DNA of 64,000 nucleotides from Microcoleus sp. LEGE 07076 (GTDB lineage Bacteria; Cyanobacteriota; Cyanobacteriia; Cyanobacteriales; Microcoleaceae): NCBI RefSeq assembly GCF_015207455.1, contig NZ_JADEWV010000005.1:1-64000 (forward strand), written 5' to 3'. Shown here piece after piece: positions 1 through 64,000 of the stretch; position 1 is the first letter of the stretch, and the number at the start of each line of letters is the position of its first letter. Position numbers and translations under genes: made by a program. Under the pieces are notes generated by a model, which was not told where the DNA came from, did no database searches, and saw nothing but the letters and a program-made list of their open reading frames with translations.

Positions 1-294
1 TTAAAATTCTTTGCTTTAGTAATTATTGTGATTATGTGGGTGCTGTCAATTATGGCACTGTTGCTAGCACTAAAAGTCATGCAATCTGGCAAGTTGCCGG
101 AAGTGGGAATGCTGAGTTGGACTGCTGTGATGCTGTTTGCTTTTCCGGCTATTCGCAATGCTCAGCCGGGGGTGCCGCCAGTGGGAACTGCCAGCGATTT
201 CCTTTCGTTTTTTTGGACTGAAATTATTGTGGTGGTGGCGTTGGTGATTATCGGTAGCTGTTGGTTGAAGCGGTATCATCCGCCAATTGAATGA
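1..294 (+). CDS. C-terminal part of a membrane protein, DUF4436-like
   Basis: The reading frame is open from the first base, so the gene starts before the window and only its last 97 codons are seen. A GTG at 28 exists, but the frame runs through it. The fragment has two or three hydrophobic segments (about residues 3-25, 35-50 and 70-88) with the short motif PGVPPVGTASDFLSFFW between the last two. That loop followed by a final membrane helix and a basic tail resembles the end of DUF4436 membrane proteins; this is from memory of the family and not certain. No function can be assigned. Confidence 0.6.
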   Translation, partial: LKFFALVIIVIMWVLSIMALLLALKVMQSGKLPEVGMLSWTAVMLFAFPAIRNAQPGVPPVGTASDFLSFFWTEIIVVVALVIIGSCWLKRYHPPIE

Positions 295-300
295 TAACGG

Positions 301-403
301 GAATTGTTAGCTGTTAACTGTTAACGGTTAGCTGTTAGCTGTTAACGGTTAACAGTCAACAGTTAACCGCTAACTACTGACTACTGACTAATGACTAATG
401 ACT
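301..403. repeat. Degenerate heptamer repeats (GTTAACN / GACTAAT types)
   Basis: Short tandem units such as GTTAGCT, GTTAACG, CAACAGT and GACTAAT fill the gap between the convergent genes on either side. They resemble the short tandemly repeated (STRR) heptamers known from filamentous cyanobacteria. No gene is seen here. Confidence 0.75.
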
Positions 404-407
404 AATT

Positions 408-1142
408 TCAATTTTTGACTTCTAAATTCTCAATATCCTTCGCCGGCACTCCCAAACCTCGTAAAATAGTAAAAGCAATTATTCGATACCCAGACGGATT
501 CGGGTGTACGCCATCTGCGGCTAACAAATTCAGAGTTTTTCCGGCGTGTTTTTGATAGGTGCCGATTACTTCCCGAAAAGGGGCATTTATATCGATAAAC
601 AAGCAATGATTTTGCAGGGCAATTTCTCGCATCGCGGCCACATATTCTCGCAATCGACGATTTTCTGGACCGTCGAGAATCTCGCGAATTGGAGTAGGAG
701 AAAGCAGCACGACTCGAATTCCGGCGGCTTTGGATGCTAGTACCATTTGGGTTATTTTATCTATATATTCGGCGAGAGATACTCCTGCTGCTAAGTTCCC
801 TTGCGGATTAAATTGCAGGTTTTTGAAGTCGAAGAAGGCGTGCCAAACGTCGTTGACTCCGGCGTTAATGGTGACTAAATCTGGATGTTTGTCGATCGCA
901 TCTTTCTGAAAACGCGCTTGCATATCAGTTGCTTTGTTGCCGGAGATGCCGGCGTTGATGACTTCGATTTGGCGATCGGGATAAAGGGCATTCAGGTAGC
1001 GTTGCAGCAGCCAAACGTAACCTCCGGGGTATTTCCCGGCTTCGGTGATGCTGTCGCCCACTGTCACAATTTTGCGCTTGCCGGCGAGCAGGTTCTGGAT
1101 TTCTGGCGGCGGCGTTGCTTGGGATACGGGTTCTGTAAACAC
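408..1142 (-). CDS. SGNH/GDSL-family hydrolase
   Basis: This is a 244-residue esterase/lipase-like hydrolase. The SGNH blocks are visible: GDSITEAG with nucleophile Ser31, a Gly block around residue 65-69 (NAGISGNK), GVND with Asn97, and the C-terminal DGVHPN with Asp210 and His213. The substrate cannot be told from the sequence. GTG at 1142 is the first usual start codon. However, the frame stays open about 42 codons further upstream and there encodes a basic-hydrophobic stretch that looks like a signal peptide, without any ATG, GTG or TTG. The true start may therefore use a rare codon. It is divergent from the RDD gene, 117 bases away. Confidence 0.88.
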   Translation of the reverse strand: MFTEPVSQATPPPEIQNLLAGKRKIVTVGDSITEAGKYPGGYVWLLQRYLNALYPDRQIEVINAGISGNKATDMQARFQKDAIDKHPDLVTINAGVNDVWHAFFDFKNLQFNPQGNLAAGVSLAEYIDKITQMVLASKAAGIRVVLLSPTPIREILDGPENRRLREYVAAMREIALQNHCLFIDINAPFREVIGTYQKHAGKTLNLLAADGVHPNPSGYRIIAFTILRGLGVPAKDIENLEVKN

Positions 1143-1259
1143 GGGAATTAAAGAGTGAGGAATGTTGAAGATTATAACAGCAGCAATTACGGCGAGGGCT
1201 AGTCTGATTAAGACTTGCTGTTTCGGGGTTTTGGGACGGGGCGATCGCCCTTTTGGCCC

Positions 1260-1793
1260 ATGAGTTCCGATCTAGTTCCCCTCCTTCCCAAAGTATCGAT
1301 CGGTCGTCGCGCTGCTGCTTTCTGCATCGATGCGATCGCAGTTTGGCTGCCCAGTTTGCTTCTGGGCAATAATCCGATCGTCCAAACCATCTTTTTTGTT
1401 CTGCTGTGGATGATCCTGCGCGTACCCACCGTCAGGAAAAACCAAGGTCAAAGTCTCGGGCGCTGGGCGTTGGACATGAAAATTGCCGATAGCAGATACC
1501 AACGGGTTCCCGGAGTGCAAGAACTCTGCAAGCGCGAGGGATTGCTGGGCATTTGCGCCGCCCTAGCCTTCGCAGGGGTTGGGGGACTGACATCTACCAA
1601 CGCCGCCGTCTTGCTGTTGATGCTGCCGCTGGCGATCGACTGCTGCATGGCCTTCGTTGACACCGCCCGGTTTCCTCAAGCTTTCCACGATCGACTCGGT
1701 AAGACGATCGTCATCGGAACCAAGCGCGGCTACTCCCTCGACATCAAAGTTAGAAGATTGCTTGACCAAGTGCAGACCAATGTGAGAAGATAA
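1260..1793 (+). CDS. RDD family membrane protein
   Basis: A 177-residue protein with hydrophobic segments and the RDD layout: an Arg-rich start of the first helix (GRRAAAFCIDAIAVW), a conserved Asp in that helix, and a later segment with GQSLGRWALDMKI, the usual loop after helix 2. RDD proteins are small membrane proteins, mostly of unknown role, sometimes linked to transport. The ATG at 1260 is preferred over a TTG at 1215, because the RDD domain begins soon after it and the upstream part reads like the flank of the divergent gene. It lies just before rpmG on the same strand. Confidence 0.8.
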   Translation: MSSDLVPLLPKVSIGRRAAAFCIDAIAVWLPSLLLGNNPIVQTIFFVLLWMILRVPTVRKNQGQSLGRWALDMKIADSRYQRVPGVQELCKREGLLGICAALAFAGVGGLTSTNAAVLLLMLPLAIDCCMAFVDTARFPQAFHDRLGKTIVIGTKRGYSLDIKVRRLLDQVQTNVRR

Positions 1794-1831
1794 CAAATTG
1801 TGTTTAAATTAGTCGAAATTTATTTAGAATT

Positions 1832-2020
1832 ATGGCTAAAGGCGTCCGGATCATAATTACTCTAGAGTGTACTGAGTGCCGAACAAACGCGAGCAAACGC
1901 TCGAAAGGCGTGTCTCGGTACACCACCACCAAGAACCGTCGCAACACGACGGCGCGGCTCGAACTCAAAAAGTTCTGCCCCCACTGCAACAAGCACACTG
2001 CCCACAAAGAGATCAAGTAG
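1832..2020 (+). CDS. rpmG: 50S ribosomal protein L33
   Basis: A 62-residue, strongly basic protein that matches L33 over its full length. It begins MAKGVRI, contains the zinc-binding pattern CxxC (LECTEC) in the first half and CPHC near the end, and carries the [10 protein letters not shown] stretch typical of L33. Both Cys pairs are kept, so it is the zinc-binding form. It belongs to the large ribosomal subunit near the E site. rpsR follows 150 bases downstream on the same strand, an arrangement common in cyanobacteria; here a repeat block has expanded between the two genes. Confidence 0.97.
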
Positions 2021-2158
2021 TCATTAGTCATTAGTCATTTGTTATTTGTTATTTGTTATTTGTTATTTGTGATGAGCTACCAATAACCAATAACCAATAA
2101 CCAGTAACCAATGCCCTGTTTGGCCAATGCCCTGTTTGGCCAATGCCCAACTACCAAT
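2021..2158. repeat. Heptamer and longer tandem repeats between rpmG and rpsR
   Basis: About three GTCATTA units run into TTATTTG heptamers, then ACCAATA units, then two and a half copies of a TGCCCTGTTTGGCCAA unit. These arrays sit inside what is probably one rpmG-rpsR transcription unit. Confidence 0.85.
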
Positions 2159-2170
2159 TACCAAAGAACC

Positions 2171-2386
2171 ATGACTTACTTTCGCCGGCGCGTTTCGCCA
2201 ATCAAACCAGGAGACCCGATCGACTATAAAGATGTCGATTTGCTCAAAAAATACGTCACAGAACGCGGTAAAATCTTGCCCCGCCGGATTACCGGTTTGA
2301 CGGCAAAACAACAGCGCGACCTGACTCGCAGCATCAAAAGAGCAAGAATTGTAGCTTTGATGCCCTTCGTAAACCAAGAAGGCTAA
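2171..2386 (+). CDS. rpsR: 30S ribosomal protein S18
   Basis: A 71-residue basic protein that matches S18: it starts [12 protein letters not shown], has the central [13 protein letters not shown] helix and the [13 protein letters not shown] block, and ends in the basic helix [14 protein letters not shown]18 binds next to S6 on the platform of the small subunit. The start is ATG at 2171. An upstream in-frame ATG at 2111 lies inside the repeat block and would add a meaningless leader encoded by repeats, so it was rejected. It probably shares a transcript with rpmG. Confidence 0.97.
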
Positions 2387-2686
2387 CTGGATTTTGGATT
2401 TTAGATTTTAGATTTTGGACAAAAATAGGACTTACGCGAAAACAACGTCTTTTTGTGGCAAGCGATGGTAGCTAATAACTCGCAATATTTGGTATTGAGT
2501 CGCTGGTGCGTAAGTCTTAATCAAAGTCTAAAAAGTTAAAAATTAAAGCACAAAAAGCACAACTTTTTAGATGTAAGTTTTAACAATAGATGTCAAAAAT
2601 GTAAACATCCAAAATCTAAAATCCCCCGATCGCAAGCAGAAAAATAGCGGTAAAAGTTTCCAATATAAAAATTAAACAACTGGCAA
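2387..2686. other. Intergenic region with one inverted-repeat element
   Basis: No gene is seen in these 300 bases between rpsR and the exonuclease gene. The first 40 bases are repeats of GATTTTAGATTTTGG type. The rest is AT-rich and contains the small inverted-repeat element annotated separately. Confidence 0.6.
2426..2519. repeat. MITE-like element with GGACTTACGC ends
   Basis: Two 12-base inverted arms (TAGGACTTACGC at 2426-2437 and GCGTAAGTCTTA at 2508-2519, one mismatch) enclose 70 bases without coding potential. Ends of this type are common on small non-autonomous elements in cyanobacteria. Confidence 0.6.
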
Positions 2687-4693
2687 GTGGAGAAGGGAAC
2701 ATTAGTAGAATTTAGAGTGCACGGCGACCGCCGTCTGGCAGTTGCCGATCGCCCCGACGGCAAGAAAAACTGGGTAGTGGTAGACGAAAACGGTCAACCG
2801 CACAGCATACCGCCCAAACAAATTAGCTACGAAACAGCCGGAGAAACTTACAAACCCTCCGACATTTCCAAATTTCTTAAAGAAGTAGAAGCTTACTCAG
2901 ATCCGTCAAGCCTAGAAGTAGCTTGGGAACTTCTAGTGGATGACGGAGAAAATACAGATCCAGAAGCCCTAGCGATGCTGCTATTTTCCGATCGCACTCC
3001 GGCGCAATGTTATGCAGCTTATTGTTTGCTGTCAACAGACAAACTGTATTTCAAGCAAAAGGGCGATCGCTACGAACCGCGATCGGCCGCCCAAGTAGCA
3101 GAAATCAAACACCAGCAAGAAGTAGAACAGCACCGACACCAAGAATCTCAAGGATTTTGGGATCGAGTCAAACAGCGGCTGGCTGGGGAAAAGGTAGATT
3201 GGGCAACTAGCGATCGAACTCGCCTCGACGCCCTAGAACGCTTTTCCCTCCTCGGAGAAGAAGCAACGCACCGCACCCCGGCATTAGAAACTTTAGCCAG
3301 CTTAGAACGTTCCGAAAACCCCGAAGCAGCATTTCAACTCCTAGTCGATCTCGGCCTGTGGAGTACCCACGAAAACCTGTTTTTGCGGCGCAGCCAAATT
3401 CCCCTACAATTCTCCGCAAAGGTATTAGAAGTGGCCCAAAGCTGTCTAGAAAATCCCCCAACCGACTCGGACACAAATCGTCTAGATTTAACTCACCTCA
3501 AGGTTTACACGATCGACGACGAAAGCACCACCGAAATCGACGACGGCCTCAGCTTAGAATTTCTCGAAAACGGCCAACAGCGACTGTGGATACACATCGC
3601 CGATCCCACCCGCTTGCTTTCCCCGGGAGACGAACTCGACCTCGAAGCCAGAAAGCGCACGACTACAGTTTATCTGCCCACGGGCATGATCCCGATGTTT
3701 CCCCCAGCATTGGCAACCGGGCCGATGAGTTTAATTCAAGGTAAAGAGTGCAGCGCCCTCAGCTTTAGTGTCACCCTAGACGAAACCGGCGCAGCTTGCG
3801 ATTACAGCATTCAGATCAGCAAGATCGAACCAACCTACCGCTTAACCTACGATGATGTAGACGAAATGCTGGAGTTGGGAATCGAAGCAGAACCGGAAAT
3901 CGAGGCGATCGCCTCTGCTGCAAAACTGCGACAAAAATGGCGCGAAGCCCAAGGCGCAATCAACATTTTCATGCCCGAATCCGTCATCAAAGTCAGCGGC
4001 GACGACATCAACATCCACGTCATCGACAACTCCACAGCCCGGATGCTTGTAGCCGAAATGATGATTTTAGCCGGCGAACTAGCCGCCCGCTACGGTCAAA
4101 CTCACAGCGTACCAATTCCCTACCGCTATCAGCCCCAGCCCGAACTCCCCCCAGAGGAAGAACTGCTGGCCGTACCCGCAGGCCCCGCCCGCGCTTGCGC
4201 CGTGCGCCGCTGTATGCCCCGCAGCGAAATGGGTCTGACTCCCGGACGGCACGCAGGCTTGGGTTTGGAACTGTACACTCAAGTTACCTCTCCTATCCGC
4301 CGCTATACCGACTTGCTGACTCACTTCCAAATCAAAGCGCACCTGCGGGGCGAACCGCTACCTTTTTGTGCCCAAGAAATACAGGATATTGTGATGTGTC
4401 TCGGTACCGCAGTCAGAGAAGCCTCTACCGTCGAACGCCAAACTAACCGCTATTGGGGATTGGAATATTTGCGGCGCAACCCGGATGCAGTTTGGGAAGC
4501 TTTGATGCTGCGCTGGTTGAGGGAAGACAGCAATCTCGGATTGATTTTGTTGGAAGAGTTGGGTTTAGAATTGGCGATGCGATTTGGTCGATCGGTCGAA
4601 ATTGGCGATCGGCTAGAAGTCAAAGTCACACACTGCGATCCGCGATCGGACGTGATTAACTTCCAAGAAATGATTTTTGAAGCGGCACAATAG
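2687..4693 (+). CDS. RNase II/R family 3'-5' exoribonuclease (RNB domain)
   Basis: A 668-residue hydrolytic exoribonuclease of the VacB/RNase II family that degrades RNA from the 3' end. The N-terminal region (about 1-80) looks like a small beta-barrel RNA-binding domain. The RNB catalytic domain begins near residue 270, and the Asp-rich metal-binding motif TIDDESTTEIDDG lies at about 275-287. Later RNB blocks seen are YTQVTSPIRRYTDLL (about 530) and a short C-terminal S1-like tail. The length fits the short cyanobacterial form rather than the longer E. coli RNase R. The start is GTG at 2687 with no clear Shine-Dalgarno. A relative in Synechocystis is called zam, but I do not assign that symbol. 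Confidence 0.9.
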   Translation: MEKGTLVEFRVHGDRRLAVADRPDGKKNWVVVDENGQPHSIPPKQISYETAGETYKPSDISKFLKEVEAYSDPSSLEVAWELLVDDGENTDPEALAMLLFSDRTPAQCYAAYCLLSTDKLYFKQKGDRYEPRSAAQVAEIKHQQEVEQHRHQESQGFWDRVKQRLAGEKVDWATSDRTRLDALERFSLLGEEATHRTPALETLASLERSENPEAAFQLLVDLGLWSTHENLFLRRSQIPLQFSAKVLEVAQSCLENPPTDSDTNRLDLTHLKVYTIDDESTTEIDDGLSLEFLENGQQRLWIHIADPTRLLSPGDELDLEARKRTTTVYLPTGMIPMFPPALATGPMSLIQGKECSALSFSVTLDETGAACDYSIQISKIEPTYRLTYDDVDEMLELGIEAEPEIEAIASAAKLRQKWREAQGAINIFMPESVIKVSGDDINIHVIDNSTARMLVAEMMILAGELAARYGQTHSVPIPYRYQPQPELPPEEELLAVPAGPARACAVRRCMPRSEMGLTPGRHAGLGLELYTQVTSPIRRYTDLLTHFQIKAHLRGEPLPFCAQEIQDIVMCLGTAVREASTVERQTNRYWGLEYLRRNPDAVWEALMLRWLREDSNLGLILLEELGLELAMRFGRSVEIGDRLEVKVTHCDPRSDVINFQEMIFEAAQ

Positions 4694-5004
4694 GATTTGA
4701 GAATTGAGAATTGAGATTTTGGATTGCCAAAATCTTAGCCAGAGGAGTTATGCGCTGGTGGCGATCGAGCAATAAGCTTAAGTTAGCAATCTCATTGAAG
4801 TGGGTTTTGTTTCTCTAGGGGCGGTTGCAAGCGCCGTCTTATATCATGTCGAGTCGATTACCATCACAGAAACCGTTGGTTCGCGCCTGCGGACTTGAGT
4901 CGGCTCTCCTGCTCCGGACTAAAGTCCGCACGCGCGAACAAATCTGATTGCGGTCAATCGATCGCACAGGACCTTAACTCAAATCTCAAATTTAAAATCA
5001 CAAA
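4694..5004. other. Intergenic region with short hairpins
   Basis: No gene is seen. The region contains a palindromic stretch around 4919-4932 (CGGACTAAAGTCCG) and a GGGCGGTTGCAAGCGCCG stretch around 4819, both of a kind scattered through such genomes. I find no tRNA or riboswitch pattern. Confidence 0.5.
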
Positions 5005-6444
5005 ATGGCCAACTCAATTCACCAAGTTCAGCCGCCCCTAGAATTCATACCCCCAGCCTACAACCCCCTAGTCGTCCGGGGCACTCAGCAAATACTCCCC
5101 TGCTGGCTGCGATTTCGGACGAATATCAGCCACATTCAAGCCGAAAACGTCGAAACCCTCGCCGAACTATTTCACCAATTTCAAAATCAAAAGGTTCGCT
5201 TCCTGCTGGCCTTCCGCCACCCCAACTCAGACGATCCCTACTGTTTGGGACAGCTAATTTGGAAACTCGTTCCGCAAGCTGCGCGACAAAAAGGCATTCC
5301 CCTGCAATTCCCCGTACATTCCCACTTTATTTACGATCGCGGCATTCCCCTCTGGGCCGGTGCGGGAGTCGGTTGGCTGTATTCTCGACTCGGTGGAACT
5401 CCGATCGTTCGCGGCAAGATCGATCGCGCCGGATTGCGATCGGCCCGCGATTTATTTACCAACAGCCAATTCCCGATCGCCGCCGCCCCAGAAGGTGCCA
5501 CCAACGGTCACAATGAAATAGTTAGCCCCCTGGAACCAGGAATCGCTCAAATGGGCTTTTGGTGCGTTGAAGATTTGCTCAAAGCCGGACGAACAGAAAA
5601 AGTTTTAATTGTGCCGATCGGCATTCAATACAGCTATGTCAACCCACCTTGGCAATCCCTAGAAAAACTTTTAACTCAATTAGAAATAGATTGCGGACTG
5701 ACCGCCTTAGAACGCACCGATATCGCCAATTTAGACGCAGAAAATTCTGCTGAAACCGACCAAAATCAAAAATTTCAATATCTGCGGCTGATTCGACTGG
5801 GCAGCCATTTACTGTCAGTAATGGAAGAGTTTTACACCCGTTTTTATCATGTAAGCTTACAATCAAAAATATTAGATTCAACAGTATTATCGCAGCCTGA
5901 AACAACAGGAAACTATCCAGACAATCAAGCGATGATAGCTCGACTAACCGCACTGTTAGACGCGGCTTTGCAAGTAGCAGAACAATACTTTAACTTAAAG
6001 CCCAAAGGTAGTTTGATAGACCGCTGCCGCCGTCTGGAACAAGCAGGCTGGGACTATATTTATCGAGAAGATATCAAAGATATTGCAACACTTTGTCCCT
6101 TAGAAAGAGGATTGGCCGATCGCCTCGCAGAAGAAGCAAGTCTGCGGATGTGGCACATGAGACTTGTCGAAAGTTTCGTCTCCGTCACCGGCAGGTACGT
6201 CCAAGAAAAGCTGACTGCAGAACGTTTGGCAGAAACAACTTTACTGCTGTGGGACGTACTGACTCGCATCAAAAGGGGAAATCCTTTCGGGCGACCTTCT
6301 TTGGGCAAACAGCAGGTGCAAATGACCGTGGGCGAACCGATATCAGTGGGCGATCGCTGGCAGGCCTATCAAAAGGGCCGCAGGTTAGCAGTTGCCGAAC
6401 TCACTCAAGATTTGCAATCAGCTTTAGAAGCAATGATTAATTAG
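5005..6444 (+). CDS. PlsC-type acyltransferase (1-acyl-glycerol-3-phosphate acyltransferase family)
   Basis: A 479-residue protein with a PlsC-like acyltransferase domain in its first half. The HX4D catalytic motif appears as RHPNSDD (His72), followed by GGTPIVRGKIDR near residue 130-145 and the phosphate-binding block APEGATNG near residue 161-168, which replaces the more usual PEGTRS. The second half (about 220-479) is mostly helical and is not part of the classic PlsC core. Cyanobacteria carry several such proteins; the likely role is acyl transfer to a glycerophospholipid precursor at the membrane, but the substrate is not certain. The start is ATG at 5005. Confidence 0.85.
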   Translation: MANSIHQVQPPLEFIPPAYNPLVVRGTQQILPCWLRFRTNISHIQAENVETLAELFHQFQNQKVRFLLAFRHPNSDDPYCLGQLIWKLVPQAARQKGIPLQFPVHSHFIYDRGIPLWAGAGVGWLYSRLGGTPIVRGKIDRAGLRSARDLFTNSQFPIAAAPEGATNGHNEIVSPLEPGIAQMGFWCVEDLLKAGRTEKVLIVPIGIQYSYVNPPWQSLEKLLTQLEIDCGLTALERTDIANLDAENSAETDQNQKFQYLRLIRLGSHLLSVMEEFYTRFYHVSLQSKILDSTVLSQPETTGNYPDNQAMIARLTALLDAALQVAEQYFNLKPKGSLIDRCRRLEQAGWDYIYREDIKDIATLCPLERGLADRLAEEASLRMWHMRLVESFVSVTGRYVQEKLTAERLAETTLLLWDVLTRIKRGNPFGRPSLGKQQVQMTVGEPISVGDRWQAYQKGRRLAVAELTQDLQSALEAMIN

Positions 6445-6629
6445 TTATTTGTTATTTGTTATTTGTTATTTGTTATTTGTTATTTGTTATTTGTTATTTG
6501 TTGTTTGTTATTTGTTATTTGTTGTTTGTTGTTTGTTGTTTGTTGTTTGTTATTTGTTATTTGTTATTTGTTATTTGTATTGGTGGCAACTGGCAACTGA
6601 CAACTGGCAACTGACAACTGACAACTGAT
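6445..6629. repeat. TTATTTG / TTGTTTG heptamer array followed by CAACTGR units
   Basis: About 18 near-perfect TTATTTG or TTGTTTG heptamers begin one base after the stop codon of the acyltransferase gene. Several CAACTGG/CAACTGA units follow. The rest of the gap up to 6810 holds CAACAGT units and AT-rich sequence, with no gene. Confidence 0.95.
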
Positions 6630-6810
6630 ATAGTGGACGGTTGCATCGGAATCATAAAATCGAGTCAACAGTCAACAGTCAACAGTTAACCGTCATCAGT
6701 CATTAATTAACTAAAGTCTGTAACTGCCAATAAGTTGTTATAGACCTGAGAAAGAGGTATAATGAACCACTAAAAATCAACGAGCCATAATAAAACTACA
6801 AAAATCACCG

Positions 6811-7704
6811 ATGAATAACCAACCGATTGATTTGTTTACTAACTCAATCAAGGTCAAACTACTGAATCATTTAGCACAGGAATTACTCACCCCGCTCACT
6901 TCTGTCATCGGCATGGCGAGCGTGTTGAACCAAGAAATTTACGGCCCATTGACGAGCAAGCAAAAAGAATATATCGACGTGATCCAAGACAGCAGCCAGT
7001 CTTTGCGATCGCTAGTTGAAGAAATTTTGGAACTCGCAGAACTCGATGAATCCGCTTTCACCTTGAAGCGAGTCGCAGTCGATATAGAAGGTTTATGTCA
7101 GCAAGTTGTCACAACCCTGTCGCCGGCGGCAACTAGGCGAGAGCAAGAAATTAATTTGTCGATCGGGCCCGGGCCGCGCATCTGGTTGGCCGATAAGGAT
7201 AAAGTTCAGCAAATGCTGCACCACTTAATTTTTAGCATTATTCAATCCGCTGGGGCAGGCAGCGTGATTCGAGTCCACGTTTCTCGGAAAGAAAATGGTA
7301 TCAACATCGGAGTTTGGGTTTTTCATCCTTGGTTGGGAGAAACTTTGCCCCATGCTACACTCTACTCCGACTACTTGTTGAAGGTGGGAGCCGATAGCGG
7401 TTCGCGATCGAACTCCGAAACCTGTCCCCCACAAGTCGAACCGCAACTCGCGCCACAGACACAGGGTGTTCGGCGATTAACGCTGGCGTTTTCTGAGTTG
7501 GCGACTTTGGTGGCCGAGAATGCTGCCGATACCGCACCGGTGCTAGCTGGTTACGGGGCCAGAGAACGGTTGGGGCTGCTGCTTTGCTGCCAGTTGGTGG
7601 AAATTCAAGGCGGCCAACTCTCGATTCAAGGCACCCCGGAATCTGGATATCGCTACGTGCTCTGGCTCCCCTGCACCAATGCTACGGATTTGTTGGAAGG
7701 ATGA
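6811..7704 (+). CDS. Histidine-kinase-like protein lacking the phospho-acceptor His
   Basis: This 297-residue protein has the HisKA dimerisation helix followed by a HATPase-like region. In the H-box the pattern HELRTPL is replaced by AQELLTPLTSVIG, with Gln23 at the position of the phosphorylated His. The N-box is also worn: the two conserved Asn are missing in LHHLIFSIIQSAG (around residues 136-150), and no DxGxG block is seen. The end, GYRYVLWLP, is the usual last strand of a HATPase domain. It is likely a non-catalytic signalling partner rather than an active kinase. No sensory domain or membrane helix is present. Start ATG 6811. Confidence 0.8.
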   Translation: MNNQPIDLFTNSIKVKLLNHLAQELLTPLTSVIGMASVLNQEIYGPLTSKQKEYIDVIQDSSQSLRSLVEEILELAELDESAFTLKRVAVDIEGLCQQVVTTLSPAATRREQEINLSIGPGPRIWLADKDKVQQMLHHLIFSIIQSAGAGSVIRVHVSRKENGINIGVWVFHPWLGETLPHATLYSDYLLKVGADSGSRSNSETCPPQVEPQLAPQTQGVRRLTLAFSELATLVAENAADTAPVLAGYGARERLGLLLCCQLVEIQGGQLSIQGTPESGYRYVLWLPCTNATDLLEG

Positions 7705-7716
7705 AGTCAGTTTGTA

Positions 7717-7842
7717 GTTGTTAGTTGGCAGTTGTTAGTTGTTAGTTGTTAGTTGTTAGTTGTTAGTTGGCAACAGTCAACAGTCAACAGTTAACAGTTA
7801 ACAGTTAACAATTCCCTAATGACTAATGACTAATGACTAATT
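7717..7842. repeat. TTAGTTG, CAACAGT and GACTAAT heptamer arrays
   Basis: Three adjacent heptamer blocks lead straight into the 5' end of ictB. The last GACTAAT units create an extra in-frame ATG upstream of the likely ictB start. Confidence 0.9.
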
Positions 7843-7859
7843 ACAAATCTAAAATAAAA

Positions 7860-9296
7860 ATGAATTCAGTTTGGCAACAGTTAACTCTGGCAAATTTGCC
7901 GCTCTCTCAGTGGCAAAGTGGCAGTTATTTATTGAATTTGGCGATCGGCAATGCGCGGAATTGGCGGCAGAGTAGCTGGCTCATGCAGTGGGCAGAACCC
8001 CTGGGTTTTGTCTTGCTGACCTTGACGTTCAGTATGGGCCCGTTTGTGAACAATGCCTTGGTGGGGGTGTTGATGGCGGCTGGTGCTGCATTTTGGGTGC
8101 TGCTGACTGTTTCTGACGATCGCGCGATCGCCCTCACACCCATTCACTTGCTGGTACTTTTGTACTGGGGCATTGCTACCGTCGCCACCGCCATGTCGCC
8201 GGTGAAAGTCGCCGCTTTTATCGGTTGGAGCAAACTCACCCTGTATTTGCTATTTTTTGCGCTAATGGCGCGGATCTTGCGAGATTCCCGGTGGCGATCC
8301 TGGTTAATTGCAGTATATTTAAATGTCGCTCTAGTGGTCAGTTTCTACGGCGTGCGGCAGTGGATCGATAAAGTGCCGCCATTAGCTACTTGGAACGATC
8401 CGACATCAACTCAAGCTGATGTCACGCGAGTTTACAGCTTTTTGGGCAACCCAAACTTGCTCGGTTCCTATTTGCTGCCAGCAATTGCCTTGAGCGCCGC
8501 CGCACTTTTTGTGTGGAAAGGATGGGGAACAAAACTTTTAGCCCTGACAATGCTGGTGGTGAATTGCGCGTGCTTGCGCTACACCGACAGCCGGGGTGCT
8601 TGGATCGGTTTTGTGGCTCTGCTTGTTGTGTTTTTAGTGCTGCTTTGGTACTGGTACAACCCTTCGATGCCTCGGTTCTGGCGCACTTGGGCGCTGCCGT
8701 TAGGGTTGGGAGGTTTGGCTGGTGCCTTAATTTTAGGAGTGCTTTTGGTGGCACCATTGCGCGATCGAGTTTCGAGTATGTTTGTCGGCCGCGGCGACAG
8801 CAGCAACAATTTTCGGATTAATGTTTGGACGGCGGTGATTGACATGATTCGCGATCGGCCAATTCTCGGAATTGGCCCCGGCAACACTGCCTTTAATAAA
8901 GTTTATCCGCTTTATATGAAGCCGAAATTCACTGCTTTGAGCGCTTATTCCGTGCTGCTCGAAATTGCCGTCGAAACTGGCTTTATCGGTTTAATGTGTT
9001 TCCTGTGGCTGCTGACAGTCACCGTCAATCAAGGTTTGTTGCAGATCAAAAAATTGCGCGACGCGCAATTTAATATCTCTAATTTAGAGCAAGAATCTCC
9101 CAATCTAAAATCGAATCAGGGGTTTTGGCTGATTGGGGCGATCGCCACTTTAACCGGCATGATGGCCCACGGTTTTGTCGATACCGTTTGGTACAGACCA
9201 GAAGTTAATATGCTCTGGTGGTTAATGGTGGCGATTATTGCTAGTTTTTACAGCAACCGGCAGCAGGAAGATTCAGCTTTGACCGAAAGCGAGTAG
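7860..9296 (+). CDS. ictB: IctB-type membrane protein (O-antigen ligase superfamily)
   Basis: A 478-residue polytopic membrane protein with about ten hydrophobic segments. It begins MNSVWQQLTL, as cyanobacterial IctB does, and has the large periplasmic loop of the Wzy/O-antigen ligase family with the block ILGIGPGNTAFNKVYPLY. IctB was first proposed to help inorganic carbon uptake in Synechococcus; sequence similarity to O-antigen ligases leaves the true role open. The start is placed at ATG 7860, because the in-frame ATG at 7833 and the codons after it come from the heptamer repeats. Confidence 0.9.
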   Translation: MNSVWQQLTLANLPLSQWQSGSYLLNLAIGNARNWRQSSWLMQWAEPLGFVLLTLTFSMGPFVNNALVGVLMAAGAAFWVLLTVSDDRAIALTPIHLLVLLYWGIATVATAMSPVKVAAFIGWSKLTLYLLFFALMARILRDSRWRSWLIAVYLNVALVVSFYGVRQWIDKVPPLATWNDPTSTQADVTRVYSFLGNPNLLGSYLLPAIALSAAALFVWKGWGTKLLALTMLVVNCACLRYTDSRGAWIGFVALLVVFLVLLWYWYNPSMPRFWRTWALPLGLGGLAGALILGVLLVAPLRDRVSSMFVGRGDSSNNFRINVWTAVIDMIRDRPILGIGPGNTAFNKVYPLYMKPKFTALSAYSVLLEIAVETGFIGLMCFLWLLTVTVNQGLLQIKKLRDAQFNISNLEQESPNLKSNQGFWLIGAIATLTGMMAHGFVDTVWYRPEVNMLWWLMVAIIASFYSNRQQEDSALTESE

Positions 9297-9338
9297 ACAC
9301 AAATGCTGGCAGAGAGCATCTGATACCAAATCCGGCCA

Positions 9339-9442
9339 ATACTAATTTCATAAAATAGTGCTACAAATATGAGTTCTGCTTTACAAAGTCCTATACATAA
9401 AACAGACACATTAACTGTAGCACTATTTTATGAAATTGGTAT
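9339..9442. repeat. 104-base MITE-like element with 27-base inverted arms
   Basis: Arms at 9339-9365 and 9416-9442 are inverted copies with one mismatch (core TTTCATAAAATAGTGCTACA). They enclose 50 non-coding bases, so the whole element could fold into one long hairpin. It lies after the ictB stop. Confidence 0.8.
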
Positions 9443-9586
9443 AGATATCGGTTCTCAAGCGTGGTGAGGATAGCCCTATGCCCTATGCCCTATGCCGGAT
9501 AGTACCTCATATGAGATCACAGAAAGGCTATATATCAATCACCCGATAGCCAAGAGAGCCGATAAACGCAGCCACGATCGACAGTA

Positions 9587-9605
9587 AGGTGCGCCCCGCG
9601 CACCT
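9587..9605. terminator. GC-rich hairpin downstream of the minus-strand TPR operon
   Basis: A perfect 8-base stem (AGGTGCGC) with a CCC loop lies 80 bases beyond the stop of the small exported protein gene. There is no clear T-run, so termination is possible but not certain. The rest of 9443-9684 shows CCCTATG repeats and no gene. Confidence 0.4.
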
Positions 9606-9684
9606 ACATAAAACTACTACATACTACATACCTGCAAATGTAAAGTGCTCGTGTCACACCTACAAAATTCCTTGAAAATAACTA

Positions 9685-9915
9685 TTATTCTTCGCTCTGC
9701 GAAGGCATGACGAATCTCGGACACGGATAATTTCCACCATCTCTATCTCTGCAACGGCGCCACGTTGACTGATTCGAGTTGAACGGCGTTTCGACTGATT
9801 CACTAACTGTAAATTTAACAGTCGCAGGAGTAGGCTGTGCTCTTGAGGCTTGACTTAGCTCCAGTACCGTAATGATTGCCAGTATGGTTGATGACAGCAA
9901 AACTGTGCGTTTCAT
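9685..9915 (-). CDS. Small exported protein of unknown function
   Basis: A 76-residue protein with a clear signal peptide: MKRT, then a hydrophobic core, then a likely cleavage site after ASRAQ near residue 27. The mature part is about 50 residues, rich in Ser, Thr and Pro, with the short Cys-containing patch RRCRDRDGGNYPCPRF. I do not recognise a family. The ATG overlaps the TGA stop of the upstream TPR gene (ATGA), so the two are very probably translated together and work in one process at or outside the membrane. Confidence 0.65.
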   Translation of the reverse strand: MKRTVLLSSTILAIITVLELSQASRAQPTPATVKFTVSESVETPFNSNQSTWRRCRDRDGGNYPCPRFVMPSQSEE

Positions 9916-10637
9916 TTATTTGTTTTTTCCTCTTTTAATCGTTGACGTGCCATTCCTATCCATATATCCTCATCGAATTCTTGGGAATCCGCATACTTTA
10001 GACAAATTTTCCACTGCGGTAGCGCTTCCTTCGTTTTTTTCATCCCTTCCAGAACTTGCGCTTTCAGACAATAAGTTGCAGGTCTTTCACTATCAAGCTT
10101 AATCGCTGCATCCAGATGTTGCAATGCCTCTGAATATCGACCCTGTTTCAGCCGAGCCCATCCCAAGTTTTTTAGTAAAGAATATTTAACTCGATCGTCC
10201 TCAGCTAATTTCAAACCTTGCCACAGCAAGTGAACCGCAGCAGCATAGTTTTTCTTATCAAGAATATATAATCTCGCCAGATTGCTGTAAGCAGCAGGCA
10301 GACCGAGTTTGGCAGCTTGCAGATATTTTCCTCGGGCACATTCTAAATCTTGCACCTCCTCGCAAAGCCATCCCAAATTGTAAAGAGCTGTGCGGCTTTT
10401 GGGATCCACCGCGAGCGCCAACTCATAAGCTTGTTGAGTATCAGCCAATCGATTGGCTTTGTAATTTTCCAAGCCTTTATTGTTAAATATTGATGCGAGT
10501 TCCGGCAACCCAAATTGCCAGCCAGCAAAACCTACTGTTAGGATGAGCAGGAAGCTCGCCCACTTCGACTGGCGATACTTTTTTTCTGGCTCTTTCATGA
10601 CCTGAAAAATGTTAGCTAATGGTGTCGTTTTTGGCAT
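9912..10637 (-). CDS. Membrane-anchored TPR protein
   Basis: A 241-residue protein with one N-terminal membrane helix (about residues 27-47) after a basic start, then four or five TPR-like repeats, for example the pairs around YKANRLADTQQAYELALAVD and QGRYSEALQHLDAAIKLD. TPR units bind other proteins; the partner is unknown. The start may be the ATG at 10637, or Met14 in the same frame, which gives a more usual short cytoplasmic leader. Its stop overlaps the start of the small exported protein gene, suggesting a two-gene operon. Confidence 0.8.
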   Translation of the reverse strand: MPKTTPLANIFQVMKEPEKKYRQSKWASFLLILTVGFAGWQFGLPELASIFNNKGLENYKANRLADTQQAYELALAVDPKSRTALYNLGWLCEEVQDLECARGKYLQAAKLGLPAAYSNLARLYILDKKNYAAAVHLLWQGLKLAEDDRVKYSLLKNLGWARLKQGRYSEALQHLDAAIKLDSERPATYCLKAQVLEGMKKTKEALPQWKICLKYADSQEFDEDIWIGMARQRLKEEKTNK

Positions 10638-10651
10638 TTTTTTACTCTTAG

Positions 10652-10920
10652 TTAATTCATACTTTGTTTGCCATATTCAATTGCCACCTTCATGGACATC
10701 ATCATCTTACGAATTGACTCAGGCTTAAACCCATTTCTCATAAGAACAGACAACTCCACAGCCGAATGCTTGCGTAATGCTGCGACTACCTAGATGTATT
10801 CGAGCATAGGTTGATTCTTCAGGGGACTCCAGAAGCTATCCGGATATTTTCAGAACAAAGTCACAACCAAGCCCGAAGCCCTAAGCCTGAAAGGAAAAAG
10901 AGCCTTGACCGCTACGGATG
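10652..10920 (-). pseudogene. Possible remnant of a coding region upstream of the TPR gene
   Basis: One minus-strand frame reads as protein-like sequence up to a TAA at 10652 (including ALRKHSAVELSVLMRNGF and a Met-rich helix), but it is cut by in-frame stops at about 10790 and near 10845. No usual start precedes the last open part of 45 codons. It may be the 3' relic of a gene once in the TPR operon. I do not recognise the family, and it could be chance. Confidence 0.3.
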
Positions 10921-11228
10921 TTGTGAGTAATAATACTTAGTTGTGGGGCGATCGACAATAGACTTATTGCATAAATCTTCCATAGATGGCAAAACCGCAG
11001 ATGTATTTCAATAACATAAACAGAATAAATAGCAATTCAAGTCTAATGATTAATCACTAATCGCTAGACTTGAGTTGAATTCAAATCAAACGCAGATAAC
11101 ATTGAATTATCTGCGTCCATCAGTGTTTATCTGCCTGAAATCTGCGGTTAACAGAGCGAATATTTATGAAACTCAAGTCTACTAATTACTAACAGACATA
11201 AATAATAACTGATGTGGATCAAAGTCGA
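10921..11228. other. Intergenic region with dispersed repeats
   Basis: No gene is seen. The stretch contains an ACGCAGATAA...TTATCTGCG repeat pair around 11091-11125 and direct copies of a CAAGTCTA word. These look like dispersed non-coding repeats. Confidence 0.45.
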
Positions 11229-11251
11229 AAAGCCTGTTTTTGACAGGCTTT
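11229..11251 (-). terminator. Hairpin terminator of smpB
   Basis: A perfect 9-base stem (AAAGCCTGT / ACAGGCTTT) with a five-base loop lies 20 bases past the smpB stop, and the minus-strand transcript ends it in a short U-run. Confidence 0.75.
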
Positions 11252-11270
11252 GAGAAGATTCGTCCAATCA

Positions 11271-11738
11271 TTAAAATTGCTTGATCGCCCGTTCCATATC
11301 CCGCTTGTCTTCCCGTTTCTTCAAATCTTCGCGCTTGTCGTAAAGTTTTTTGCCTTTACCCAAACCGATATCAAGTTTCACCCAGCCGCCTTTCAAATAC
11401 ATTTTTAACGGCACTAAAGTCAAACCTTTTTCTTCCACTTTGCCGATTAGTTTACGGATTTCTTGCTTGTGCATCAACAATTTGCGGGTGCGGCGCGGCT
11501 CGTGATTAAAATAGTTGCTAGCACTTCTCCAAGGCGAAATATGAACGTTGATCAGCCACAGTTCGCCATTCCTAACTAAGCCATATCCGTCTCGCAAATT
11601 CGCTTTTCCTTCCCGAATAGATTTAACTTCCGTTCCCTTCAACTCGATGCCCACCTGATATGTCTCTATAATTTCATAGAGATGGCGCGCTTGTCGGTTA
11701 TCGCTAACAATTTTGTATCCCGGGCTTTTTTCGCTCAT
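11271..11738 (-). CDS. smpB: SsrA-binding protein SmpB
   Basis: A 155-residue basic protein that binds tmRNA and brings it to stalled ribosomes. The SmpB signature blocks are present: DNRQARHLYEI near the start, GIELKGTEVKSIREGKANL, the FNHEPRRTRKLLMHKQEI block, and the basic C-terminal tail GKGKKLYDKREDLKKRE that enters the decoding centre. The ATG at 11738 is chosen because GGAGG stands seven bases before it; an in-frame ATG seven codons upstream lacks this. The ssrA RNA gene itself is not seen in this window. Confidence 0.96.
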   Translation of the reverse strand: MSEKSPGYKIVSDNRQARHLYEIIETYQVGIELKGTEVKSIREGKANLRDGYGLVRNGELWLINVHISPWRSASNYFNHEPRRTRKLLMHKQEIRKLIGKVEEKGLTLVPLKMYLKGGWVKLDIGLGKGKKLYDKREDLKKREDKRDMERAIKQF

Positions 11739-11861
11739 TTTTACCTCCGCTAAAATCATTATAACGCTAGCTTCTCTGTAGATAAAATAAAAGCTTCACA
11801 AAACTTAAATTACAGGTCTCGGCATTACCCATGTTGCTGAGCTAAGATGTCACCAACGTGA

Positions 11862-13430
11862 ATGTCAAGCGGTATCATGCAGCGCACCAATATTCCAGAT
11901 TCTAGAATTCCCGAATCTGTTACTCCTTATCCTGCGGTTAATTTGGTTTGGCTAGCTCCTTCTTTACTGTCGCTGACTTGGTTTTTTGCCAATATCTCTG
12001 CCGTTAAGTGGCTGTTATCCTCGTTTGTTGAGATATCGACACTGTACAAGATAGTAATTGGTGTTCTGATTGTAGCATTAGTAGTGCGATCGCTCAGAAA
12101 TGGATCTCGCCCGCCCGCATTTTCGCCAAAATTCGTTTTGAGGCGCTATCCGCTGCTGTTAATGTTGGGTGCGAATGTTTGCTCGATCGTCCTTGGGTGC
12201 ATAATTGATATCAAACAAATTACAATCCTACTATTTGTCCTCGCAACCTACGGGCTATGCGGCTTGTTGGTAGAGCCAAACTTTTGGCGAAAAAACTTGC
12301 CAATCGCCGGACTCCTAGCTTGTATCTTACCATTCAGCACTCAGCTTAATAACGGATTGGGTTTGCCGACGCGAGCGATGACAGCTCAAGTAGTAGAAAA
12401 ATTGCTTTCGGCTTTCCAAATCGGGGCAATTTCTTCCTACGATATCATCGTCTTAGAAAACGGCATCGCTCAGGTAGACGTACCTTGCAGCGGCATTAAA
12501 ACCCTCTTAGTAGGGACGCTATTTTTACTAACTGCTACCTGGTTAGAAAGCCGTCAATTAAGTTTTAAATGGTTAGCAGTATGCGCCGTCAACTTCATAA
12601 TGTTAGTTTCTGCTAACGCTTTGCGAGTTGCCGTATTAGTGCTAGTTGCCCAAGTTTTTCAGCAGCCAATTTATGCCGAAATTCTGCACGTTCCCCTGGG
12701 AATAGTCGGTTTAGTTGGCGCTTGTTTCTTGAGTTGGTTGATGCTCCAAAAAATACCAAAAATTTCGGAACCCAAGCAAATTAATTTTGACTCCCAATCG
12801 GATACAGAAATACTCAAAAATCAACCTGTACTAAAACTCGGATTAATTGCCGCAGTAGTTGTTTTGGGAGCAATTTCCCAATTGTATCATGTAGACAGCG
12901 AAAAAGTAGCGATCGCCCCACTCAAATTTCCCGAACAAATCGTATCCGAAGCAATCCCCCTGAATCCCAGCGAACAAAAATTCTTCGGCAATTACCCAGA
13001 CACCAAAACAGAAAAACATAGATTTATCTCCGGTAACTTGCGCGGTTCCATGCTCGCAGTAGCCAGCACATCCTGGCAGACTTACCACGCACCAGAACTT
13101 TGTTTTATAGCCAGCGGCATCCCCGTCAATCGAATAGAAAGAAAACAGCTAACTCCTGCTATCGCAGCCCGCTGGCTATCTGTAAAAGACAACCAACTAT
13201 CTGCAACCTACTGGCTGCAATCCTCCCAGCAAACAACCGATAACTTCTTAGCGCGCATCCGCAGCGACATCACCCAAAAAAATCACACTTGGGTGTTAGT
13301 TTCCATTCTTTTTGACAATTCCGTAAACCCCGAAAGTTACGAAATCCAAAATTTTGCTAAAAACGTACACGACACCGTTAATTATAGCTTAAAAACAGCA
13401 AGCAATGAAAAAATTAAAGCAGGCACTTAA
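11862..13430 (+). CDS. Exosortase (XrtO-like) fused to an EpsI-type domain
   Basis: A 522-residue membrane protein that sorts PEP-CTERM proteins. About eight hydrophobic segments fill residues 20-305, and the exosortase catalytic residues are visible: Cys209 in VPCSGIKTL, Arg255 in NALRVAVL and His276 in ILHVPLG. After residue 310 comes a soluble domain like EpsI, with YHAPELCFIASG and a closing strand WVLVSILFDNS. The gene overlaps the next by 26 bases. The adjacent PEP-CTERM membrane protein is the known partner type of exosortase O in cyanobacteria (TIGR02921 family), so this is probably XrtO. The exact subtype is recalled, not searched. Confidence 0.85.
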   Translation: MSSGIMQRTNIPDSRIPESVTPYPAVNLVWLAPSLLSLTWFFANISAVKWLLSSFVEISTLYKIVIGVLIVALVVRSLRNGSRPPAFSPKFVLRRYPLLLMLGANVCSIVLGCIIDIKQITILLFVLATYGLCGLLVEPNFWRKNLPIAGLLACILPFSTQLNNGLGLPTRAMTAQVVEKLLSAFQIGAISSYDIIVLENGIAQVDVPCSGIKTLLVGTLFLLTATWLESRQLSFKWLAVCAVNFIMLVSANALRVAVLVLVAQVFQQPIYAEILHVPLGIVGLVGACFLSWLMLQKIPKISEPKQINFDSQSDTEILKNQPVLKLGLIAAVVVLGAISQLYHVDSEKVAIAPLKFPEQIVSEAIPLNPSEQKFFGNYPDTKTEKHRFISGNLRGSMLAVASTSWQTYHAPELCFIASGIPVNRIERKQLTPAIAARWLSVKDNQLSATYWLQSSQQTTDNFLARIRSDITQKNHTWVLVSILFDNSVNPESYEIQNFAKNVHDTVNYSLKTASNEKIKAGT

Positions 13431-16350
13431 CATCATTTTTCAGTCAATTTTTTGGCTGTGGAACCTGACATTTTTGTCAATAGTTTATCTAGGAATTTTG
13501 CCCTATCTGGCAATCCCGTTAATCCAAGCCACAGTAGACGGAATTATCCCCCTGGAATTTGCCTTAACCCTAACAGCACTGATAGCAGTACCTACAGTAT
13601 TTACAATCATCGGATTCAAGCGTTTTCGCAAGCAACCCTTGCAGCTAATGCGCCTGTTTTACGGCGTAGAAGCGCCCTTATTTTTGCTCTGCTTAATAAG
13701 GCTGTTTTTGCTGCGCGAACTGACTCCACCTAGCTCTCAAATTATTGGGACAATAATCTTCTGTATCGCAGGCTTTTTAGTAGAACTACTGTACGGATAT
13801 TTGGGGAAAAAAGAAAATATTCGAGATAGTTCAATATCTCAAGTTACGCAGGCGCAAACAGAAAATGGTTTGTTTGACGACAATACTTCCGTACAGTCAA
13901 AAACTGTAGATAATTCCTATCAAGATGCTTCGACAAAACAGCATCCCGTGACTGGATTGATCAGAAAAAAACAAAGTGCCTGGATACAGTTAGGAGTTCA
14001 CAGTTTAATGCTGCTAGTTGGCACTTGGGCAGCAACTTTACTGATGTTTTACGCTGTACCTGTCGCAATTGTTAGTATAGCTGGATTTTTTAGTTTTACT
14101 TGGGTGACACCGCTGATTGAATCTTTCAAGTACAGTTCATTTGAAATAATTTGGTGGCTGCCATTATCTGTAATTTTATTTGGTTTTACCTCCAGCTTAT
14201 TCGTGGTAATGCCTTCGCTTTACGGCTTTTTATACATCCAATCAGGACGCAAAATATTAAATAGTTTTGCTTCGCAATACGGAAAAAAGCAAGCAATCGC
14301 GGGCAGCTTGGGAGTGATAGCAGCTTGGCTGGCTATTTTCGCAGCTTTGCAGCAGCAACCTCAAATTCAAGCACTGAAACTGCTGGAGACTCCCGCAGCT
14401 AATGAGACGGCGCGCCAAACTTTATTAGCGAAGTCTGATAAAATTCGATCGGGCTTAGTTAACGCTTATTTGTCTCCTTACCGCTACATCAGCACTGTGG
14501 GAGAAAATAACCACATTTTCGCGATGTACAAATCTACTTTGAATTTGCCTGACGGAGCAGCTCAAAGCGTGCAAGACGGCTATAATTTTTTAATGTCGCC
14601 GTTTTTGTATCAAGGCTTGAGTTCTGATGTTAATAAAGCTGAAAAACTCTACGGCGAATTCTTCGATACGGAACTCCAAAAAGGTGACAAAGAAGCAGTA
14701 AAGCACGCGGTACAGTCAACCTCAAACCGCGAAGAAGCTAAAGCAGGTTTGCTGAATGTCAATCAGGAAAAAGTATGGTTGGATTCCCAAGAAGTTACAG
14801 TCAAAGAAAACGGCGATTGGGCTGACGTTCAACTCTACGAAGTTTACAAAAATCAAACGCCGAACTTGCAAGAAGTATTCTACTACTTTTCGCTGCCGGA
14901 AAGCGCCGCAGTTACAGGAATTTGGCTGGGAGATACTGGGGATTTGCAAAAGCGTTTTGCTTTTACTGTGTCGCCTAGAGGTGCGGCACAACAAGTTTAC
15001 AACCAGCAGGTAGTAGAAAGGGTAGATCCGGCTTTGCTCGAACAAATTGGCCCGAAACAATACCGCTTGCGAGCTTTTCCAATTCCGGCTAAACGAGAGT
15101 TTGGGACTACTAATGGGCCAACGGAAATGCACCTGTGGCTGACTTACAAAGTGATGCGACAAGCACAGGGTTGGGCGATGCCGAGTTTAGCGGAAAAACG
15201 AAACATTTATTGGGATGGAAATACTCGCCGCACTATTGCGGGAAAACAGGTGAATTACAATGGGAAAGAGGCAAAAGAAACTTGGCTTCCAGCGTTTGTA
15301 CCCGCAGTTGCACAGCCCAAAATAATACGGCATCTAGCTAAGTTCCAGGGAGGAAATAGTATTTTGGCTCAGCCCCTGATTGATATAAATTACTTTTTGC
15401 CACAAGTAAAAAGATTGGCCTTGGTGCTGGATACTTCTCGGAGCATGGCGGCGGAAACTAAAGAACTCAAGGAGACTTTTGACTGGTTAAAAAAGAATAG
15501 TTTAGCCACAAACAATGTGGATTTATATGTGTCGAGTGCGGCGGGTGTGCCGCCGAAGTTGGTGGAAAATTTACGCAGTTTAGATGTGGAAAAGTTGACG
15601 TTTTACGGTACAATCCAACTTAAGGATATTCTGCAACAGTTTGCACAGTTGCGCGCCGATCGCACTTATGATACTGTATTCTTGGTGAGCGATCGCCACA
15701 GTTACGAGTTATCGGACGATCGCAAAACCAGCGTTTCGCTAGCTGCACCTTTATGGACTGTGCATTTAGGAGGTTTGCCCCCTGGCTATGACGACGCTAC
15801 TTTAAAGGTGATTCAAGATAGCGGCGGCGGAGTTTCTACTGATATCAAAGAGGCGATGCAGCGAGTGGCGACGAAGGCAGCGTCGGGGAAATCTGTAGTT
15901 AGTGTTGTTGATGGTTATGCTTGGAGTTATACCAAAACTCCGAAGGCGGCGACAGCAGTTCCAAAAATAACTAATGATGAAAATGAAGGTTTTAAACCGA
16001 TAGCGGCGCGGCAGTTGATAACCGCACTTAGCAAGCAGAAAAGTTCCAATCAATTGACTCAATTGGATGCGATGCACTCGCTGGCTAAAAATTTTAAAAT
16101 CGTCACGCCTTATTCTTCAATGATTGTGTTGATTAATGACGCGCAAAGGGCGCAGCTAAAGGCGGCGGAAGGTAAAAACGATCGATTTGAACGCGAGGTA
16201 GAATCGGGTAAGGAGGAGTTGACGAAACCGAGCAATCCTTTGAATGTTTCGGGGGTTCCCGAACCGGAAGAATGGCTGCTTTTGGGGTTTGGTGCGATCG
16301 GGCTTTTGGCGATTTTCCTCCGCCAGCGGCGATCGAAAACGGTAGTTTGA
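13405..16350 (+). CDS. PEP-CTERM integral membrane protein with VIT and VWA regions (TIGR02921-like)
   Basis: This 981-residue protein starts inside the end of the exosortase gene. The N-terminal 330 residues carry about eight membrane helices in two groups with a hydrophilic stretch between. Then come a VIT-like domain (about 450-560, with QEVTVKENGDWADVQLYEVY) and a VWA-like domain (about 670-800) that keeps the DTSRSM pattern of the metal site (LVLDTSRSMAAE). The tail is a full PEP-CTERM signal: VPEPEEW at residues 951-957, a hydrophobic helix, and an Arg-rich end. Such a polytopic PEP-CTERM protein beside its own exosortase suggests a dedicated sorting pair. Its function is unknown. Confidence 0.87.
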   Translation: MKKLKQALNIIFQSIFWLWNLTFLSIVYLGILPYLAIPLIQATVDGIIPLEFALTLTALIAVPTVFTIIGFKRFRKQPLQLMRLFYGVEAPLFLLCLIRLFLLRELTPPSSQIIGTIIFCIAGFLVELLYGYLGKKENIRDSSISQVTQAQTENGLFDDNTSVQSKTVDNSYQDASTKQHPVTGLIRKKQSAWIQLGVHSLMLLVGTWAATLLMFYAVPVAIVSIAGFFSFTWVTPLIESFKYSSFEIIWWLPLSVILFGFTSSLFVVMPSLYGFLYIQSGRKILNSFASQYGKKQAIAGSLGVIAAWLAIFAALQQQPQIQALKLLETPAANETARQTLLAKSDKIRSGLVNAYLSPYRYISTVGENNHIFAMYKSTLNLPDGAAQSVQDGYNFLMSPFLYQGLSSDVNKAEKLYGEFFDTELQKGDKEAVKHAVQSTSNREEAKAGLLNVNQEKVWLDSQEVTVKENGDWADVQLYEVYKNQTPNLQEVFYYFSLPESAAVTGIWLGDTGDLQKRFAFTVSPRGAAQQVYNQQVVERVDPALLEQIGPKQYRLRAFPIPAKREFGTTNGPTEMHLWLTYKVMRQAQGWAMPSLAEKRNIYWDGNTRRTIAGKQVNYNGKEAKETWLPAFVPAVAQPKIIRHLAKFQGGNSILAQPLIDINYFLPQVKRLALVLDTSRSMAAETKELKETFDWLKKNSLATNNVDLYVSSAAGVPPKLVENLRSLDVEKLTFYGTIQLKDILQQFAQLRADRTYDTVFLVSDRHSYELSDDRKTSVSLAAPLWTVHLGGLPPGYDDATLKVIQDSGGGVSTDIKEAMQRVATKAASGKSVVSVVDGYAWSYTKTPKAATAVPKITNDENEGFKPIAARQLITALSKQKSSNQLTQLDAMHSLAKNFKIVTPYSSMIVLINDAQRAQLKAAEGKNDRFEREVESGKEELTKPSNPLNVSGVPEPEEWLLLGFGAIGLLAIFLRQRRSKTVV

Positions 16351-16375
16351 AAGATGGTTCGGCGGTTGAAACCTG

Positions 16376-16428
16376 TTGACCTCAAATTCGTATGTGGCGA
16401 AGCGCCCGTCATACGAATTCGAGGTCAA
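16376..16428. terminator. Long hairpin after the PEP-CTERM gene
   Basis: An 18-base stem (TTGACCTC and TTCGTATG parts, one mismatch) with a 15-base loop lies 26 bases past the stop codon. It lacks a T-run and may be a dispersed palindrome that also ends transcription. Confidence 0.5.
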
Positions 16429-16510
16429 ACTACAAAAACAAAGTCTGCCTCCGCAGACTAACAGAGTGAGGCGTATTTAAGCCGGACTTGATATCATATC
16501 AAATCCGGTA

Positions 16511-16585
16511 GCATCGGAATGATTCAGATATATATTCTTTCCCTCTGTGTACTCTGTGTACTCTGCGGTTAAATCATTCCGATGC
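16511..16585. repeat. Inverted-repeat element with GCATCGGAATGATT arms
   Basis: Perfect 14-base arms at 16511-16524 and 16572-16585 enclose a CTCTGTGTACTCTGCGGTT-type stretch. Related words recur near 6642, 39737 and 39841. The rest of 16351-16687 has no gene. Confidence 0.65.
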
Positions 16586-16687
16586 AAGCGGAAACGATAT
16601 CACATATTAATTTACAGTCGTCTTGAGACGACTTTAGCTATGAGACAGGGGTTTCAACCCCTGTCGGACTTAAGGAATAACGAATAA

Positions 16688-16990
16688 CTAATCAATTTCC
16701 ACAAAAACCCGATCGCCCTCAATCTTTACCGGATAAGATTCCAGGGCATCGCTGGGTGCATTCAAACATTTACCCGTGTCTAATTTGTACTGATATTTAT
16801 GAAAAGGACAGGTAATGATACCGTTATTTACCTTACCCATGTCGATCGGATATTCTAAATGCGTGCAAGCATTGCGGTAACAAGTGACATTCATGCCTTG
16901 ACGGTTCAAAATCACTGAAGTTTCGTCAACCTTTACCTTCAACACACCCGATTCGGGAACTTGATTGAGCGCTGTTACCTCTACCCACAT
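16688..16990 (-). CDS. Rieske-type [2Fe-2S] ferredoxin
   Basis: A 100-residue soluble protein with the two Rieske cluster motifs: CTHLEY (Cys42, His44) and CPFHKYQY (Cys61, His64), sixteen residues apart in a small single-domain protein. It has no signal peptide or membrane helix, so it resembles ferredoxin components of oxygenases or stand-alone cyanobacterial Rieske ferredoxins rather than PetC of the cytochrome b6f complex. The redox partner is not visible in the neighbourhood. Start ATG 16990. Confidence 0.9.
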   Translation of the reverse strand: MWVEVTALNQVPESGVLKVKVDETSVILNRQGMNVTCYRNACTHLEYPIDMGKVNNGIITCPFHKYQYKLDTGKCLNAPSDALESYPVKIEGDRVFVEID

Positions 16991-17275
16991 ATAATTTTTT
17001 GGTTAAATAAATTATGACAGACTAATTGGCGATCGGCCCAAGGGCATATTGAACAACGAGCGCTCCTCGTCTAATTCTAGCGCCAACACCTCTAAAAGTC
17101 TGAATTGAATTGTACAAGCTGTTGGCGGTAATTCACGCCGCCAAGAATGTTATATCAACCCCTACAGCCGCAGGTAACGCATGAGAATGCTCATAACTTA
17201 ACCGGGCTTTTGGGTTCGTTGCAGCGGGAGCGACGGCTATGTCACTGTTTATTATTCTGATTCTTAACCTTCCCC
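16991..17275. other. Intergenic region, no gene seen
   Basis: The stretch between two minus-strand genes includes a short hairpin around 17121-17143 (TTGGCGG / CCGCCAA) and a GC-richer block around 17160-17245 that may be the remnant of an insertion sequence end. I cannot support a feature in it. Confidence 0.35.
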
Positions 17276-17944
17276 CTACGGATGAATCTGACTCAATATC
17301 ACCCGCAATCTGTCGTAATCATCCTTAAGCAAAACACTCAAACTCCTGCCCGCTTCCACCAACCAAGTTCGATCGCGCATTCGCAACTGATAAATCTCCC
17401 GAATCGTCGCAGCCGTCAGCGCATCCACAGGCGCATTCGTCACTCCCAGCAGCGTCCTCAAAAAATCCAACTGCACCGTAAAATCAATCACCTCATCCGG
17501 TTCGCAGCGGTAAACCGCCTGGTGAATTTGTGGCGGGCGCGGCGGCAAATACTGATAAATTGTACCCCTCGACGGGCCGTGGCCGTTCAACCTTTCCGGG
17601 GGCGCCTCAAACCCGACAATCGCCACTCGAAACTCGGTTTTGAGCATCGCAAAAATCTGCGGTTGTTCTTCCCGCAACTCCTCCAGCGACAAACCCAAAG
17701 CCCGAGCTCTGTGTACCGAGTCGATCGGGCTAGTCGTCGCGTAATAAACCACGCCGTAGATTTGATTTTTCGACTCTTCATCCTCGGCCTTCACCCAACT
17801 CCCAAAAGGCGGCATCACCGGAAAACTCAAGTCATCCGGTTCCAAACATTGAGCCATAAACTCCGAAGTTGCCGTCTCGATTACCTCAGCAATGCGATCG
17901 GGATGGCGCTCTTTTGTAGCAAATTGAGGTAAAGGTAAACGCAT
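17276..17944 (-). CDS. Conserved cyanobacterial protein, possible HAS-barrel domain
   Basis: A 222-residue soluble protein. The first 110 residues read as a beta-rich domain with GSWVKAEDE, YGVVYYATTSP and FRVAIVGFE strands, resembling the HAS-barrel that precedes HerA/FtsK-like ATPases, but no ATPase follows. The second half is helical (DALTAATIREIYQLRMRDR). The gene is of a type seen in many cyanobacteria. The domain name is a recollection and the function is unknown. The TTATTTG array sits directly upstream of its start, so any promoter must lie in or beyond the repeats. Confidence 0.7.
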   Translation of the reverse strand: MRLPLPQFATKERHPDRIAEVIETATSEFMAQCLEPDDLSFPVMPPFGSWVKAEDEESKNQIYGVVYYATTSPIDSVHRARALGLSLEELREEQPQIFAMLKTEFRVAIVGFEAPPERLNGHGPSRGTIYQYLPPRPPQIHQAVYRCEPDEVIDFTVQLDFLRTLLGVTNAPVDALTAATIREIYQLRMRDRTWLVEAGRSLSVLLKDDYDRLRVILSQIHP

Positions 17945-17952
17945 AGTTTTAG

Positions 17953-18096
17953 TTATTTGTTATTTGTTATTTGTTATTTGTTATTTGTTGTTTGTTATTT
18001 GTTATTTGTTATTTGTTATTTGTTGTTTGTTATTTGTTGTTTGTTATTTGTTATTTGTTGTTTGTTATTTGTTGTTTGTTATTTGTTATTTGTTGT
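17953..18096. repeat. TTATTTG / TTGTTTG heptamer array
   Basis: About 20 heptamers in tandem with only A/G changes between units. The same array type appears at 6445. The rest of 17945-18279 is free of genes; it includes the dispersed GTGGGGTGGGCATCCTGCCCGCCC word near 18138 and GTCATTA-type repeats. Confidence 0.95.
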
Positions 18097-18279
18097 TCTG
18101 CATTTAAATTATATGTCAATAAAAAATAAAACTCTTGTGGGGTGGGCATCCTGCCCGCCCTGAATATGCAATTCAAATGTGCGACAGCTTAGTCATTAGT
18201 CATTTGTTAGTTCCAATGCCCTGCGCGGGCCAATTCCCAATTCTCTTCAGACCAATAACTAATGACTAATGACCAATGA

Positions 18280-18471
18280 CTACTTCGCCCGACCGGCCGT
18301 AGCATCCACAAGTTCCAACTGCGACAGCCGGAACGCGATCAGCTTGTCCCAATTGCCCCCTTCAAAAAGTACCGCGACTTTCCCGTCGGTAACTCGCTGA
18401 ACAAGTCCTTGAAAGCCGTAGTAAATCTCGCCCTTATCTTTAACTCGAACTGCCGAACCTGGAAAAATCAT
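18280..18471 (-). CDS. ndhS: NAD(P)H dehydrogenase-like complex subunit S
   Basis: A 63-residue protein with an SH3-like fold pattern: [38 protein letters not shown] and FRLSQLELV. This matches cyanobacterial NdhS, the ferredoxin-binding subunit of the photosynthetic NDH-1 complex on the thylakoid membrane, which takes part in cyclic electron flow and respiration. The length fits the short cyanobacterial form. The gene stands alone here between repeat blocks. The start is ATG 18471. Confidence 0.92.
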
Positions 18472-18543
18472 AATTGTTTGAATGTGATGTTTGCTCGTCT
18501 TTATAGCTTACCGTTTTTTCGCGATACCTGATTCTAAAACAGG

Positions 18544-18602
18544 CAAGATGCCTGTTCCACAAACACTCACAGCCAAGATGCCTGTTCCACAAACACTCAC
18601 AG
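18544..18602. repeat. Tandem 29-base repeat, two copies
   Basis: The unit CAAGATGCCTGTTCCACAAA plus nine more bases occurs at 18544-18572 and, unchanged, at 18574-18602. It is upstream of ndhS and carries a GGCAAGATGCC-like core known as a dispersed word in related genomes. Confidence 0.85.
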
Positions 18603-18666
18603 GTTTCTTGTGGGGTGTCGGGCCCGCCCATCAAAAGCCGATCGACTCGACAATCCAAGATGTGAG

Positions 18667-19737
18667 TTAAGCTAAGGCTGCTACAGAAACCTTACCGGCA
18701 ATCCGGCCGGCGATCGCCCGCAACTCCCTCGCCGAAGCAGAACCCGGTTGTCCCACGACAATTGGCACGCCCGAATCGCCACCTTCGCGCAACGGAATTT
18801 CCAGCGGAATGCGGCCTAACAGTGGCACTCCCAACTCAGCAGCCGTTCTTTCCCCGCCGCCGGAACCGAAAATATCATATTGCTTGTCGGGCATATCCGG
18901 CGGTACAAAATAGCTCATATTTTCCACAATTCCCAACACCGACACTCCCAACTGCTGGAACATCTTCAACCCCTTGCGGGAGTCCAACAAAGCCACCGTC
19001 TGCGGCGTAGTCACAATTACCACACCAGCCATCGGCACCGCTTGCGCCATCGTCAACTGCGCGTCTCCAGTACCCGGAGGCATATCGACAATCAGATAAT
19101 CTAAATCGCCCCAATTCGCCTGATAAAGGAACTGCCGGATGATTCCGTTCAACATCGGGCCGCGCCAAATTACAGGCTGGTCTTTCTCAATCAAAAACGC
19201 CATCGACACTAATTTGACGCCGTAATTAAAGGCCGGTTCCAGGATTTCCCCGCTTTTTCCGTCCTTAACCATCACTTTCGCATCTCCCAAACCCAACATA
19301 TTCGGGTCGTTGGGCCCATATATATCCGCATCCAGCAAACCCACCTTAGCGCCGGTTTGCGCCAGCGCTACGGCCACATTTACCGCTACCGTGCTTTTGC
19401 CGACGCCGCCTTTGCCGCTGGAAATTGCGATAATATTTTTAACGCCTTCAATGCCTTGGCGATCGACCACTCCCTTCTGCTGGGGAGTCTCGGCTGTCAC
19501 ATCCACAGTCACTTTTTCCACTCCTGGCAACTGTTTGACCGCTTTTTGGCAATCTTCGACAATAAACTCTCGCAGCGGGCAAGCAGGCGTTGTCAGCACT
19601 AAAGTAAAACTGACGACACCGCCGTCAATTTTAATGTTACGAATCATGTTCAATTCCACCAAACTTTTTTGCAGTTCGGGGTCTTGGACAGGTCGCAGGA
19701 TTTCTAAGACTGAACTAATATCGAGTGTATTTGGCAT
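18667..19737 (-). CDS. mrp: Mrp/NBP35-family Fe-S cluster carrier ATPase
   Basis: A 356-residue P-loop protein. Residues 1-80 form a MIP18/DUF59 domain (DPELQKSLVEL, with TTPACPL), and the ATPase follows with deviant Walker A GKGGVGKST at about 108-116, LLDADIYGPN, and YLIVDMPPGTGD. It likely carries iron-sulfur clusters to target proteins. The CxxC pair that holds the cluster in many Mrp proteins is absent: the segment reads ENMSYFVPPDMPDKQYD. This seems typical of cyanobacterial forms. ATG 19737 follows a GGAG site at good spacing; an upstream in-frame codon adds only five residues. Confidence 0.92.
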   Translation of the reverse strand: MPNTLDISSVLEILRPVQDPELQKSLVELNMIRNIKIDGGVVSFTLVLTTPACPLREFIVEDCQKAVKQLPGVEKVTVDVTAETPQQKGVVDRQGIEGVKNIIAISSGKGGVGKSTVAVNVAVALAQTGAKVGLLDADIYGPNDPNMLGLGDAKVMVKDGKSGEILEPAFNYGVKLVSMAFLIEKDQPVIWRGPMLNGIIRQFLYQANWGDLDYLIVDMPPGTGDAQLTMAQAVPMAGVVIVTTPQTVALLDSRKGLKMFQQLGVSVLGIVENMSYFVPPDMPDKQYDIFGSGGGERTAAELGVPLLGRIPLEIPLREGGDSGVPIVVGQPGSASARELRAIAGRIAGKVSVAALA

Positions 19738-19927
19738 TGTTTTCTCCACCATAGCTCTGCAATTGGGTTTGCGAATTTTCGCTCGCAGGTTAAAGTATAT
19801 TTTTGTTGCTATTTTTTAATGTATCTTCATTGCGATCATTTGCAGACCTGCGGTGGCATAATGACATGACGACTGGATTTGGGAATCATCGCCCATCTAA
19901 GACTCAAATCTGACAGCAGAAATTCTT

Positions 19928-20971
19928 ATGACAGTTTCTACCACACTTAAAACCAACTCTTCCACGTTTTTGCCGCCCGCTGACTCTAGAGCTAGAGTCA
20001 GCCAATTTATGAAATCCCTACAAGACGAAATTTGTCAAGCCCTCGAACAGCTCGACGGCGAAGGCAAATTTAAGGAGGACTCTTGGGAACGCTCCGAAGG
20101 CGGGGGCGGACGTTCTCGCGTTATGCGCGAAGGTAATGTGTTTGAACAAGGCGGAGTGAATTTTTCCCAAGTTTGGGGCGAAAGTTTGCCAGCTTTGATT
20201 CTTGCCAAGCACCCAGAAGCAGCCGGTCACGATTTTTACGCCACCGGAACTTCGATGGTGCTGCACCCCCGCAATCCCTACTTGCCTACGGTTCACCTGA
20301 ATTACCGCTATTTCGAGGCAGGGCCGATTTGGTGGTTTGGCGGCGGTGTCGATTTGACTCCTTATTACCCGTTGGCTGAGGATGCAGCTCATTTTCACAA
20401 AACTCTGAAAGCAGCTTGCGACAAACACCACTCGGACTATTACCAGACATTTAAACTCTGGTGCGATGAATATTTTTACCTGCCTCACCGCCAAGAAACT
20501 CGGGGCGTCGGCGGCCTGTTTTTTGATTACCAAAACGGTCAAGGCCCGCTTTACCGCGACCAAAATGTCAAAGGAAAAGCTGCTGAATACAGCAAGAATG
20601 CCGGAAACCCCGATCGCCGAAGCTGGGAGTCGCTGTTCGCCTTCGTACAGGACTGCGGGCGGGCATTTTTGCCGGCTTACACCCCAATTGTTGAAAAGCA
20701 CCGATCGAAAGAATACGGCGATCGCCAGCGCGATTTCCAACTTTACCGCCGCGGCCGTTACGTTGAATTTAACTTAGTGTACGATCGAGGCACAACCTTT
20801 GGTTTACAAACCAACGGACGCACCGAATCGATTCTCATGTCCCTGCCACCTCTGGTACGCTGGGAATACTGCTACGAGCCAGAACCCAACTCTCCAGAAG
20901 CCGAACTCTACTCGAAGTTCTTAAAACCGCAAGATTGGGCGAATTGGATGCCTCAGCAGTCACCGACCTGA
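19928..20971 (+). CDS. hemF: Oxygen-dependent coproporphyrinogen III oxidase
   Basis: A 347-residue enzyme that converts coproporphyrinogen III to protoporphyrinogen IX with oxygen, in heme and chlorophyll synthesis. The HemF blocks are all present: [10 protein letters not shown] near residue 57, the [18 protein letters not shown] stretch around 115, [25 protein letters not shown], and near the end [19 protein letters not shown]. Length is usual for the family. It is divergent from mrp, 190 bases apart. Start ATG 19928. Confidence 0.97.
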
Positions 20972-21031
20972 GTTAAACTACTGAGAAAGTAACCACCGCG
21001 ATAAATAGTAATAAATTTGAGGGAAGGGTCA

Positions 21032-21394
21032 GTGATTCATATTGATCAAAAAACCCACACGCTATCTGACGGTACAACAGTTATCGTCTTAGCACCGACA
21101 GGACGCTTGGACATCACGACAGCTTGGCAATTCCGCCTCAAGTTGCAAGAATGTATTTCCAAACTCAGTCGCCATGTCGTAGTGAATCTTGGTCAGGTAA
21201 ACTTTATCGATAGCTCTGGCCTGACCTCGTTGGTAGCAGGTATGCGCGATGCGGATAAAGTCAAGGGAAGCTTCCGCATTTGCAATGTTCATCCAGAAGC
21301 CAAACTGGTGTTTGAAGTCACCATGATGGATTCTGTGTTTGAAATCTTTGAAACGGAAGAAGAAGCTCTAGAGGGGGTGCCGCGCGCCAGTTGA
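21032..21394 (+). CDS. STAS-domain anti-sigma factor antagonist
   Basis: A 120-residue single-domain STAS protein. The phosphorylatable Ser lies in NFIDSSGLTSLV (Ser61/62), and strand-helix order is as in SpoIIAA/RsbV. Such proteins bind or release an anti-sigma factor depending on Ser phosphorylation. No anti-sigma kinase or sigma factor gene is adjacent. GTG 21032 is preferred, because a GAGGGAAGG ribosome site ends a few bases before it; the TTG at 21017 in the same frame lies on that site. It follows hemF by 60 bases. Confidence 0.85.
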   Translation: MIHIDQKTHTLSDGTTVIVLAPTGRLDITTAWQFRLKLQECISKLSRHVVVNLGQVNFIDSSGLTSLVAGMRDADKVKGSFRICNVHPEAKLVFEVTMMDSVFEIFETEEEALEGVPRAS

Positions 21395-21542
21395 GCGTTC
21401 CTGCTGGCATCGGTTTCGGTTTAAACAAACATTCACGTGCCGGAGCGGGTTGAAGAGCGGGCGGTAAAAATTACCCGTTCTTCTTGGGTTCCTCCCTCGT
21501 TCGGACGAAAGTTTGAATTGCAGGGCGGTTGATACCGCCGTC

Positions 21543-22181
21543 TTATCCGCTCGACCGCGTATTGGCCAATACCTCAGCAGCAAAATCCTGACGCTTGACA
21601 AATCTAAAAGGGCCCATTAAAGCTCCCCAGATAGCCTTGCCTGTCGTGGGGCTTATTCCTTTGTCGTAGCTGAGAAATTCCTCGTCAGCAGCTTCAAATC
21701 CCAAGTCTACTTGGTAATTTTGCCCGCCGTAGGCAAAGCTGCAGCGAGTGCCCTGGGGCAGAGATGCCCGAAAACGATAGCGGTTTGAGCCGAAATTTTG
21801 CACCGCAACGGAGAGGGTGCAGCCCGGGAGGAGTTCGATTTGCTCCCTGGTTACTTTTGCCAGCAAGTCCCGGTTGCTACCTGCTCCTTTGACGGCTGCA
21901 ATATCCTTGAACATATAATACTGAGCTTCTATAAGTCCCGGCGCTGTCTTTACGTGCCTCAGTTGCACGATGCGAGGGCGGTAGGGCTTGTCTAACTCCA
22001 GAATGTTGGCTTGTTCGGCAAACAGGGCAATGCTGGGCTCGGAAAATAGAGCCGACGGCAGGGGTCTTTGCCACAAACGAAGGTGGACGTACCAAGCCGG
22101 GTTGAAGAGCGCTTGTTCCCGGTTGTCAAAGTCGCCCGCCATGTAATGGGCTAAAGCTATTAATTCAGAAGAAATTGTCAT
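21543..22181 (-). CDS. CpcT/CpeT-family phycobiliprotein chromophore lyase
   Basis: A 212-residue protein with the CpcT/CpeT pattern: an N-terminal helix with LAHYMAGDFDNREQA, then WYVHLRLWQRPLP, RIVQLRH, the YYMFKD segment, a Cys-containing LLPGCTLSV, and the CSFAYGGQNYQVDLGFEA block close to the end. Members attach phycocyanobilin or phycoerythrobilin to Cys of phycobiliprotein beta subunits (position 153-type sites), or act as their chaperones. Whether this copy is CpcT itself or a paralogue cannot be told. No phycobiliprotein genes lie nearby. Confidence 0.88.
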   Translation of the reverse strand: MTISSELIALAHYMAGDFDNREQALFNPAWYVHLRLWQRPLPSALFSEPSIALFAEQANILELDKPYRPRIVQLRHVKTAPGLIEAQYYMFKDIAAVKGAGSNRDLLAKVTREQIELLPGCTLSVAVQNFGSNRYRFRASLPQGTRCSFAYGGQNYQVDLGFEAADEEFLSYDKGISPTTGKAIWGALMGPFRFVKRQDFAAEVLANTRSSG

Positions 22182-22662
22182 GTTCGTTTGATTGTTGATG
22201 GTTTTAGCTTCCTAGGGTTCACACCAGACCGCTCCCCGGGCGCCCCCTTAAAAAAAGAGGGAACAAGAATTTGCTCTCTCGTCCCCTTTTTTAAGCCGGA
22301 TGCGAGGGAATTTCCCCAGAATAAACAGTTTTAACTGAAATTTAGTGGATTTTGGCTTGACACTAAAAACTTATTGTGGTAAGAGTTGCGAGATTGGGCT
22401 GGGAAACTCAGAAGATTAGATTAGTCAGCGATCCCACAAGAGCTATGATTGTAAAGATACTTGGGTTTTGCCCTGGTAGTGCGACAGATTATTTGTTGCT
22501 GCCGATCGCGCGTAAAATCTTCTCAATAAAATTTTGCCTCGCTGTATGGGCGGCACAACTAAAAAACTGGCAATATTTGTCAGCCCGATCGCCAATCGAC
22601 TCCCCCGACTTTACTCACGCCGCGCGCGGGCTGCGGCAAAATTATTTATCTATAAGACTCAG
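22182..22662. other. Intergenic region between divergent cpcT-like gene and thf1
   Basis: About 480 bases with no convincing gene. An imperfect inverted repeat around 22240-22300 (CTTAAAAAAAGAGGG and CCCCTTTTTTAAG) belongs to the C-run/G-run palindrome family seen at 30351. Open frames across 22376-22662 lack coding character, apart from being in frame with thf1 near the end. The promoters of both neighbours should lie here. Confidence 0.45.
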
Positions 22663-23376
22663 GTGAACAATAACCGTACTGTTTCAGATACTAAGCGAAG
22701 TTTCTATACGATTCACACTCGACCGATCAACTCAATTTACCGTCGAGTGGTGGAAGAGTTGATGGTAGAAATGCACTTGCTTTCGGCGAATGCCGATTTT
22801 CAATACGACCCGATTTATGCTTTGGGCGTGGTGACAGCTTTCGATCGATTCATGCTCGGGTACGCCCCTGAAGCAGACAGACTTTCGATTTTTAACGCTT
22901 TGTGCAAGTCCCTAGAAGAAGACCCTGAGCGCTACAAACAAGACGCTCACCGCTTGGAAAGCTTGGCTGCTCGACTTTCCCCGACAGAGTTGCTCTCGTG
23001 GATCGATCGCTCCACCAGCTTTGAAGATACAGGAGATTTGCAAGCGTCCCTAGGGGCGATCGCCAGCAACGCTCAATTTAAGTACAGCCGCTTGTTCGCG
23101 ATCGGCTTGTTCTCGCTGTTAGAAAAATCTGACCCCGACATGGTAAAAGACCAAGAAACGCGAAACGACGCGATCGCCAAAATCTGTGTGGCATTGCACC
23201 TGCCTGAAGAAAAAGTTAGCAAAGATTTAGATTTGTACCGCAGCAATTTGGAAAAAATGGTCCAAGCGCGAATAGTGCTTCAAGATGTGATCGAAGCGGA
23301 ACGCAAAAAACGGTCGAAGCGAGAGATAAAAGTTACCGCCAGCCCCTCGGCAGACGCTTCTGAGAGTAACAATTAA
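22663..23376 (+). CDS. thf1: Thylakoid formation protein Thf1 / Psb29
   Basis: A 237-residue helical protein needed for photosystem II biogenesis and FtsH complex stability at the thylakoid. It begins with the family's NNNRTVSDTKRSFY and has the HTRPINSIYRRVVEEL, YDPIYALGVVTAFDRFM and YSRLFAIGLFSLLE blocks, then a charged C-terminal helix (EAERKKRSKREIK) and a low-complexity tail. The start is GTG 22663. The frame is open further upstream to an ATG at 22534, but those residues do not belong to the family. Confidence 0.95.
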   Translation: MNNNRTVSDTKRSFYTIHTRPINSIYRRVVEELMVEMHLLSANADFQYDPIYALGVVTAFDRFMLGYAPEADRLSIFNALCKSLEEDPERYKQDAHRLESLAARLSPTELLSWIDRSTSFEDTGDLQASLGAIASNAQFKYSRLFAIGLFSLLEKSDPDMVKDQETRNDAIAKICVALHLPEEKVSKDLDLYRSNLEKMVQARIVLQDVIEAERKKRSKREIKVTASPSADASESNN

Positions 23377-23678
23377 TCGCTTGAAGGACGAAGGCTATAA
23401 GGCTTTGTTCAGGGTTAAAAAACCAGAAAAAAGATTTTTTAGTTTTTAATAACAAATAAAACTCTTAAATATAAGTTTTTTGTTCTTGAATTCTGACAGA
23501 TGCCTTCTGCCTTGCGACCTCCTGTCCCCTCGGTTAACCACGATCGAACCGTTTTTACAGGTAATTGACCGGACATAATATCAAAGTTGAATCTTGGTGG
23601 CTCAACAACTAGAAATCCCGCTTTCCGATCGAGAGAGCGGGATCGACTTAACCACCTAAGAAAGCCGTTGGGGCGGTA
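23377..23678. other. Intergenic region between convergent thf1 and comFB
   Basis: No gene is seen. It is AT-rich after thf1, with one clear hairpin near the end that is listed separately. Confidence 0.5.
23615..23643. terminator. Hairpin between convergent thf1 and comFB
   Basis: An 11-base stem with one mismatch (ATCCCGCTTTC / GAGAGCGGGAT) and a seven-base loop. It could end both transcripts, though no long T-run follows. Confidence 0.55.
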
Positions 23679-24215
23679 CTACGGCTGCGGCTCAAAATTA
23701 GTGGCGTTAGCTTGCAGCCAAGTGCTTAGCTGCGAAAGAACTTCGTTTCCAGAAGACTTGCCCAAAGCTGTGGGGTTTGGGGTGTCTGGCCTGTCCAAGT
23801 TACGGGCGATGGCTGCGTTGACTTCTTTGGAAATCAAATCGTGAAGTTGCTCTTTAGCCCTAGCCCTTTGAAAATGAGCTCCCTCTTCCGTCGTAGCGTA
23901 CAGGGGCGGCAGCCTATTTAAAGCATAAGCAGCAATATCTCCCACATCCAGACTCAAGTCGCTCGTCGCCTCAATATCGGCCACCCTAGCGATCGCATCG
24001 CTCAGCACCAACTCTTCCATCACGTTGATGAACTGTTTGCGCGGCAGAACCACAACTTCTCCGGTCAACAACGACCCCATGAGACGATCGAGAGCCATGT
24101 ACTCTTCGATCGACAATTCCGAAGCCGTATTGCAGATCCGTCCAACCTCAGCCTCCATAGACGGCGTTAAATAGCCGTCTTGCAAAGCCTGCTCAACAAT
24201 TTTTTCAATACTCAT
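23679..24215 (-). CDS. comFB: ComFB-family protein
   Basis: A 178-residue protein with a helical N-terminal part (about 1-60, MSIEKIVEQALQDGYLT) and a ComFB domain after it: KQFINVMEELVLSDAIARV, DVGDIAAYALNRLPPLYATTEEG, and QLHDLISKEVNAAIARN. ComFB proteins are linked to late competence, and recent work describes cyanobacterial members as receptors of cyclic dinucleotides. The Pro/Gly-rich C-terminus looks flexible. No other competence genes are in the window. Confidence 0.85.
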   Translation of the reverse strand: MSIEKIVEQALQDGYLTPSMEAEVGRICNTASELSIEEYMALDRLMGSLLTGEVVVLPRKQFINVMEELVLSDAIARVADIEATSDLSLDVGDIAAYALNRLPPLYATTEEGAHFQRARAKEQLHDLISKEVNAAIARNLDRPDTPNPTALGKSSGNEVLSQLSTWLQANATNFEPQP

Positions 24216-24427
24216 ATATGCTTCCCGCTCAACGGCATCATCAATACAGTTTTGTTTTTTAAAGACGCGATTGCTGGCGTCTAGAGATTCGAGTTTTGAG
24301 GATTGAGTTGAGAATTTTGATATAAATCCTAACTCAATACTGATAACCCAGAACAGTTATTTGTGTACCCCAGCCACAAACTTACCCCATAATTGACTGT
24401 TAAATTCGTCAAAACCAGTAAAAATTC

Positions 24428-25369
24428 TTATTCAACACCCTGAAGCCTCCAAGGTACCGGATCGATCGCCTGCCCGTGCACGTAAAGCCCCCAGTGCAGG
24501 TGAGGGCCCGTCGAAGCCCCAGTTGACCCCAAAGCACCAATTACTTGACCTGCTTGCACCAAATCGCCTTCCTTGACATCAATCCGGCTCAAGTGCATCA
24601 AAATACTTGCTACCCCTTGACCGTGGTCGATCCCAACCACATTTCCGTGGATTTTAAACCCTTGAGATTCGCGTCCCACCAGAGATACCCGACCAGCAGC
24701 AGGTGCAACTACAGGCGAACCGTAAGCACCGGCGTAATCGACGCCACGGTGGTAGTAGTCTTTAGCAAATACCCCATTATAATACCGGCGCACCCCGTAA
24801 ATAGTAGTAATTTCGCCCGAGTTGGGGCGCAACAATTTGCCGTTCCAAAATTTTTGGGTTGTCACCAGTGCTTTAAAGGCGTCTACGCGATCGAATTCAG
24901 CATCAGTACCTTCGGAGTCTTTACCCGGAGGTAGCCAGATAGATTGAGTCGGAAAATTGCGATCGCGCACTTCCACGTTCAACTTCTGCACTTGTCCGTC
25001 ACCCGAGACTTGAACAACGCGGGCACCGGGTTTCTCCACTGGTGTCGTCGGTAGCAGGGCCCGAAAGCGACTATTGCCGATCGGAAAAGCAGGGTAATTT
25101 TTCTGCTGTACAGAAACCGTTGGAGTTTCCCCCCTGTTACCGTCAACCTGAATCATTACTGACAGCGTATCTCCAAGTTGCGGATTTTGGGGGGTGACAA
25201 CTACCTGCAAAGCTTGCACTGGCAGGGCAAAACTCAGAAACCCCGCAACAGTGACCCCGCTGAAAGTAGCGATTAGCTGATTTTCTTTCAACTGCCGCCA
25301 CCGCAATATTACACCCGCCACTATTTCCATACCTTCCCCGCAGTTACCTCGATTCACAGTCGTTGTCAT
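24428..25369 (-). CDS. M23-family metallopeptidase (LytM domain), exported
   Basis: A 313-residue peptidoglycan endopeptidase-like protein. A hydrophobic export segment is at about residues 32-53, ending in LPVQALQ. A beta-rich domain of about 90 residues follows, then the LytM/M23 domain with zinc ligands in YHRGVDYAG (H and D of HxxxD near 207-211), a histidine in LMHLSRID, and HLHWGLYV (HxH near 290-292). All ligands are kept, so it should be active on cell wall peptides. The ATG at 25369 is used; a GTG one codon upstream is possible. A start at Met14 would still keep the signal. Confidence 0.9.
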   Translation of the reverse strand: MTTTVNRGNCGEGMEIVAGVILRWRQLKENQLIATFSGVTVAGFLSFALPVQALQVVVTPQNPQLGDTLSVMIQVDGNRGETPTVSVQQKNYPAFPIGNSRFRALLPTTPVEKPGARVVQVSGDGQVQKLNVEVRDRNFPTQSIWLPPGKDSEGTDAEFDRVDAFKALVTTQKFWNGKLLRPNSGEITTIYGVRRYYNGVFAKDYYHRGVDYAGAYGSPVVAPAAGRVSLVGRESQGFKIHGNVVGIDHGQGVASILMHLSRIDVKEGDLVQAGQVIGALGSTGASTGPHLHWGLYVHGQAIDPVPWRLQGVE

Positions 25370-25614
25370 CACCGATATCCTTAGTTTTTGTCTACCTAAT
25401 GTTACACAAAGTAGCTAAATCTAGGGTGCTAAGCTCAGGCGCATCTAAATTTGACCACATCACATCAAGTTTCCTGTGGGGTGTCGTGCCCGCCCCAAAA
25501 TACAATGCAAGATGCGTAGCAGCTTATCACTACAAAAAAGTACGATCGCCCTCTCCGGAAAAGTACAAAATAATTTGTCAAAACAGAGAAAATTCCCCAG
25601 CCTTCCTCAAACCC

Positions 25615-26400
25615 ATGAATCACACCTCTGACAGCAACTCCCCGTTAGACAATTTCATGCAATCCTTGGGCATCGACCCCCATCAACCAAACAACATCGA
25701 ACATTCTCACAACAACTTACACCTCAACGACCACAACCTCAACCACCCAGCAACATCAGACATCTCCCACAGCGATTGGACTGATAATTCCCACAATTTC
25801 AGCCAGCAACATCCCCAAAGCGACTGGACTCACAGCCACGATATTCACAACGTGGATAATCAGTGGCAAAATCCCGAAAACGGATTTGTAACAGAAACTT
25901 CAGCAACTCACAGCGATTGGACTAATAATTCCCACAATATCAACCAGCAACATCACCAAACAAACTGGACTCACAGCGACGACACTTACCACCAAAATAC
26001 TCACCAGCCAAATTCCGAAACCGGATTTACATCAGCCACAAATCATCACGACAACCACATAAATGCAGCACCGCACGTCCTTAACTCATCCCATTCTAGT
26101 TCTGGAGACTGCCCATTTATTCACATAGACCGCACCGGCGGCGTACACCTGCACAAACTCGACGGAACCACACAAATAGTAGGTCATGTCAACGGGCGAG
26201 ACTTTTACAACTCAGCCTATGACCATATTGGATATCTCGGTAAAGACGGACACATTTATCGTTGGGCTGATGACACTTCCGTAGGACGAGTAGAATCAGG
26301 ACACATTTATCGAGAAAATGGCAAAGAAGTCGGTAGAGCCGATACCGATTTAGAAGGTGCAGCCCATATGTTATTTGCCGTTCGCGGCGGCACTTACTAA
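25615..26400 (+). CDS. His/Asn-rich repeat protein with a beta-repeat C-terminal domain
   Basis: A 261-residue protein of two parts. Residues 1-160 are very rich in His, Asn, Ser and Gln and contain a duplicated unit: SHSDWTDNSHNFSQQH and THSDWTNNSHNINQQH, each followed by a related WTHS segment about 20 residues on. Residues 165-261 form a beta-repeat domain with GYLGKDGHIYRWAD and RVESGHIYRENGKEVGRA; this recalls 4-fold beta-flower type domains, but I am not sure. The many His may bind metal. No signal peptide is seen. ATG 25615 is chosen because the frame upstream (to 25363) has no coding character. Confidence 0.65.
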   Translation: MNHTSDSNSPLDNFMQSLGIDPHQPNNIEHSHNNLHLNDHNLNHPATSDISHSDWTDNSHNFSQQHPQSDWTHSHDIHNVDNQWQNPENGFVTETSATHSDWTNNSHNINQQHHQTNWTHSDDTYHQNTHQPNSETGFTSATNHHDNHINAAPHVLNSSHSSSGDCPFIHIDRTGGVHLHKLDGTTQIVGHVNGRDFYNSAYDHIGYLGKDGHIYRWADDTSVGRVESGHIYRENGKEVGRADTDLEGAAHMLFAVRGGTY

Positions 26401-26521
26401 TCTTTGTCTTCAAGTAGTTTGCGGTAGTTACAAAATATTTCAACAATTGGAATCGGAACAATATCTTTTATAGAAAAAACTTAACTCCCTTCTAACTAGC
26501 TAACTGGTAACTGGTTAACTG

Positions 26522-26544
26522 GTTCCCAGGCTCTGCCTGGGAAC
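26522..26544. repeat. Palindrome GTTCCCAGGC-TCT-GCCTGGGAAC
   Basis: A perfect 10-base stem with a TCT loop, of a kind dispersed in filamentous cyanobacterial genomes. It could also act as a transcript end for the His-rich gene. Confidence 0.75.
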
Positions 26545-26568
26545 TCATATCTAGAGGCTCTGCCTCCC

Positions 26569-26723
26569 GAATCTCCAGAAACCGGGTTTTTCGCAAAATC
26601 TATGGAGAAAACCATAAATCTCAAAAAAACCCGGTTTCTTCAACCCCACCCGAATCTCCAGAAACCGGGTTTTTCGCAAAATCTATGGAGAAAACCATAA
26701 ATCTCAAAAAAACCCGGTTTCTT
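26569..26723. repeat. Two identical 72-base hairpin repeats (AAACCGGGTTT family)
   Basis: Copies at 26569-26640 and 26652-26723 are identical, 11 bases apart. Each has inverted ends (AGAAACCGGGTTTTT and AAAAACCCGGTTTCT). The family recurs at 31691, 44393, 45844 and 47144. Confidence 0.9.
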
Positions 26724-26770
26724 TCACCACGCAAATAACTCCCAATTCACCTACCCAAAGGAACACAAAA

Positions 26771-27178
26771 ATGACCAAAGCACTACCAGAAAAAAAAGGA
26801 TTGCTAGCCCAAATTGGCGATTTCGCTAAAGCTGTATTCATGCCCACAATTTATAACGCAGACCGTATTTCCGAAACCCAAGCCAGAAACACAGACATAA
26901 CGATACAAACCAACAAAGAAATCGAAGCAAGCCGACAAAAACTCCGCATACAAGAACTTAAATTACAAGAATTTCAAAGACAAGCCAACCTCACTTTTCA
27001 ACCCGAAGAAGGCAACTTAAACCGCTCCTTACAATCAGAAATAGCAAGACTCAACCGCGAATCCCAAACCCAAGAAGGACTCCTCAACCGTCAAATACAA
27101 GAACAACTTGCCAAACTCAACCGCGACTTTCAAGCCAACGAAGGCAAACTAAATCGCGCACACCAAATCCAACTATAA
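26771..27178 (+). pseudogene. Segment 1: coiled-coil N-terminus
   Basis: This open segment of 135 codons starts at a good ATG and encodes a long helix with repeated NRxxQxxxAxLNR units (for example LNRSLQSEIARLNRESQ), typical of a coiled coil. It ends at a TAA, and the same frame goes on with more helix (RSELQKWCIEQQKEL) to 27489. If translated alone it would give a soluble coiled-coil protein. Confidence 0.65.
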
Positions 27179-28139
27179 ATATTTAGATCCGAACTCCAAA
27201 AATGGTGCATCGAACAGCAAAAAGAACTGCAATTGCAACTAAAAATGTTCGCTGCTCAACTAGCCCGCGAACTCCGAATTTATGACCGACAAAGTAGCAT
27301 CGAAGCTATTCAAGAACAGAAAAGACAAAACAACTCTCCCATCTGGTTAATTGCCCAAGATATTGTCAACTCCAATCCCGCTCAAAATCCCATACCCCTG
27401 CGAGTTTTTCTCTCACCTCCCAGCCTGCAATTCGACCGTTCCGGCGATAGTAATGATAGCGCCAAAGGCTTTCCAGATATGGAAAAAAATTCTGGGAATT
27501 TACCTGCAACAATTCTTTGAAAAATATTCAACTCAAGGAAGACCAATCGAATTTTTATCTGGTGCTTGGACGAGCAAATTCTTTCACAGCCAAGCAGCCA
27601 CAAAAACCATGTTTAACGGCTTGAAAACCGAGCCAACATTAATTTTAGAATCCGTTGCTGAAGGCGATATTTTCAACCTCAACTTTGGTTATTGGGGTTT
27701 GAATTGGGCAACTTATCGCTACAAATCCCCCATTCCCATGCTACCTTGGCGCGAGGTACTTTTTGATTTTGCTAAAGAGCGGGCATGGCAGTGGCAAGCT
27801 CAGCGACAATCCGACAATTCTCAGGGTAATAGCGCTGAAAAATTTGATAAAGTTTTAGGTAATGAGGCTGTTAATAGTTTCTTGCACAACCTCGAAATTA
27901 TTGACAATGAACGGATGTGCGAAGCAATGGGAATTGACCCCACCGACAGCCCGCGTCCCTACAGCATCCACAAAAAAGATCATGAAAAATTTCAGCAATT
28001 TATTGGTATTTGTCACTGTTTAATTGCCGGATTGCTGGCGGATGAATACTTTTTTCTGCACGTCTCCTCAGACGTGCGGCAGCGGCCTCCATTGCCTCAG
28101 TTACTACCTGATTTGTTGCAAGATATGCCCTCGGAGTAA
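27179..28139 (+). pseudogene. Segments 2 and 3: unknown middle domain with a frameshift at an A7 run
   Basis: The frame of segment 1 continues to the A-run at 27483-27489. There the protein-like reading moves to the next frame (about KILGIYLQQFFEKYSTQG) and runs to TAA 28137. The encoded middle domain of roughly 310 residues has a Trp-rich centre (NFGYWGLNWATYRYKS) and helices after it. I do not recognise it. An A7 run could also allow slippage during transcription. Confidence 0.6.
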
Positions 28140-28595
28140 CAGGCACAATTAGTAGAAATAGCGATTAATTTCTACGCCATGTTGTACGATATTATTGGCG
28201 AATCAGAATCGGCATGGATTCCTGAACTGAAGTTAGATTTAGCTGAAGGTTTGCTGTATTTGCCGGATAAGCGTTGGGCGGCGACACAAATTTTTGAGTC
28301 GGTGAAAGCTTGGCTGAAATTGCGCGGTTTATTGGTACCAGAAGGAAACAAGGAAATTTTGGATGCCCTCGATGCGGCTTTGACCATCGATGATTTGGAA
28401 TATGTGAAAAAACTCAATGAATGTTTGGTGGCTGTTGGCAAAACTCGCCAATTTAGCGTCATTAAATCTTGTTACAAACGAGCGATTGGGCGCTGCAAAC
28501 AGGAAAACTCTGCAGCGGCAATTGTGGATTTTAATCAAGTCCTCCAACTTAACGCTAATTTTGCTAAGGCTAATTTCAATCGGGGATTAGCTTAG
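28140..28595 (+). pseudogene. Segment 4: helical region and first TPR
   Basis: The same frame continues after the TAA for 151 codons of helical sequence. It ends in the first TPR unit (NSAAAIVDFNQVLQLNANFA) and is cut by TAG 28593 in the middle of a TPR helix (NRGLA-stop-AKLEQYRAAI). CAG or AAG in the ancestor would restore the usual motif. This stop position inside a conserved repeat is the best single sign that the break is a mutation. Confidence 0.6.
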
Positions 28596-28601
28596 GCTAA
28601 A

Positions 28602-29717
28602 TTGGAGCAGTATCGAGCTGCAATTGAAGATTACACTCAATATTTGCGGCTCGACCCCAACAATCCTGATGGTTGGAACAATCGAGGCAATGCTTATTAT
28701 AAGTTGGGAGAATACGAGTCGGCAATTGCTGATTACAATCAAGCCTTAAATCTCAATCCGAATTTGCAGGGTGTCGCACACAACCGCGATGTGGCTCAAG
28801 GTGTTTGGGATGAGAAAAAACGGCTGCGGCGAGAAGAAGAAGAAAAACAGCAGCGTCGGGCGGAAGCAGAACGTCAGTGGAAATTAGTAGAAGAACAAAA
28901 ACGTCGCGCCGAGGAAGAAGCTAAGGGGAAAGAATTTCAGTTCGAGATTGTTACTGTTAACAATCGAGGCCAAGAAGTTAGCCGCCAACCGGGCAAATCT
29001 TATCAGAAAGTTGCTGATTTGGGCAATGGGGTAAATTTGGAAATGGTTTATATCCCTGGTGGTAGCTTCCAGATGGGTTCATCGGAAAATAGTTCGGAAC
29101 AACCAGTGCATCAAGTGACTGTTCAACCTTTTTATCTGGGAAAATATCCGATTACCCAAGAACAGTACCAAGCGGTGATGGGAAATAACCCATCTAATCT
29201 CAAAGGTGCGAAACGTCCTGTAGAACAAGTAAGTTGGGATGAGGCTGTGGAATTCTGCCAGAAACTTTCTGAAAAAACAGGCAAAATTTATCGTTTACCT
29301 GCGGAAGCCGAATGGGAATATGCTTGTCGCGCGGGAACGACAACACCTTTCTATTTTGGTGACACGATTACGCCAGATTTAGTTAATTATGACGGCAATA
29401 ATCCCTACGGTTCTGCGCCGAACGGACTTTATCGCGGACAAACAACGGATGTCGGGAGTTTTCCGCAGAATGCGTTTGGTTTATACGATATGCACGGGAA
29501 TGTTTGGGAATGGTGCAGCGATAAATGGCATGGTAATTATAGTGACGCGCCGACTGACGGAAGTTCTTGGGAAACTGGCGGAGATAATAACCGGGTGCAG
29601 CGTGGCGGTTCCGGTCGCGGCGATGCGGTCGATTGCCGCAGTGCCTATCGTAGCAGGCTTTCGGCGGGCAATCGTAACAGGAACATCAGTTTTCGCGTTG
29701 CTCTGGTTGCCGCGTAG
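28602..29717 (+). CDS. Distal open segment: TPR plus FGE-sulfatase (C-type lectin fold) domain, DGR target protein
   Basis: A 371-codon segment that could be translated from TTG 28602 or a later start. Residues 1-65 hold two TPR units, 75-115 a charged coiled coil (RREEEEKQQRRAEAERQW), and 140-371 an FGE-sulfatase domain, with MVYIPGGSFQMGS, PVEQVSWDEAVEFC, YRLPAEAEWEYACRAG and GNVWEWCSDKW. The end, with RVQRGG, CRSAYRSR and FRVALVAA, is where cyanobacterial DGR targets carry their variable residues. FGE proteins of this class are binding proteins rather than sulfatase activators. The parent gene is interrupted upstream. Confidence 0.8.
   Translation: MEQYRAAIEDYTQYLRLDPNNPDGWNNRGNAYYKLGEYESAIADYNQALNLNPNLQGVAHNRDVAQGVWDEKKRLRREEEEKQQRRAEAERQWKLVEEQKRRAEEEAKGKEFQFEIVTVNNRGQEVSRQPGKSYQKVADLGNGVNLEMVYIPGGSFQMGSSENSSEQPVHQVTVQPFYLGKYPITQEQYQAVMGNNPSNLKGAKRPVEQVSWDEAVEFCQKLSEKTGKIYRLPAEAEWEYACRAGTTTPFYFGDTITPDLVNYDGNNPYGSAPNGLYRGQTTDVGSFPQNAFGLYDMHGNVWEWCSDKWHGNYSDAPTDGSSWETGGDNNRVQRGGSGRGDAVDCRSAYRSRLSAGNRNRNISFRVALVAA
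29592..29717 (+). other. Probable DGR variable region (VR)
   Basis: The last 126 bases of the target gene have the right place and content for a VR: constant patches (CRSA, NISFRVA) alternate with codons such as GGT, CGC, GAT, GTC, TAT, AGC and CTT. At these positions relatives usually have Asn codons (AAC/AAT), as expected from adenine-directed mutagenesis. No template copy is seen for comparison, so the borders are estimated. Confidence 0.55.
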
Positions 29718-29730
29718 TCTCCGGTTTTTG

Positions 29731-29774
29731 GTTCTGTGCTGTAGTCTCCCGCAAGGACTCTTCGCTATCAGAAC
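29731..29774 (+). promoter_or_regulatory. Possible hairpin downstream of the VR
   Basis: GTTCTG at 29731 can pair with CAGAAC at 29769, enclosing an inner AGTCT/GGACT stem at 29743-29759. Some DGRs need a hairpin just past the VR for target recognition. Pairing here is short, so this is tentative. The rest of 29718-29990 has no gene. Confidence 0.3.
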
Positions 29775-29963
29775 TAGCAGATGGGAATTTGTTAGGCGTG
29801 TAAGAAGAGTCCAGACCTGTTCCCGTGATGAAAGCAATTTTATCCGAATATAAAACCGAATCGGGGAGCTTGGTAGGAATTCCGAACAGTTTCCCGATTT
29901 ACAAGTTTTTTGATTTACAATTATTAAAATACTCGGCGGTTGAAACCGCGTCTACACGAACAA

Positions 29964-29982
29964 AACCCGCCTGCGCGGGTTG
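29964..29982. repeat. Palindrome ahead of avd
   Basis: AACCCGC and GCGGGTT form a perfect 7-base stem nine bases before the avd ATG. With the preceding GGCGGTTGAAACCGC word this is a widely dispersed cyanobacterial repeat. Confidence 0.6.
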
Positions 29983-29990
29983 AGATTTTA

Positions 29991-30332
29991 ATGAATGAAT
30001 TGCCGATTATTCAAAAAACATATGACGTGATTAAATGGTATGTTCCCATTTTAAACAGACTGCCAAGAGATTACAATTTTACGCTAGGCAATAGAATAAT
30101 TGAGGGAATGTACGATTTTATTGAAGGTTTAATTATCGCCCGTTATGCCTCGGAGAAACTATCCCTGCTGACAACTTTAAATGCTAAACTAGATATCTTG
30201 CGCCATCAAACCAGATTGCTAGTAGATTTTAATTTCATGTCAACAGAACGTTACGAATATGTAGGAAAATTATTCAATGAAATCGGCGCGGAACTTGGTG
30301 GCTGGATTAAACAGCAGCGACCAAAGAAATAA
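29991..30332 (+). CDS. avd: Avd-like four-helix bundle protein (DGR accessory)
   Basis: A 113-residue, all-helical basic protein of the S23/four-helix-bundle class: LPIIQKTYDVIKWYVPILNRL, then PRDYNFTLGNRIIEGMYDFIE, AKLDILRHQTRLLVDF, and a final helix ending GWIKQQRPKK. In DGRs Avd forms a barrel that binds the reverse transcriptase and the template RNA. Its place between target and reverse transcriptase is the usual one. ATG 29991 is chosen because the sequence upstream is the palindromic repeat. The gene appears intact. Confidence 0.85.
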   Translation: MNELPIIQKTYDVIKWYVPILNRLPRDYNFTLGNRIIEGMYDFIEGLIIARYASEKLSLLTTLNAKLDILRHQTRLLVDFNFMSTERYEYVGKLFNEIGAELGGWIKQQRPKK

Positions 30333-30348
30333 TATGAAAAATAATGGC

Positions 30349-30565
30349 ATAAATCTTAGATCCCCCTAAATCCCCCTTAAAAAGGGGGACTTTGAGAAGA
30401 ACCCCTAAATCCCTCTTAAAAAAATGCCACAAATCTTAGATCCCCCTAAATCCCCCTTAAAAAGGGGGACTTTGAGAAGAGTCCCTAAATCTCGTTTTTA
30501 AGGGGGACTTTGAGAAGATTCTTGTCCCCCCCTTATTAAGGGGGGCTAGGGGGGATCTAGCATTT
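30349..30565. repeat. C-run/G-run palindromic repeats between avd and RT
   Basis: Two identical 50-base copies (30351-30400 and 30431-30480, with core CCCCCTTAAAAAGGGGG) are followed by partial and inverted copies up to 30565. They fill almost the whole avd-RT gap, where a DGR template repeat and its RNA would usually lie. Confidence 0.9.
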
Positions 30566-30597
30566 GCAGCAAACATTAAAGCAATTGATATAAAGCC

Positions 30598-31683
30598 ATG
30601 AAATGTCATGGTAATCTTTGGCAAAAAATTGTATATTTTGGCAACTTGCTGTCAGCCGCCAAGCTAGCACAACAAGGCAAAAGATTTCGCCCCAATGTCC
30701 TTGCTTTCAATTATAATCTAGAACGAGAACTGTTTAAACTGAAAGAAGAACTAGAATCAAAAACTTATCGACCAGGCCCTTATAAAACTTTTGAAATTGT
30801 CGAACCGAAACGGCGGATGATATCGGCCGCACCTTATCGAGATAGAGTGGTTCACCATGCTTTGTGCAATATCGTAGTTCCCATTTTCGATCGCACTTTC
30901 ATTCACAATTCCTATGCAAATCGCATTGGTTTTGGAACTCACCGCGCTTTAAGGAAATTCACGGATTTTGCCCGTTCTAGTCGCTACATTCTCCAGTGCG
31001 ATATCAAAAAATATTTCCCCAGCATTGACCATCAAATTTTAAAGCTGCTGGTGCGGCGTAAAATTAAATGTGCCGATACATTGTGGTTGATTGATACAAT
31101 TATTGACAATAGCAACCCGCAGCAATCTGTGGTAGAATATTTCCCAGGAGATGATTTACTATCGCCACTGTCGAGACGTAGGGGTTTACCAATCGGCAAT
31201 TGGTCGAGTCAGTTTTTTGCGAGTGTTTATCTCAATGGTTTTGACCATTTTGTTCTCGAACAGCTAAAAATTTCTAAATATGTCCGTTATGTGGATGATT
31301 TTGCCTTGTTTAGCGATGACGGTTTGCTATTGCAAGATGCTAGATTGGCAGTAGAGGAATCTTTGGTTAAGTTACGGGTGAAAATTTATCCGATTAAAAG
31401 TCAGTTATTCGAGACAAAACAGGGAGCAACTTTTGTGGGGTTTCGGGTGTTTCCCGAAAATATCCGTGTGAGACAAGAAAGTTTGCGTAGGGGCCGTCGT
31501 CGGTTGAGGCGCTTGCAAAGAGAGTACGCGAATGGTGAAATAGAGTTAGTACAATTGTCTCGATCGCTTCAAAGTTGGGTGGCGCATTTGGAACATGGGG
31601 ACACTTGGAATTTAAGACAAACAATGTCGATTTGTGGGTTGAAAAATTATAGCTTTTCTAGGTTGGGTGAGGGTATAGGATAA
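30598..31683 (+). CDS. Reverse transcriptase of the diversity-generating retroelement type
   Basis: A 361-residue reverse transcriptase. The catalytic residues are kept: Asp135 in [10 protein letters not shown] and the YVDD box (Tyr231-Asp234, in [11 protein letters not shown]). The motif-4 region reads [13 protein letters not shown] (Ile199-Gln205), the IGxxxSQ form that marks DGR enzymes, against QGxxxSP in group II intron and retroviral enzymes. The basic thumb region ([14 protein letters not shown]) is near residue 300. No maturase or endonuclease domain follows, so it is not an intron protein. It comes after target and avd on one strand and appears intact. Confidence 0.92.
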
Positions 31684-31690
31684 TGACTAA

Positions 31691-31755
31691 AGAAACCGGG
31701 TTTTTCCTCGATATCAAAGGTTTGAAGCAAATATTTGGAAAAAAAACCGGTTTCT
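31691..31755. terminator. AAACCGGGTTT-family hairpin between convergent RT and omp85
   Basis: Arms AGAAACCGGGTTTTTCC and GGAAAAAAAACCGGTTTCT can pair across about 30 bases. The place just past the RT stop suits a two-way terminator. Confidence 0.5.
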
Positions 31756-31774
31756 GAATTCTCGCACGAGGACT

Positions 31775-31876
31775 AATTCCCAATTCCCAATTCCCAATTC
31801 CCAATTCCCAATTCCCAATTCCCAATTCCCAATTCCCAATTCCCAATTCCCAATTCCCAATTCCCAATTCCCAATT
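31775..31876. repeat. ATTCCCA heptamer array, about 14 copies
   Basis: A near-perfect tandem array. Its last unit reaches into the TAA stop codon of the omp85 gene at 31875-31877. Confidence 0.97.
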
Positions 31877-34307
31877 AAAATCGCTCGCCAATCCCAAAGT
31901 GAATTTGATTGTCGCCGCTGTCGTTGATACCGTAATCGATCCGGATCGGCCCGAGGGGAGATTGAATCCGCACGCCGAGGCCGTAACCGTAACCGCTACC
32001 GGGCTTTCTGCGTACACCGGCCGGATCGCCGGGGACATCTTTGCCCGTACCCAAGTCGGTGCCGGCATCCAAAAATAGCGCTCCGCCGATAAACGAAATA
32101 ATTGGGAAACGGTACTCAACGCTGGCTTCTAGGAAACTGCGGCCGGCCCCCATGTCGCCTTCGTCGTATCCCCGGACAGAGTTTGCGCCGCCCAAGGCAA
32201 AAGCTTCGTAGGGAGGCAAATCTCCGAATACGGTGCCGCCTTTAAAACTAAATGCCAGGGTTTGAGGGCCGGGGGAAAAGTTGGTGTACTTGACTGGCAG
32301 GTAAAAGTTGTAGCTGGCGCGCAGGCGGTTGAACAGGATGCTGCCAGAACCTACAGGAATCGATTGTTCCATGCCAAATCTGAGCAGGGAACCGCTAGTT
32401 GGTCGCAGGGGATCGTTGCGCCGATCGCGCACAGCACCTGCTTGGATCGTTGTCAAGTCGTCGGTGCCGGAATTGCTAAAACTTAGCTGATTGCCGAGTT
32501 CGTCCTCGGATTCGCGCCTGCCTTTGCGATCGGTAATTGACACTCGCTGGTACTGCAAGCCTAGGGAAGCAATCCATTCAGAATCGGCAAAAGGATTGCG
32601 CGACAGGGGACGGGTGAAATTGATCCCGGCACCGGTGCGGACGATGCGGGGTCGATCGTTGTTGGGCAATCTGACTTCCCGTTCTCCCCCGTCAAAAATC
32701 ACGCTGATCGATCGTCTTCTAAAAGCATTAATCGTATAAGAAGTCCGGTAAGGATCGCCAGCAATCCAAGGATCGGTAAAACTCAGATCAAACAGCGTTT
32801 GGCGTTCCCCGATTTGTATTTCAGCCCCCAATTTTTGGTTCCTACCGAACAAGTTTTGCTGCTGGTAACTCACCGTACCGAACAAACCCGTAGCGGAACT
32901 CAAACCCGCACCAGCCGCCAGAGAACCAGTATTTTTCTCAATGACGTTGACAATTACCCTTGCCTTGCGGGGGTCAGTCGTTCCCGGTTCCAAAGCAAGC
33001 CGCACGTCTTCAAAAATCCCCAAACCAAACACCCGCCTCAAATCCCTTTCCGCCTTAGTGCGGTTAAAGATATCTCCGGGCTTGAGTTCTACTTCGCGAG
33101 TGACGACAAAGCGGCGGGTGTTGCCTCGAATCGGCTGACCCGTGGGGTCTGTTGACTCTCCCTCCTTGTTCAGAAAGCGGACATCAACGGATTCGATCTG
33201 ACCTTCTGCCACTTGCAAGGTGACAGTGCCGTCCTCTGCTACTTGCGGCGCATCAGTGATTTGGCCCAAAACGTAGCCGTTTTCCTGATACCACGCATTA
33301 ATTTTTTTGACTCCCTCCTCAAAGCGGCGGAGGTTGAGAATTTTGCCGTACTGGTCGCCGAAGCTTTGGTCAACTACGGTTTGGGGCAGCACTTGCTGGC
33401 CGGTGATTGTCACTTTCTGCAGCACTGGATTGGGCTGCACGATAAAAGTCACTCGCACGCCTAACGGGGTGTCTTCCGGTACTGCCCGCACGTTTCTGAA
33501 AAAGCCCGTGGCAAAAATGGCGTTGATGTCTTGTTGCAGTTGGCTGCGGTTGGTGGTGCGTCCCGGTTGGGTGCTGATGACTCGGTAAATCTCGCTTTCT
33601 AGGTCTCCTGTCGCCCCGCTGACGGTAACTTCGGCAACTAGCACTTGCGGTTCGGCCGCCCCGGCGGGTGCTGGGGTTTGTCTGGGCTGCGGTGCTGCCG
33701 GGCCGGGGGGCAATGTGGGAACTGTGTTTGCCGGCGCTCTGGTGGGGGCCGGTCTGGGAATTTGGGCGTTTTGCCCGATCGCCCCGGATGCGTCTGAGGT
33801 CGGTCTCGGAGAAACTTGCAGGTTTTGGTCGATCGCCCCTGATTCCTGTGGTTTCCCCAGCTCTGCTGCGATCGGGGCGGGCGTTGTTGCCACTTCCGAA
33901 GGGGGGAGCTGGCTGTCTGGTTGTACCTCTTGCAGGGCGTTTTGACTGCTAGATGCGGGGGATGGGTTGGATGCTAGCTCGGGTTTGAGTTGAAGCTGGG
34001 GCGAAACCGGAGAGGGCGAGTCTGTGACTCGGTTTGGCGGTTCGCGGTCGTCTTCTCCTCTGGCAGGGGCCGCCACTATTTTTAGGGCTTCCGCTTTGCT
34101 GCTTTTAGCTCGAAAGCGGTTTTGAGGAGGATTTTGGGTTAATTCTGGAACGGGGCGATCGGGTAATTCGATCGACCCGGCCGCGGTTCCCTTGGCCAAA
34201 GTATCCTCTGCTGATTCAGAGTAGGATGTTTGACCGCTGGCCGAATTTGATAATCCGAATGTTGCTGAGACAGTAAAAACTGCCACCAATACAGCAGATA
34301 AGCGCAT
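31875..34307 (-). CDS. Omp85/BamA-family outer membrane assembly protein
   Basis: An 810-residue outer membrane protein with a signal peptide (about 1-26, ending SASGQ). Residues 27-215 are Pro/Ala/Ser-rich and probably disordered. Three POTRA domains lie at about 220-455, for example [13 protein letters not shown] and the [17 protein letters not shown] segment. The beta-barrel runs from about 465 to the end, with the [10 protein letters not shown] loop-6 motif (VRGY/F) near 725 and a C-terminal Phe (GIGERF). It inserts beta-barrel proteins into the outer membrane and is related to chloroplast Toc75. Three POTRA domains are usual for cyanobacteria. Confidence 0.95.
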
Positions 34308-34472
34308 TTTTGTTCACTTTTTTGGAATCCACACACCACATTAGTCATCAGTCATTAGTCATCAGTCATCAGTTATTGAGTCGGTTGAATTTGTCGCTTA
34401 CTGCTAACTGTTGACTCCTGAATGTTCAATGTCCGTGACAAACTGTGCAATTGTAGCGCATTGTTAAGTGCT

Positions 34473-35201
34473 CTAGACCTTCTGAGCTAGAACCCGCTGC
34501 AGAACTTGCTGGTAAGCAGTTTCTACCGATCCCAAGTCGCGGCGGAATCGGTCTTTGTCCATAACGCGCGCGTCCGGGTCGGTTTCTGTGTTGTCCCACA
34601 GGCGGCAAGTATCAGGACTGATTTCGTCGGCGAGAATCAGATTTTGATGTTGGTCGATGCCGAATTCTAATTTGAAGTCTACCAGGGTGATGCCGCACTG
34701 AGTAAAGAATTCTTTAAGTATTTCGTTAATTTCGCGGGCGGCGATTTCTAGTTGGTCTACTTGTTCCGGGGTGGCTAGCTGCATTAACAGCAGTCGGTCG
34801 CGGGTCAGCAGCGGGTCTCCCAAATCATCGTTTTTGTAATAAAATTCAACTAAAGCCGGATTGACAATTGTACCGATCGCGATTCCGGTTTGTTTGCACA
34901 AACTGCCGGCGGCGATGTTTCTGACTACAACTTCTAATGGCAAGATTCGGACGCGGCAGACTCGCATTTCGTTGGGCGCTGGCGTGTCTATAAAGTGGGT
35001 TGCTATGCCTTTAGCTTCTAGCATCCGAAACAGGTGGGCTGATACCGCATTGTTGATTTCGCCTTTGCCGGCAATGCTGCCGCGTTTTTGAGCATTAAAG
35101 GCTGTCGCGTCGTCTTTGAAGTGGGTCAGCAAAATTTCGCTGTCTTCGGTGGAATAGAGGATTTTGGCTTTGCCTTCGTAGAGTTTGCGTCCGGATGACA
35201 T
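34473..35201 (-). CDS. purC: Phosphoribosylaminoimidazole-succinocarboxamide synthase
   Basis: A 242-residue SAICAR synthetase of purine synthesis; it joins aspartate to CAIR using ATP. The motifs fit over the full length: LYEGKAKILYSTED at the start, HFKDDATAFNAQK, then EVVVRNIAAGSL, LVEFYYKNDDLGDP, LVDFKLEFG, and LADEISPDTCRLWD. Length is usual. It lies downstream of nothing on its strand and shares no operon with other pur genes. Start ATG 35201. Confidence 0.97.
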   Translation of the reverse strand: MSSGRKLYEGKAKILYSTEDSEILLTHFKDDATAFNAQKRGSIAGKGEINNAVSAHLFRMLEAKGIATHFIDTPAPNEMRVCRVRILPLEVVVRNIAAGSLCKQTGIAIGTIVNPALVEFYYKNDDLGDPLLTRDRLLLMQLATPEQVDQLEIAAREINEILKEFFTQCGITLVDFKLEFGIDQHQNLILADEISPDTCRLWDNTETDPDARVMDKDRFRRDLGSVETAYQQVLQRVLAQKV

Positions 35202-35572
35202 GGCGATTAATAATGTAGATGAGTTTCACATTTTACAGTAGCTGTCTGAGGCAATTATTGGCGAGTTTTTCGTTCTCGGCAGCCCCGCTCGCCCCCCTGA
35301 CAGGCGAGTACCCCTGCGGGTAGATAGTGCGATCGGTCTTGCCATAAATGATTGTTAACAAAGCACAATATAGATGAGACCTCCACTTGTTCGCTATTCC
35401 CAGGGCCCAAAAACCCGTAACGCCCCGCCTGCTGCTGTCGCGGAACTCTCCCAATTTTAGAACAAAGTTCAAGCTGCAAGTAAATCTCAAATCCCAAACC
35501 TTCAATGCCCCGATCGACTAAACCTCCAGGGGGTCAGTGGCAGTCAAAAAACATCTATAAAAAGGCTGATTT
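35202..35572. other. Intergenic region between divergent purC and response regulator
   Basis: No gene is seen. A short palindrome near 35287 (CTCGCC...GGCGAG) and a TACCCCTGCGGGTA palindrome near 35310 are dispersed types. A long open frame on the minus strand here reads repeats and shows no coding character. Confidence 0.5.
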
Positions 35573-36001
35573 ATGGAAGACAAAAAAATTCATATTCTCT
35601 TGGTAGAAGATGACGAGGTAGATGTAATGAACGTCCGGCGAGCTTTCAAAAAAAGTAACATCCTCAATCCCCTATACATCGCTGCAAACGGATTAGAAGC
35701 TCTGGCAATATTGCGCCAAGAAAAAATAGAGTCTGCAATGCCTCAAGCGCGCCGCTTGATTTTGCTGGACTTGAATATGCCGAGAATGAACGGCATTGAG
35801 TTTTTACGAGAATTGCGGCAGGATGAAAAATTGAGGTCGATTCCGGTGATTGTTCTCACAACTTCTAATGAAGATAGAGATAAAGTAGAAGCTTATAATT
35901 TGAATGTAGCTGGCTATATTCTGAAACCAGTCACTTTTTCTAATTTTGTGGAAGTTATGGCTACCCTCAACAAATACTGGATGCTGAGCGAAATACCCTA
36001 A
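35573..36001 (+). CDS. CheY-like response regulator (Rcp1 type)
   Basis: A 142-residue single receiver domain. The acidic pocket is VEDDEVD (residues 11-17), the phospho-acceptor is Asp66 in LLDLNMP, the switch Thr is in VIVLTTSNEDRD, and the Lys is in GYILKPVTF. The spacing with an extended loop after helix 2 is as in Rcp1, the partner of cyanobacterial phytochrome Cph1. A large hybrid kinase follows 245 bases later on the same strand and may be its partner; no phytochrome is near. Confidence 0.9.
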   Translation: MEDKKIHILLVEDDEVDVMNVRRAFKKSNILNPLYIAANGLEALAILRQEKIESAMPQARRLILLDLNMPRMNGIEFLRELRQDEKLRSIPVIVLTTSNEDRDKVEAYNLNVAGYILKPVTFSNFVEVMATLNKYWMLSEIP

Positions 36002-36246
36002 GTCATGAAAAAATTGACAAGCTGATAAAAAAGCTTTGAAAAAATCTTTTTTAGTGGTGTATTTGTTCGCTCGGTTGTGAGAATCTCATCAGAGTAAAAA
36101 CACTTCTTTTGACTGCTTCTTTCTTCCTCTTTCCTCCTGTCTCCTGTCTCCTGTCTCCTATTTCGAGCAGGGCTGCTTTCCGACAGAGATGATGCCGATC
36201 GCTTTTTGTAGGTCGCTTTTTCGGATTAATTCCCAATTCGGTTATT

Positions 36247-39200
36247 ATGGACAAACTTATTAAAATTTTGATAGTCGATGACGATGAAGTCGATCGGATG
36301 ACGGTAAAACGCTCCCTCAAGTCCGCTGGCGTTTGGGTAGAAGTTACCGAAGCAGAAGATTGCGCCGATGCCCTGGCCCAACTCTCGATCGGCAAAAATT
36401 ATAGCACTGCGACCGAGAAACTCTCCACACAAGATAATTTTCAACCTTTAAGCCAGGTTGAGGAAACAGAAAATTTGCTGGTATCAAATCAGATATTTGA
36501 CTGCAAATTTGACTGCGTATTCCTCGACTACGGCTTGCCGGACGGAGACGGACTGAGTTTGGTGAAAAAGATCCGAAAAACAGGGTTAAAAATCCCCTTA
36601 ATTGTACTCACAGGTCAAGGGGACGAACAAATTGCGGTGGAATTGATGAAGGCTGGAGCTTCTGATTATATCGCTAAAGGCAAGATGTCTTCCGAAAGTT
36701 TGTCGCGCAGTTTGTTCAATGCCCTTCGCGTTTACCGCGCCGAATCTCAGGCCTTTCATACGAGTCAAAAACTCAAGGAAAGCGAGGAACGGTACAGGTT
36801 AGTTTTGGAGGGAGTGAATGACGGAATTTGGGATTGGGATTTAAGTAAAAATGAGGTTTATTGGAACGATCGCCTTTTGGAAATTATCGGTTTGTCGCGA
36901 GCTCGATTTGGCAGCACTATGGATGCTCTCTACAGCCGCCTGCACCCAGAGGACAAGGACGGCATCATTCGGGCGATCGCTGCTCACTTAGAGCAAGAAA
37001 TTGACTACAATGTAGAATTCCGGCTGCTGCACTCATCCGGTGCTTACCGCTACTGCACTTCTCAAGGAAAAGCTCAGCGAAATTCCCAAGGAAAAGCACT
37101 GCGGATGGCCGGCATAATTAGCGACATTACCGAGCGTAAACAAGCGGAAGATGCTCTAGAAATAGAAATGCAGCAACTCAAACAAATTATTACCCGCGTG
37201 CCGGTAGCAATGGCGATGTTCGATACCCAAATGCGCTATTTAGCTAACTCTCACAAATGGCTGACTCAATTTAATTTGGAGTGGCAAACCCTGACAAATA
37301 TCAGTCATTACGAAGTGTTTCCAGATACGCCGGATCGCTGGAAAGTAATGTATGAAGAAGTGCTCAAAGGCGACATAGTTTCTATCAGCGAAGATGCTTG
37401 GGAACGAGCAGACGGATCGGTGTTGTATTTGCGCTGGGCAGCTCACCCTTGGTACAATCCCGACGGGGAAGTAGCGGGAATGGTGATGGTAGCGGACAAG
37501 ATTAATGAGTTGGTGGAAGCGCGAGAAACTGCCCTAGAAGCGAGCCGGGAAAAGTCGCAATTTTTGGCGAACATGAGTCACGAAATTCGCACTCCGATGA
37601 ACGGGGTTTTGGGCATGGCTCAATTGCTGCTGCGCGCTCCTCTGGAACCGAAACCGCGGGAGTGCGCTCAAACTATTTACCGCAGCGCCGAACACTTGCT
37701 GAGCGTGATTAATGATATCCTCGATTCCTCTAAGATTGAAGCTGGAGAAATGCGACTGGAAAAGGCTGATTTTGATTTAGATAGCTGCCTCGAATCCGTA
37801 ATAGAAATGGTAGCGCCTTTGGCAGAGGAAAAAGATATTGAATTGAATATTTTAGTTGAAAGTGCCGTGCCGATAAAGTTGGTAGGGGACTCAGGCAGGT
37901 TGAAGCAAATTTTGCTGAATTTGACGGGAAATGCCATAAAATTTACCGATCGCGGTCAAGTGTTCGTTCACGTGAGTGTGAAGCGGGGCGATCGAGTTGC
38001 AGACGGCACAGAAGCGGCAAGTTTGCTATTTTCGGTGCGCGATACAGGCATTGGAATTTCGCCAGAAGGGCAGACAAAGCTATTTCAATCTTTTTCTCAG
38101 GTAGACGCTTCTCCTACTAGACCTTACGGCGGCACGGGTTTGGGTTTGGCGATTTGCAAGCAGTTAGTGGAGATGATGGGCGGCTCGATCGGGGTTCGCA
38201 GTTTTCTCGGCAAAGGTTCGACTTTTTGGTTTGCTGTACCTTTGGAAAAACAGTTGCAAGTTGAGCCTCAATTTCCCGAACTTGTGGGCAAGAAGCTGTT
38301 AGTCTGCTCTGCAAACGCTTTGAGGAGGGCGGCGGTGCGATCGCTCGCTCAAAGGTGGGGTGCTCGCTGCGACGAGGCAGAAACTGCTGCTGCTGCTTTG
38401 ACTTGGTTGCAAAATGCTCGGGGCGGGATTTCTCAGGATTCGGCCTGGGGGCAAAAATCCTGCGATGCGCTGCTTGTGGATTTGCAAATGCCGGATTTGG
38501 ATGCCGAGGAATTTGGTTTGAAAGTGCGATCGCTCTCAACAGTTGGCTCCTTAATCGCCATGACTGCTTTGCGGGAACAGCCGAAAGCTGAAGCGCTTTG
38601 CAGTTTGGGTTTTAGCGGCTATTTGATCGAGCCGGTGCTGCCGAACCGCCTGCTTGAAGCTTTGCTTAACCCGATTCAGGAAAGGGGAGAGTTTGACAGC
38701 TTGGAGGCTGCTAATACTTGCAATTTCCCAGCAGTTAATACTAAATATGTTACTACCAATTCGCCGTCACCGCTGAGAATTTTGCTGGCGGAAGACCACC
38801 CAATCAATCAACAAGTTATAGTCGAACAGTTGGCAGCTTTAGGCTATCATGCTGACTGCGCCGCCAACGGTCAAGAAGCGCTGAATTTGCTGGCCCAAAA
38901 CAGCTATGATTTAGTGCTGATGGACTGTCAAATGCCTGTACTTGACGGTTACGAAACTGCGCGAAAGTTGAGGGAACAAGAAACGGGCGATCGGCATACT
39001 TTTGTGCTTGCTTTAACAGCTCACGCGATGCCGGGAGAACGAGAAAAGTGTCTGGCGGCGGGGATGGACGATTATCTCAGCAAACCTGTAGATTTAGATG
39101 ATTTGGCGGCGGCGCTGCAAAAGTATGAAACCCAAAACGCTCATTTTAAAAATAAGTATGGAGTTCAAAGTATTAATTTGGCAGAACCGGAAACAGCAAT

Positions 39201-39663
39201 AACATATTATACACAAACCTCCCAAAAAGTAGAGGTGGCCGCTGTGCCGGCACCAAGGGCGATCGCGCTTCAAACCTGGGAACACGGAGACTGTGACGGA
39301 CTGTTCGACAAAAACAGATTAGAGCAACTCGGACGGGTTAATATTAAATTGCCCGATCGACTTTTGCAAGCATTTGTAGGAAACGCGCAAGCCGATGTGG
39401 CAGCAGCCAAAATAGCCGTAGAAGCTAAAGATTGGTCAACTGTGGAATATCAAGCACACCGTCTCAAAGGAACTGCTGCAAATGTAGGAGTTGCTCAGAT
39501 GTCGGATTTAGCAGCACAATTAGAGAATCATGCGCGAAGCTTTCAATATCAACCCCCAGCGGCCCAATTGTCAACTATTGAGGTGGTTCAAAAAATATTA
39601 GTGAGTTTGTCCAGTCATTTAGCCCGGGTTCAAGAATTTGTAGAAACTCGAATGTTTGGTTAA
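36247..39663 (+). CDS. Multidomain hybrid sensor histidine kinase (REC-PAS-PAS-HisKA-HATPase-REC-REC-HPt)
   Basis: A 1138-residue soluble phosphorelay protein. In order: receiver 1 (about 5-135, Asp94 in [11 protein letters not shown]); PAS 1 (180-300, with [13 protein letters not shown]); PAS 2 (305-425); HisKA with His445 in [11 protein letters not shown]; HATPase with [21 protein letters not shown] and GGTGLGLAI; receiver 2 (about 685-800), which keeps Asp745 but lacks the acidic pair at its start; receiver 3 (about 837-955, Asp893 in [12 protein letters not shown]); and an HPt domain with His1071 in [14 protein letters not shown]. No membrane helix is present, so it senses a cytoplasmic signal. 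Confidence 0.93.
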
Positions 39664-39892
39664 TATGTTAGTCGCTCGTCGGCGATTAAAATCGCGCCTA
39701 CAAAAACGAAGTCCACTCCTAGTGGACTAATACAGTTTCCGGTTGCATCCGAATAATAAAATCGAGTCAACAGTCAACAGTCAACAATCACCTGACGGTA
39801 CAACCGGAATTGATCTAACAAATAAATTCTTTCTTTCTTCACTCTGTGTCCTCTGCGTTCTCTGCGGTAAAAAAAAATAAAATAATTTAGCT

Positions 39893-42229
39893 ATGACCTA
39901 CGATATCAGTAAAAACCATATTTTAGATACCAAACCATTAGAAAATGATGGAGAACTGCTAACACCTTTGATGGCTTTTAGTAAACAAATTTTATTGCAC
40001 GAACAAGAGACCGAGCCTCTGGATGCGTATTACCAATCTCTGCCTGAGAACGGGGGAGTGGCGGTAAATTGTATTGTGGAAAAAGTGGCTCGCTGCTGTC
40101 GGGAAAGCAAAATTGGGAAAAAATTACCGACAGCTTTTTACATTCACGTTTCTGCCTTGTCAGCGCTAAACCCTGTCCTCGCAATTTACGAAAACTGTGC
40201 CAGACACAATCTCGAAAACATTGATGAAGCAACTTTAGTTAAGTTTTCCCTCAATCAACCTAAAATATCTTATCTTTTTTACCCCGATTTCGATACAGAC
40301 GCTCACCCTGCTTTACAAACTAGCATTCAAATTAATCTAGAAACAGGCGAAGTTAAATATTTCGATTACAGCAACAGCGAAAATCCACCAGTTTTACACC
40401 GCAAAGAAACTTTTGTGACACCGGATTATCCCAATTACGAGAAGTTTGCTCGACTGACTCGCTGCGAGGAAGGATGGGGACTGCTTGACAATACTAGCGT
40501 TATCGGGACTCGCGAGGGTTGGCTTAAATATTTGGGATATTGCGGTGTTGAAATCCACGATCATGCTGTTGTCGAGTGTTTGAAACAGGAGAATAGCGAG
40601 TTATCAATTCCCAAGATTGAGCGGCACAAAGCTGCAATGGTACGCAATTCTTTATCTAAACCTTTGCGTCTGGTTTTGGAGTCGGATTTGTTTGTGGATG
40701 GGATGACTTTTTTTGATTACGGTTGTGGCTATGGCGGGGATGTTAAACATATTTCCCTAGAGGGTTATGTTGCTGCGGGTTGGGACCCGTACTATCAGCC
40801 GGATACTCCGCGAATTCAGGCAGATATTGTGAATATTGGTTATGTAATTAATGTGATTGAATCTTTGGGAGAAAGGCGAGAAGCTTTGCTGAATGCTTGG
40901 GAATTAACTAAGAATTTACTGGTGGTGGCGGCTCAGGTTTTGATTGATGATGGTGATAAAGGTCAAATTGCTTATGGGGATGGGGTGATTACTTCTCGGA
41001 ATACTTTTCAGAAGTATTACGAACAGGAAGAGTTGAAGGTTTATATCGATCAAGTTTTGAATGTTGATGCGATTCCTGTGGCTTTGGGAATCTATTTTGT
41101 GTTTCGGGATGCGGCGGAGGGTGAGGGTTTTCGGGCTTCTCGGTTTCGATCGCGCTTAGCGACTCCCAGAGTGCGATCGCAAGTCAAGCGTTTTGAGGAT
41201 TACGAGGAAATGCTGGCTCCTTTAATGGCTTTTGTGAGCGATCGGGGCCGCCTTCCTGTTAAAGGCGAATTAGCTGAAGAATCGCCAATCAAGGCGGAAT
41301 TTCACAGTTTTAACCGCGCTTGGAGGGTGATTTTGCAAGCAACGGATGCGGATGATTGGGAGAAAATCGCCGACAAGCGCCGCCAGGATTTGCTAGTATA
41401 TCTCGCTCTCAACCGTTTGGGCGATTCCCTACAGGATAGCGACGCGGTGCGTCCTTCGATGCGACGGCTTCCGGCTCAAATCCGCAACGACATCAAAGGT
41501 TTGTTTGACAGTTATCAAAAAGCTTGCACTTTGGCAGATTTAATGCTGTACAGTTTGGGCAAAGCTGATCTTGTGGCGGATTGCTGCGAGGATAGCGCGA
41601 TCGGCTACAAACAGCCCGGTTCTCTTTCTGTTCACTTCTCGGTTTTAGAAGAACTTGACCCTTTGCTGCGACTCTACGAAGGCTGCGCTAACCGCACAAT
41701 TGGCCGGCTTGATGGCGCGACAATTATCAAGTTTTACGCTCGCAAACCTCAAATTTCCTATTTATTTTATCCCGATTTTGACATTAACCCGCATCCAGCC
41801 CTCCACACGGCTATGCACATACATTTGCGCGATCTTTCTGTCAGCTATGAAGACTATTCTGATTTGTCCAATCCACCAATTTTAGTTAAAAAAGAAGCTT
41901 TTGTTAGTCCTAATTATCCCCATTACGAAAAGTTTGCCAAACTCAGTCGCCAAGAGGAAAAGTTGGGGATTTTTGATAAGTCGGGTGGATTCAAGCAGTG
42001 GGAATGGGTGCAGTGTTTGGAGGAAAATTGTGTCAGAATTAAGGGCCATCGCTTGTTTTGGCGATCGGATGCTGACCCGGAAAAGTTGAAAATGTTGAAA
42101 ACAAATGCGTCGGAACGCCAGCATAAAAAAATTGAGGTTAATGCGGGAAAGAGTGAAGGAACCGCAGAGGGCGCAGAGAACACAGAGGATGGGAAAGAAG
42201 AGGGAGGGGAAGTTATATCTTTAAGATAG
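39893..42229 (+). CDS. DNA phosphorothioation-associated methyltransferase family protein with duplicated flanking domains
   Basis: A 778-residue protein. The centre (about 240-400) is a SAM-dependent methyltransferase: ERHKAAMVRNSLSKPLRL, then motif I FDYGCGYGGDV at 274-284, AAGWDPYY and VLNAIE-like VINVIESLGERREAL. The same domain is known next to dnd genes. A domain with ISYLFYPDFDxxxHPAL and YPxYEKFAxLxRxEE occurs twice, near 45-185 and 590-725, on either side. No dndBCDE gene is in the window, so it is an orphan here. The last 30 residues are encoded by a dispersed repeat. Start ATG 39893. Confidence 0.85.
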   Translation: MTYDISKNHILDTKPLENDGELLTPLMAFSKQILLHEQETEPLDAYYQSLPENGGVAVNCIVEKVARCCRESKIGKKLPTAFYIHVSALSALNPVLAIYENCARHNLENIDEATLVKFSLNQPKISYLFYPDFDTDAHPALQTSIQINLETGEVKYFDYSNSENPPVLHRKETFVTPDYPNYEKFARLTRCEEGWGLLDNTSVIGTREGWLKYLGYCGVEIHDHAVVECLKQENSELSIPKIERHKAAMVRNSLSKPLRLVLESDLFVDGMTFFDYGCGYGGDVKHISLEGYVAAGWDPYYQPDTPRIQADIVNIGYVINVIESLGERREALLNAWELTKNLLVVAAQVLIDDGDKGQIAYGDGVITSRNTFQKYYEQEELKVYIDQVLNVDAIPVALGIYFVFRDAAEGEGFRASRFRSRLATPRVRSQVKRFEDYEEMLAPLMAFVSDRGRLPVKGELAEESPIKAEFHSFNRAWRVILQATDADDWEKIADKRRQDLLVYLALNRLGDSLQDSDAVRPSMRRLPAQIRNDIKGLFDSYQKACTLADLMLYSLGKADLVADCCEDSAIGYKQPGSLSVHFSVLEELDPLLRLYEGCANRTIGRLDGATIIKFYARKPQISYLFYPDFDINPHPALHTAMHIHLRDLSVSYEDYSDLSNPPILVKKEAFVSPNYPHYEKFAKLSRQEEKLGIFDKSGGFKQWEWVQCLEENCVRIKGHRLFWRSDADPEKLKMLKTNASERQHKKIEVNAGKSEGTAEGAENTEDGKEEGGEVISLR

Positions 42230-42265
42230 GACGGTGTTCTAAGGTCATTGGTAGGACGAGAACAG

Positions 42266-42311
42266 GTGACAAGTGTTTTCTTCCTGGTAGTATGTACAGA
42301 TGTGCATACTA
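42266..42311 (+). promoter_or_regulatory. brnT promoter with overlapping palindromic operator
   Basis: GTGACA at 42266-42271 and TAGTAT at 42288-42293, 16 bases apart, suit -35 and -10 boxes. The -10 box lies in an inverted repeat (TAGTATGTACA at 42288-42298, TGTGCATACTA at 42301-42311, one mismatch, two-base centre), nine bases before the brnT ATG. BrnA antitoxins repress their own promoter, so this is a likely BrnA operator. Confidence 0.6.
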
Positions 42312-42319
42312 TAATTGAG

Positions 42320-42586
42320 ATGGCTTACCAATGGAATCCAGAGAAAGCAGCAGCCAATCTTCGCAAACATGGTATCGACTTTGCTGATGCAGTATCGGTT
42401 TTCTCAGATGATCTGGCAATTACAATTCAAGATGAGCGTTTTGATGAAGAACGATTCGTTACGATTGGCATGGATGGCTTTGCCAGAGTTTTGGTTGTTG
42501 TTTACACATTGCGGGGTGATGAAATTCGACTTATTTCGGCCCGCAAAGCGACTAGGCAAGAGCGACAGCAGTACGAGGAGGAATAG
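42320..42586 (+). CDS. brnT: BrnT-family ribonuclease toxin
   Basis: An 88-residue toxin of the BrnT type, a small RNase related to RelE. It begins with the family's YQWNPEKAAANLRKHGIDF, continues with AVSVFSDDLAI and RFVTIGMDGFARVLVVVYT, and closes with IRLISARKATRQERQQYEE. All parts are present and it looks intact. ATG 42320 is used, because an earlier in-frame codon at 42248 would place the start upstream of the promoter palindrome. brnA starts three bases after the stop codon. Confidence 0.92.
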   Translation: MAYQWNPEKAAANLRKHGIDFADAVSVFSDDLAITIQDERFDEERFVTIGMDGFARVLVVVYTLRGDEIRLISARKATRQERQQYEEE

Positions 42587-42588
42587 TC

Positions 42589-42846
42589 ATGGAAACAGAG
42601 TATGATTTTAGTCAGGGTAAGCGAGGGGCGATCGATCCAACATTACCTGATAAAACTCGGATCGCAATCTGGTTAGATGATGAGGTTTTAGCGTGGTTTC
42701 GCGAGCAAGTTCATTTAGCAGATGGAGGGAATTACCAAACCTTGATTAATGAAGCGCTGCGTCAACATATCCAGCAGAGTTCTGAGCCTTTGGAAGAAAC
42801 TTTGCGAAGAGTTGTACGAGAAGAACTTCAGCGGATTGAAAAGTGA
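42589..42846 (+). CDS. brnA: BrnA-family antitoxin
   Basis: An 85-residue antitoxin that follows brnT at once, with GAGGAGG just ahead of its ATG inside the end of brnT. It has a charged N-terminus (the toxin-binding part), then a ribbon-helix-helix: TRIAIWLDDEVLAWFREQ and GNYQTLINEALRQHI, followed by an acidic C-terminal helix. It should neutralise BrnT and repress the operon. The next gene overlaps its stop region. Confidence 0.9.
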   Translation: METEYDFSQGKRGAIDPTLPDKTRIAIWLDDEVLAWFREQVHLADGGNYQTLINEALRQHIQQSSEPLEETLRRVVREELQRIEK

Positions 42847-42902
42847 AGTGCTTACAGATAGCTAATACGACACGGTATCTCCAGGGCGAAAGTCACTGTC
42901 TT

Positions 42903-43196
42903 ATGAACGCAGACGCTATGAACAATACCTCAAAAACCGACTGGGCTAGAATCGACGCAATGAGCGATGAAGACATCAATACTTCCGATATTCCACCACT
43001 ATCGGAGGAGTTCTTTTCTAGAGCGCAATTACGAATGCCTCAGTCGGCTATTACTCTGCCAGTTCAAGTAGATCCTGAAACATTTGCTTGGTTTCAGGCA
43101 CAAGGAGAAACTGCACAACAGCAAATGTCTGTAGCACTTAGGATTTATGCAGATGCACACAAAACCTATCCTGCATTCGTAGCAAAGCCAGCATAA
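42903..43196 (+). CDS. Second BrnA-like antitoxin without its own toxin
   Basis: A protein of 97 residues, or 92 if Met at 42918 is the start. It has the DWARIDAMSDEDI segment and PPLSEEFFSRAQLRMP typical of another BrnA subgroup, then LPVQVDPETFAWFQAQGE and an alanine-rich helix with LRIYADAHK. The frame is open back to 42843, within four bases of the brnA stop, but the residues before 42903 look non-coding. It is likely carried on the brnTA transcript and may be an orphan antitoxin. Confidence 0.75.
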   Translation: MNADAMNNTSKTDWARIDAMSDEDINTSDIPPLSEEFFSRAQLRMPQSAITLPVQVDPETFAWFQAQGETAQQQMSVALRIYADAHKTYPAFVAKPA

Positions 43197-43197
43197 C

Positions 43198-43290
43198 GCT
43201 CGGCAGTACGATGAGGAAAGTTATGGAAACAGAGTATGATTTTAGTCAGGGTAAGCGAGGGCGATCGATCTAAAATTACCTGCGAAAACT
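43198..43290 (+). pseudogene. Relic copy of the brnT-brnA junction
   Basis: CAGTACGA, GAGGAA and the first 14 codons of brnA (from ATGGAAACAGAG on) are repeated here almost base for base from 42579-42640. One G is lost in the GAGGGGCGATCG stretch, after which the frame soon ends in TAA. It is a truncated, non-functional duplicate. Confidence 0.8.
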
Positions 43291-43339
43291 TTGTTGATAA
43301 GCGTTTACAATTCAGGCTGTAGCATTCCTAGCGGTTGAT

Positions 43340-43939
43340 ATGCAAGAATACTTGAAAGTGAGTGAAGTTATTGATTGCCAGCATCCCGAAATTAGGGGAT
43401 GTGCTAAACAAATCGCATCGGGACATCAGACACCAAGGGCGATCGCCAAAGCGTGTTTTGAGTGGGTTAGAGATGAAATTCGTCACAGTTATGACTATCA
43501 AATGAGTCCTGTTACCTGTCGAGCTTCAGATGTTCTTCAGCACAAAACAGGTTATTGCTATGCGAAAAGTCACTTGTTAGCAGCGTTACTAAGAGCAAAT
43601 GATATTCCGGCAGGTCTTTGTTACCAGCGGTTGAGTATTGATGATAAAGGTGCGCCTTACTCATTGCACGGTTTCAATGCCATTCATTTACCTGAAGTTG
43701 GTTGGTATCGGGTTGATGCCAGAGGTAACAAAGAAGGAGTCAACGCTCAATTCACTCCACCTCAAGAACAGTTAGCGTTTAAGATTCAGTTTCCTGAAGA
43801 GGCAGATTTTCCAGCCATATTCTCAGAGCCGCTTCCAGTCGTTATAGAAGTATTGCAAGGACAGAATACATGGGACGATATGCTTCGCAATCTCCCAGAC
43901 ATTTCGTTGGAGTCCGCGAATAGTTATGGTCTGCTATGA
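43340..43939 (+). CDS. Transglutaminase-like cysteine peptidase
   Basis: A 199-residue protein with a transglutaminase core. The catalytic Cys73 is in TGYCYAKSHLLAALLRAN, the His is His110 in SLHGFNAIHLP, and the Asp is Asp126 in WYRVDARGNKEG. This order and spacing match small bacterial transglutaminase-like peptidases. There is no signal peptide. Its substrate is unknown. It sits between relics of the BrnT/BrnA locus, which may be chance insertion by recombination among these repeats. Confidence 0.87.
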   Translation: MQEYLKVSEVIDCQHPEIRGCAKQIASGHQTPRAIAKACFEWVRDEIRHSYDYQMSPVTCRASDVLQHKTGYCYAKSHLLAALLRANDIPAGLCYQRLSIDDKGAPYSLHGFNAIHLPEVGWYRVDARGNKEGVNAQFTPPQEQLAFKIQFPEEADFPAIFSEPLPVVIEVLQGQNTWDDMLRNLPDISLESANSYGLL

Positions 43940-43978
43940 TACACATCGAATCCTGCTTTGGCAGGCGCCGCGTTTTGA

Positions 43979-44062
43979 ATTGTTCGCGGTGAAGAGAATG
44001 TCATTCGGATTATTTCAGCACGTAAAGCAACTCGTCAGGAGAGGGCACAGTATGAAAGTTGA
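43979..44062 (+). pseudogene. 3' remnant of a brnT toxin gene
   Basis: The frame after TGA 43976 reads VRGEENVIRIISARKATRQE and a few more residues to a TGA at 44060. This is the C-terminal end of BrnT, similar to but distinct from the intact copy at 42320. The rest of the toxin is missing. Confidence 0.8.
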
Positions 44063-44345
44063 AGCATTAAAGCAGCGATTAAACCGCAACCGTCCAATGA
44101 CTAGCGTAACAATCCGTATGCCCGAAGATGTTGTGGAAGATTTAAAAAAAGTTGCACCATTGTTGGGTTTTTCGGGTTATCAGCCATTAATTCGTGCTTA
44201 TATTGGTCAAGGTTTGCGCGTTGATTTAGAACGATTTGAAAGCGATACAGTGACAGCCTTGGTAGCAAGTTTGAAGCGTCGAGGTGTCAGCGATGCAGTG
44301 ATTGATGAGGCATTAAACGAAGTCATTCATGCTGAGTCCTGTTAA
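44052..44345 (+). CDS. Ribbon-helix-helix antitoxin, orphaned
   Basis: A 97-residue protein that starts inside the last codons of the brnT remnant, with GGAGAGGG as ribosome site. It has the MKVEALKQRLNRNRP leader, then the RHH pattern MTSVTIRMPEDVVEDLKKVAP and YQPLIRAYIGQGLRVDL of the CopG/BrnA-like class. It has a usual gene length and no break. Since only the end of its toxin remains, it is an antitoxin left without partner, possibly able to act on other BrnT proteins. Confidence 0.78.
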   Translation: MKVEALKQRLNRNRPMTSVTIRMPEDVVEDLKKVAPLLGFSGYQPLIRAYIGQGLRVDLERFESDTVTALVASLKRRGVSDAVIDEALNEVIHAESC

Positions 44346-44392
44346 TTTTGTCTGGCCAGCACTACAACAAGGCGATACCTGCACGTTGGGTC

Positions 44393-44442
44393 AAAAACCC
44401 GGTTTATACCTCAACATCTCAAGGGAGAAACCGGGTTTTTTT
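44393..44442. terminator. AAACCGGGTTT-family hairpin, two-way terminator
   Basis: AAAAACCCGGTTT at 44393-44405 pairs with AAACCGGGTTTTTTT at 44428-44442. It lies between the convergent antitoxin and arsA genes and has a T-run on the plus strand. Confidence 0.7.
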
Positions 44443-44453
44443 GGTAAGTCTCC

Positions 44454-45626
44454 TTAAGCAAACTTAATCTTCAAATAATCATCCTCCATCTTCGCCCCGG
44501 AAGGTTGCAGCGCGGCTAAAGCTTGCGGCAACACCATATTGCGGCGGTGATTCCCAATCCGAACATTCAATTCATCTCCCGTTTTGCTCAACTGAATCTG
44601 ATCCTTAGCAATTCCCGGCAAATACAGTTCTAGAACATATTGATTGTTTTCCTGAACAATCCTAATTGTATTTTCTTTGTAATATATTTGACTGGGGTCT
44701 TCGTCTTTGTAAAGCGTTTCTTTCAAGCGTTCCAATGCTGGCAAGCCGCACATTTCTTCAGAATAAAGCGGAATTTCTTTTACGGGCAGCGGTCTAAAAT
44801 TATCGTGAATTTCCTGCTTGTACTGCTGCTGGCTTTCTTTCCAGCGCTTGAAAAATGGATCGGTTACTTCTTCGGGAATAATTCGATTGGCGACAATTAA
44901 ATCTGTGGCAACATTGTACAAGCTCAAATAGGCGTGAGCGCGCAGAGATTCTTTGATTACCATTTTTTCGGGATTGGTAACTAACCTTACTGAAGTTACG
45001 GTATTGTCAGTTAAAATCTTTTCCAAAGCTTCGATTTGTTCGTAAAATTCGTAAGGTGCATCCATCACCTCTTTGTTCGGCAAAGAAAAGCCGGCAATTG
45101 GTCTAAAAATCGGTTCAACTAAAGGTCTGAGGGCGGCTGATATGCCTTGCAATGGCTTGTAAAATTTTCTCATGTACCAGCCGCCAACTTCTGGCAAACT
45201 CAAGAGCCGCAATGCTGTACCCGTGGGAGCAGAATCGATAATTAAAACATCATATATTCCCTCGTCGTAATGCCGTTTCATCCGCACCAAACCGAATATT
45301 TCGTCCATTCCTGGCAAAATGGCTAGTTCTTCAGCTTGTACGCCCTCAAGTCCCTGGGCTCTCAAAACTTCACTAATGTAGCGCTTAACTGCTCCCCAAT
45401 TGCCTTCTAATTCCCTGAGAGCGTCTAATTCTGCTCCCCACAAATTGGGTTTCACCAGTCGCGAATCGTGCCCGAGTTCCATGTCGAAGCTGTCGGCTAG
45501 GGAGTGGGCGGGATCTGTGCTCAGCACTAGGGTTTTGTATCCCAATTCGGCACATCGCAGCCCCGTCGCGGCGGCTACGGAGGTTTTGCCGACACCGCCT
45601 TTTCCGGTCATTAATATTAAGCGCAT
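44454..45626 (-). CDS. ArsA/GET3-family ATPase with C-terminal HSP20-like domain
   Basis: A 390-residue ATPase of the ArsA/GET3/TRC40 class. The deviant Walker [12 protein letters not shown] is at residues 8-18, [14 protein letters not shown] is switch I, and [20 protein letters not shown] follows near 130. The last 75 residues (from about 315) form a small alpha-crystallin/HSP20-like beta domain with [18 protein letters not shown], as in other cyanobacterial members. There is no CxxC zinc pair of Get3. It may target tail-anchored proteins or act as a chaperone; no arsenic genes are near. Confidence 0.9.
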
Positions 45627-46119
45627 TGATTGTTTAGCTCGCCTGAAAGTTCTTTACCTTGATATTGTAACGGATTGTAACAAAGATTAATTTAATGTGG
45701 GCATTAATTTGGTCGATCGCCCGCCGGACACAGCAAATTGTCGTGGATGCACGAAATCGGTGCGATGTCAACATCAATAAGTGTGGCAAGGAGTTAGGTT
45801 GAGTAGGGGTCGATCGCACAAAAGGGATCTCGTACTTTGTCACAGAAACCGGGTTTCTATCAATATCTAGTTGGAGACAACAATCTCGAAGCAGAAACCC
45901 GTTTTGTTTTGATTGTTGACTCAAAAGGGATCTCGCACTTAACAGGTTATACCAATCGTTGCAGGAGTTGCTAACAGCAATAGGGTCGAATATAAAAATA
46001 CCATAAACATCATAATGTAAGATTTTAGATGGTTAAAAAGATAACGATTGCGTTGGCACAACTGCTGCCTCTATAAGATATGATAGTTTTTTGGGGCTGT
46101 TGTACTTAACTGAAAATAT
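45627..46119. other. Intergenic region between divergent arsA and fmt
   Basis: About 490 bases with no convincing gene. A copy of the AAACCGGGTTT palindrome is at 45844-45858 with a partner arm near 45892. The direct word AAAAGGGATCTCG occurs around 45820 and again around 45923, flanking that copy. The promoters of both genes should lie toward the ends. Confidence 0.5.
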
Positions 46120-47130
46120 ATGAAAATTGTCTTTTTTGGCACTCCTGACTTTGCTGTTCCTACTTTGTCCAGTTTGCTGAGTCACCCAGAGTTTGAGGTG
46201 GTGGGTGTGGTGACTCAGCCGGACAAGCGCCGGGGAAGAGGCAATAAATTGATGCCTTCACCTATAAAAGATGTGGCGGTAAATCACAGTCTCCCGGTTT
46301 TCGGGCCGCGCCGCATTAAGAAGGATGCGGAAACTATTGCTAAGCTGCGGGAAGCGGAGGCGGATGTTTTTGTTGTGGTGGCTTACGGCCAGATTCTTTC
46401 TCAAGAAATTCTGGATATTCCTAGTTTGGCTTGCGTTAATGTTCACGGCTCAATTTTGCCGAAGTATCGCGGTGCGGCACCGATTCAGCGCTGTCTTTTT
46501 GATGGGGAAAAGACAACGGGTATTACTACTATGCTGATGGATGCTGGGATGGATACTGGGGCGATGTTGTTGAAGAGTTTTGCTGGTATTTCGCTGTTGG
46601 ATAATGCTGATTCTTTGGGCGATCGGCTGGCGGAAATTGGGGCGAATTTGTTGGTAGAAACTTTGATAAAATTGAGGGATGGGAAGGTTGAAGCTGTTGT
46701 TCAAGATGATGCTGAGGCGAGTTACGCGCCGATGATTAAAACGGCGGATTTTGTGCTGGATTGGTCGCAAAGTGCGATCGCCCTTCATAATCAAGTTAGG
46801 GGCTTTTTCCCGGATTGTGTGACGACTTTTCGCGGTAATTCCCTCAAAGTGATCGCAACTGTACCCGTGGGGCCGGAATATTGGCTGCAATTACCGCCGG
46901 AGTTGAGGGTTTTGGAACGCGATTGGCCTGTTTTGGATCAGTTGTCGGGCGCAAATGGGGAGGTTGTCAGGGTTGTGAAGGGCTTGGGGGCGATCGTCCA
47001 AACTGGTGATGGTTTGCTATTATTGCGGGAGGTGCAGTTGGCGGGGAAAAAGGTGCAGTCTGGAGTGGATTTTGCGAATGGAACTCGGTTGGCGGCGGGT
47101 GAGGTTTTTGGGATGGTTGAAGTTAAATAA
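46120..47130 (+). CDS. fmt: Methionyl-tRNA formyltransferase
   Basis: A 336-residue enzyme that formylates initiator Met-tRNA. The catalytic triad region is in ACVNVHGSILPKYRGAAPIQ (Asn and His near 106-108) with the Asp in MDAGMDTGAML near 144. The start MKIVFFGTPDFAVP binds formyl-THF, and RGRGNKLMPSPIK is the loop that contacts tRNA. The C-terminal domain from about 210 is the OB-like tRNA-binding part. Length is usual for the family. Start ATG 46120. Confidence 0.97.
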   Translation: MKIVFFGTPDFAVPTLSSLLSHPEFEVVGVVTQPDKRRGRGNKLMPSPIKDVAVNHSLPVFGPRRIKKDAETIAKLREAEADVFVVVAYGQILSQEILDIPSLACVNVHGSILPKYRGAAPIQRCLFDGEKTTGITTMLMDAGMDTGAMLLKSFAGISLLDNADSLGDRLAEIGANLLVETLIKLRDGKVEAVVQDDAEASYAPMIKTADFVLDWSQSAIALHNQVRGFFPDCVTTFRGNSLKVIATVPVGPEYWLQLPPELRVLERDWPVLDQLSGANGEVVRVVKGLGAIVQTGDGLLLLREVQLAGKKVQSGVDFANGTRLAAGEVFGMVEVK

Positions 47131-47143
47131 ATGAGTGGTAGGG

Positions 47144-47208
47144 AAAAACCGGGTTTCTGCGAATTATTTGGGTTGAGTAGGAAAAATATAGGAAGAAACC
47201 CGGTTTTT
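47144..47208. terminator. AAACCGGGTTT-family hairpin between convergent fmt and sbcD
   Basis: Perfect 15-base arms (AAAAACCGGGTTTCT and AGAAACCCGGTTTTT) enclose 35 bases. Its place between two gene ends suggests a two-way terminator. Confidence 0.65.
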
Positions 47209-47248
47209 GAGATTGTGTGGTAAGGAGAATTTACATACTGGATATTAC

Positions 47249-48502
47249 CTAAAATTCGACCAAAACTTCCCCCAAAACTTCCTCTTTCCCGCCCAACAAA
47301 TCTTGCGCGGCTTCTAGCATACTGTCAGTAATATCTTTCAAATCTTCGCGACTTGCTAAATAAGTTTTCAAAGCTTCTAAGGGTTCTATACTATTATTAG
47401 CATTCAATTCGGGCAACCTCGGCCTTGCTAGCTGACTGACTAATTCCGGCTGAATTGTGTAGCTGTGGGCTGCGCCGAGAAGTGCGTGTAATTCGGCGTT
47501 ATCAATTAAGTCTAATTGTTCCGATCGCAATTGGTAAACTAATCTCACCACAGCATCTTGGATTTGCTTCTTCCCAATGGCTTTAACCAATTCAGCTTGC
47601 GGGTTTTCGGATTCAGACACCTTTACCTTAATCGTCAGAAACACTCGCACGGGTAACGCGCAAAATTCCCACTCAGCTTTCCCTCGTTCTAAATTAATTA
47701 ACACAAAACCTTTGTCTTCTTTCTCTTCGCTAAAATCAACTCGTTCGATGCTTCCGGGATAAATTACGGGCGGATTGTTGGATAAATTCAGATTTTGGTG
47801 TTTGTGAACGTGGCCGAGGGCTACGTAGTCGAAACAAGGGCGGGTTAGCATGGAAACGGGTATGTTAAAACCTTTACCAACTGCTAAAAAACGTTCCGCG
47901 CCCAGACTTGCTTTATCTGCCATTAAGTGTGCTAAAAGTACGGTGGGGATTTCGGGGTTGAGGCGGCGAATTTCTCCTTCTAGGGCGATCGTCAATTTTT
48001 CGGTTAATAATTGGTTAACATCGCCCATAGAAAGGCTTTCAGTCTCCGATCGCGTCATTAAGGTCGATCGCGTCAACCAAGGCAGTGTAACCACCTGTAC
48101 TGCGCCGTTGCGGGTGTGTATGAGGTGAGTTTCCAGGCGATCGCCCACAATAAACTTAGGTATACCCAAAGTCCGGTAAATCCCCAAACTCGCGCCGCCC
48201 TGTCCCTGGGAATGTTGGTCGTGATTTCCTACTAGCAAAACCGTCGGAATTTGCGCGTCAACCAAGCGGCTGAATTGACGCGCAAAAGCCTCTTTTACAA
48301 ACGGTGGTGGCGTTGAATCGGGGAAAGCGTCGCCCCCGAATATGACTAAATCTACGGGTTCAGAAATCGCTCTGTCCATACATTTGCTCAGCGTGTTTGC
48401 GAAGTCTTCCAAGCGCGTGTTTAAACCTGTTTCTGGGTTGACGCGCCCGTGGGAAAAGCCGCTTCCCATGTGAATGTCTGAAAGGTGAAGAATTTTAATC
48501 AT
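47249..48502 (-). CDS. sbcD: SbcD-like exonuclease subunit (metallophosphoesterase)
   Basis: A 417-residue nuclease subunit of the SbcD/Mre11 class. The calcineurin-type metal site is complete: LSDIHMG (Asp8, His10), FGGDAFPDS, VGNHDQHS, LLAHLMAD and LGHVHKHQN. After about residue 290 comes the capping domain. It normally works with the SMC-like ATPase SbcC to trim DNA ends and hairpins; sbcC is not in the window. Three further minus-strand genes lie upstream on the same strand (SMI1/KNR4, Uma2, ligase). Start ATG 48502. Confidence 0.92.
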   Translation of the reverse strand: MIKILHLSDIHMGSGFSHGRVNPETGLNTRLEDFANTLSKCMDRAISEPVDLVIFGGDAFPDSTPPPFVKEAFARQFSRLVDAQIPTVLLVGNHDQHSQGQGGASLGIYRTLGIPKFIVGDRLETHLIHTRNGAVQVVTLPWLTRSTLMTRSETESLSMGDVNQLLTEKLTIALEGEIRRLNPEIPTVLLAHLMADKASLGAERFLAVGKGFNIPVSMLTRPCFDYVALGHVHKHQNLNLSNNPPVIYPGSIERVDFSEEKEDKGFVLINLERGKAEWEFCALPVRVFLTIKVKVSESENPQAELVKAIGKKQIQDAVVRLVYQLRSEQLDLIDNAELHALLGAAHSYTIQPELVSQLARPRLPELNANNSIEPLEALKTYLASREDLKDITDSMLEAAQDLLGGKEEVLGEVLVEF

Positions 48503-48504
48503 TG

Positions 48505-48611
48505 TTTTCTTTGTGAGTTGTAATTGAGGTTTGTAGTGAGGACTTCAGTCCTTGTTTCTTTTCTTTGTGAGTTGTAATTGAGGTTTGTAGTGAGGACTTC
48601 AGTCCTTGTTT
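48505..48611. repeat. Tandem 53-base direct repeat upstream of sbcD
   Basis: Copies at 48505-48557 and 48559-48611 are identical. Each holds the palindrome AGGACTTCAGTCCT. They occupy the space between the SMI1/KNR4 gene and the sbcD start. Confidence 0.9.
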
Positions 48612-48621
48612 ACCAAGTATT

Positions 48622-49266
48622 TTATGTATTTCTAGGTTCTAATTCGACGCTGTGTCGATTGGGATTGATGCGTTTATCGATCGCAAAAATTGCCTTTTCT
48701 TCCTCCAACCCGATTTCATGAAACTCTTTAAACAAACATTCTAACTCAATTTTTGCAATAACAGTTTCCAGCCACTTATCAAAGGAATCGCATTCAATGC
48801 TTCTCAAAGGTTCGTTTTTGCATTCAAAACTGATAATTTGTCCGGGAGTGCCGTCAAAACAGCCTTTGGTATCCACAACCCGCAGCCACAAATCATCTAC
48901 TTTCATAAACGGAATCCATGCTTTGTTCCAATATTCTCCGGGCTGCCATTCTTGAAAATAAACTTGACTCTGGGTGTCCCAAAATTTTTTCTCCTTCACA
49001 ATAGATGCCAAAGATAAAATACTCCTGCCGTGTTCAAAAGGCAACAGCCACTTATTTTCTGAACTCTCGTAAGCCGAACCATTATACCAGCGATAAAAAT
49101 CATAAAAAGTTTCGGGAAGGGATTGTTGGTAACGATTTTTAAATAAGTCAATCTCCGTTTCAATTGCACCCGAATTGAGCAAATTTTGCGCGTCGGGACA
49201 GTAGCGTTTTAAGCTTTGGGCGAAGGTACGAACCAGAGGATTGCGTGGCTGAAAAAGTTGTTTCAT
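48622..49266 (-). CDS. SMI1/KNR4-family protein
   Basis: A 214-residue protein with a SMI1/KNR4 (SUKH-like) pattern: a helix LFKNRYQQSLPETFYDFYRWYNG with the family's LP...F/Y...NG arrangement at about 42-64, LLPFEHGRSILSLASIV, WIPFMKVDDLWLRVVDTKG, and a closing helix SFDKWLETVIAKIE. Such proteins are known as immunity proteins and as protein-binding modules; the partner is unknown. The gene lies four bases after the Uma2 gene, so they may be co-transcribed. Confidence 0.8.
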   Translation of the reverse strand: MKQLFQPRNPLVRTFAQSLKRYCPDAQNLLNSGAIETEIDLFKNRYQQSLPETFYDFYRWYNGSAYESSENKWLLPFEHGRSILSLASIVKEKKFWDTQSQVYFQEWQPGEYWNKAWIPFMKVDDLWLRVVDTKGCFDGTPGQIISFECKNEPLRSIECDSFDKWLETVIAKIELECLFKEFHEIGLEEEKAIFAIDKRINPNRHSVELEPRNT

Positions 49267-49269
49267 AGA

Positions 49270-49845
49270 TCATAATATCATGCCGGGGACTTTTTGATAA
49301 TTTTGGGCGATCGGGCAGCGAAAATCTATACTTGTCAACTCTAACTCATCTCGTTGTCCGTAAGTTTGAGAAACCCAATTTCCCTCAGCATTGAGTCTAA
49401 AACATTCAATTTTGATTTCAGATTGATTGATGAGCACGTATTCCTGCAAACTCGATGCAGTTTGGTAATCGGCAAATTTATCGCCCCTGTCAAAAGATGC
49501 GGTTGAAGGCGACAAGACTTCCACAATCAAAGACGGATACAGGATAAAATCCTCGGTGGAATTTATCTCTCTTTCATCGCAAGTAACTGCTATATCGGGG
49601 TAATAATAGCAATTTGCCTCTTCCAATCGGACTTTTATATCTGATGTGAGAACTAAGCATGGCGAATTGCGAAGATGCGTCCCTAGCAGCATGATTAAGT
49701 TGCTAGAAATAATAATATGGGGCTTTTTTGCACCTGTCATTGCATAAACGTGTCCGCGTCTGTACTCGTGTTTGATGGGGCTTACTCGTTCGCCTTCTAG
49801 GTACTCTTCTGGGGAGATGTAGAAATTATTTTTGCTAACAAACAT
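49270..49845 (-). CDS. Uma2-family putative endonuclease (PD-(D/E)XK type)
   Basis: A 191-residue Uma2 (DUF820) protein, an abundant cyanobacterial family with a restriction-endonuclease-like fold and unknown role. It starts with SPEEYLEGERVSPIKHEYRRGHVYAMTGA, then SSNLIMLLGTHL, VLTSDIKVRLEEANCYYYPDIAVTCD (active-site Asp), and LIVEVLSPSTASFDRGDKF (Glu-x-Leu-Ser site). The motif residues are kept, so it may be active. ATG 49845 follows GGAGGAA at seven bases; an upstream TTG overlaps that site. Confidence 0.93.
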   Translation of the reverse strand: MFVSKNNFYISPEEYLEGERVSPIKHEYRRGHVYAMTGAKKPHIIISSNLIMLLGTHLRNSPCLVLTSDIKVRLEEANCYYYPDIAVTCDEREINSTEDFILYPSLIVEVLSPSTASFDRGDKFADYQTASSLQEYVLINQSEIKIECFRLNAEGNWVSQTYGQRDELELTSIDFRCPIAQNYQKVPGMIL

Positions 49846-49933
49846 TGATGTTTCCTCCAATATTTTGATTTGACACTATTGGTTAATAATCGCATACCTG
49901 GGTGGGAAACCGCACTGCGGTTTCCCTACAAAT

Positions 49934-51208
49934 TTAACAAATTTCTAGAAATCGCGCGTGCCACAGTTTGCCGCTTTCCGTCAATCCCTGCGATCGCACT
50001 TTAATTTTAACTCCCCGAGGGTTAGCCTCATAGAGTCGGGCAATTTCCTGCATTTCTTCGCTGCTAAAGCCCGTTCCCACTGTTCCTATCGGCAGTAATT
50101 CGCCCCCAATTTCTGGCGCGACTTCGATCGCACTAAAGGGCCGCCCCGCAACTTTAGTCGGTGTCAACCCGACAATCAACAAATCGTATTCCTGACAGTA
50201 TTTAGTTCTTACTATCGCAAATCTTTTAACATCTTTCCCGCCCACATAACAGCAGTTGTGCAAAATCCAAACTTCGCCTTCTCTGTTTTCAGATTCCTGC
50301 TGATTTGCTAATAAAAGTTTTTCGGCGGCGGTGCGAAATGTCGGTACAATTTCAAATTCTGAAGATAAACTTGCCAGCAATTCACCAACTGCAACTCCGG
50401 CTGCAATTCGTTCCGATTCCGCCAACCCAGTCAAGTCTTTGCCGTGGGAAAACAAACATTTAAAAATCGCATAAACTGCGGTTGGCTGGGTTGTCGGGAA
50501 ACCCATTTCAATATTAATTGAAGCAGCTTGCGCTCCCGTGCGGTGTTCGCTGCCGGTACAGCTTTTGTAATACAGTTCACCGTCTAAAACAAAGGTGCCA
50601 ATTTGAGCGGCTGTGTCTGTTAATGCGCGATCGATCGCAATTGATGCTTGTTGTCGCAGGTTAGTCGATCGCGATTGGTAGTACACTTTATCTGGTGTCG
50701 CCACAACCACAACTCGGTTCCCGTCCCGTTTTGGCTGTCCCCAATAATCGGGATTTTCAATATAATAAGAACGATCGCTGGGCGCGTCAACAGGCTGCAT
50801 CGTCACAATCCTTCCCGGCTGCAAATGTGGCGGCAATTCAGAAACCACGGGATTGTTGAGTGTTTCTATTTTGGTAGCAGCCTTTGATTTTGCCGCAGCA
50901 GCCACATTGCTACTAGAATTTTTGGCAGTGTTTTCAGTCGGCTTTTCTCCAGTTTCCAACTCAAACGCTCTTTTCCAAAACCCCACCGCCATTTCCGGGT
51001 ATCCTTCCGACTCCGCGCACAGTGCAAAACCAATAACTTTTGCCGTACCGATGCCGCGCCCGTAATCAGCCAAATACTGCACCGCCCCCGCTTCACCCAT
51101 CAAGTGCAATTCCCGCTGAACAATGCGATTGTTCCAGCGTTCTCGAATATCGGCGCTAATTTTTTTAGCTGCTTTTCGCTTTGCTTCTGCGTATTCGGTG
51201 CAGTCCAT
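49934..51208 (-). CDS. ATP-dependent DNA ligase-like nucleotidyltransferase
   Basis: A 424-residue protein with the ligase nucleotidyltransferase motifs: I, PKRDGNR with Lys160; III, FVLDGELYY (Asp209-Glu211); IV, EGEVWIL (Glu310-Gly311); V, FAIVRTKYCQEYDLLI (Lys336). An OB-like region with VGTGFSSEEMQEIARL and WHARFLEI follows. The first 90 residues are a helical domain of unknown type, then a low-complexity linker to 115. Cyanobacteria seal nicks with an NAD-dependent ligase, so this is an additional enzyme, perhaps for repair. AAAGGAGG precedes ATG 51208. Confidence 0.82.
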   Translation of the reverse strand: MDCTEYAEAKRKAAKKISADIRERWNNRIVQRELHLMGEAGAVQYLADYGRGIGTAKVIGFALCAESEGYPEMAVGFWKRAFELETGEKPTENTAKNSSSNVAAAAKSKAATKIETLNNPVVSELPPHLQPGRIVTMQPVDAPSDRSYYIENPDYWGQPKRDGNRVVVVATPDKVYYQSRSTNLRQQASIAIDRALTDTAAQIGTFVLDGELYYKSCTGSEHRTGAQAASINIEMGFPTTQPTAVYAIFKCLFSHGKDLTGLAESERIAAGVAVGELLASLSSEFEIVPTFRTAAEKLLLANQQESENREGEVWILHNCCYVGGKDVKRFAIVRTKYCQEYDLLIVGLTPTKVAGRPFSAIEVAPEIGGELLPIGTVGTGFSSEEMQEIARLYEANPRGVKIKVRSQGLTESGKLWHARFLEIC

Positions 51209-51560
51209 ACTGCCTCCTTTTTGTAGGGCTACTTAATATACTATACTCAAGCTTGATTTATTAGTCAAGGTTAAGTTGATAATTAGGAGGTTTGAATAAA
51301 TTTAACTCTTTCATTTGTGCAGTAGATTTATTTTTTAACCGCAGAGGCGCAGAGGGCACAGAGAAAGAGAAGAAAGAAAACGATAGGCTTGTAGTGGTGT
51401 TTTGATTTTCAATGGCGGTAATCTGTTCGCCGCCAATGCTAAGATAACTTCGATCGCACATTGCGACCAATAAAGTCGCGAGTTGTGTCTTGCTCGCGTT
51501 GGGTTCGCCAACTTGCGATCGCCCTTTCGATAATTTAAGAGCGAATTTAATCTTACTCTA
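51209..51560. other. Intergenic region between divergent ligase and glutaredoxin-like gene
   Basis: No gene is seen. It holds an AACCGCAGAGGCGCAGAGGGC word at about 51340, a copy of the dispersed element found near 16550 and 39841 and inside the end of the methyltransferase gene at 42159. Confidence 0.5.
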
Positions 51561-51869
51561 ATGATGCGATTGATTTTGTACAGCAAGCCCGGATGCCACT
51601 TGTGCGAAGGGTTGCAAGAAAAACTAGAACAGATTGAAAGCCTCAAATTTGAACTCGAAGTCCGAGACATTACCCAACGCGACGATTGGTTTGAAGCTTA
51701 TCAGTACGAAGTTCCAGTTTTGTTTAAAGTCCACCCCCAGCCCAAAAATTCTGGTGTCGAACCTGCATTTTCCTCCGAACAACTGTTACCCCGTCCTTCG
51801 CCCCGCTGCACAGTCACCCAATTAAAGCAAATGTTACAGAAATATATGCAAATCGATCCGTCACAATAA
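51561..51869 (+). CDS. Glutaredoxin-like protein (DUF836 type)
   Basis: A 102-residue protein with a thioredoxin-like start, LILYSKPGCHLCEGLQEKL, where CHLC (Cys13 and Cys16) is the redox pair. After it come VRDITQRDDWFEAYQYEVPVLF, with the cis-Pro in VPVLF. The last 35 residues are looser. It is probably a small thiol-disulfide protein in the cytoplasm; its partner is unknown. ATG at 51561 is followed directly by a second ATG, either of which could be used. murE lies 170 bases downstream. Confidence 0.85.
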   Translation: MMRLILYSKPGCHLCEGLQEKLEQIESLKFELEVRDITQRDDWFEAYQYEVPVLFKVHPQPKNSGVEPAFSSEQLLPRPSPRCTVTQLKQMLQKYMQIDPSQ

Positions 51870-51924
51870 TAATACGATTTATGCAAAAACTCAGGTTTTA
51901 ATCCTGGCCTCGGCGTGCAGGCCG

Positions 51925-51943
51925 CACACAGAATAGCTGTGTG
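51925..51943. terminator. Hairpin CACACAG / CTGTGTG after the glutaredoxin-like gene
   Basis: A perfect 7-base stem with a five-base loop sits in a GC-rich patch 55 bases past the stop. There is no T-run after it. Confidence 0.35.
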
Positions 51944-52038
51944 GGGCGCGCACCGCCAAGCACTGCAAAGCCGCACCCAGACTGGCTAAAATAATTGCGT
52001 AAGTCATATTCAAAACATCCAAGTGAGGAGTTTTTTCG

Positions 52039-53544
52039 ATGAAATTGAGAGAATTATTAGCAGCACTTCCCGACATCTCCTTTGACGCCCAACATCCGGC
52101 CCTCGATGCGGAAGTCAAGGGTTTATCGACTAATTCTCACGCTTGCGGGGCGGGGGATTTGTTTTTGGGAATGCCGGGAAGTCGCGTAGATGGCGGAGAT
52201 TTTTGGCCGATGGCGATGACATCCGGTGCAATTGCCGCCATAATTTCCACCCCAGCAGCCGAAAAAACACCTTCCCCAGACGGTGGAAACTGCGTCATCC
52301 CAGCAGCGGATATGGCTCGAGTTTGCGGTCAAATAGCAACTGCATTTTACGGCAATCCAGCTAACAAATTAAAACTTGTCGGCGTAACCGGTACCAACGG
52401 CAAAACTACAACAACTCATTTAATCGAATTTTTGCTCAATCAAATGCAGTTGTCTGCCGCGATTTTTGGCACGCTTTACACTCGCTGGCCCGGTTTTCAA
52501 CAAACTGCACTTTACACCACACCTTTTGCGCTTGACCTGCAAAAACAACTAGCAGAAGCTGTAGCCGCCGGATGCAAATACGGCGTGATGGAAGTCAGTT
52601 CCCACGCTTTGGCACAGCAGCGAGTTTTGGGCTGTACTTTTGAAGTTGGCGTGTTTACAAACTTGACTCAAGACCATCTCGATTATCACCGCGATATGGA
52701 AGATTATTTTGAGGCAAAATCTCTGCTGTTCAGTCAAGATTATCTCAAAAATCGCGCGGTAGTTAATATTGACGATTCCTACGGGCGGCGGATAGTTGAA
52801 ACCCTCAAATCAGATAAAATATGGAGTTACAGCACTAGCGACAAAAAGGCGGATTTGTATGCTTCCGATTTACAATATCAGCCCGACGGAGTTAAGGGAA
52901 TCCTGCACAGTCCCAAGGGCGAAACAGCTTTTGTTTTGCCTTTAGTCGGTCAGTTCAATTTATCAAATATGTTGGCTGCTGTCGGCGCTGTTTTAGAATT
53001 GGGTTTAGATTTGTCGGCAATTGTGGAGAAATTATCTCAGTTTCCGGGAGTTCCGGGACGGATGGAACGGGTGCAAATTAGTCCCGATCAAGATATTAGC
53101 GTGATTGTGGATTACGCGCACACTCCTGACAGTTTGGAGAACTTGTTGAAGGCTTCGCGGCCGTTTATTCCGGGGCGGATGATTTGCGTGTTTGGTTGCG
53201 GGGGCGATCGCGATCGCACAAAACGCCCGATCATGGGTAAAATCGCGGCAGAATTGGCCGATGTTGCTGTGGTTACTTCGGACAATCCGCGCACTGAAAA
53301 TCCCGATCGCATTTTGGAAGATGTTCTCGCAGGTATCCCCGCCACCGTAAAGCCTGTCGTCATGGGCGATCGCGCCGCAGCCATTCACACTGCTATCATC
53401 AATGCTAAACCCGGAGATGGCGTGCTAATTGCCGGAAAAGGACACGAAGATTATCAGATTTTGGGCACCGAAAAAGTTCATTTTGACGATCGAGAACAAG
53501 CACGAGATGCCTTGAAAGTAAGAATCAACAAAGTTAACAGTTAG
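52039..53544 (+). CDS. murE: UDP-MurNAc-L-Ala-D-Glu:meso-diaminopimelate ligase
   Basis: A 501-residue Mur ligase that adds meso-diaminopimelate to the peptidoglycan precursor. The ATP site is GVTGTNGKTTTTHLIEF near 114-130, then EVSSHALAQQRV, FTNLTQDHLDYH, DYAHTPDSLENLL, and VFGCGGDRDRTKRPIMG. The pattern SDNPRTENP contains DNPR, which marks enzymes that use diaminopimelate rather than lysine. Length is usual. GAGGAG precedes the ATG at 52039 by about ten bases. It has no mur neighbours here, as is common in cyanobacteria. Confidence 0.97.
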   Translation: MKLRELLAALPDISFDAQHPALDAEVKGLSTNSHACGAGDLFLGMPGSRVDGGDFWPMAMTSGAIAAIISTPAAEKTPSPDGGNCVIPAADMARVCGQIATAFYGNPANKLKLVGVTGTNGKTTTTHLIEFLLNQMQLSAAIFGTLYTRWPGFQQTALYTTPFALDLQKQLAEAVAAGCKYGVMEVSSHALAQQRVLGCTFEVGVFTNLTQDHLDYHRDMEDYFEAKSLLFSQDYLKNRAVVNIDDSYGRRIVETLKSDKIWSYSTSDKKADLYASDLQYQPDGVKGILHSPKGETAFVLPLVGQFNLSNMLAAVGAVLELGLDLSAIVEKLSQFPGVPGRMERVQISPDQDISVIVDYAHTPDSLENLLKASRPFIPGRMICVFGCGGDRDRTKRPIMGKIAAELADVAVVTSDNPRTENPDRILEDVLAGIPATVKPVVMGDRAAAIHTAIINAKPGDGVLIAGKGHEDYQILGTEKVHFDDREQARDALKVRINKVNS

Positions 53545-53558
53545 TTCACCAAATATCC

Positions 53559-53591
53559 TGAACCCGGACTTCTTAAAAAAGTCCGAGTTCA
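53559..53591 (+). terminator. Hairpin terminator of murE
   Basis: TGAACCCGGACTT pairs with AAGTCCGAGTTCA (one mismatch) across a short A-rich loop, 15 bases past the murE stop. The rest of 53592-53854 is AT-rich with no gene. Confidence 0.65.
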
Positions 53592-53854
53592 GCAATCAAT
53601 AACTAGCAAATAATACTTAACAAAAACAATATAAAAATATCAGTAATTATACTTATATAAAATTCGACTAGCACTATTATAATTGTGTAAAAGACATTTA
53701 AAAAAATAGCAATTGTTATGATCTAAATCACTCAATATCCAATTCCAGATCACATTCAATCAGGTATTGGCATTACTATCATCAGACAAGATCGATTACA
53801 TCTGTAACAAACAAAATATCATTATTAACCTATAGCGCTGCGAACATTGAACCC

Positions 53855-54856
53855 ATGACTAATTATCCGTATTTGGTTAGCTCCACATCATTCGATCCTC
53901 TGTCACCTTCGGTAGACTTATCTGTTTCCTTTGCTCAAAAATATATGCAGCAGGTGAAAGGCACTTCTCCAGGAGCTGCTAGTGACGATCGCTTTGCGGA
54001 AAGACGGCGCACTGGAATGGCAAAAACCATGTTGGATTCGCTGCGTTCGGTGAGTGCAAAATCTTGGACTAAAACCGACAACCTGCTAGCGAAAGAGTTA
54101 GTTATGCACGGAATTGATAGCGAACTTGTCGATCCCTGGCAGATTTCTGGTGGCATCCATAAAGTCTACAAATCTGCGATCGAAGCCTACGCTCATCAAC
54201 AGCCATCCTACAGTATTGTCAACAAAGTCAGCCCGGTGCTCGGCGAAGTCCGCAAGCAAGTCACAGCAATTGACCCCCGCGTCATTGGCTTTGTGGCCAT
54301 GCAGTATCACTACACAGGAATGCAGTTGATGGAGTTGCTTCCCGACAGCGAACAAGAAAACTTTGGTAACTACGTCAAGATTCTCGACGATCATCTGTAT
54401 ATGCCACTACAACGAGCTTACAGTGCGGCGGGGAACCATCCAGCCGATTCGGTAGCGCTGCAATCTGTACGGGTGCTGATGCCGATGATGACCAAGATTT
54501 CTGAACGGGTGGTCGATCGCGTAAATCAATTATATCCACGCTATCGTTGTCATTCTGGCCCCCTCAACAGCCCACATATCCGCACATCTAGCATCCGCGA
54601 TGTCGAGATGTTTCAAGTTTATATGTGGGTTTGTCTCCTGGAAGGCAATCTCCACGCCCTAGAGACGGAACTGTTTCCACTGTGCGTGATGATTTACCCG
54701 AAACTAAATGTGAGTTGGGAACTTGTTAGCCAAATGACTCACTTACTACGCAAGGAAATTTGTGCTTGTCTAACACCTGAACAAGCCAGGTATTGTGAAC
54801 CTTTCTATGAGATTTTGCGTCGTATGTTTTCAGCCGAAGTTTTCCCCAATGCTTGA
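53855..54856 (+). CDS. Helical protein of unknown function
   Basis: A 333-residue protein I do not recognise. It has no signal peptide or membrane helix and appears almost entirely helical. Conspicuous segments are DDRFAERRRTGMAKTMLDSLRS (about 44-65), DPWQISGGIHKVYKSAIEAYA near 92-112, and an aromatic and Cys-rich C-terminal part (YMWVCLLEGNLHALETELFPLC). A row of Met (VLMPMMTKI) lies near 210. It begins with ATG 53855; a ribosome site is not clear. The gene stands alone between an AT-rich gap and an inverted-repeat element. Confidence 0.7.
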   Translation: MTNYPYLVSSTSFDPLSPSVDLSVSFAQKYMQQVKGTSPGAASDDRFAERRRTGMAKTMLDSLRSVSAKSWTKTDNLLAKELVMHGIDSELVDPWQISGGIHKVYKSAIEAYAHQQPSYSIVNKVSPVLGEVRKQVTAIDPRVIGFVAMQYHYTGMQLMELLPDSEQENFGNYVKILDDHLYMPLQRAYSAAGNHPADSVALQSVRVLMPMMTKISERVVDRVNQLYPRYRCHSGPLNSPHIRTSSIRDVEMFQVYMWVCLLEGNLHALETELFPLCVMIYPKLNVSWELVSQMTHLLRKEICACLTPEQARYCEPFYEILRRMFSAEVFPNA

Positions 54857-54899
54857 GAATGAATGAGCTTGATTACGATGACAACGGAATGATATAAAG

Positions 54900-55037
54900 C
54901 AATACGGTTTACTTAAGACGATCGCCCTGGCATCCCCTTAAAAAGGAGGGGACAAGAATCGGATCGAATTCCCCCTACAACCAGGGGGATACTGCAAGGG
55001 ATCTCCTGGGCATAAATATGTTAAGTGAACCGTATTG
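54900..55037. repeat. 138-base MITE-like element with 17-base inverted ends
   Basis: CAATACGGTTTACTTAA at 54900-54916 and TTAAGTGAACCGTATTG at 55021-55037 are inverted copies with one mismatch. The inside contains C-run/G-run palindromes (CCCCTTAAAAAGGAGGGG and CCCCCTACAACCAGGGGG). No gene lies in 54857-55223. Confidence 0.75.
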
Positions 55038-55223
55038 TGATATAGAGGATATGGCAATGCCGTGTCCTGGCTGTGAGTAATATTAATTGCGATGCTACCG
55101 AATTTGATATCATTAGGAGTCCAGGCTTGTAAACACGATCGAGCCACTGGGTGCATCTACTTGACCCGAAAATTACATTTAAAAAAATCGGACAAAATAC
55201 TTTAACAAAAAAGAGCTATCGCT

Positions 55224-58200
55224 ATGATAGAACTAACTGGTTATCAAATTCTCGATCGCATTTATTCAGGCACTCGCACCCTCGTGTATCGCGGAACTCG
55301 GATCTGCGACGACACACCCGTCGCCATCAAAATCTTGCGGAACGAGCATCCCAGCTTCAACGAACTCGTGCAGTTTCGCAATCAGTACGCGATCGCCAAA
55401 AACCTCAATTTACCCGGAATCATTCAAACCTACAGCCTGGAAGCGTACCAGAATGGCTATGCGTTGATCGTCGAAGACTTTGGAGGAATTTCCCTCAAGG
55501 AATGGACGAGGGAAGGGGAAACAGTGCCGTCTTTGGTTGAATTTTTATTGATTGCGATCGACCTTTGCAACATATTAGATCGACTTGGCCGCGATCGCAT
55601 TATTCACAAAGACATCAAACCAGACAACATTCTCATCAATCCCCAAACAAAACAAGTCAAAATCATTGACTTCAGTATTGCATCATTGCTGCCCAGGGAA
55701 ACTCAAACCCTGATCAGTCCCAACTTATTGGAAGGAACACTCAGCTATATATCTCCCGAACAAACCGGCAGAATGAATCGCGGCGTTGATTACCGCACAG
55801 ATTTTTATTCTTTGGGCGTTACTTTTTACGAATTGCTAGCAGGAGAGTTGCCGTTTCAATCTCACGATCCGATGGAATTGGTACACTCCCATCTTGCCAA
55901 ACAACCGCCATCACTGTATGAAATTAATCCAGAAATCCCGGCGGTACTCTCGGCAATTGTCAGCAAATTGATGGCGAAGAATGCTGAAGACCGCTATCAG
56001 AGCGCATTCGGATTAAAGCATGACCTAGAAAAATGTCTGTCTCAGTGGCAAAAAACAGGAAACATCGTTTTGTTTGAATTGGGAGAACGAGATATGAGCG
56101 ATCGCTTTACCATTCCTGAAAAATTATACGGTCGCCAAACGGAAGTAGAAACCCTACTCAAGGCCTTTGACCGCGTAGCGAACCCCCTTTCATCCCCCCT
56201 TACCAAGGGGGGACACAGGGAAGTAGAAATGATGCTAGTCGCGGGTTTTTCCGGCATTGGAAAAACCGCCGTTGTCAACGAAGTCCACAAACCGATTGTC
56301 GGAGCGCGCGGCTATTTCATCAAAGGCAAATTCGACCAATTTAACCGCAATATTCCCTTCTGTGCTTTTGTGCAAGCATTTCGAGATTTAATGGGACAAT
56401 TGCTGAGCGAAAGTGATGCTCAGTTGCAGGTTTGGAAAACGCAGATTCTGGAAGCTGTTGGTGAAAATGGACAAGTCATTATTGAAGTCATTCCCGAATT
56501 AGAACGGATTATTAGTCCTCAGCCGCCAGCGGTGGAACTGTCGGGAACATCTGCTCAGAATCGCTTCAACTTACTATTTCAAAAGTTTATCCAAGTTTTT
56601 ACAACCCAAGAGCATCCTCTGGTAATATTTTTGGACGATTTGCAATGGGCCGATGCGGCATCTCTCAAGTTGCTGCAACTTTTGATGGTTGAATCAACAG
56701 CAGGCTACTTGTTAGTGATAGGTGCTTATCGGGATAACGAAGTGTTTGCAGCGCACCCGTTGATGCTGACTTTGGAAGCGATCGCCCAAAGCGACTCGAT
56801 AGTTAATACAATTACGTTACAACCCCTGAGTCATTCCAGCCTGAATCAGTTGGTAGCCAATACGCTGAATTGCTCGACTGCATTAGCGCAACCACTCACG
56901 GATTTGGTATTTCAAAAAACCCAAGGTAATCCCTTTTTTGCCACCCAATTTCTGAAAGCTCTGCATCAAGATTGCCTCATTAACTTTGATACTCAATTAG
57001 GACATTGGGAATGCGATATCGCCAAAGTGCGATCGGCTGCATTGACCGATGATGTCGTGGAATTCATGGCATTGCAGTTACAGAAACTACCAACAGCGAC
57101 CCAAACTATCCTCCAACTAGCAGCTTGTATTGGCAACTCTTTTGATTTGTCTACTTTGGCGATCGTTTCAGAGCAAACAGAAGCCGAGGCTGCCACTCAC
57201 CTATGGAAAGCCTTGCAAGAAGCGCTGATTCTACCCCAAAATGAAGTTTATAAGTTTTATTTGGGAACAGTTCAGACTGCCGATACTACTCATGAATCCG
57301 TAAGATATCGATTTTTACACGATCGGATTCAGCAAGCTGCCTATTCCCTGATTCCAGAATCACAGAAAAAAGCCACACATTTAAAAATTGGTCAGCTTTT
57401 GTTGACAAAAACACCTCAATCAACCCAGAAAGACAATATTTTTGATATTGTTAATCAGCTCAATATCGGTGTTGAAATAATCACAAATTCAGAGCAATTA
57501 AATCATCTCGTTTCACTCAATCTACTAGCAGGAAAAAAAGCAAAAGCTGCTACAGCATATGCAGATGCTGCCAGATATTTAAATATTAGTTGGGCATTAC
57601 TCGAATCTGATAGTTGGCAAACTCAGTACGATTTGACCCTGGCTGTTTGTCTCGAAACAGCAGAAGCAGAATACCTGAATGGTAACTTTAATCGGCTACA
57701 AAAAATGGGTCAAATAATTTTAAGCCATGCTCTACATTTACTCGATCGTCTCAAAATATATGAGCTACAAATTCAATCTTTTCAGTCACAAAGTATGATG
57801 ATAAAAGCGATTGATACAGGTTTGGAAGCATTGGAAAAGTTGGGAATTAACATCGATGCCAGTATCGGCGATCGCGCGATGCCAGAATTACCACGATTTG
57901 AAGATTTAGACAAGATTCCAGAAATGACAGATCCGCAGCAACTCGCCACATTGCGGATTCTCATGGCACTTTTTCCTCCGATTTATATTGCCAGACCCGA
58001 TATGCTCCGTCTCCTGATCTTAACGATAGTAAATTTTACCATTGAAGGTGGACATTCTGGATTATCAGCTTATGCTTATGCGCTCTATGGCACGATTCTC
58101 TGCGGAGCGCCTGGAGGCATTGAGCAAGGATATCATGCCGGAAAATTAGCATTAAAGTTGTTAGATAAATTTCCAGAAATCGCACTAAAAGCAAAAATTT

Positions 58201-60689
58201 ATACTTTATTTAATGCTAATATTCGATTGTGGAAAGAGCCAGTAAAAGTGACACTCAATGCTTTGATCGAAGGATGCCAAAGTGGTTTAGAAACTGGGGA
58301 TTTGGAGTGGGCTAGTTATAACTCCATGCACTATTGTACCAATTTATTTATAGTTGGAGAAAACTTAACAATAGTCGAGTCTAAACAAGCTCCTTACCTC
58401 GATCTACTAATCAAACACAAGCATAATTTTGCCTTGTCTTACGCAAAAATTTGGGCGCAAGCTACCTTGAACTTACAAGGCAAATCGGCTGACAAGCTGC
58501 TATTGATTGGAGAGCATTTTGATGAATTGTACTTCCTGCCACTTTGGCAAAATACCAAGAATTATATGTCCTTATTTGCGCTAGGTGTTGCCAAAGCAAA
58601 TATTTTATATTTATTTAAGCAATATGCGAGTGCTTTAGATTGTACTTTGCTGGCTGGGAAATACATACAAGCTGCAATCGGATTGATTGCGAACGGTGTT
58701 TATAACTTTTACAACTCATTGATTCTGCTCGCCCTCTACCCTCAAGCTGAACCGATCCAGCAGAAACAATATATGCTGGCGATCGAGCAGAATCAAGTAA
58801 ACCTCCGAGAATGGTCTGATTGTGCTCCGCAGAATTTTCTCCATAAGTATTTGTTGATTAAGGCAGAACAAGCACGAGTATTTGGGAATATGCTTGAGGC
58901 AATAGAGTATTATGACCAAGCAATTCAAGGTGCAAAAGATACGGGATATCTTCAAGAAGAAGCCCTGGCTAACGAACTAGCGGCCGAGTTCTACCTCGGC
59001 TGGGGTAAAGAAAAATTTGCAGCAAGCTATCTACAAGAAGCCTACTATTGCTATTTTCATTGGGGAGCAAAATCTAAAACTGATGACTTAAAAAAACGCT
59101 ATCCCCAGCTCTTAAATTCTATCTTGCAGAACCCACAAAATCGATTAATTCTCCAGGAAACTCTGATTTCAAACAGAAATCACTCGTCTATTTTCGATCA
59201 AACTATCCCAAGCAGTCATTCTAGGAGCAGTAGCATTTCTGAGAGTCTAGATTTTGCCAGCATCCTCAAAGCTTCCCAAGCTTTATCTGGTGAAATTCAA
59301 CTGGAGCAATTGATTTCTACCTTATTGAAAATCGTCATGGAAAATGCCGGAGCAGATAAATGCGATTTAATTTTACTAAAGGATGAGAATTTAGTTATAG
59401 AAGCCACGGCTGATTTAGGCGATCGAACGACAGATAATAATTTTTGTCTAAGCCGAGAAATTCCTGTTCAATCAAGTAAAAATATCCCTCATTCTCTGAT
59501 TAACTATGTTTCTCGCACTCAGGAGACTGTAGTCATTGATGATGCTGCTCAGAGTTATCTAGCCTCGGATGCTTATATTCAAAAGCACAAGCCCAAAAGT
59601 TTATTGTGTACTCCGATCGTCAATAAAGGTAAATTAATTGGAATTCTCTATTTAGAAAATCGCTTAACCCAAGCGGTATTTACTCGCGATCGCCTGCAAG
59701 TGATCGAACTGCTGATGGCCCAAGCTGCGATCGCCTTGGAAAACGCTCAACTCTACAGCCAATTAGAGGATTATTCCTACACCCTAGAACAAAAGGTGGA
59801 AGAACGCACCCAGCAGTTACAAGAAAAAGCCACTCAACTCGAAGCCAGCCTCCAAAAACTTTACGCGACTCAATCCCAACTCATTCAAACAGAAAAGATG
59901 TCAAGTTTAGGACAGTTGGTTGCCGGAATTGCTCACGAAATCAACAATCCCGTTAACTTCATTCACGGCAATCTCAACCATACTCACGAATATATTACAT
60001 CTTTAATTGAGTTAATTGACTTATATCAAGAACTCTATCCACAAGCCCAACCAAAAATTCAAACGAAAATAGACGAAATTGACCTAGAGTTTATCATTGA
60101 AGATTTACCGATGATCCTAGGTTCGATGACGACAGGAACCGAGCGCATTAGCCAAATAGTTGAATCTCTGCGGAACTTCTCTCGCCTTGATGAATCTGAG
60201 ATTAAACCGATCGACATTAATTCAGGAATTGATAGCACTTTATTGATTTTGCAGCATCGACTGAATGCTAGTGAAAAATATCAGGAAATCCAAGTGATTA
60301 AAGACTATGGTAAAATGCCTTTAGTCAACTGTTACGCATCGGCACTCAATCAGGTGTTTATGAATATTCTGAGTAATGGCATAGACGCTTTGCGACAAGC
60401 AGAGGATAAGGGAGCTAATTTGAATAAAAAAAAGACTCTGATGCTTCGGACTTTGGTTCAGGATGCTCACAATGTGGTCATTCGTATTGCAGACAATGGT
60501 ATAGGAATAGAACCCTCGTTTGTCAATAAGATATTTGAACCGTTTTTTACCACAAAACCTGTGGGTAAGGGTACGGGCTTAGGACTGTCAGTCAGCTATT
60601 CGATTATTGTCGATAAGCATGGAGGTAGTATCGAGGTTAATTCAACGCTTGGAGAGGGAACAGAATTTACGATCGTCATTCCTATTTAG
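55224..60689 (+). CDS. Giant Ser/Thr kinase-AAA ATPase-GAF-sensor histidine kinase
   Basis: An 1821-residue signalling protein. Residues 1-270 are a Hanks-type Ser/Thr kinase with VAIKIL, HKDIKPDN (catalytic Asp130) and IIDFS. An AAA/NACHT-like ATPase follows, with Walker A GFSGIGKT at 341-348 and LVIFLDDLQWADAASL near 470. A long helical TPR-like region spans about 750-1330. A GAF domain (about 1365-1510) leads by a coiled coil to the histidine kinase with His1571 in IAHEINNPVNF, NILSNGIDAL, DNGIGIEP and GKGTGLGLSVSYSI. Such proteins are frequent in filamentous cyanobacteria. A palindromic repeat is embedded near residue 325. Confidence 0.93.
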   Translation: MIELTGYQILDRIYSGTRTLVYRGTRICDDTPVAIKILRNEHPSFNELVQFRNQYAIAKNLNLPGIIQTYSLEAYQNGYALIVEDFGGISLKEWTREGETVPSLVEFLLIAIDLCNILDRLGRDRIIHKDIKPDNILINPQTKQVKIIDFSIASLLPRETQTLISPNLLEGTLSYISPEQTGRMNRGVDYRTDFYSLGVTFYELLAGELPFQSHDPMELVHSHLAKQPPSLYEINPEIPAVLSAIVSKLMAKNAEDRYQSAFGLKHDLEKCLSQWQKTGNIVLFELGERDMSDRFTIPEKLYGRQTEVETLLKAFDRVANPLSSPLTKGGHREVEMMLVAGFSGIGKTAVVNEVHKPIVGARGYFIKGKFDQFNRNIPFCAFVQAFRDLMGQLLSESDAQLQVWKTQILEAVGENGQVIIEVIPELERIISPQPPAVELSGTSAQNRFNLLFQKFIQVFTTQEHPLVIFLDDLQWADAASLKLLQLLMVESTAGYLLVIGAYRDNEVFAAHPLMLTLEAIAQSDSIVNTITLQPLSHSSLNQLVANTLNCSTALAQPLTDLVFQKTQGNPFFATQFLKALHQDCLINFDTQLGHWECDIAKVRSAALTDDVVEFMALQLQKLPTATQTILQLAACIGNSFDLSTLAIVSEQTEAEAATHLWKALQEALILPQNEVYKFYLGTVQTADTTHESVRYRFLHDRIQQAAYSLIPESQKKATHLKIGQLLLTKTPQSTQKDNIFDIVNQLNIGVEIITNSEQLNHLVSLNLLAGKKAKAATAYADAARYLNISWALLESDSWQTQYDLTLAVCLETAEAEYLNGNFNRLQKMGQIILSHALHLLDRLKIYELQIQSFQSQSMMIKAIDTGLEALEKLGINIDASIGDRAMPELPRFEDLDKIPEMTDPQQLATLRILMALFPPIYIARPDMLRLLILTIVNFTIEGGHSGLSAYAYALYGTILCGAPGGIEQGYHAGKLALKLLDKFPEIALKAKIYTLFNANIRLWKEPVKVTLNALIEGCQSGLETGDLEWASYNSMHYCTNLFIVGENLTIVESKQAPYLDLLIKHKHNFALSYAKIWAQATLNLQGKSADKLLLIGEHFDELYFLPLWQNTKNYMSLFALGVAKANILYLFKQYASALDCTLLAGKYIQAAIGLIANGVYNFYNSLILLALYPQAEPIQQKQYMLAIEQNQVNLREWSDCAPQNFLHKYLLIKAEQARVFGNMLEAIEYYDQAIQGAKDTGYLQEEALANELAAEFYLGWGKEKFAASYLQEAYYCYFHWGAKSKTDDLKKRYPQLLNSILQNPQNRLILQETLISNRNHSSIFDQTIPSSHSRSSSISESLDFASILKASQALSGEIQLEQLISTLLKIVMENAGADKCDLILLKDENLVIEATADLGDRTTDNNFCLSREIPVQSSKNIPHSLINYVSRTQETVVIDDAAQSYLASDAYIQKHKPKSLLCTPIVNKGKLIGILYLENRLTQAVFTRDRLQVIELLMAQAAIALENAQLYSQLEDYSYTLEQKVEERTQQLQEKATQLEASLQKLYATQSQLIQTEKMSSLGQLVAGIAHEINNPVNFIHGNLNHTHEYITSLIELIDLYQELYPQAQPKIQTKIDEIDLEFIIEDLPMILGSMTTGTERISQIVESLRNFSRLDESEIKPIDINSGIDSTLLILQHRLNASEKYQEIQVIKDYGKMPLVNCYASALNQVFMNILSNGIDALRQAEDKGANLNKKKTLMLRTLVQDAHNVVIRIADNGIGIEPSFVNKIFEPFFTTKPVGKGTGLGLSVSYSIIVDKHGGSIEVNSTLGEGTEFTIVIPI

Positions 60690-60724
60690 TAAAAAAAATT
60701 AGTAAACAATTGCTCTGAGGTCTT

Positions 60725-61130
60725 ATGATTTGTACTGAAATAGCGATCGACCTTTCAACCGTAGTAATTCGGATCGAAGATAACGGCTTGGGTATGTCCG
60801 ATTCAGTAAAGTTGCCGATATTCGACTACCTGTTTAGGATCGAAAACTTAATAACTGAAACACCTCCTACAGTCCTCTCTCCTGTAAGTTGCCTTCCTCA
60901 AAGAAGACTCTTCCTCGCCTCAGAAGCATTACCAGCCTCTTCCTGGTAACGAGGAATCGCTTACTTAAGTTATTAAATAAATTTTCATTCCTTACTACAA
61001 AAGAGGTTGGAAAATTAACGGGATTGGGATTGACAATTCCCCCTCAGATTGTAGAAGAAAAACATGGAGGTAAACTGAGTTGTATTTCGACACTGGGAGA
61101 AGGAACTGAGGATCGTGAATTAAATAATTT
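60725..61130 (+). pseudogene. Remnant of a histidine kinase ATPase domain
   Basis: Plus-strand frame 2 reads VVIRIEDNGLGMSDSVKLPI from 60751, then loses sense. About 150 bases later frame 1 takes up the same domain with FLTTKEVGKLTGLGLTIPPQ and EEKHGGKLSCISTLGEGTE. These are the N-terminal and C-terminal parts of the HATPase region, so a gene like the preceding kinase has been broken by a shift and an insertion. The rest of 61131-61351 holds two palindromes (GTGGGATGGGCGGGAGAGCCCGTCCCAC-type near 61140, and GGACTTTAGTCC near 61270). Confidence 0.75.
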
Positions 61131-61351
61131 AGACAAGTTTGTGGGATGGGCGGGAGAGCCCGTCCCACAAGAACAATAAAGATTGCAAGTTATTTAATTC
61201 TCATTCCTGAGTTTGTTATTGAGATTTTCATTGATTCCAATTCTTGATTTTTAAATATGGTTTGTACCGAGGACTTTAGTCCTAAGATTTATGCGGACTA
61301 AAGTCCTAACGCTCGAACTTATTTTGTTGTGTTCTAACGGGTGTAATATGA

Positions 61352-62920
61352 CTATTGCAGCGGCAAAAACACGGTCATCACCTCACCTTTTTCAGGGCGC
61401 TGGCGTATTACCAATCTCCCCCCAGCGGCCCGAAATAAATTCTTAGTCACGCTCAAATTTAAACTCAAACTCCCCGTTTCCGGCTGCACCATCAACAAAG
61501 GTCCGATCGACCTTAGAGGAGTATTAGTATTCGCTGCGAAAGTCGATTCGCCTTCAGGATCAGATAGGTGTTCCGATTCCAACTGCAACTTTAACTGATC
61601 GCCCGCCAAAGTCACCTCGACTTGAATGTGACTTCCCGAGGGCAAAGTTCGAGTATAATTCTCAATCAAATTAGTTAAAACCTGATCCAACATTGTCGGA
61701 TCGCTGACCACCGCCGGCAACTTTTTCGGTACAATTACTTCCAAAGTGTGGTTGCGCTGGCGAGCCGCATTTTGCCAGCGAGGAATGCTATTTTGGATCA
61801 CTTCACCGAGGGACATTGCTGTTAGGTGTAGCGCCGAATTTTTGGCTTGCGACATTTCCATTTCTACGGCCCTAAAAATCAAACCGAAGCGGTCAATTTG
61901 AGCCGTACATTCAGCGTCGATCGTTTTCAAACGCTTGACCACCACCGGATCGAGTTTGGGGCGTTTGAGCAAAAGCCGAGTCAGGGTGCGAATGGTAGCC
62001 AAAGGAGTGCGGACTTCGTGGGCGATCGCCTGCAACAATTCCACCTCTTTAGTAACATGAGGCAGATGAGACTTGCAATTGATATTTTGCCGCTCTTTCA
62101 AACTATCATCAATCTTTTCAGTTTTTACCCTCGCTACTTCGTCTTTCCCAACGGGCAAATTATGCAACAGCAAGCGGGCAAACTGCGCGACTGTTTGATA
62201 GTTGGGAGCCACGGGCAAAAACTGTTGAAATAGCGCGTCTAACTTAGTAGAATTATTAGCGGTTAATTGGCTGGCTGGCAAGTTGATATCTCCGTCAGTA
62301 TTGGCAAGCAAACTGTCGCTTTCAGTCACCCTGCGCCGCAAAACTTCCCAAGCTTTGGCGACGATTTGTGGGTCGAAAGAAAATAGAAAAGCCGGAATTC
62401 CCGCAGAATTTTCACCCAAAGCCATCACCAGACTAAAAGTAGCAGTTAGAACCAAACAAAACTGCTCGTTGGCCAAAGGATCGCCGCTCGCCAAAGCCAA
62501 AGCCGGGGCGGCCGCAGGCACAGATATTTGCCGATCGGCAGCCGGTAGCAAAGCTAAAGTTTGTCTAGCATGAAAAGACCACAAAGCTGCATCGCTGTCA
62601 GGAATACTGGTAAAAATCCAATTAGCAAAGCCACCAGCCACAGCGGGCTCTGTCAAAACCGAAGACGGGCCGGACAAAACCAATCCCTGACAGGAATTGG
62701 GGATTGGGGAGAGACAGTGTTTTTCTCGATCGAGCATTTGATTCAAAGCAGCGATCGCCCCGTACCACTCCTGTTCAGCCTTCAACCTAGGGGCCGCACG
62801 CATCGCGGGACACTTAGGGCGGCCGTTTTCCCTGTGCAACCTCGGATCGAGACTCAGGTCGTTTTCAGGGCCAGAGGAGGCTAAAATTTCGCTTATTGTC
62901 GGTAGAAAGTAAGTATTCAC
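61352..62920 (-). CDS. Sensor histidine kinase with degenerate ATP-binding site
   Basis: A 522-residue soluble protein. Residues 1-250 form a sensor part with no domain I recognise. HisKA follows with intact His301 in AIAHEVRTPLATI. The HATPase region starts with MLDQVLTNLIENYTRTL, where the first Asn is kept, but the DxGxG block is missing (LKLQLESEHLSDPEGE) and the GxGLGL block has become GSLSLNLSVTK. It may not bind ATP in the usual way, or may be phosphorylated by another kinase. The start is GTG 62920. It is divergent from the tldD-like gene. Confidence 0.83.
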   Translation of the reverse strand: MNTYFLPTISEILASSGPENDLSLDPRLHRENGRPKCPAMRAAPRLKAEQEWYGAIAALNQMLDREKHCLSPIPNSCQGLVLSGPSSVLTEPAVAGGFANWIFTSIPDSDAALWSFHARQTLALLPAADRQISVPAAAPALALASGDPLANEQFCLVLTATFSLVMALGENSAGIPAFLFSFDPQIVAKAWEVLRRRVTESDSLLANTDGDINLPASQLTANNSTKLDALFQQFLPVAPNYQTVAQFARLLLHNLPVGKDEVARVKTEKIDDSLKERQNINCKSHLPHVTKEVELLQAIAHEVRTPLATIRTLTRLLLKRPKLDPVVVKRLKTIDAECTAQIDRFGLIFRAVEMEMSQAKNSALHLTAMSLGEVIQNSIPRWQNAARQRNHTLEVIVPKKLPAVVSDPTMLDQVLTNLIENYTRTLPSGSHIQVEVTLAGDQLKLQLESEHLSDPEGESTFAANTNTPLRSIGPLLMVQPETGSLSLNLSVTKNLFRAAGGRLVIRQRPEKGEVMTVFLPLQ

Positions 62921-63190
62921 AGTAGTTATAAACCACCTTCACATACATGAAGGATGAAGTATTTATGTATAGAAATGTTCGGGAGCAAGAATTCAAGCAC
63001 TAGCAGGCTCGAAAAAACCCGCCTAATTTCTTGCGCCTTGCTCCTCACCCACAGGATATCTATATTTGTCAACTAACGATATTGGCAGAACCGTACAAAT
63101 AAGTCGCAATCTCCGCGCTTCGGGCGATATTTTGGACGATCGCCCTCACAAAAGTGCAAAATAGATGCAGTTAAACACCGTGCTTTCCTT
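62921..63190. other. Divergent promoter region, no gene seen
   Basis: The 270 bases between the sensor kinase and the TldD/PmbA gene must hold both promoters. I see no convincing boxes or hairpins. Confidence 0.4.
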
Positions 63191-64000
63191 ATGCCCACCT
63201 CGATCGCCGACTCAAAAAATCTGCTGTCAGACTTAATGGCACGCTACCGAAACCAAGTAGATTATCTAGCAATTCGGCTCGAAGAAGCCGAAGGCACCGA
63301 CATCTTGCTGCGGGGCGAAAAAATTGAAACCCTCAGCGAAGGAGTCTCAATTGGAGGTCAAGTTCGAGCTTGTCACAAAGGCGGCTGGGGCTTTGCCAGT
63401 TTTAACAGACTTTCCACCCTCGCCGAAAGAATCGAAGAAGCCATAGCCGCGGCCAAACTAATCGGCGAAGAAGAAACAATTCTCGCGCCAGTAAAGCCCG
63501 TACAGGACATTTGCTTCCTGCCGCTGACAGGAACAGATCCCCGTCTGGTGCCGCTAATTGAGAAAAAGCAATTGTGCGATCGTTACGCAGCCATTTTGCG
63601 AAGCATAGACCCCCGCATCGCCACCATCTCCGTGCGCTACGGCGACAGCACCCAGCGCATCATCCTCGCCACCTCCGAAGGCACCATGCTCGAACAAGGT
63701 TGGGCAGACATGGAAATGCGCTTTGCCGCCACAGCCCGCAGCGGGGAAACCGTACAAACAGGCCGCGAAACCACCGGTTCCCGGAAAGCTTACGAAGATT
63801 TAATGGAACTCGACAGCCAAGTTCGCAGCGCCGCCCAGCGCGCCGTAGACTCCCTAGCCTTACCCCCCGTCTCTGGCAACACATACACCGTCGTCATCGA
63901 CCCAATACTCACCGGATTGTTCGTCCACGAAGCCTTCGGGCACCTTTCGGAAGCCGACATGGCCTACGAAAATCCCGACATCTTGGAAGTGATGACCCTC
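63191..64000 (+). CDS. TldD/PmbA-family metallopeptidase, N-terminal part
   Basis: The gene starts at ATG 63191 and runs off the window with 270 codons seen and no stop. It begins MPTSIADSKNLLSDLM, has the family's EGVSIGGQVRACHKGGWGFASFNRL segment near 58-80, and reaches the zinc-binding helix LFVHEAFGHLSEAD (HExxxH) near residue 240-252. TldD and TldE/PmbA form a heterodimeric peptidase that degrades unfolded peptides. The presence of HExxxH makes this the catalytic TldD-like partner. Confidence 0.93.
   Translation, partial: MPTSIADSKNLLSDLMARYRNQVDYLAIRLEEAEGTDILLRGEKIETLSEGVSIGGQVRACHKGGWGFASFNRLSTLAERIEEAIAAAKLIGEEETILAPVKPVQDICFLPLTGTDPRLVPLIEKKQLCDRYAAILRSIDPRIATISVRYGDSTQRIILATSEGTMLEQGWADMEMRFAATARSGETVQTGRETTGSRKAYEDLMELDSQVRSAAQRAVDSLALPPVSGNTYTVVIDPILTGLFVHEAFGHLSEADMAYENPDILEVMTL

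Follow-up and report, generated by a model that had tools for sequence, protein, structure and literature searches.

The 64,000-nt stretch of Microcoleus sp. LEGE 07076 DNA analysed here (hereafter the window) harbours a diversity-generating retroelement (DGR) that has very probably collapsed by recombination between the target's VR and the template repeat (TR), with the loss of the interval and the TR, and that most likely no longer diversifies its target. That the locus is a DGR, as proposed in the earlier note, was confirmed: Avd, reverse transcriptase (RT), FGE-type target and adenine-biased variation are all real. The ancestral cassette would have had the order target–VR–TR–structured RNA–avd–RT. 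Its direct repeats, VR and TR, would have recombined or slipped, deleting one repeat together with the spacer and the sequence that flanked VR downstream, and leaving the target VR to run directly into the RNA formerly placed 3' of TR. The avd and RT genes would have been spared because the gene order in the genus places both beyond the repeats, and the variant would be frozen because the separate template is gone; the target has since broken and the RT may be decaying. We infer recombination or slippage between the repeats to be the cause and diversification to have ceased, the DGR being most likely inactive in cis.

Target gene, avd and reverse transcriptase

All features described here are on the plus strand. 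Positions 28602-31683, previously thought to span target, Avd and RT, do contain the corresponding open reading frames, but the target is represented there only by its end, the gene starting at 26771 and being broken. Its remnant (26771..29717) was delineated by alignment to homologues from two other species of the genus, G008 (L143) and G018 (L147), both open over 982 codons (83% nucleotide identity). Nonsense codons were located at 27176..27178 (TAA; GAA in G008), 28137..28139 (TAA; GAA in G008 and G018) and 28593..28595 (TAG; TAT in G008 and G018), and a 1-nt insertion at 27483..27489, where an A run of 7 stands against 6 in homologues, shifts the frame. With three stops and one frameshift relative to the open 982-codon homologue, the target is, judged by its sequence, a pseudogene. 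The remaining open frame (28602..29717) encodes TPR and the FGE domain, the Pfam FGE-sulfatase match (190.5 bits) extending nearly to the ORF end; this match and the VR homology at the 3' end of the gene uphold the FGE fold of the target. The domain layout comprises a coiled-coil-like N-terminal part, TPR and a C-terminal FGE/C-type-lectin domain. Of the proposed linkage to TPR and coiled-coil domains, TPR was recovered with Pfam and the coiled coil was recognised by eye only, in a gene that is in fragments in the window.

The avd gene (29991..30332) matched NCBIfam NF033474 (DivGenRetAVD) with 137.2 bits (cut-off 80), Pfam bAvd with 71.9 (cut-off 40) and the PHROG 'Avd protein of DGR'. The RT frame (30598..31683) is open and contains IGNWSSQ and YVDD, conforming to the [ILV]GNxxSQ pattern, albeit with a unique W. 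The best match among solved structures was 8ub7 (4e-46), which we take to be the Bordetella phage DGR enzyme and the entry of which includes an Avd chain too; group II intron RTs followed at 8e-20. Scores with NCBIfam group_II_RT_mat (120.9 bits, cut-off 300) and retron_St85_RT (47, cut-off 235) were both under the cut-offs. By these structure matches and scores, a group II intron or retron enzyme was rejected, and the earlier assignments of a DGR-type RT and a genuine Avd were sustained.

Position 202 of the RT, in motif 4, is W in the window and L in 81/81 other sequences having that column (L202W). Counting private amino-acid changes only where the two sisters match the outgroup, the window RT has 13, alongside 18 private synonymous changes; the sisters have 4 with 14 and 5 with 32. 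If the outgroup filter is lifted, the non-synonymous/synonymous counts become 16/18 in the window vs 12/14 and 19/32 in sisters, by which the window is not unusual. The dN/dS of RT and avd between sisters is about 0.11-0.19, both frames being open. The RT appears to show modest signs of relaxed constraint and may be decaying. Between avd and RT, palindromic repeats that look MITE-like by eye (30338..30580) occur also upstream of RT in the sister locus L015; they were considered as a degenerate TR and rejected, since the units are palindromic. The names M23 peptidase, KefB, dapF, purF and OMP85 given to genes come from a by-eye reading of translations.

The single repeat and the RNA that follows it

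The repeat at 29591..29763 was aligned with TRs of L016, L097 and G007 and with VRs of the genus, and corresponds to the target VR as far as the VR 3' end, joined there to the 3' side of the TR. Its terminal GGACTCTTC (29755..29763) is of VR type, with G at 29756, a position at which the three genus TRs carry C. A motif search revealed 13 VR ends in the genus as GAGGACTCTT; the TRs of G008 and G009 end in GAGCACTCTT, and the G007 TR likewise. The VR 3' ends of G003 and G008 are eroded. Since the window repeat has a VR-type 5' flank and VR-type 3' marker to base 29756 and TR-type sequence from 29764, with the breakpoint between the two positions, we consider it a VR/TR recombinant. The 7 matching bases that contain this breakpoint, ACTCTTC, are the last of the repeats and lie outside the longer identical stretch, which makes ordinary homologous recombination less obvious here than at other collapsed loci.

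Differences from the sister-species TR affect 13/28 A sites and 7/99 non-A sites (Fisher 6e-6; comparison TRs are from sister species and the genome is a 495-contig draft). The codons of unusual variety noticed earlier in the target C-terminus are supported by this enrichment at adenines, and the enrichment, along with homology to complete cyanobacterial DGRs, supports the view that the locus once diversified. The alternative offered with it, that the locus still diversifies, was not supported, in view of the missing TR, the fusion of VR and TR and the target with 3 nonsense codons and a frameshift.

A separate TR is expected as an A-rich repeat with a GAGCACTCTTC end. Searches of the window and of the draft assembly (6.79 Mb, 495 contigs) recovered none. 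The best score for a second A-tolerant VR copy in the window was 11.7, vs 133.2 for the known TR/VR pair in L148; among loose repeat matches in the window, the best 60 of 3091 were low-complexity repeats and no TR; and of 39 window repeat pairs 0 touched the VR. Compared with the whole genome, the sister TR had a full-length match only at 29591-29899, the remaining ten matches being of 31 bases or less. A TR on another contig was sought as well, and besides the window only a paralogous target (C172) and short matches turned up.

A structured, Sp-like RNA, which in relatives begins at the TR 3' end, occupies 29749..29899 according to R1, a covariance model made for RNA of this post-TR kind, and to folding, the 5' strand of helix P1 being at 29757-29763. 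R1 was built from 56 of the 80 nearest RT loci; the RNA is present in 79/80 of these and TR/VR pairs in 69/80 by the stricter count, a looser one having taken in some non-DGR tandem repeats (e.g. L016). In the window R1 scored 103.6 bits at 29749-29856, placed after VR, and this genome yielded one match at E 0.1, directly 3' of the target. From 29764 to 29899, 136/136 bases are identical to L016. The "usual DGR order" reported earlier stands for plus-strand target, Avd and RT; the template is missing, and 29749-29899 is the RNA following TR elsewhere. Rfam RT-14 (RF02921) aligned over all 144 positions at 29758-29900, with 42.8 bits below the gathering score of 48.1, and no gathering-level match occurred in the loci of 9 relatives. 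In the fold, the VR-type G at 29756 extends P1 from 7 to 9 pairs over an otherwise unpaired C; G at the matching position was found in only 6/56 TRs. According to the accessible parts of the accounts, the Bordetella BPP-1 DGR RNA (Sp), with IMH/hairpin, likewise has structured RNA 3' of TR and distinct VR/TR 3' ends, and that RNA recruits bRT-Avd (PMC3240598, PMC12875486), although its sequence and arrangement differ from the window RNA. By analogy, the window RNA may have an Sp-like function. Its full identity to the sister, with RT and avd open at low dN/dS, points to a recent collapse or to something still selected.

One-repeat loci across the order

The survey of the order with R1 returned 141 further matches in 139 loci, with L212 and L259 overlapping, hence 140 places. 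The one-repeat state, an FGE gene leading directly into the RNA with the second repeat not found, was observed in 17/139 loci. Absence of a second copy, or of RT and avd, holds for the stretch retrieved at each locus, 3-8 kb long (L286: 10.4 kb), with only 1.26 kb upstream at L307. In 17/17 collapsed loci the ORFs gave FGE-sulfatase matches above cut-off and to the profile end, and 0/17 had an RT or avd match nearby within the fetched stretches; RT was counted in 7/16 genomes bearing such loci. A TR within a long ORF was seen in 1/102 two-copy loci. The median R1 score was 90.5 in collapsed loci vs 97.8 (Mann-Whitney 6e-4, ignoring relatedness). Some collapsed loci sit in genomes of 3-10 contigs. 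Altogether 35 loci were without a second copy, 17 being counted as collapsed. L318 was left out for its long ORF that is not FGE-like, as were 17 loci that were also without a long frame (L214, L217, L218, L223, L229, L232, L250, L276, L291, L293, L294, L304, L316, L317, L319, L320 and L322), for which a TR with a remote VR, a spurious match or the edge of a contig would account. Also left out were L285, which lies too near an edge, L279, which has a second copy and RT, and L314, whose second copy is weak (49.5, with 15 mismatches at A and 19 elsewhere). R1 matches outside the fetched set were G000, G007, G008 and G009 (seen otherwise), the weak G190, G202, G355 and G363, and G029 and G186, with coordinates identical to L029 and L035.

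Direct pairs of collapsed and two-repeat loci were available for three groups: L208 vs L256, L241, L253 and L258; L267 and L268 vs L295 and L245; and L249 and L262 vs L226. In all three, the collapsed loci have the VR-type 5' flank and the TR-type 3' flank, with the interval missing. The 17/139 one-repeat loci and these two-repeat relatives make recombination of VR with TR look like a recurrent collapse route. Target frames are long and open in the other 17 loci (selected so), and collapse therefore need not yield a pseudogene. The window is unusual among collapsed loci in that its gene order leaves avd and RT behind.

Alternative readings, known systems and significance

An ectopic event, in which the VR of one locus was joined to the TR-RNA-avd-RT core of another, seems unlikely. 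Target and core are indeed on different contigs with different neighbours in G008, but G009 carries the target with its VR together with TR, avd and RT in cis, and the G001 RT adjoins the genes located after the target in G008, an arrangement which, with the MITE-like insert common to G001 and the window, suggests that the core was formerly in cis; moreover, the repeat ends up the same either way. We also find it decidedly improbable that this is an ordinary DGR whose TR lies elsewhere or fell into an assembly gap, with a misassembly that skipped a short TR loop producing the VR-RNA junction. Other full copies of TR or RNA were not found in the genome, the genus VR and TR have only 7 bases in common at the junction, a short overlap for an assembler, and 17 other loci have the same structure, some in genomes of 3-10 contigs; this outweighs the 495-contig draft state, the loop of about 0.5-0.8 kb in relatives G007 and G009, short enough to drop, and the doubtful contig join downstream of RT at an AATTCCC array.

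There is little chance that we are dealing with a working one-repeat DGR, in which the target mRNA 3' end and the RNA template Avd-RT and mutagenic cDNA homes back, VR being its own TR. Such a gene would mutate its own adenines until they are spent, a built-in stop clock for diversification. The intact RNA, the retained VR-type end, the open RT and avd frames and the many former A sites at which the L267 and L268 repeats differ would fit. The target, however, is a pseudogene, the G at 29756 that lengthens P1 is rare among TRs, RT or avd was detected near none of the 17 other collapsed loci and the window RT bears L202W. Furthermore, in the collapsed repeats of L249 and L262 the A sites present in the TR of their relative L295 are retained despite RT elsewhere in both genomes, so that neither locus shows a sign of self-mutagenesis. 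Hardly credible is an ancestral single-repeat form from which the two-repeat cassette arose by tandem duplication: both forms coexist in the order, but group B has four two-repeat relatives and one single, and collapsed repeats such as those of L267, L208 and the window are already diversified at A sites, for which a TR must have existed.

As far as the accessible parts of the sources go, cyanobacterial FGE/CLec-target DGRs (e.g. PMC7517822) resemble the window in RT, Avd, CLec-type C-terminal VR, adenine bias and RT group; the window differs in that its TR was not found, its VR is fused to post-TR RNA and its target is broken. Degenerate DGR loci of Thiohalocapsa PB-PSB1, in the part consulted (PMC10907252), similarly have RT or TR absent and MITE-like repeats among the parts, the loss being explained there by transposons and MITE arrays that took the place of parts, whereas in the window TR loss equals a VR/TR recombinant junction. 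Nostoc PCC 7120 all3226 (PMC7517822) and the T. denticola remnant targets (PMC4891356) are described, in the passages seen, as VR/TR-homologous targets with no RT nearby; PMC7517822 suggests that machinery is removed once a variant is selected. The accounts consulted, in the same passages, give no junction or mechanism, whereas in the window the junction is mapped. No VR-TR recombinant was found in the parts seen of the DGR literature searched, most subscription papers excepted (PMC7517822, PMC10907252, PMC8144416, PMC3240598, PMC4891356, PMC3521204, PMC12875486, PMC12691664, PMC6642488); these parts attribute the loss of DGRs to transposons or offer no explanation for it.

The VR/TR recombinant beside post-TR RNA is a readable scar by which a silent target can be recognised as once diversified, and R1 offers a genome-wide way to find DGR RNAs and such scars. 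Collapse would be a simple one-step route to fix a variant and remove its template, and so to switch the DGR off; in loci with avd and RT enclosed by the repeats, it would remove the machinery too, and it may explain orphan targets.

Core genes and the search for a template repeat

The earlier note had recognised a diversity-generating retroelement (DGR) of three genes, and all of them were confirmed: the target ORF (28602-29717) carries a C-terminal FGE domain (190.5 bits), the avd product (29991-30332) scored 137.2 bits with NCBIfam DivGenRetAVD (cut-off 80) and the reverse transcriptase (RT; 30598-31683) matched the solved RT 8ub7 at 4e-46, group II enzymes being behind at 8e-20. The RT relatives considered were the best 80 of 123 confirmed loci in one genome collection, mostly cyanobacterial and with identities of 55-91%. 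A strict filter revealed a pair of template repeat (TR) and variable repeat (VR) with mismatches on TR adenines in 69 of these 80 loci, and in most of the loci giving such a pair the TR was located directly 3' of the RT.

In the window, no TR was detected by an A-tolerant scan, and a direct VR scan scored no higher than 11.7, vs 133.2 for a known control pair. As a DNA query against the genome, the VR region returned only itself, a paralogous target on contig C172 and three short matches, and the TR region of the sister species (locus L016, genome G008) was found in full length only at 29591-29899, with ten other matches of at most 31 bases. The C172 paralogue (G000:C172:42532-43266; L002, L012, L141) is another FGE target whose end is of the VR type, and its repeat is apparently nearer to the TR type of genomes G009 and G007 than to that of L016.

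Downstream, an AATTCCC array (31775-31872) links the RT to an OMP85-like gene; in the sister locus L015 the same array leads from the RT to a KefB-like gene instead. Since the KefB-like contig of the window's own genome (G000:C301:89-165, L321) also starts with the array (all gene names being assigned by eye), the contig join across it may represent a rearrangement or misassembly.

The repeat junction and its structured RNA

Within the genus, TRs were seen in three genomes. In L016 (G008) and L097/L148 (G009) the TR is positioned upstream of avd; L139 (G007) is a target–VR–TR–RNA cassette with the target split over two frames, avd and RT being absent from the fetched 14 kb and G007 having no RT at 1e-30. 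All these TRs end with GAGCACTCTTC, followed by the conserved flank TCRGAACTRGCARATGGGAATTTG. Thirteen VR ends of the genus, located by motif search, read GAGGACTCTT followed by a pyrimidine-rich tract, and the ends of the G003 and G008 VRs were eroded. The window repeat ends with AAGGACTCTTC and continues into the TR flank. Against the L016 TR, which belongs to another species, 13 of 28 A sites vs 7 of 99 other sites differ over 29591-29717 (Fisher 6e-6), none of three A sites and 3 of 43 other sites differ over 29718-29763, and 29764-29899 is identical to L016 at 136/136 positions. Because a VR-type end is followed by the TR flank, with the breakpoint placed between 29756 and 29764, the window repeat is, as read from its sequence, a chimera of a VR on the left and a TR on the right side.

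In DGRs of this cyanobacterial type the stretch 3' of the TR is a structured RNA supported by covariation: an alignment of 56 stretches (A1, window and L016 left out) gave 24 pairs, 19 of which show both-side changes in at least one sequence. R1, the covariance model built from A1, matched 79 of the 80 RT loci (56 of them had built it, and four distant ones reached only 24-29 bits), 5 of the 29 genomes of the genus (G010 partially only) and 105 of the 388 genomes of the order. Its match in the window (29749-29856, 103.6 bits) is the sole one in that genome at E 0.1. RT-numbered Rfam families are defined near RT genes; the nearest one, RT-14, gave 42.8 bits in the window, under the gathering score of 48.1, and no gathering-level match of this kind was obtained in the loci of nine relatives. 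The final seven repeat bases form the 5' strand of the first helix. The base just outside is rarely G in TRs (6 of 56). In the window it is the VR-type G, and the first helix predicted there is two pairs longer than that of L016. This flawless RNA element could reflect a recent collapse to one repeat or residual function. Target recognition and spacer RNA are treated in PMC3240598 and PMC12875486.

Putative collapsed loci and orphan targets

Recurrence was assessed in 139 loci around R1 matches of the order (141 matches, one place seen twice), each checked for a second copy of the RNA-adjacent repeat and for its position inside a long frame. Two copies were present in 102 loci, with the TR inside a frame extending at least 300 nt upstream in one only (L279). 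No second copy was found in the fetched stretch of 35 loci: in 17 the repeat forms the C-terminal end of a long ORF, 17 had no long frame and one had an ORF unlike FGE. All 17 long ORFs carry an FGE domain over the Pfam cut-off and up to the profile end, several with caspase-like, kinase or TPR parts as well. Neither RT nor avd (E 1e-5) was detected within the fetched stretch of any of these 17 collapsed loci, compared with an RT in 81 of 103 second-copy loci. Seven of their 16 genomes carry a related RT at another place (1e-60), interrupted by a stop in one case, and the remaining nine carry none at this threshold.

Both repeats were kept in related genomes for three groups: L208 (two-repeat relatives L256, L241, L253, L258), L267 and L268 (L295, L245), and L249 and L262 (L226). 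The collapsed members have a VR-type left flank and a TR-type right flank, with an interval of ~320-430 bases missing. A-site states suggest that the breakpoints differ, lying near the 5' end in L249 and L262, which retain the related TR's A sites, inside the repeat in L267 and near the 3' end in L208, L268 and the window. The RNA scored lower with R1 when collapsed (median 90.5 vs 97.8, uncorrected for kinship). No RT or avd was detected in the fetched stretch of the seven two-repeat relatives either; at E 1e-60 an RT was missing from four of these seven genomes and only partial in a fifth, and the RT of such cassettes may act in trans or have been lost.

Orphan targets with GAGGACTCTT-ended VRs occur in G002, G004, G013, G014, G018, G023 and G024, none with an RT at 1e-30 (L112, L116, L121, L122, L124, L125, L132, L135, L138), i.e. 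in at least 7 of the 24 genomes lacking an RT, a part of the matches having been fetched. In G009, whose cassette is complete, the VR (L097:4-165) has a stop codon from a non-adenine change. The window target contains three nonsense codons and one frameshift; its homologues in G008 and G018 are open (982 codons). No DGR core was seen at these two target loci: in G008 it is on a different contig, and G018 has no RT at 1e-30. Despite a 6% difference in bases between the two genes, their last 60 residues including the VR are identical save the final position, as expected of frozen VRs. The C-terminal part of an uncharacterised ORF (25270-26397) recurs 5' of the TPR-FGE target in G007, G008, G009 and G018.

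Constraint on the RT and a proposed deletion

The RT frame of the window is open, with dN/dS of ~0.13-0.19 among the window, L015 and L016, and ~0.11 for avd between the window and L016. At sites where both sisters and the outgroup agree, the window RT branch has 13 amino-acid with 18 synonymous changes; the same filter gave 4 with 14 and 5 with 32 for the sisters. Motif 4 has W at L202 in the window only, with L in all 81 others having that column, and the window deviates at 5 of 108 columns conserved to at least 95% in others (median 2, L015 2, L016 1). Relaxed constraint is only suggested by these sequence comparisons, since the counts without outgroup filter (window 16/18, sisters 12/14 and 19/32) do not set the window apart and eight more distant RTs deviate at conserved columns more often.

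The VR and the TR form a pair of direct repeats, each ~120-160 bases long, and a deletion between them would leave one chimeric repeat. The 7-base match at the window breakpoint would fit slippage or a homing-site break as well as homologous recombination. A bolder reading takes the single repeat as its own template; the many differences between L267 and L268 at former A sites fit either continued change or separate collapses, but L249 and L262 retain their A sites although their genomes hold an RT, which speaks against self-templating.

Earlier reports describe degenerate DGR loci with MITE arrays replacing RT or TR in Thiohalocapsa (PMC10907252), DGR remnants in T. denticola (PMC4891356) and an orphan VR in Nostoc, where removal of the machinery after selection of a variant was suggested (PMC7517822).

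In cassettes arranged target–VR–avd–RT–TR–RNA, as is common, the proposed VR-TR deletion would also take out avd and RT. In the genus of the window the arrangement is target–VR–TR–RNA–avd–RT, of which G009 has a complete example; here both genes would be spared, which would explain why the window retains an RT without a template.
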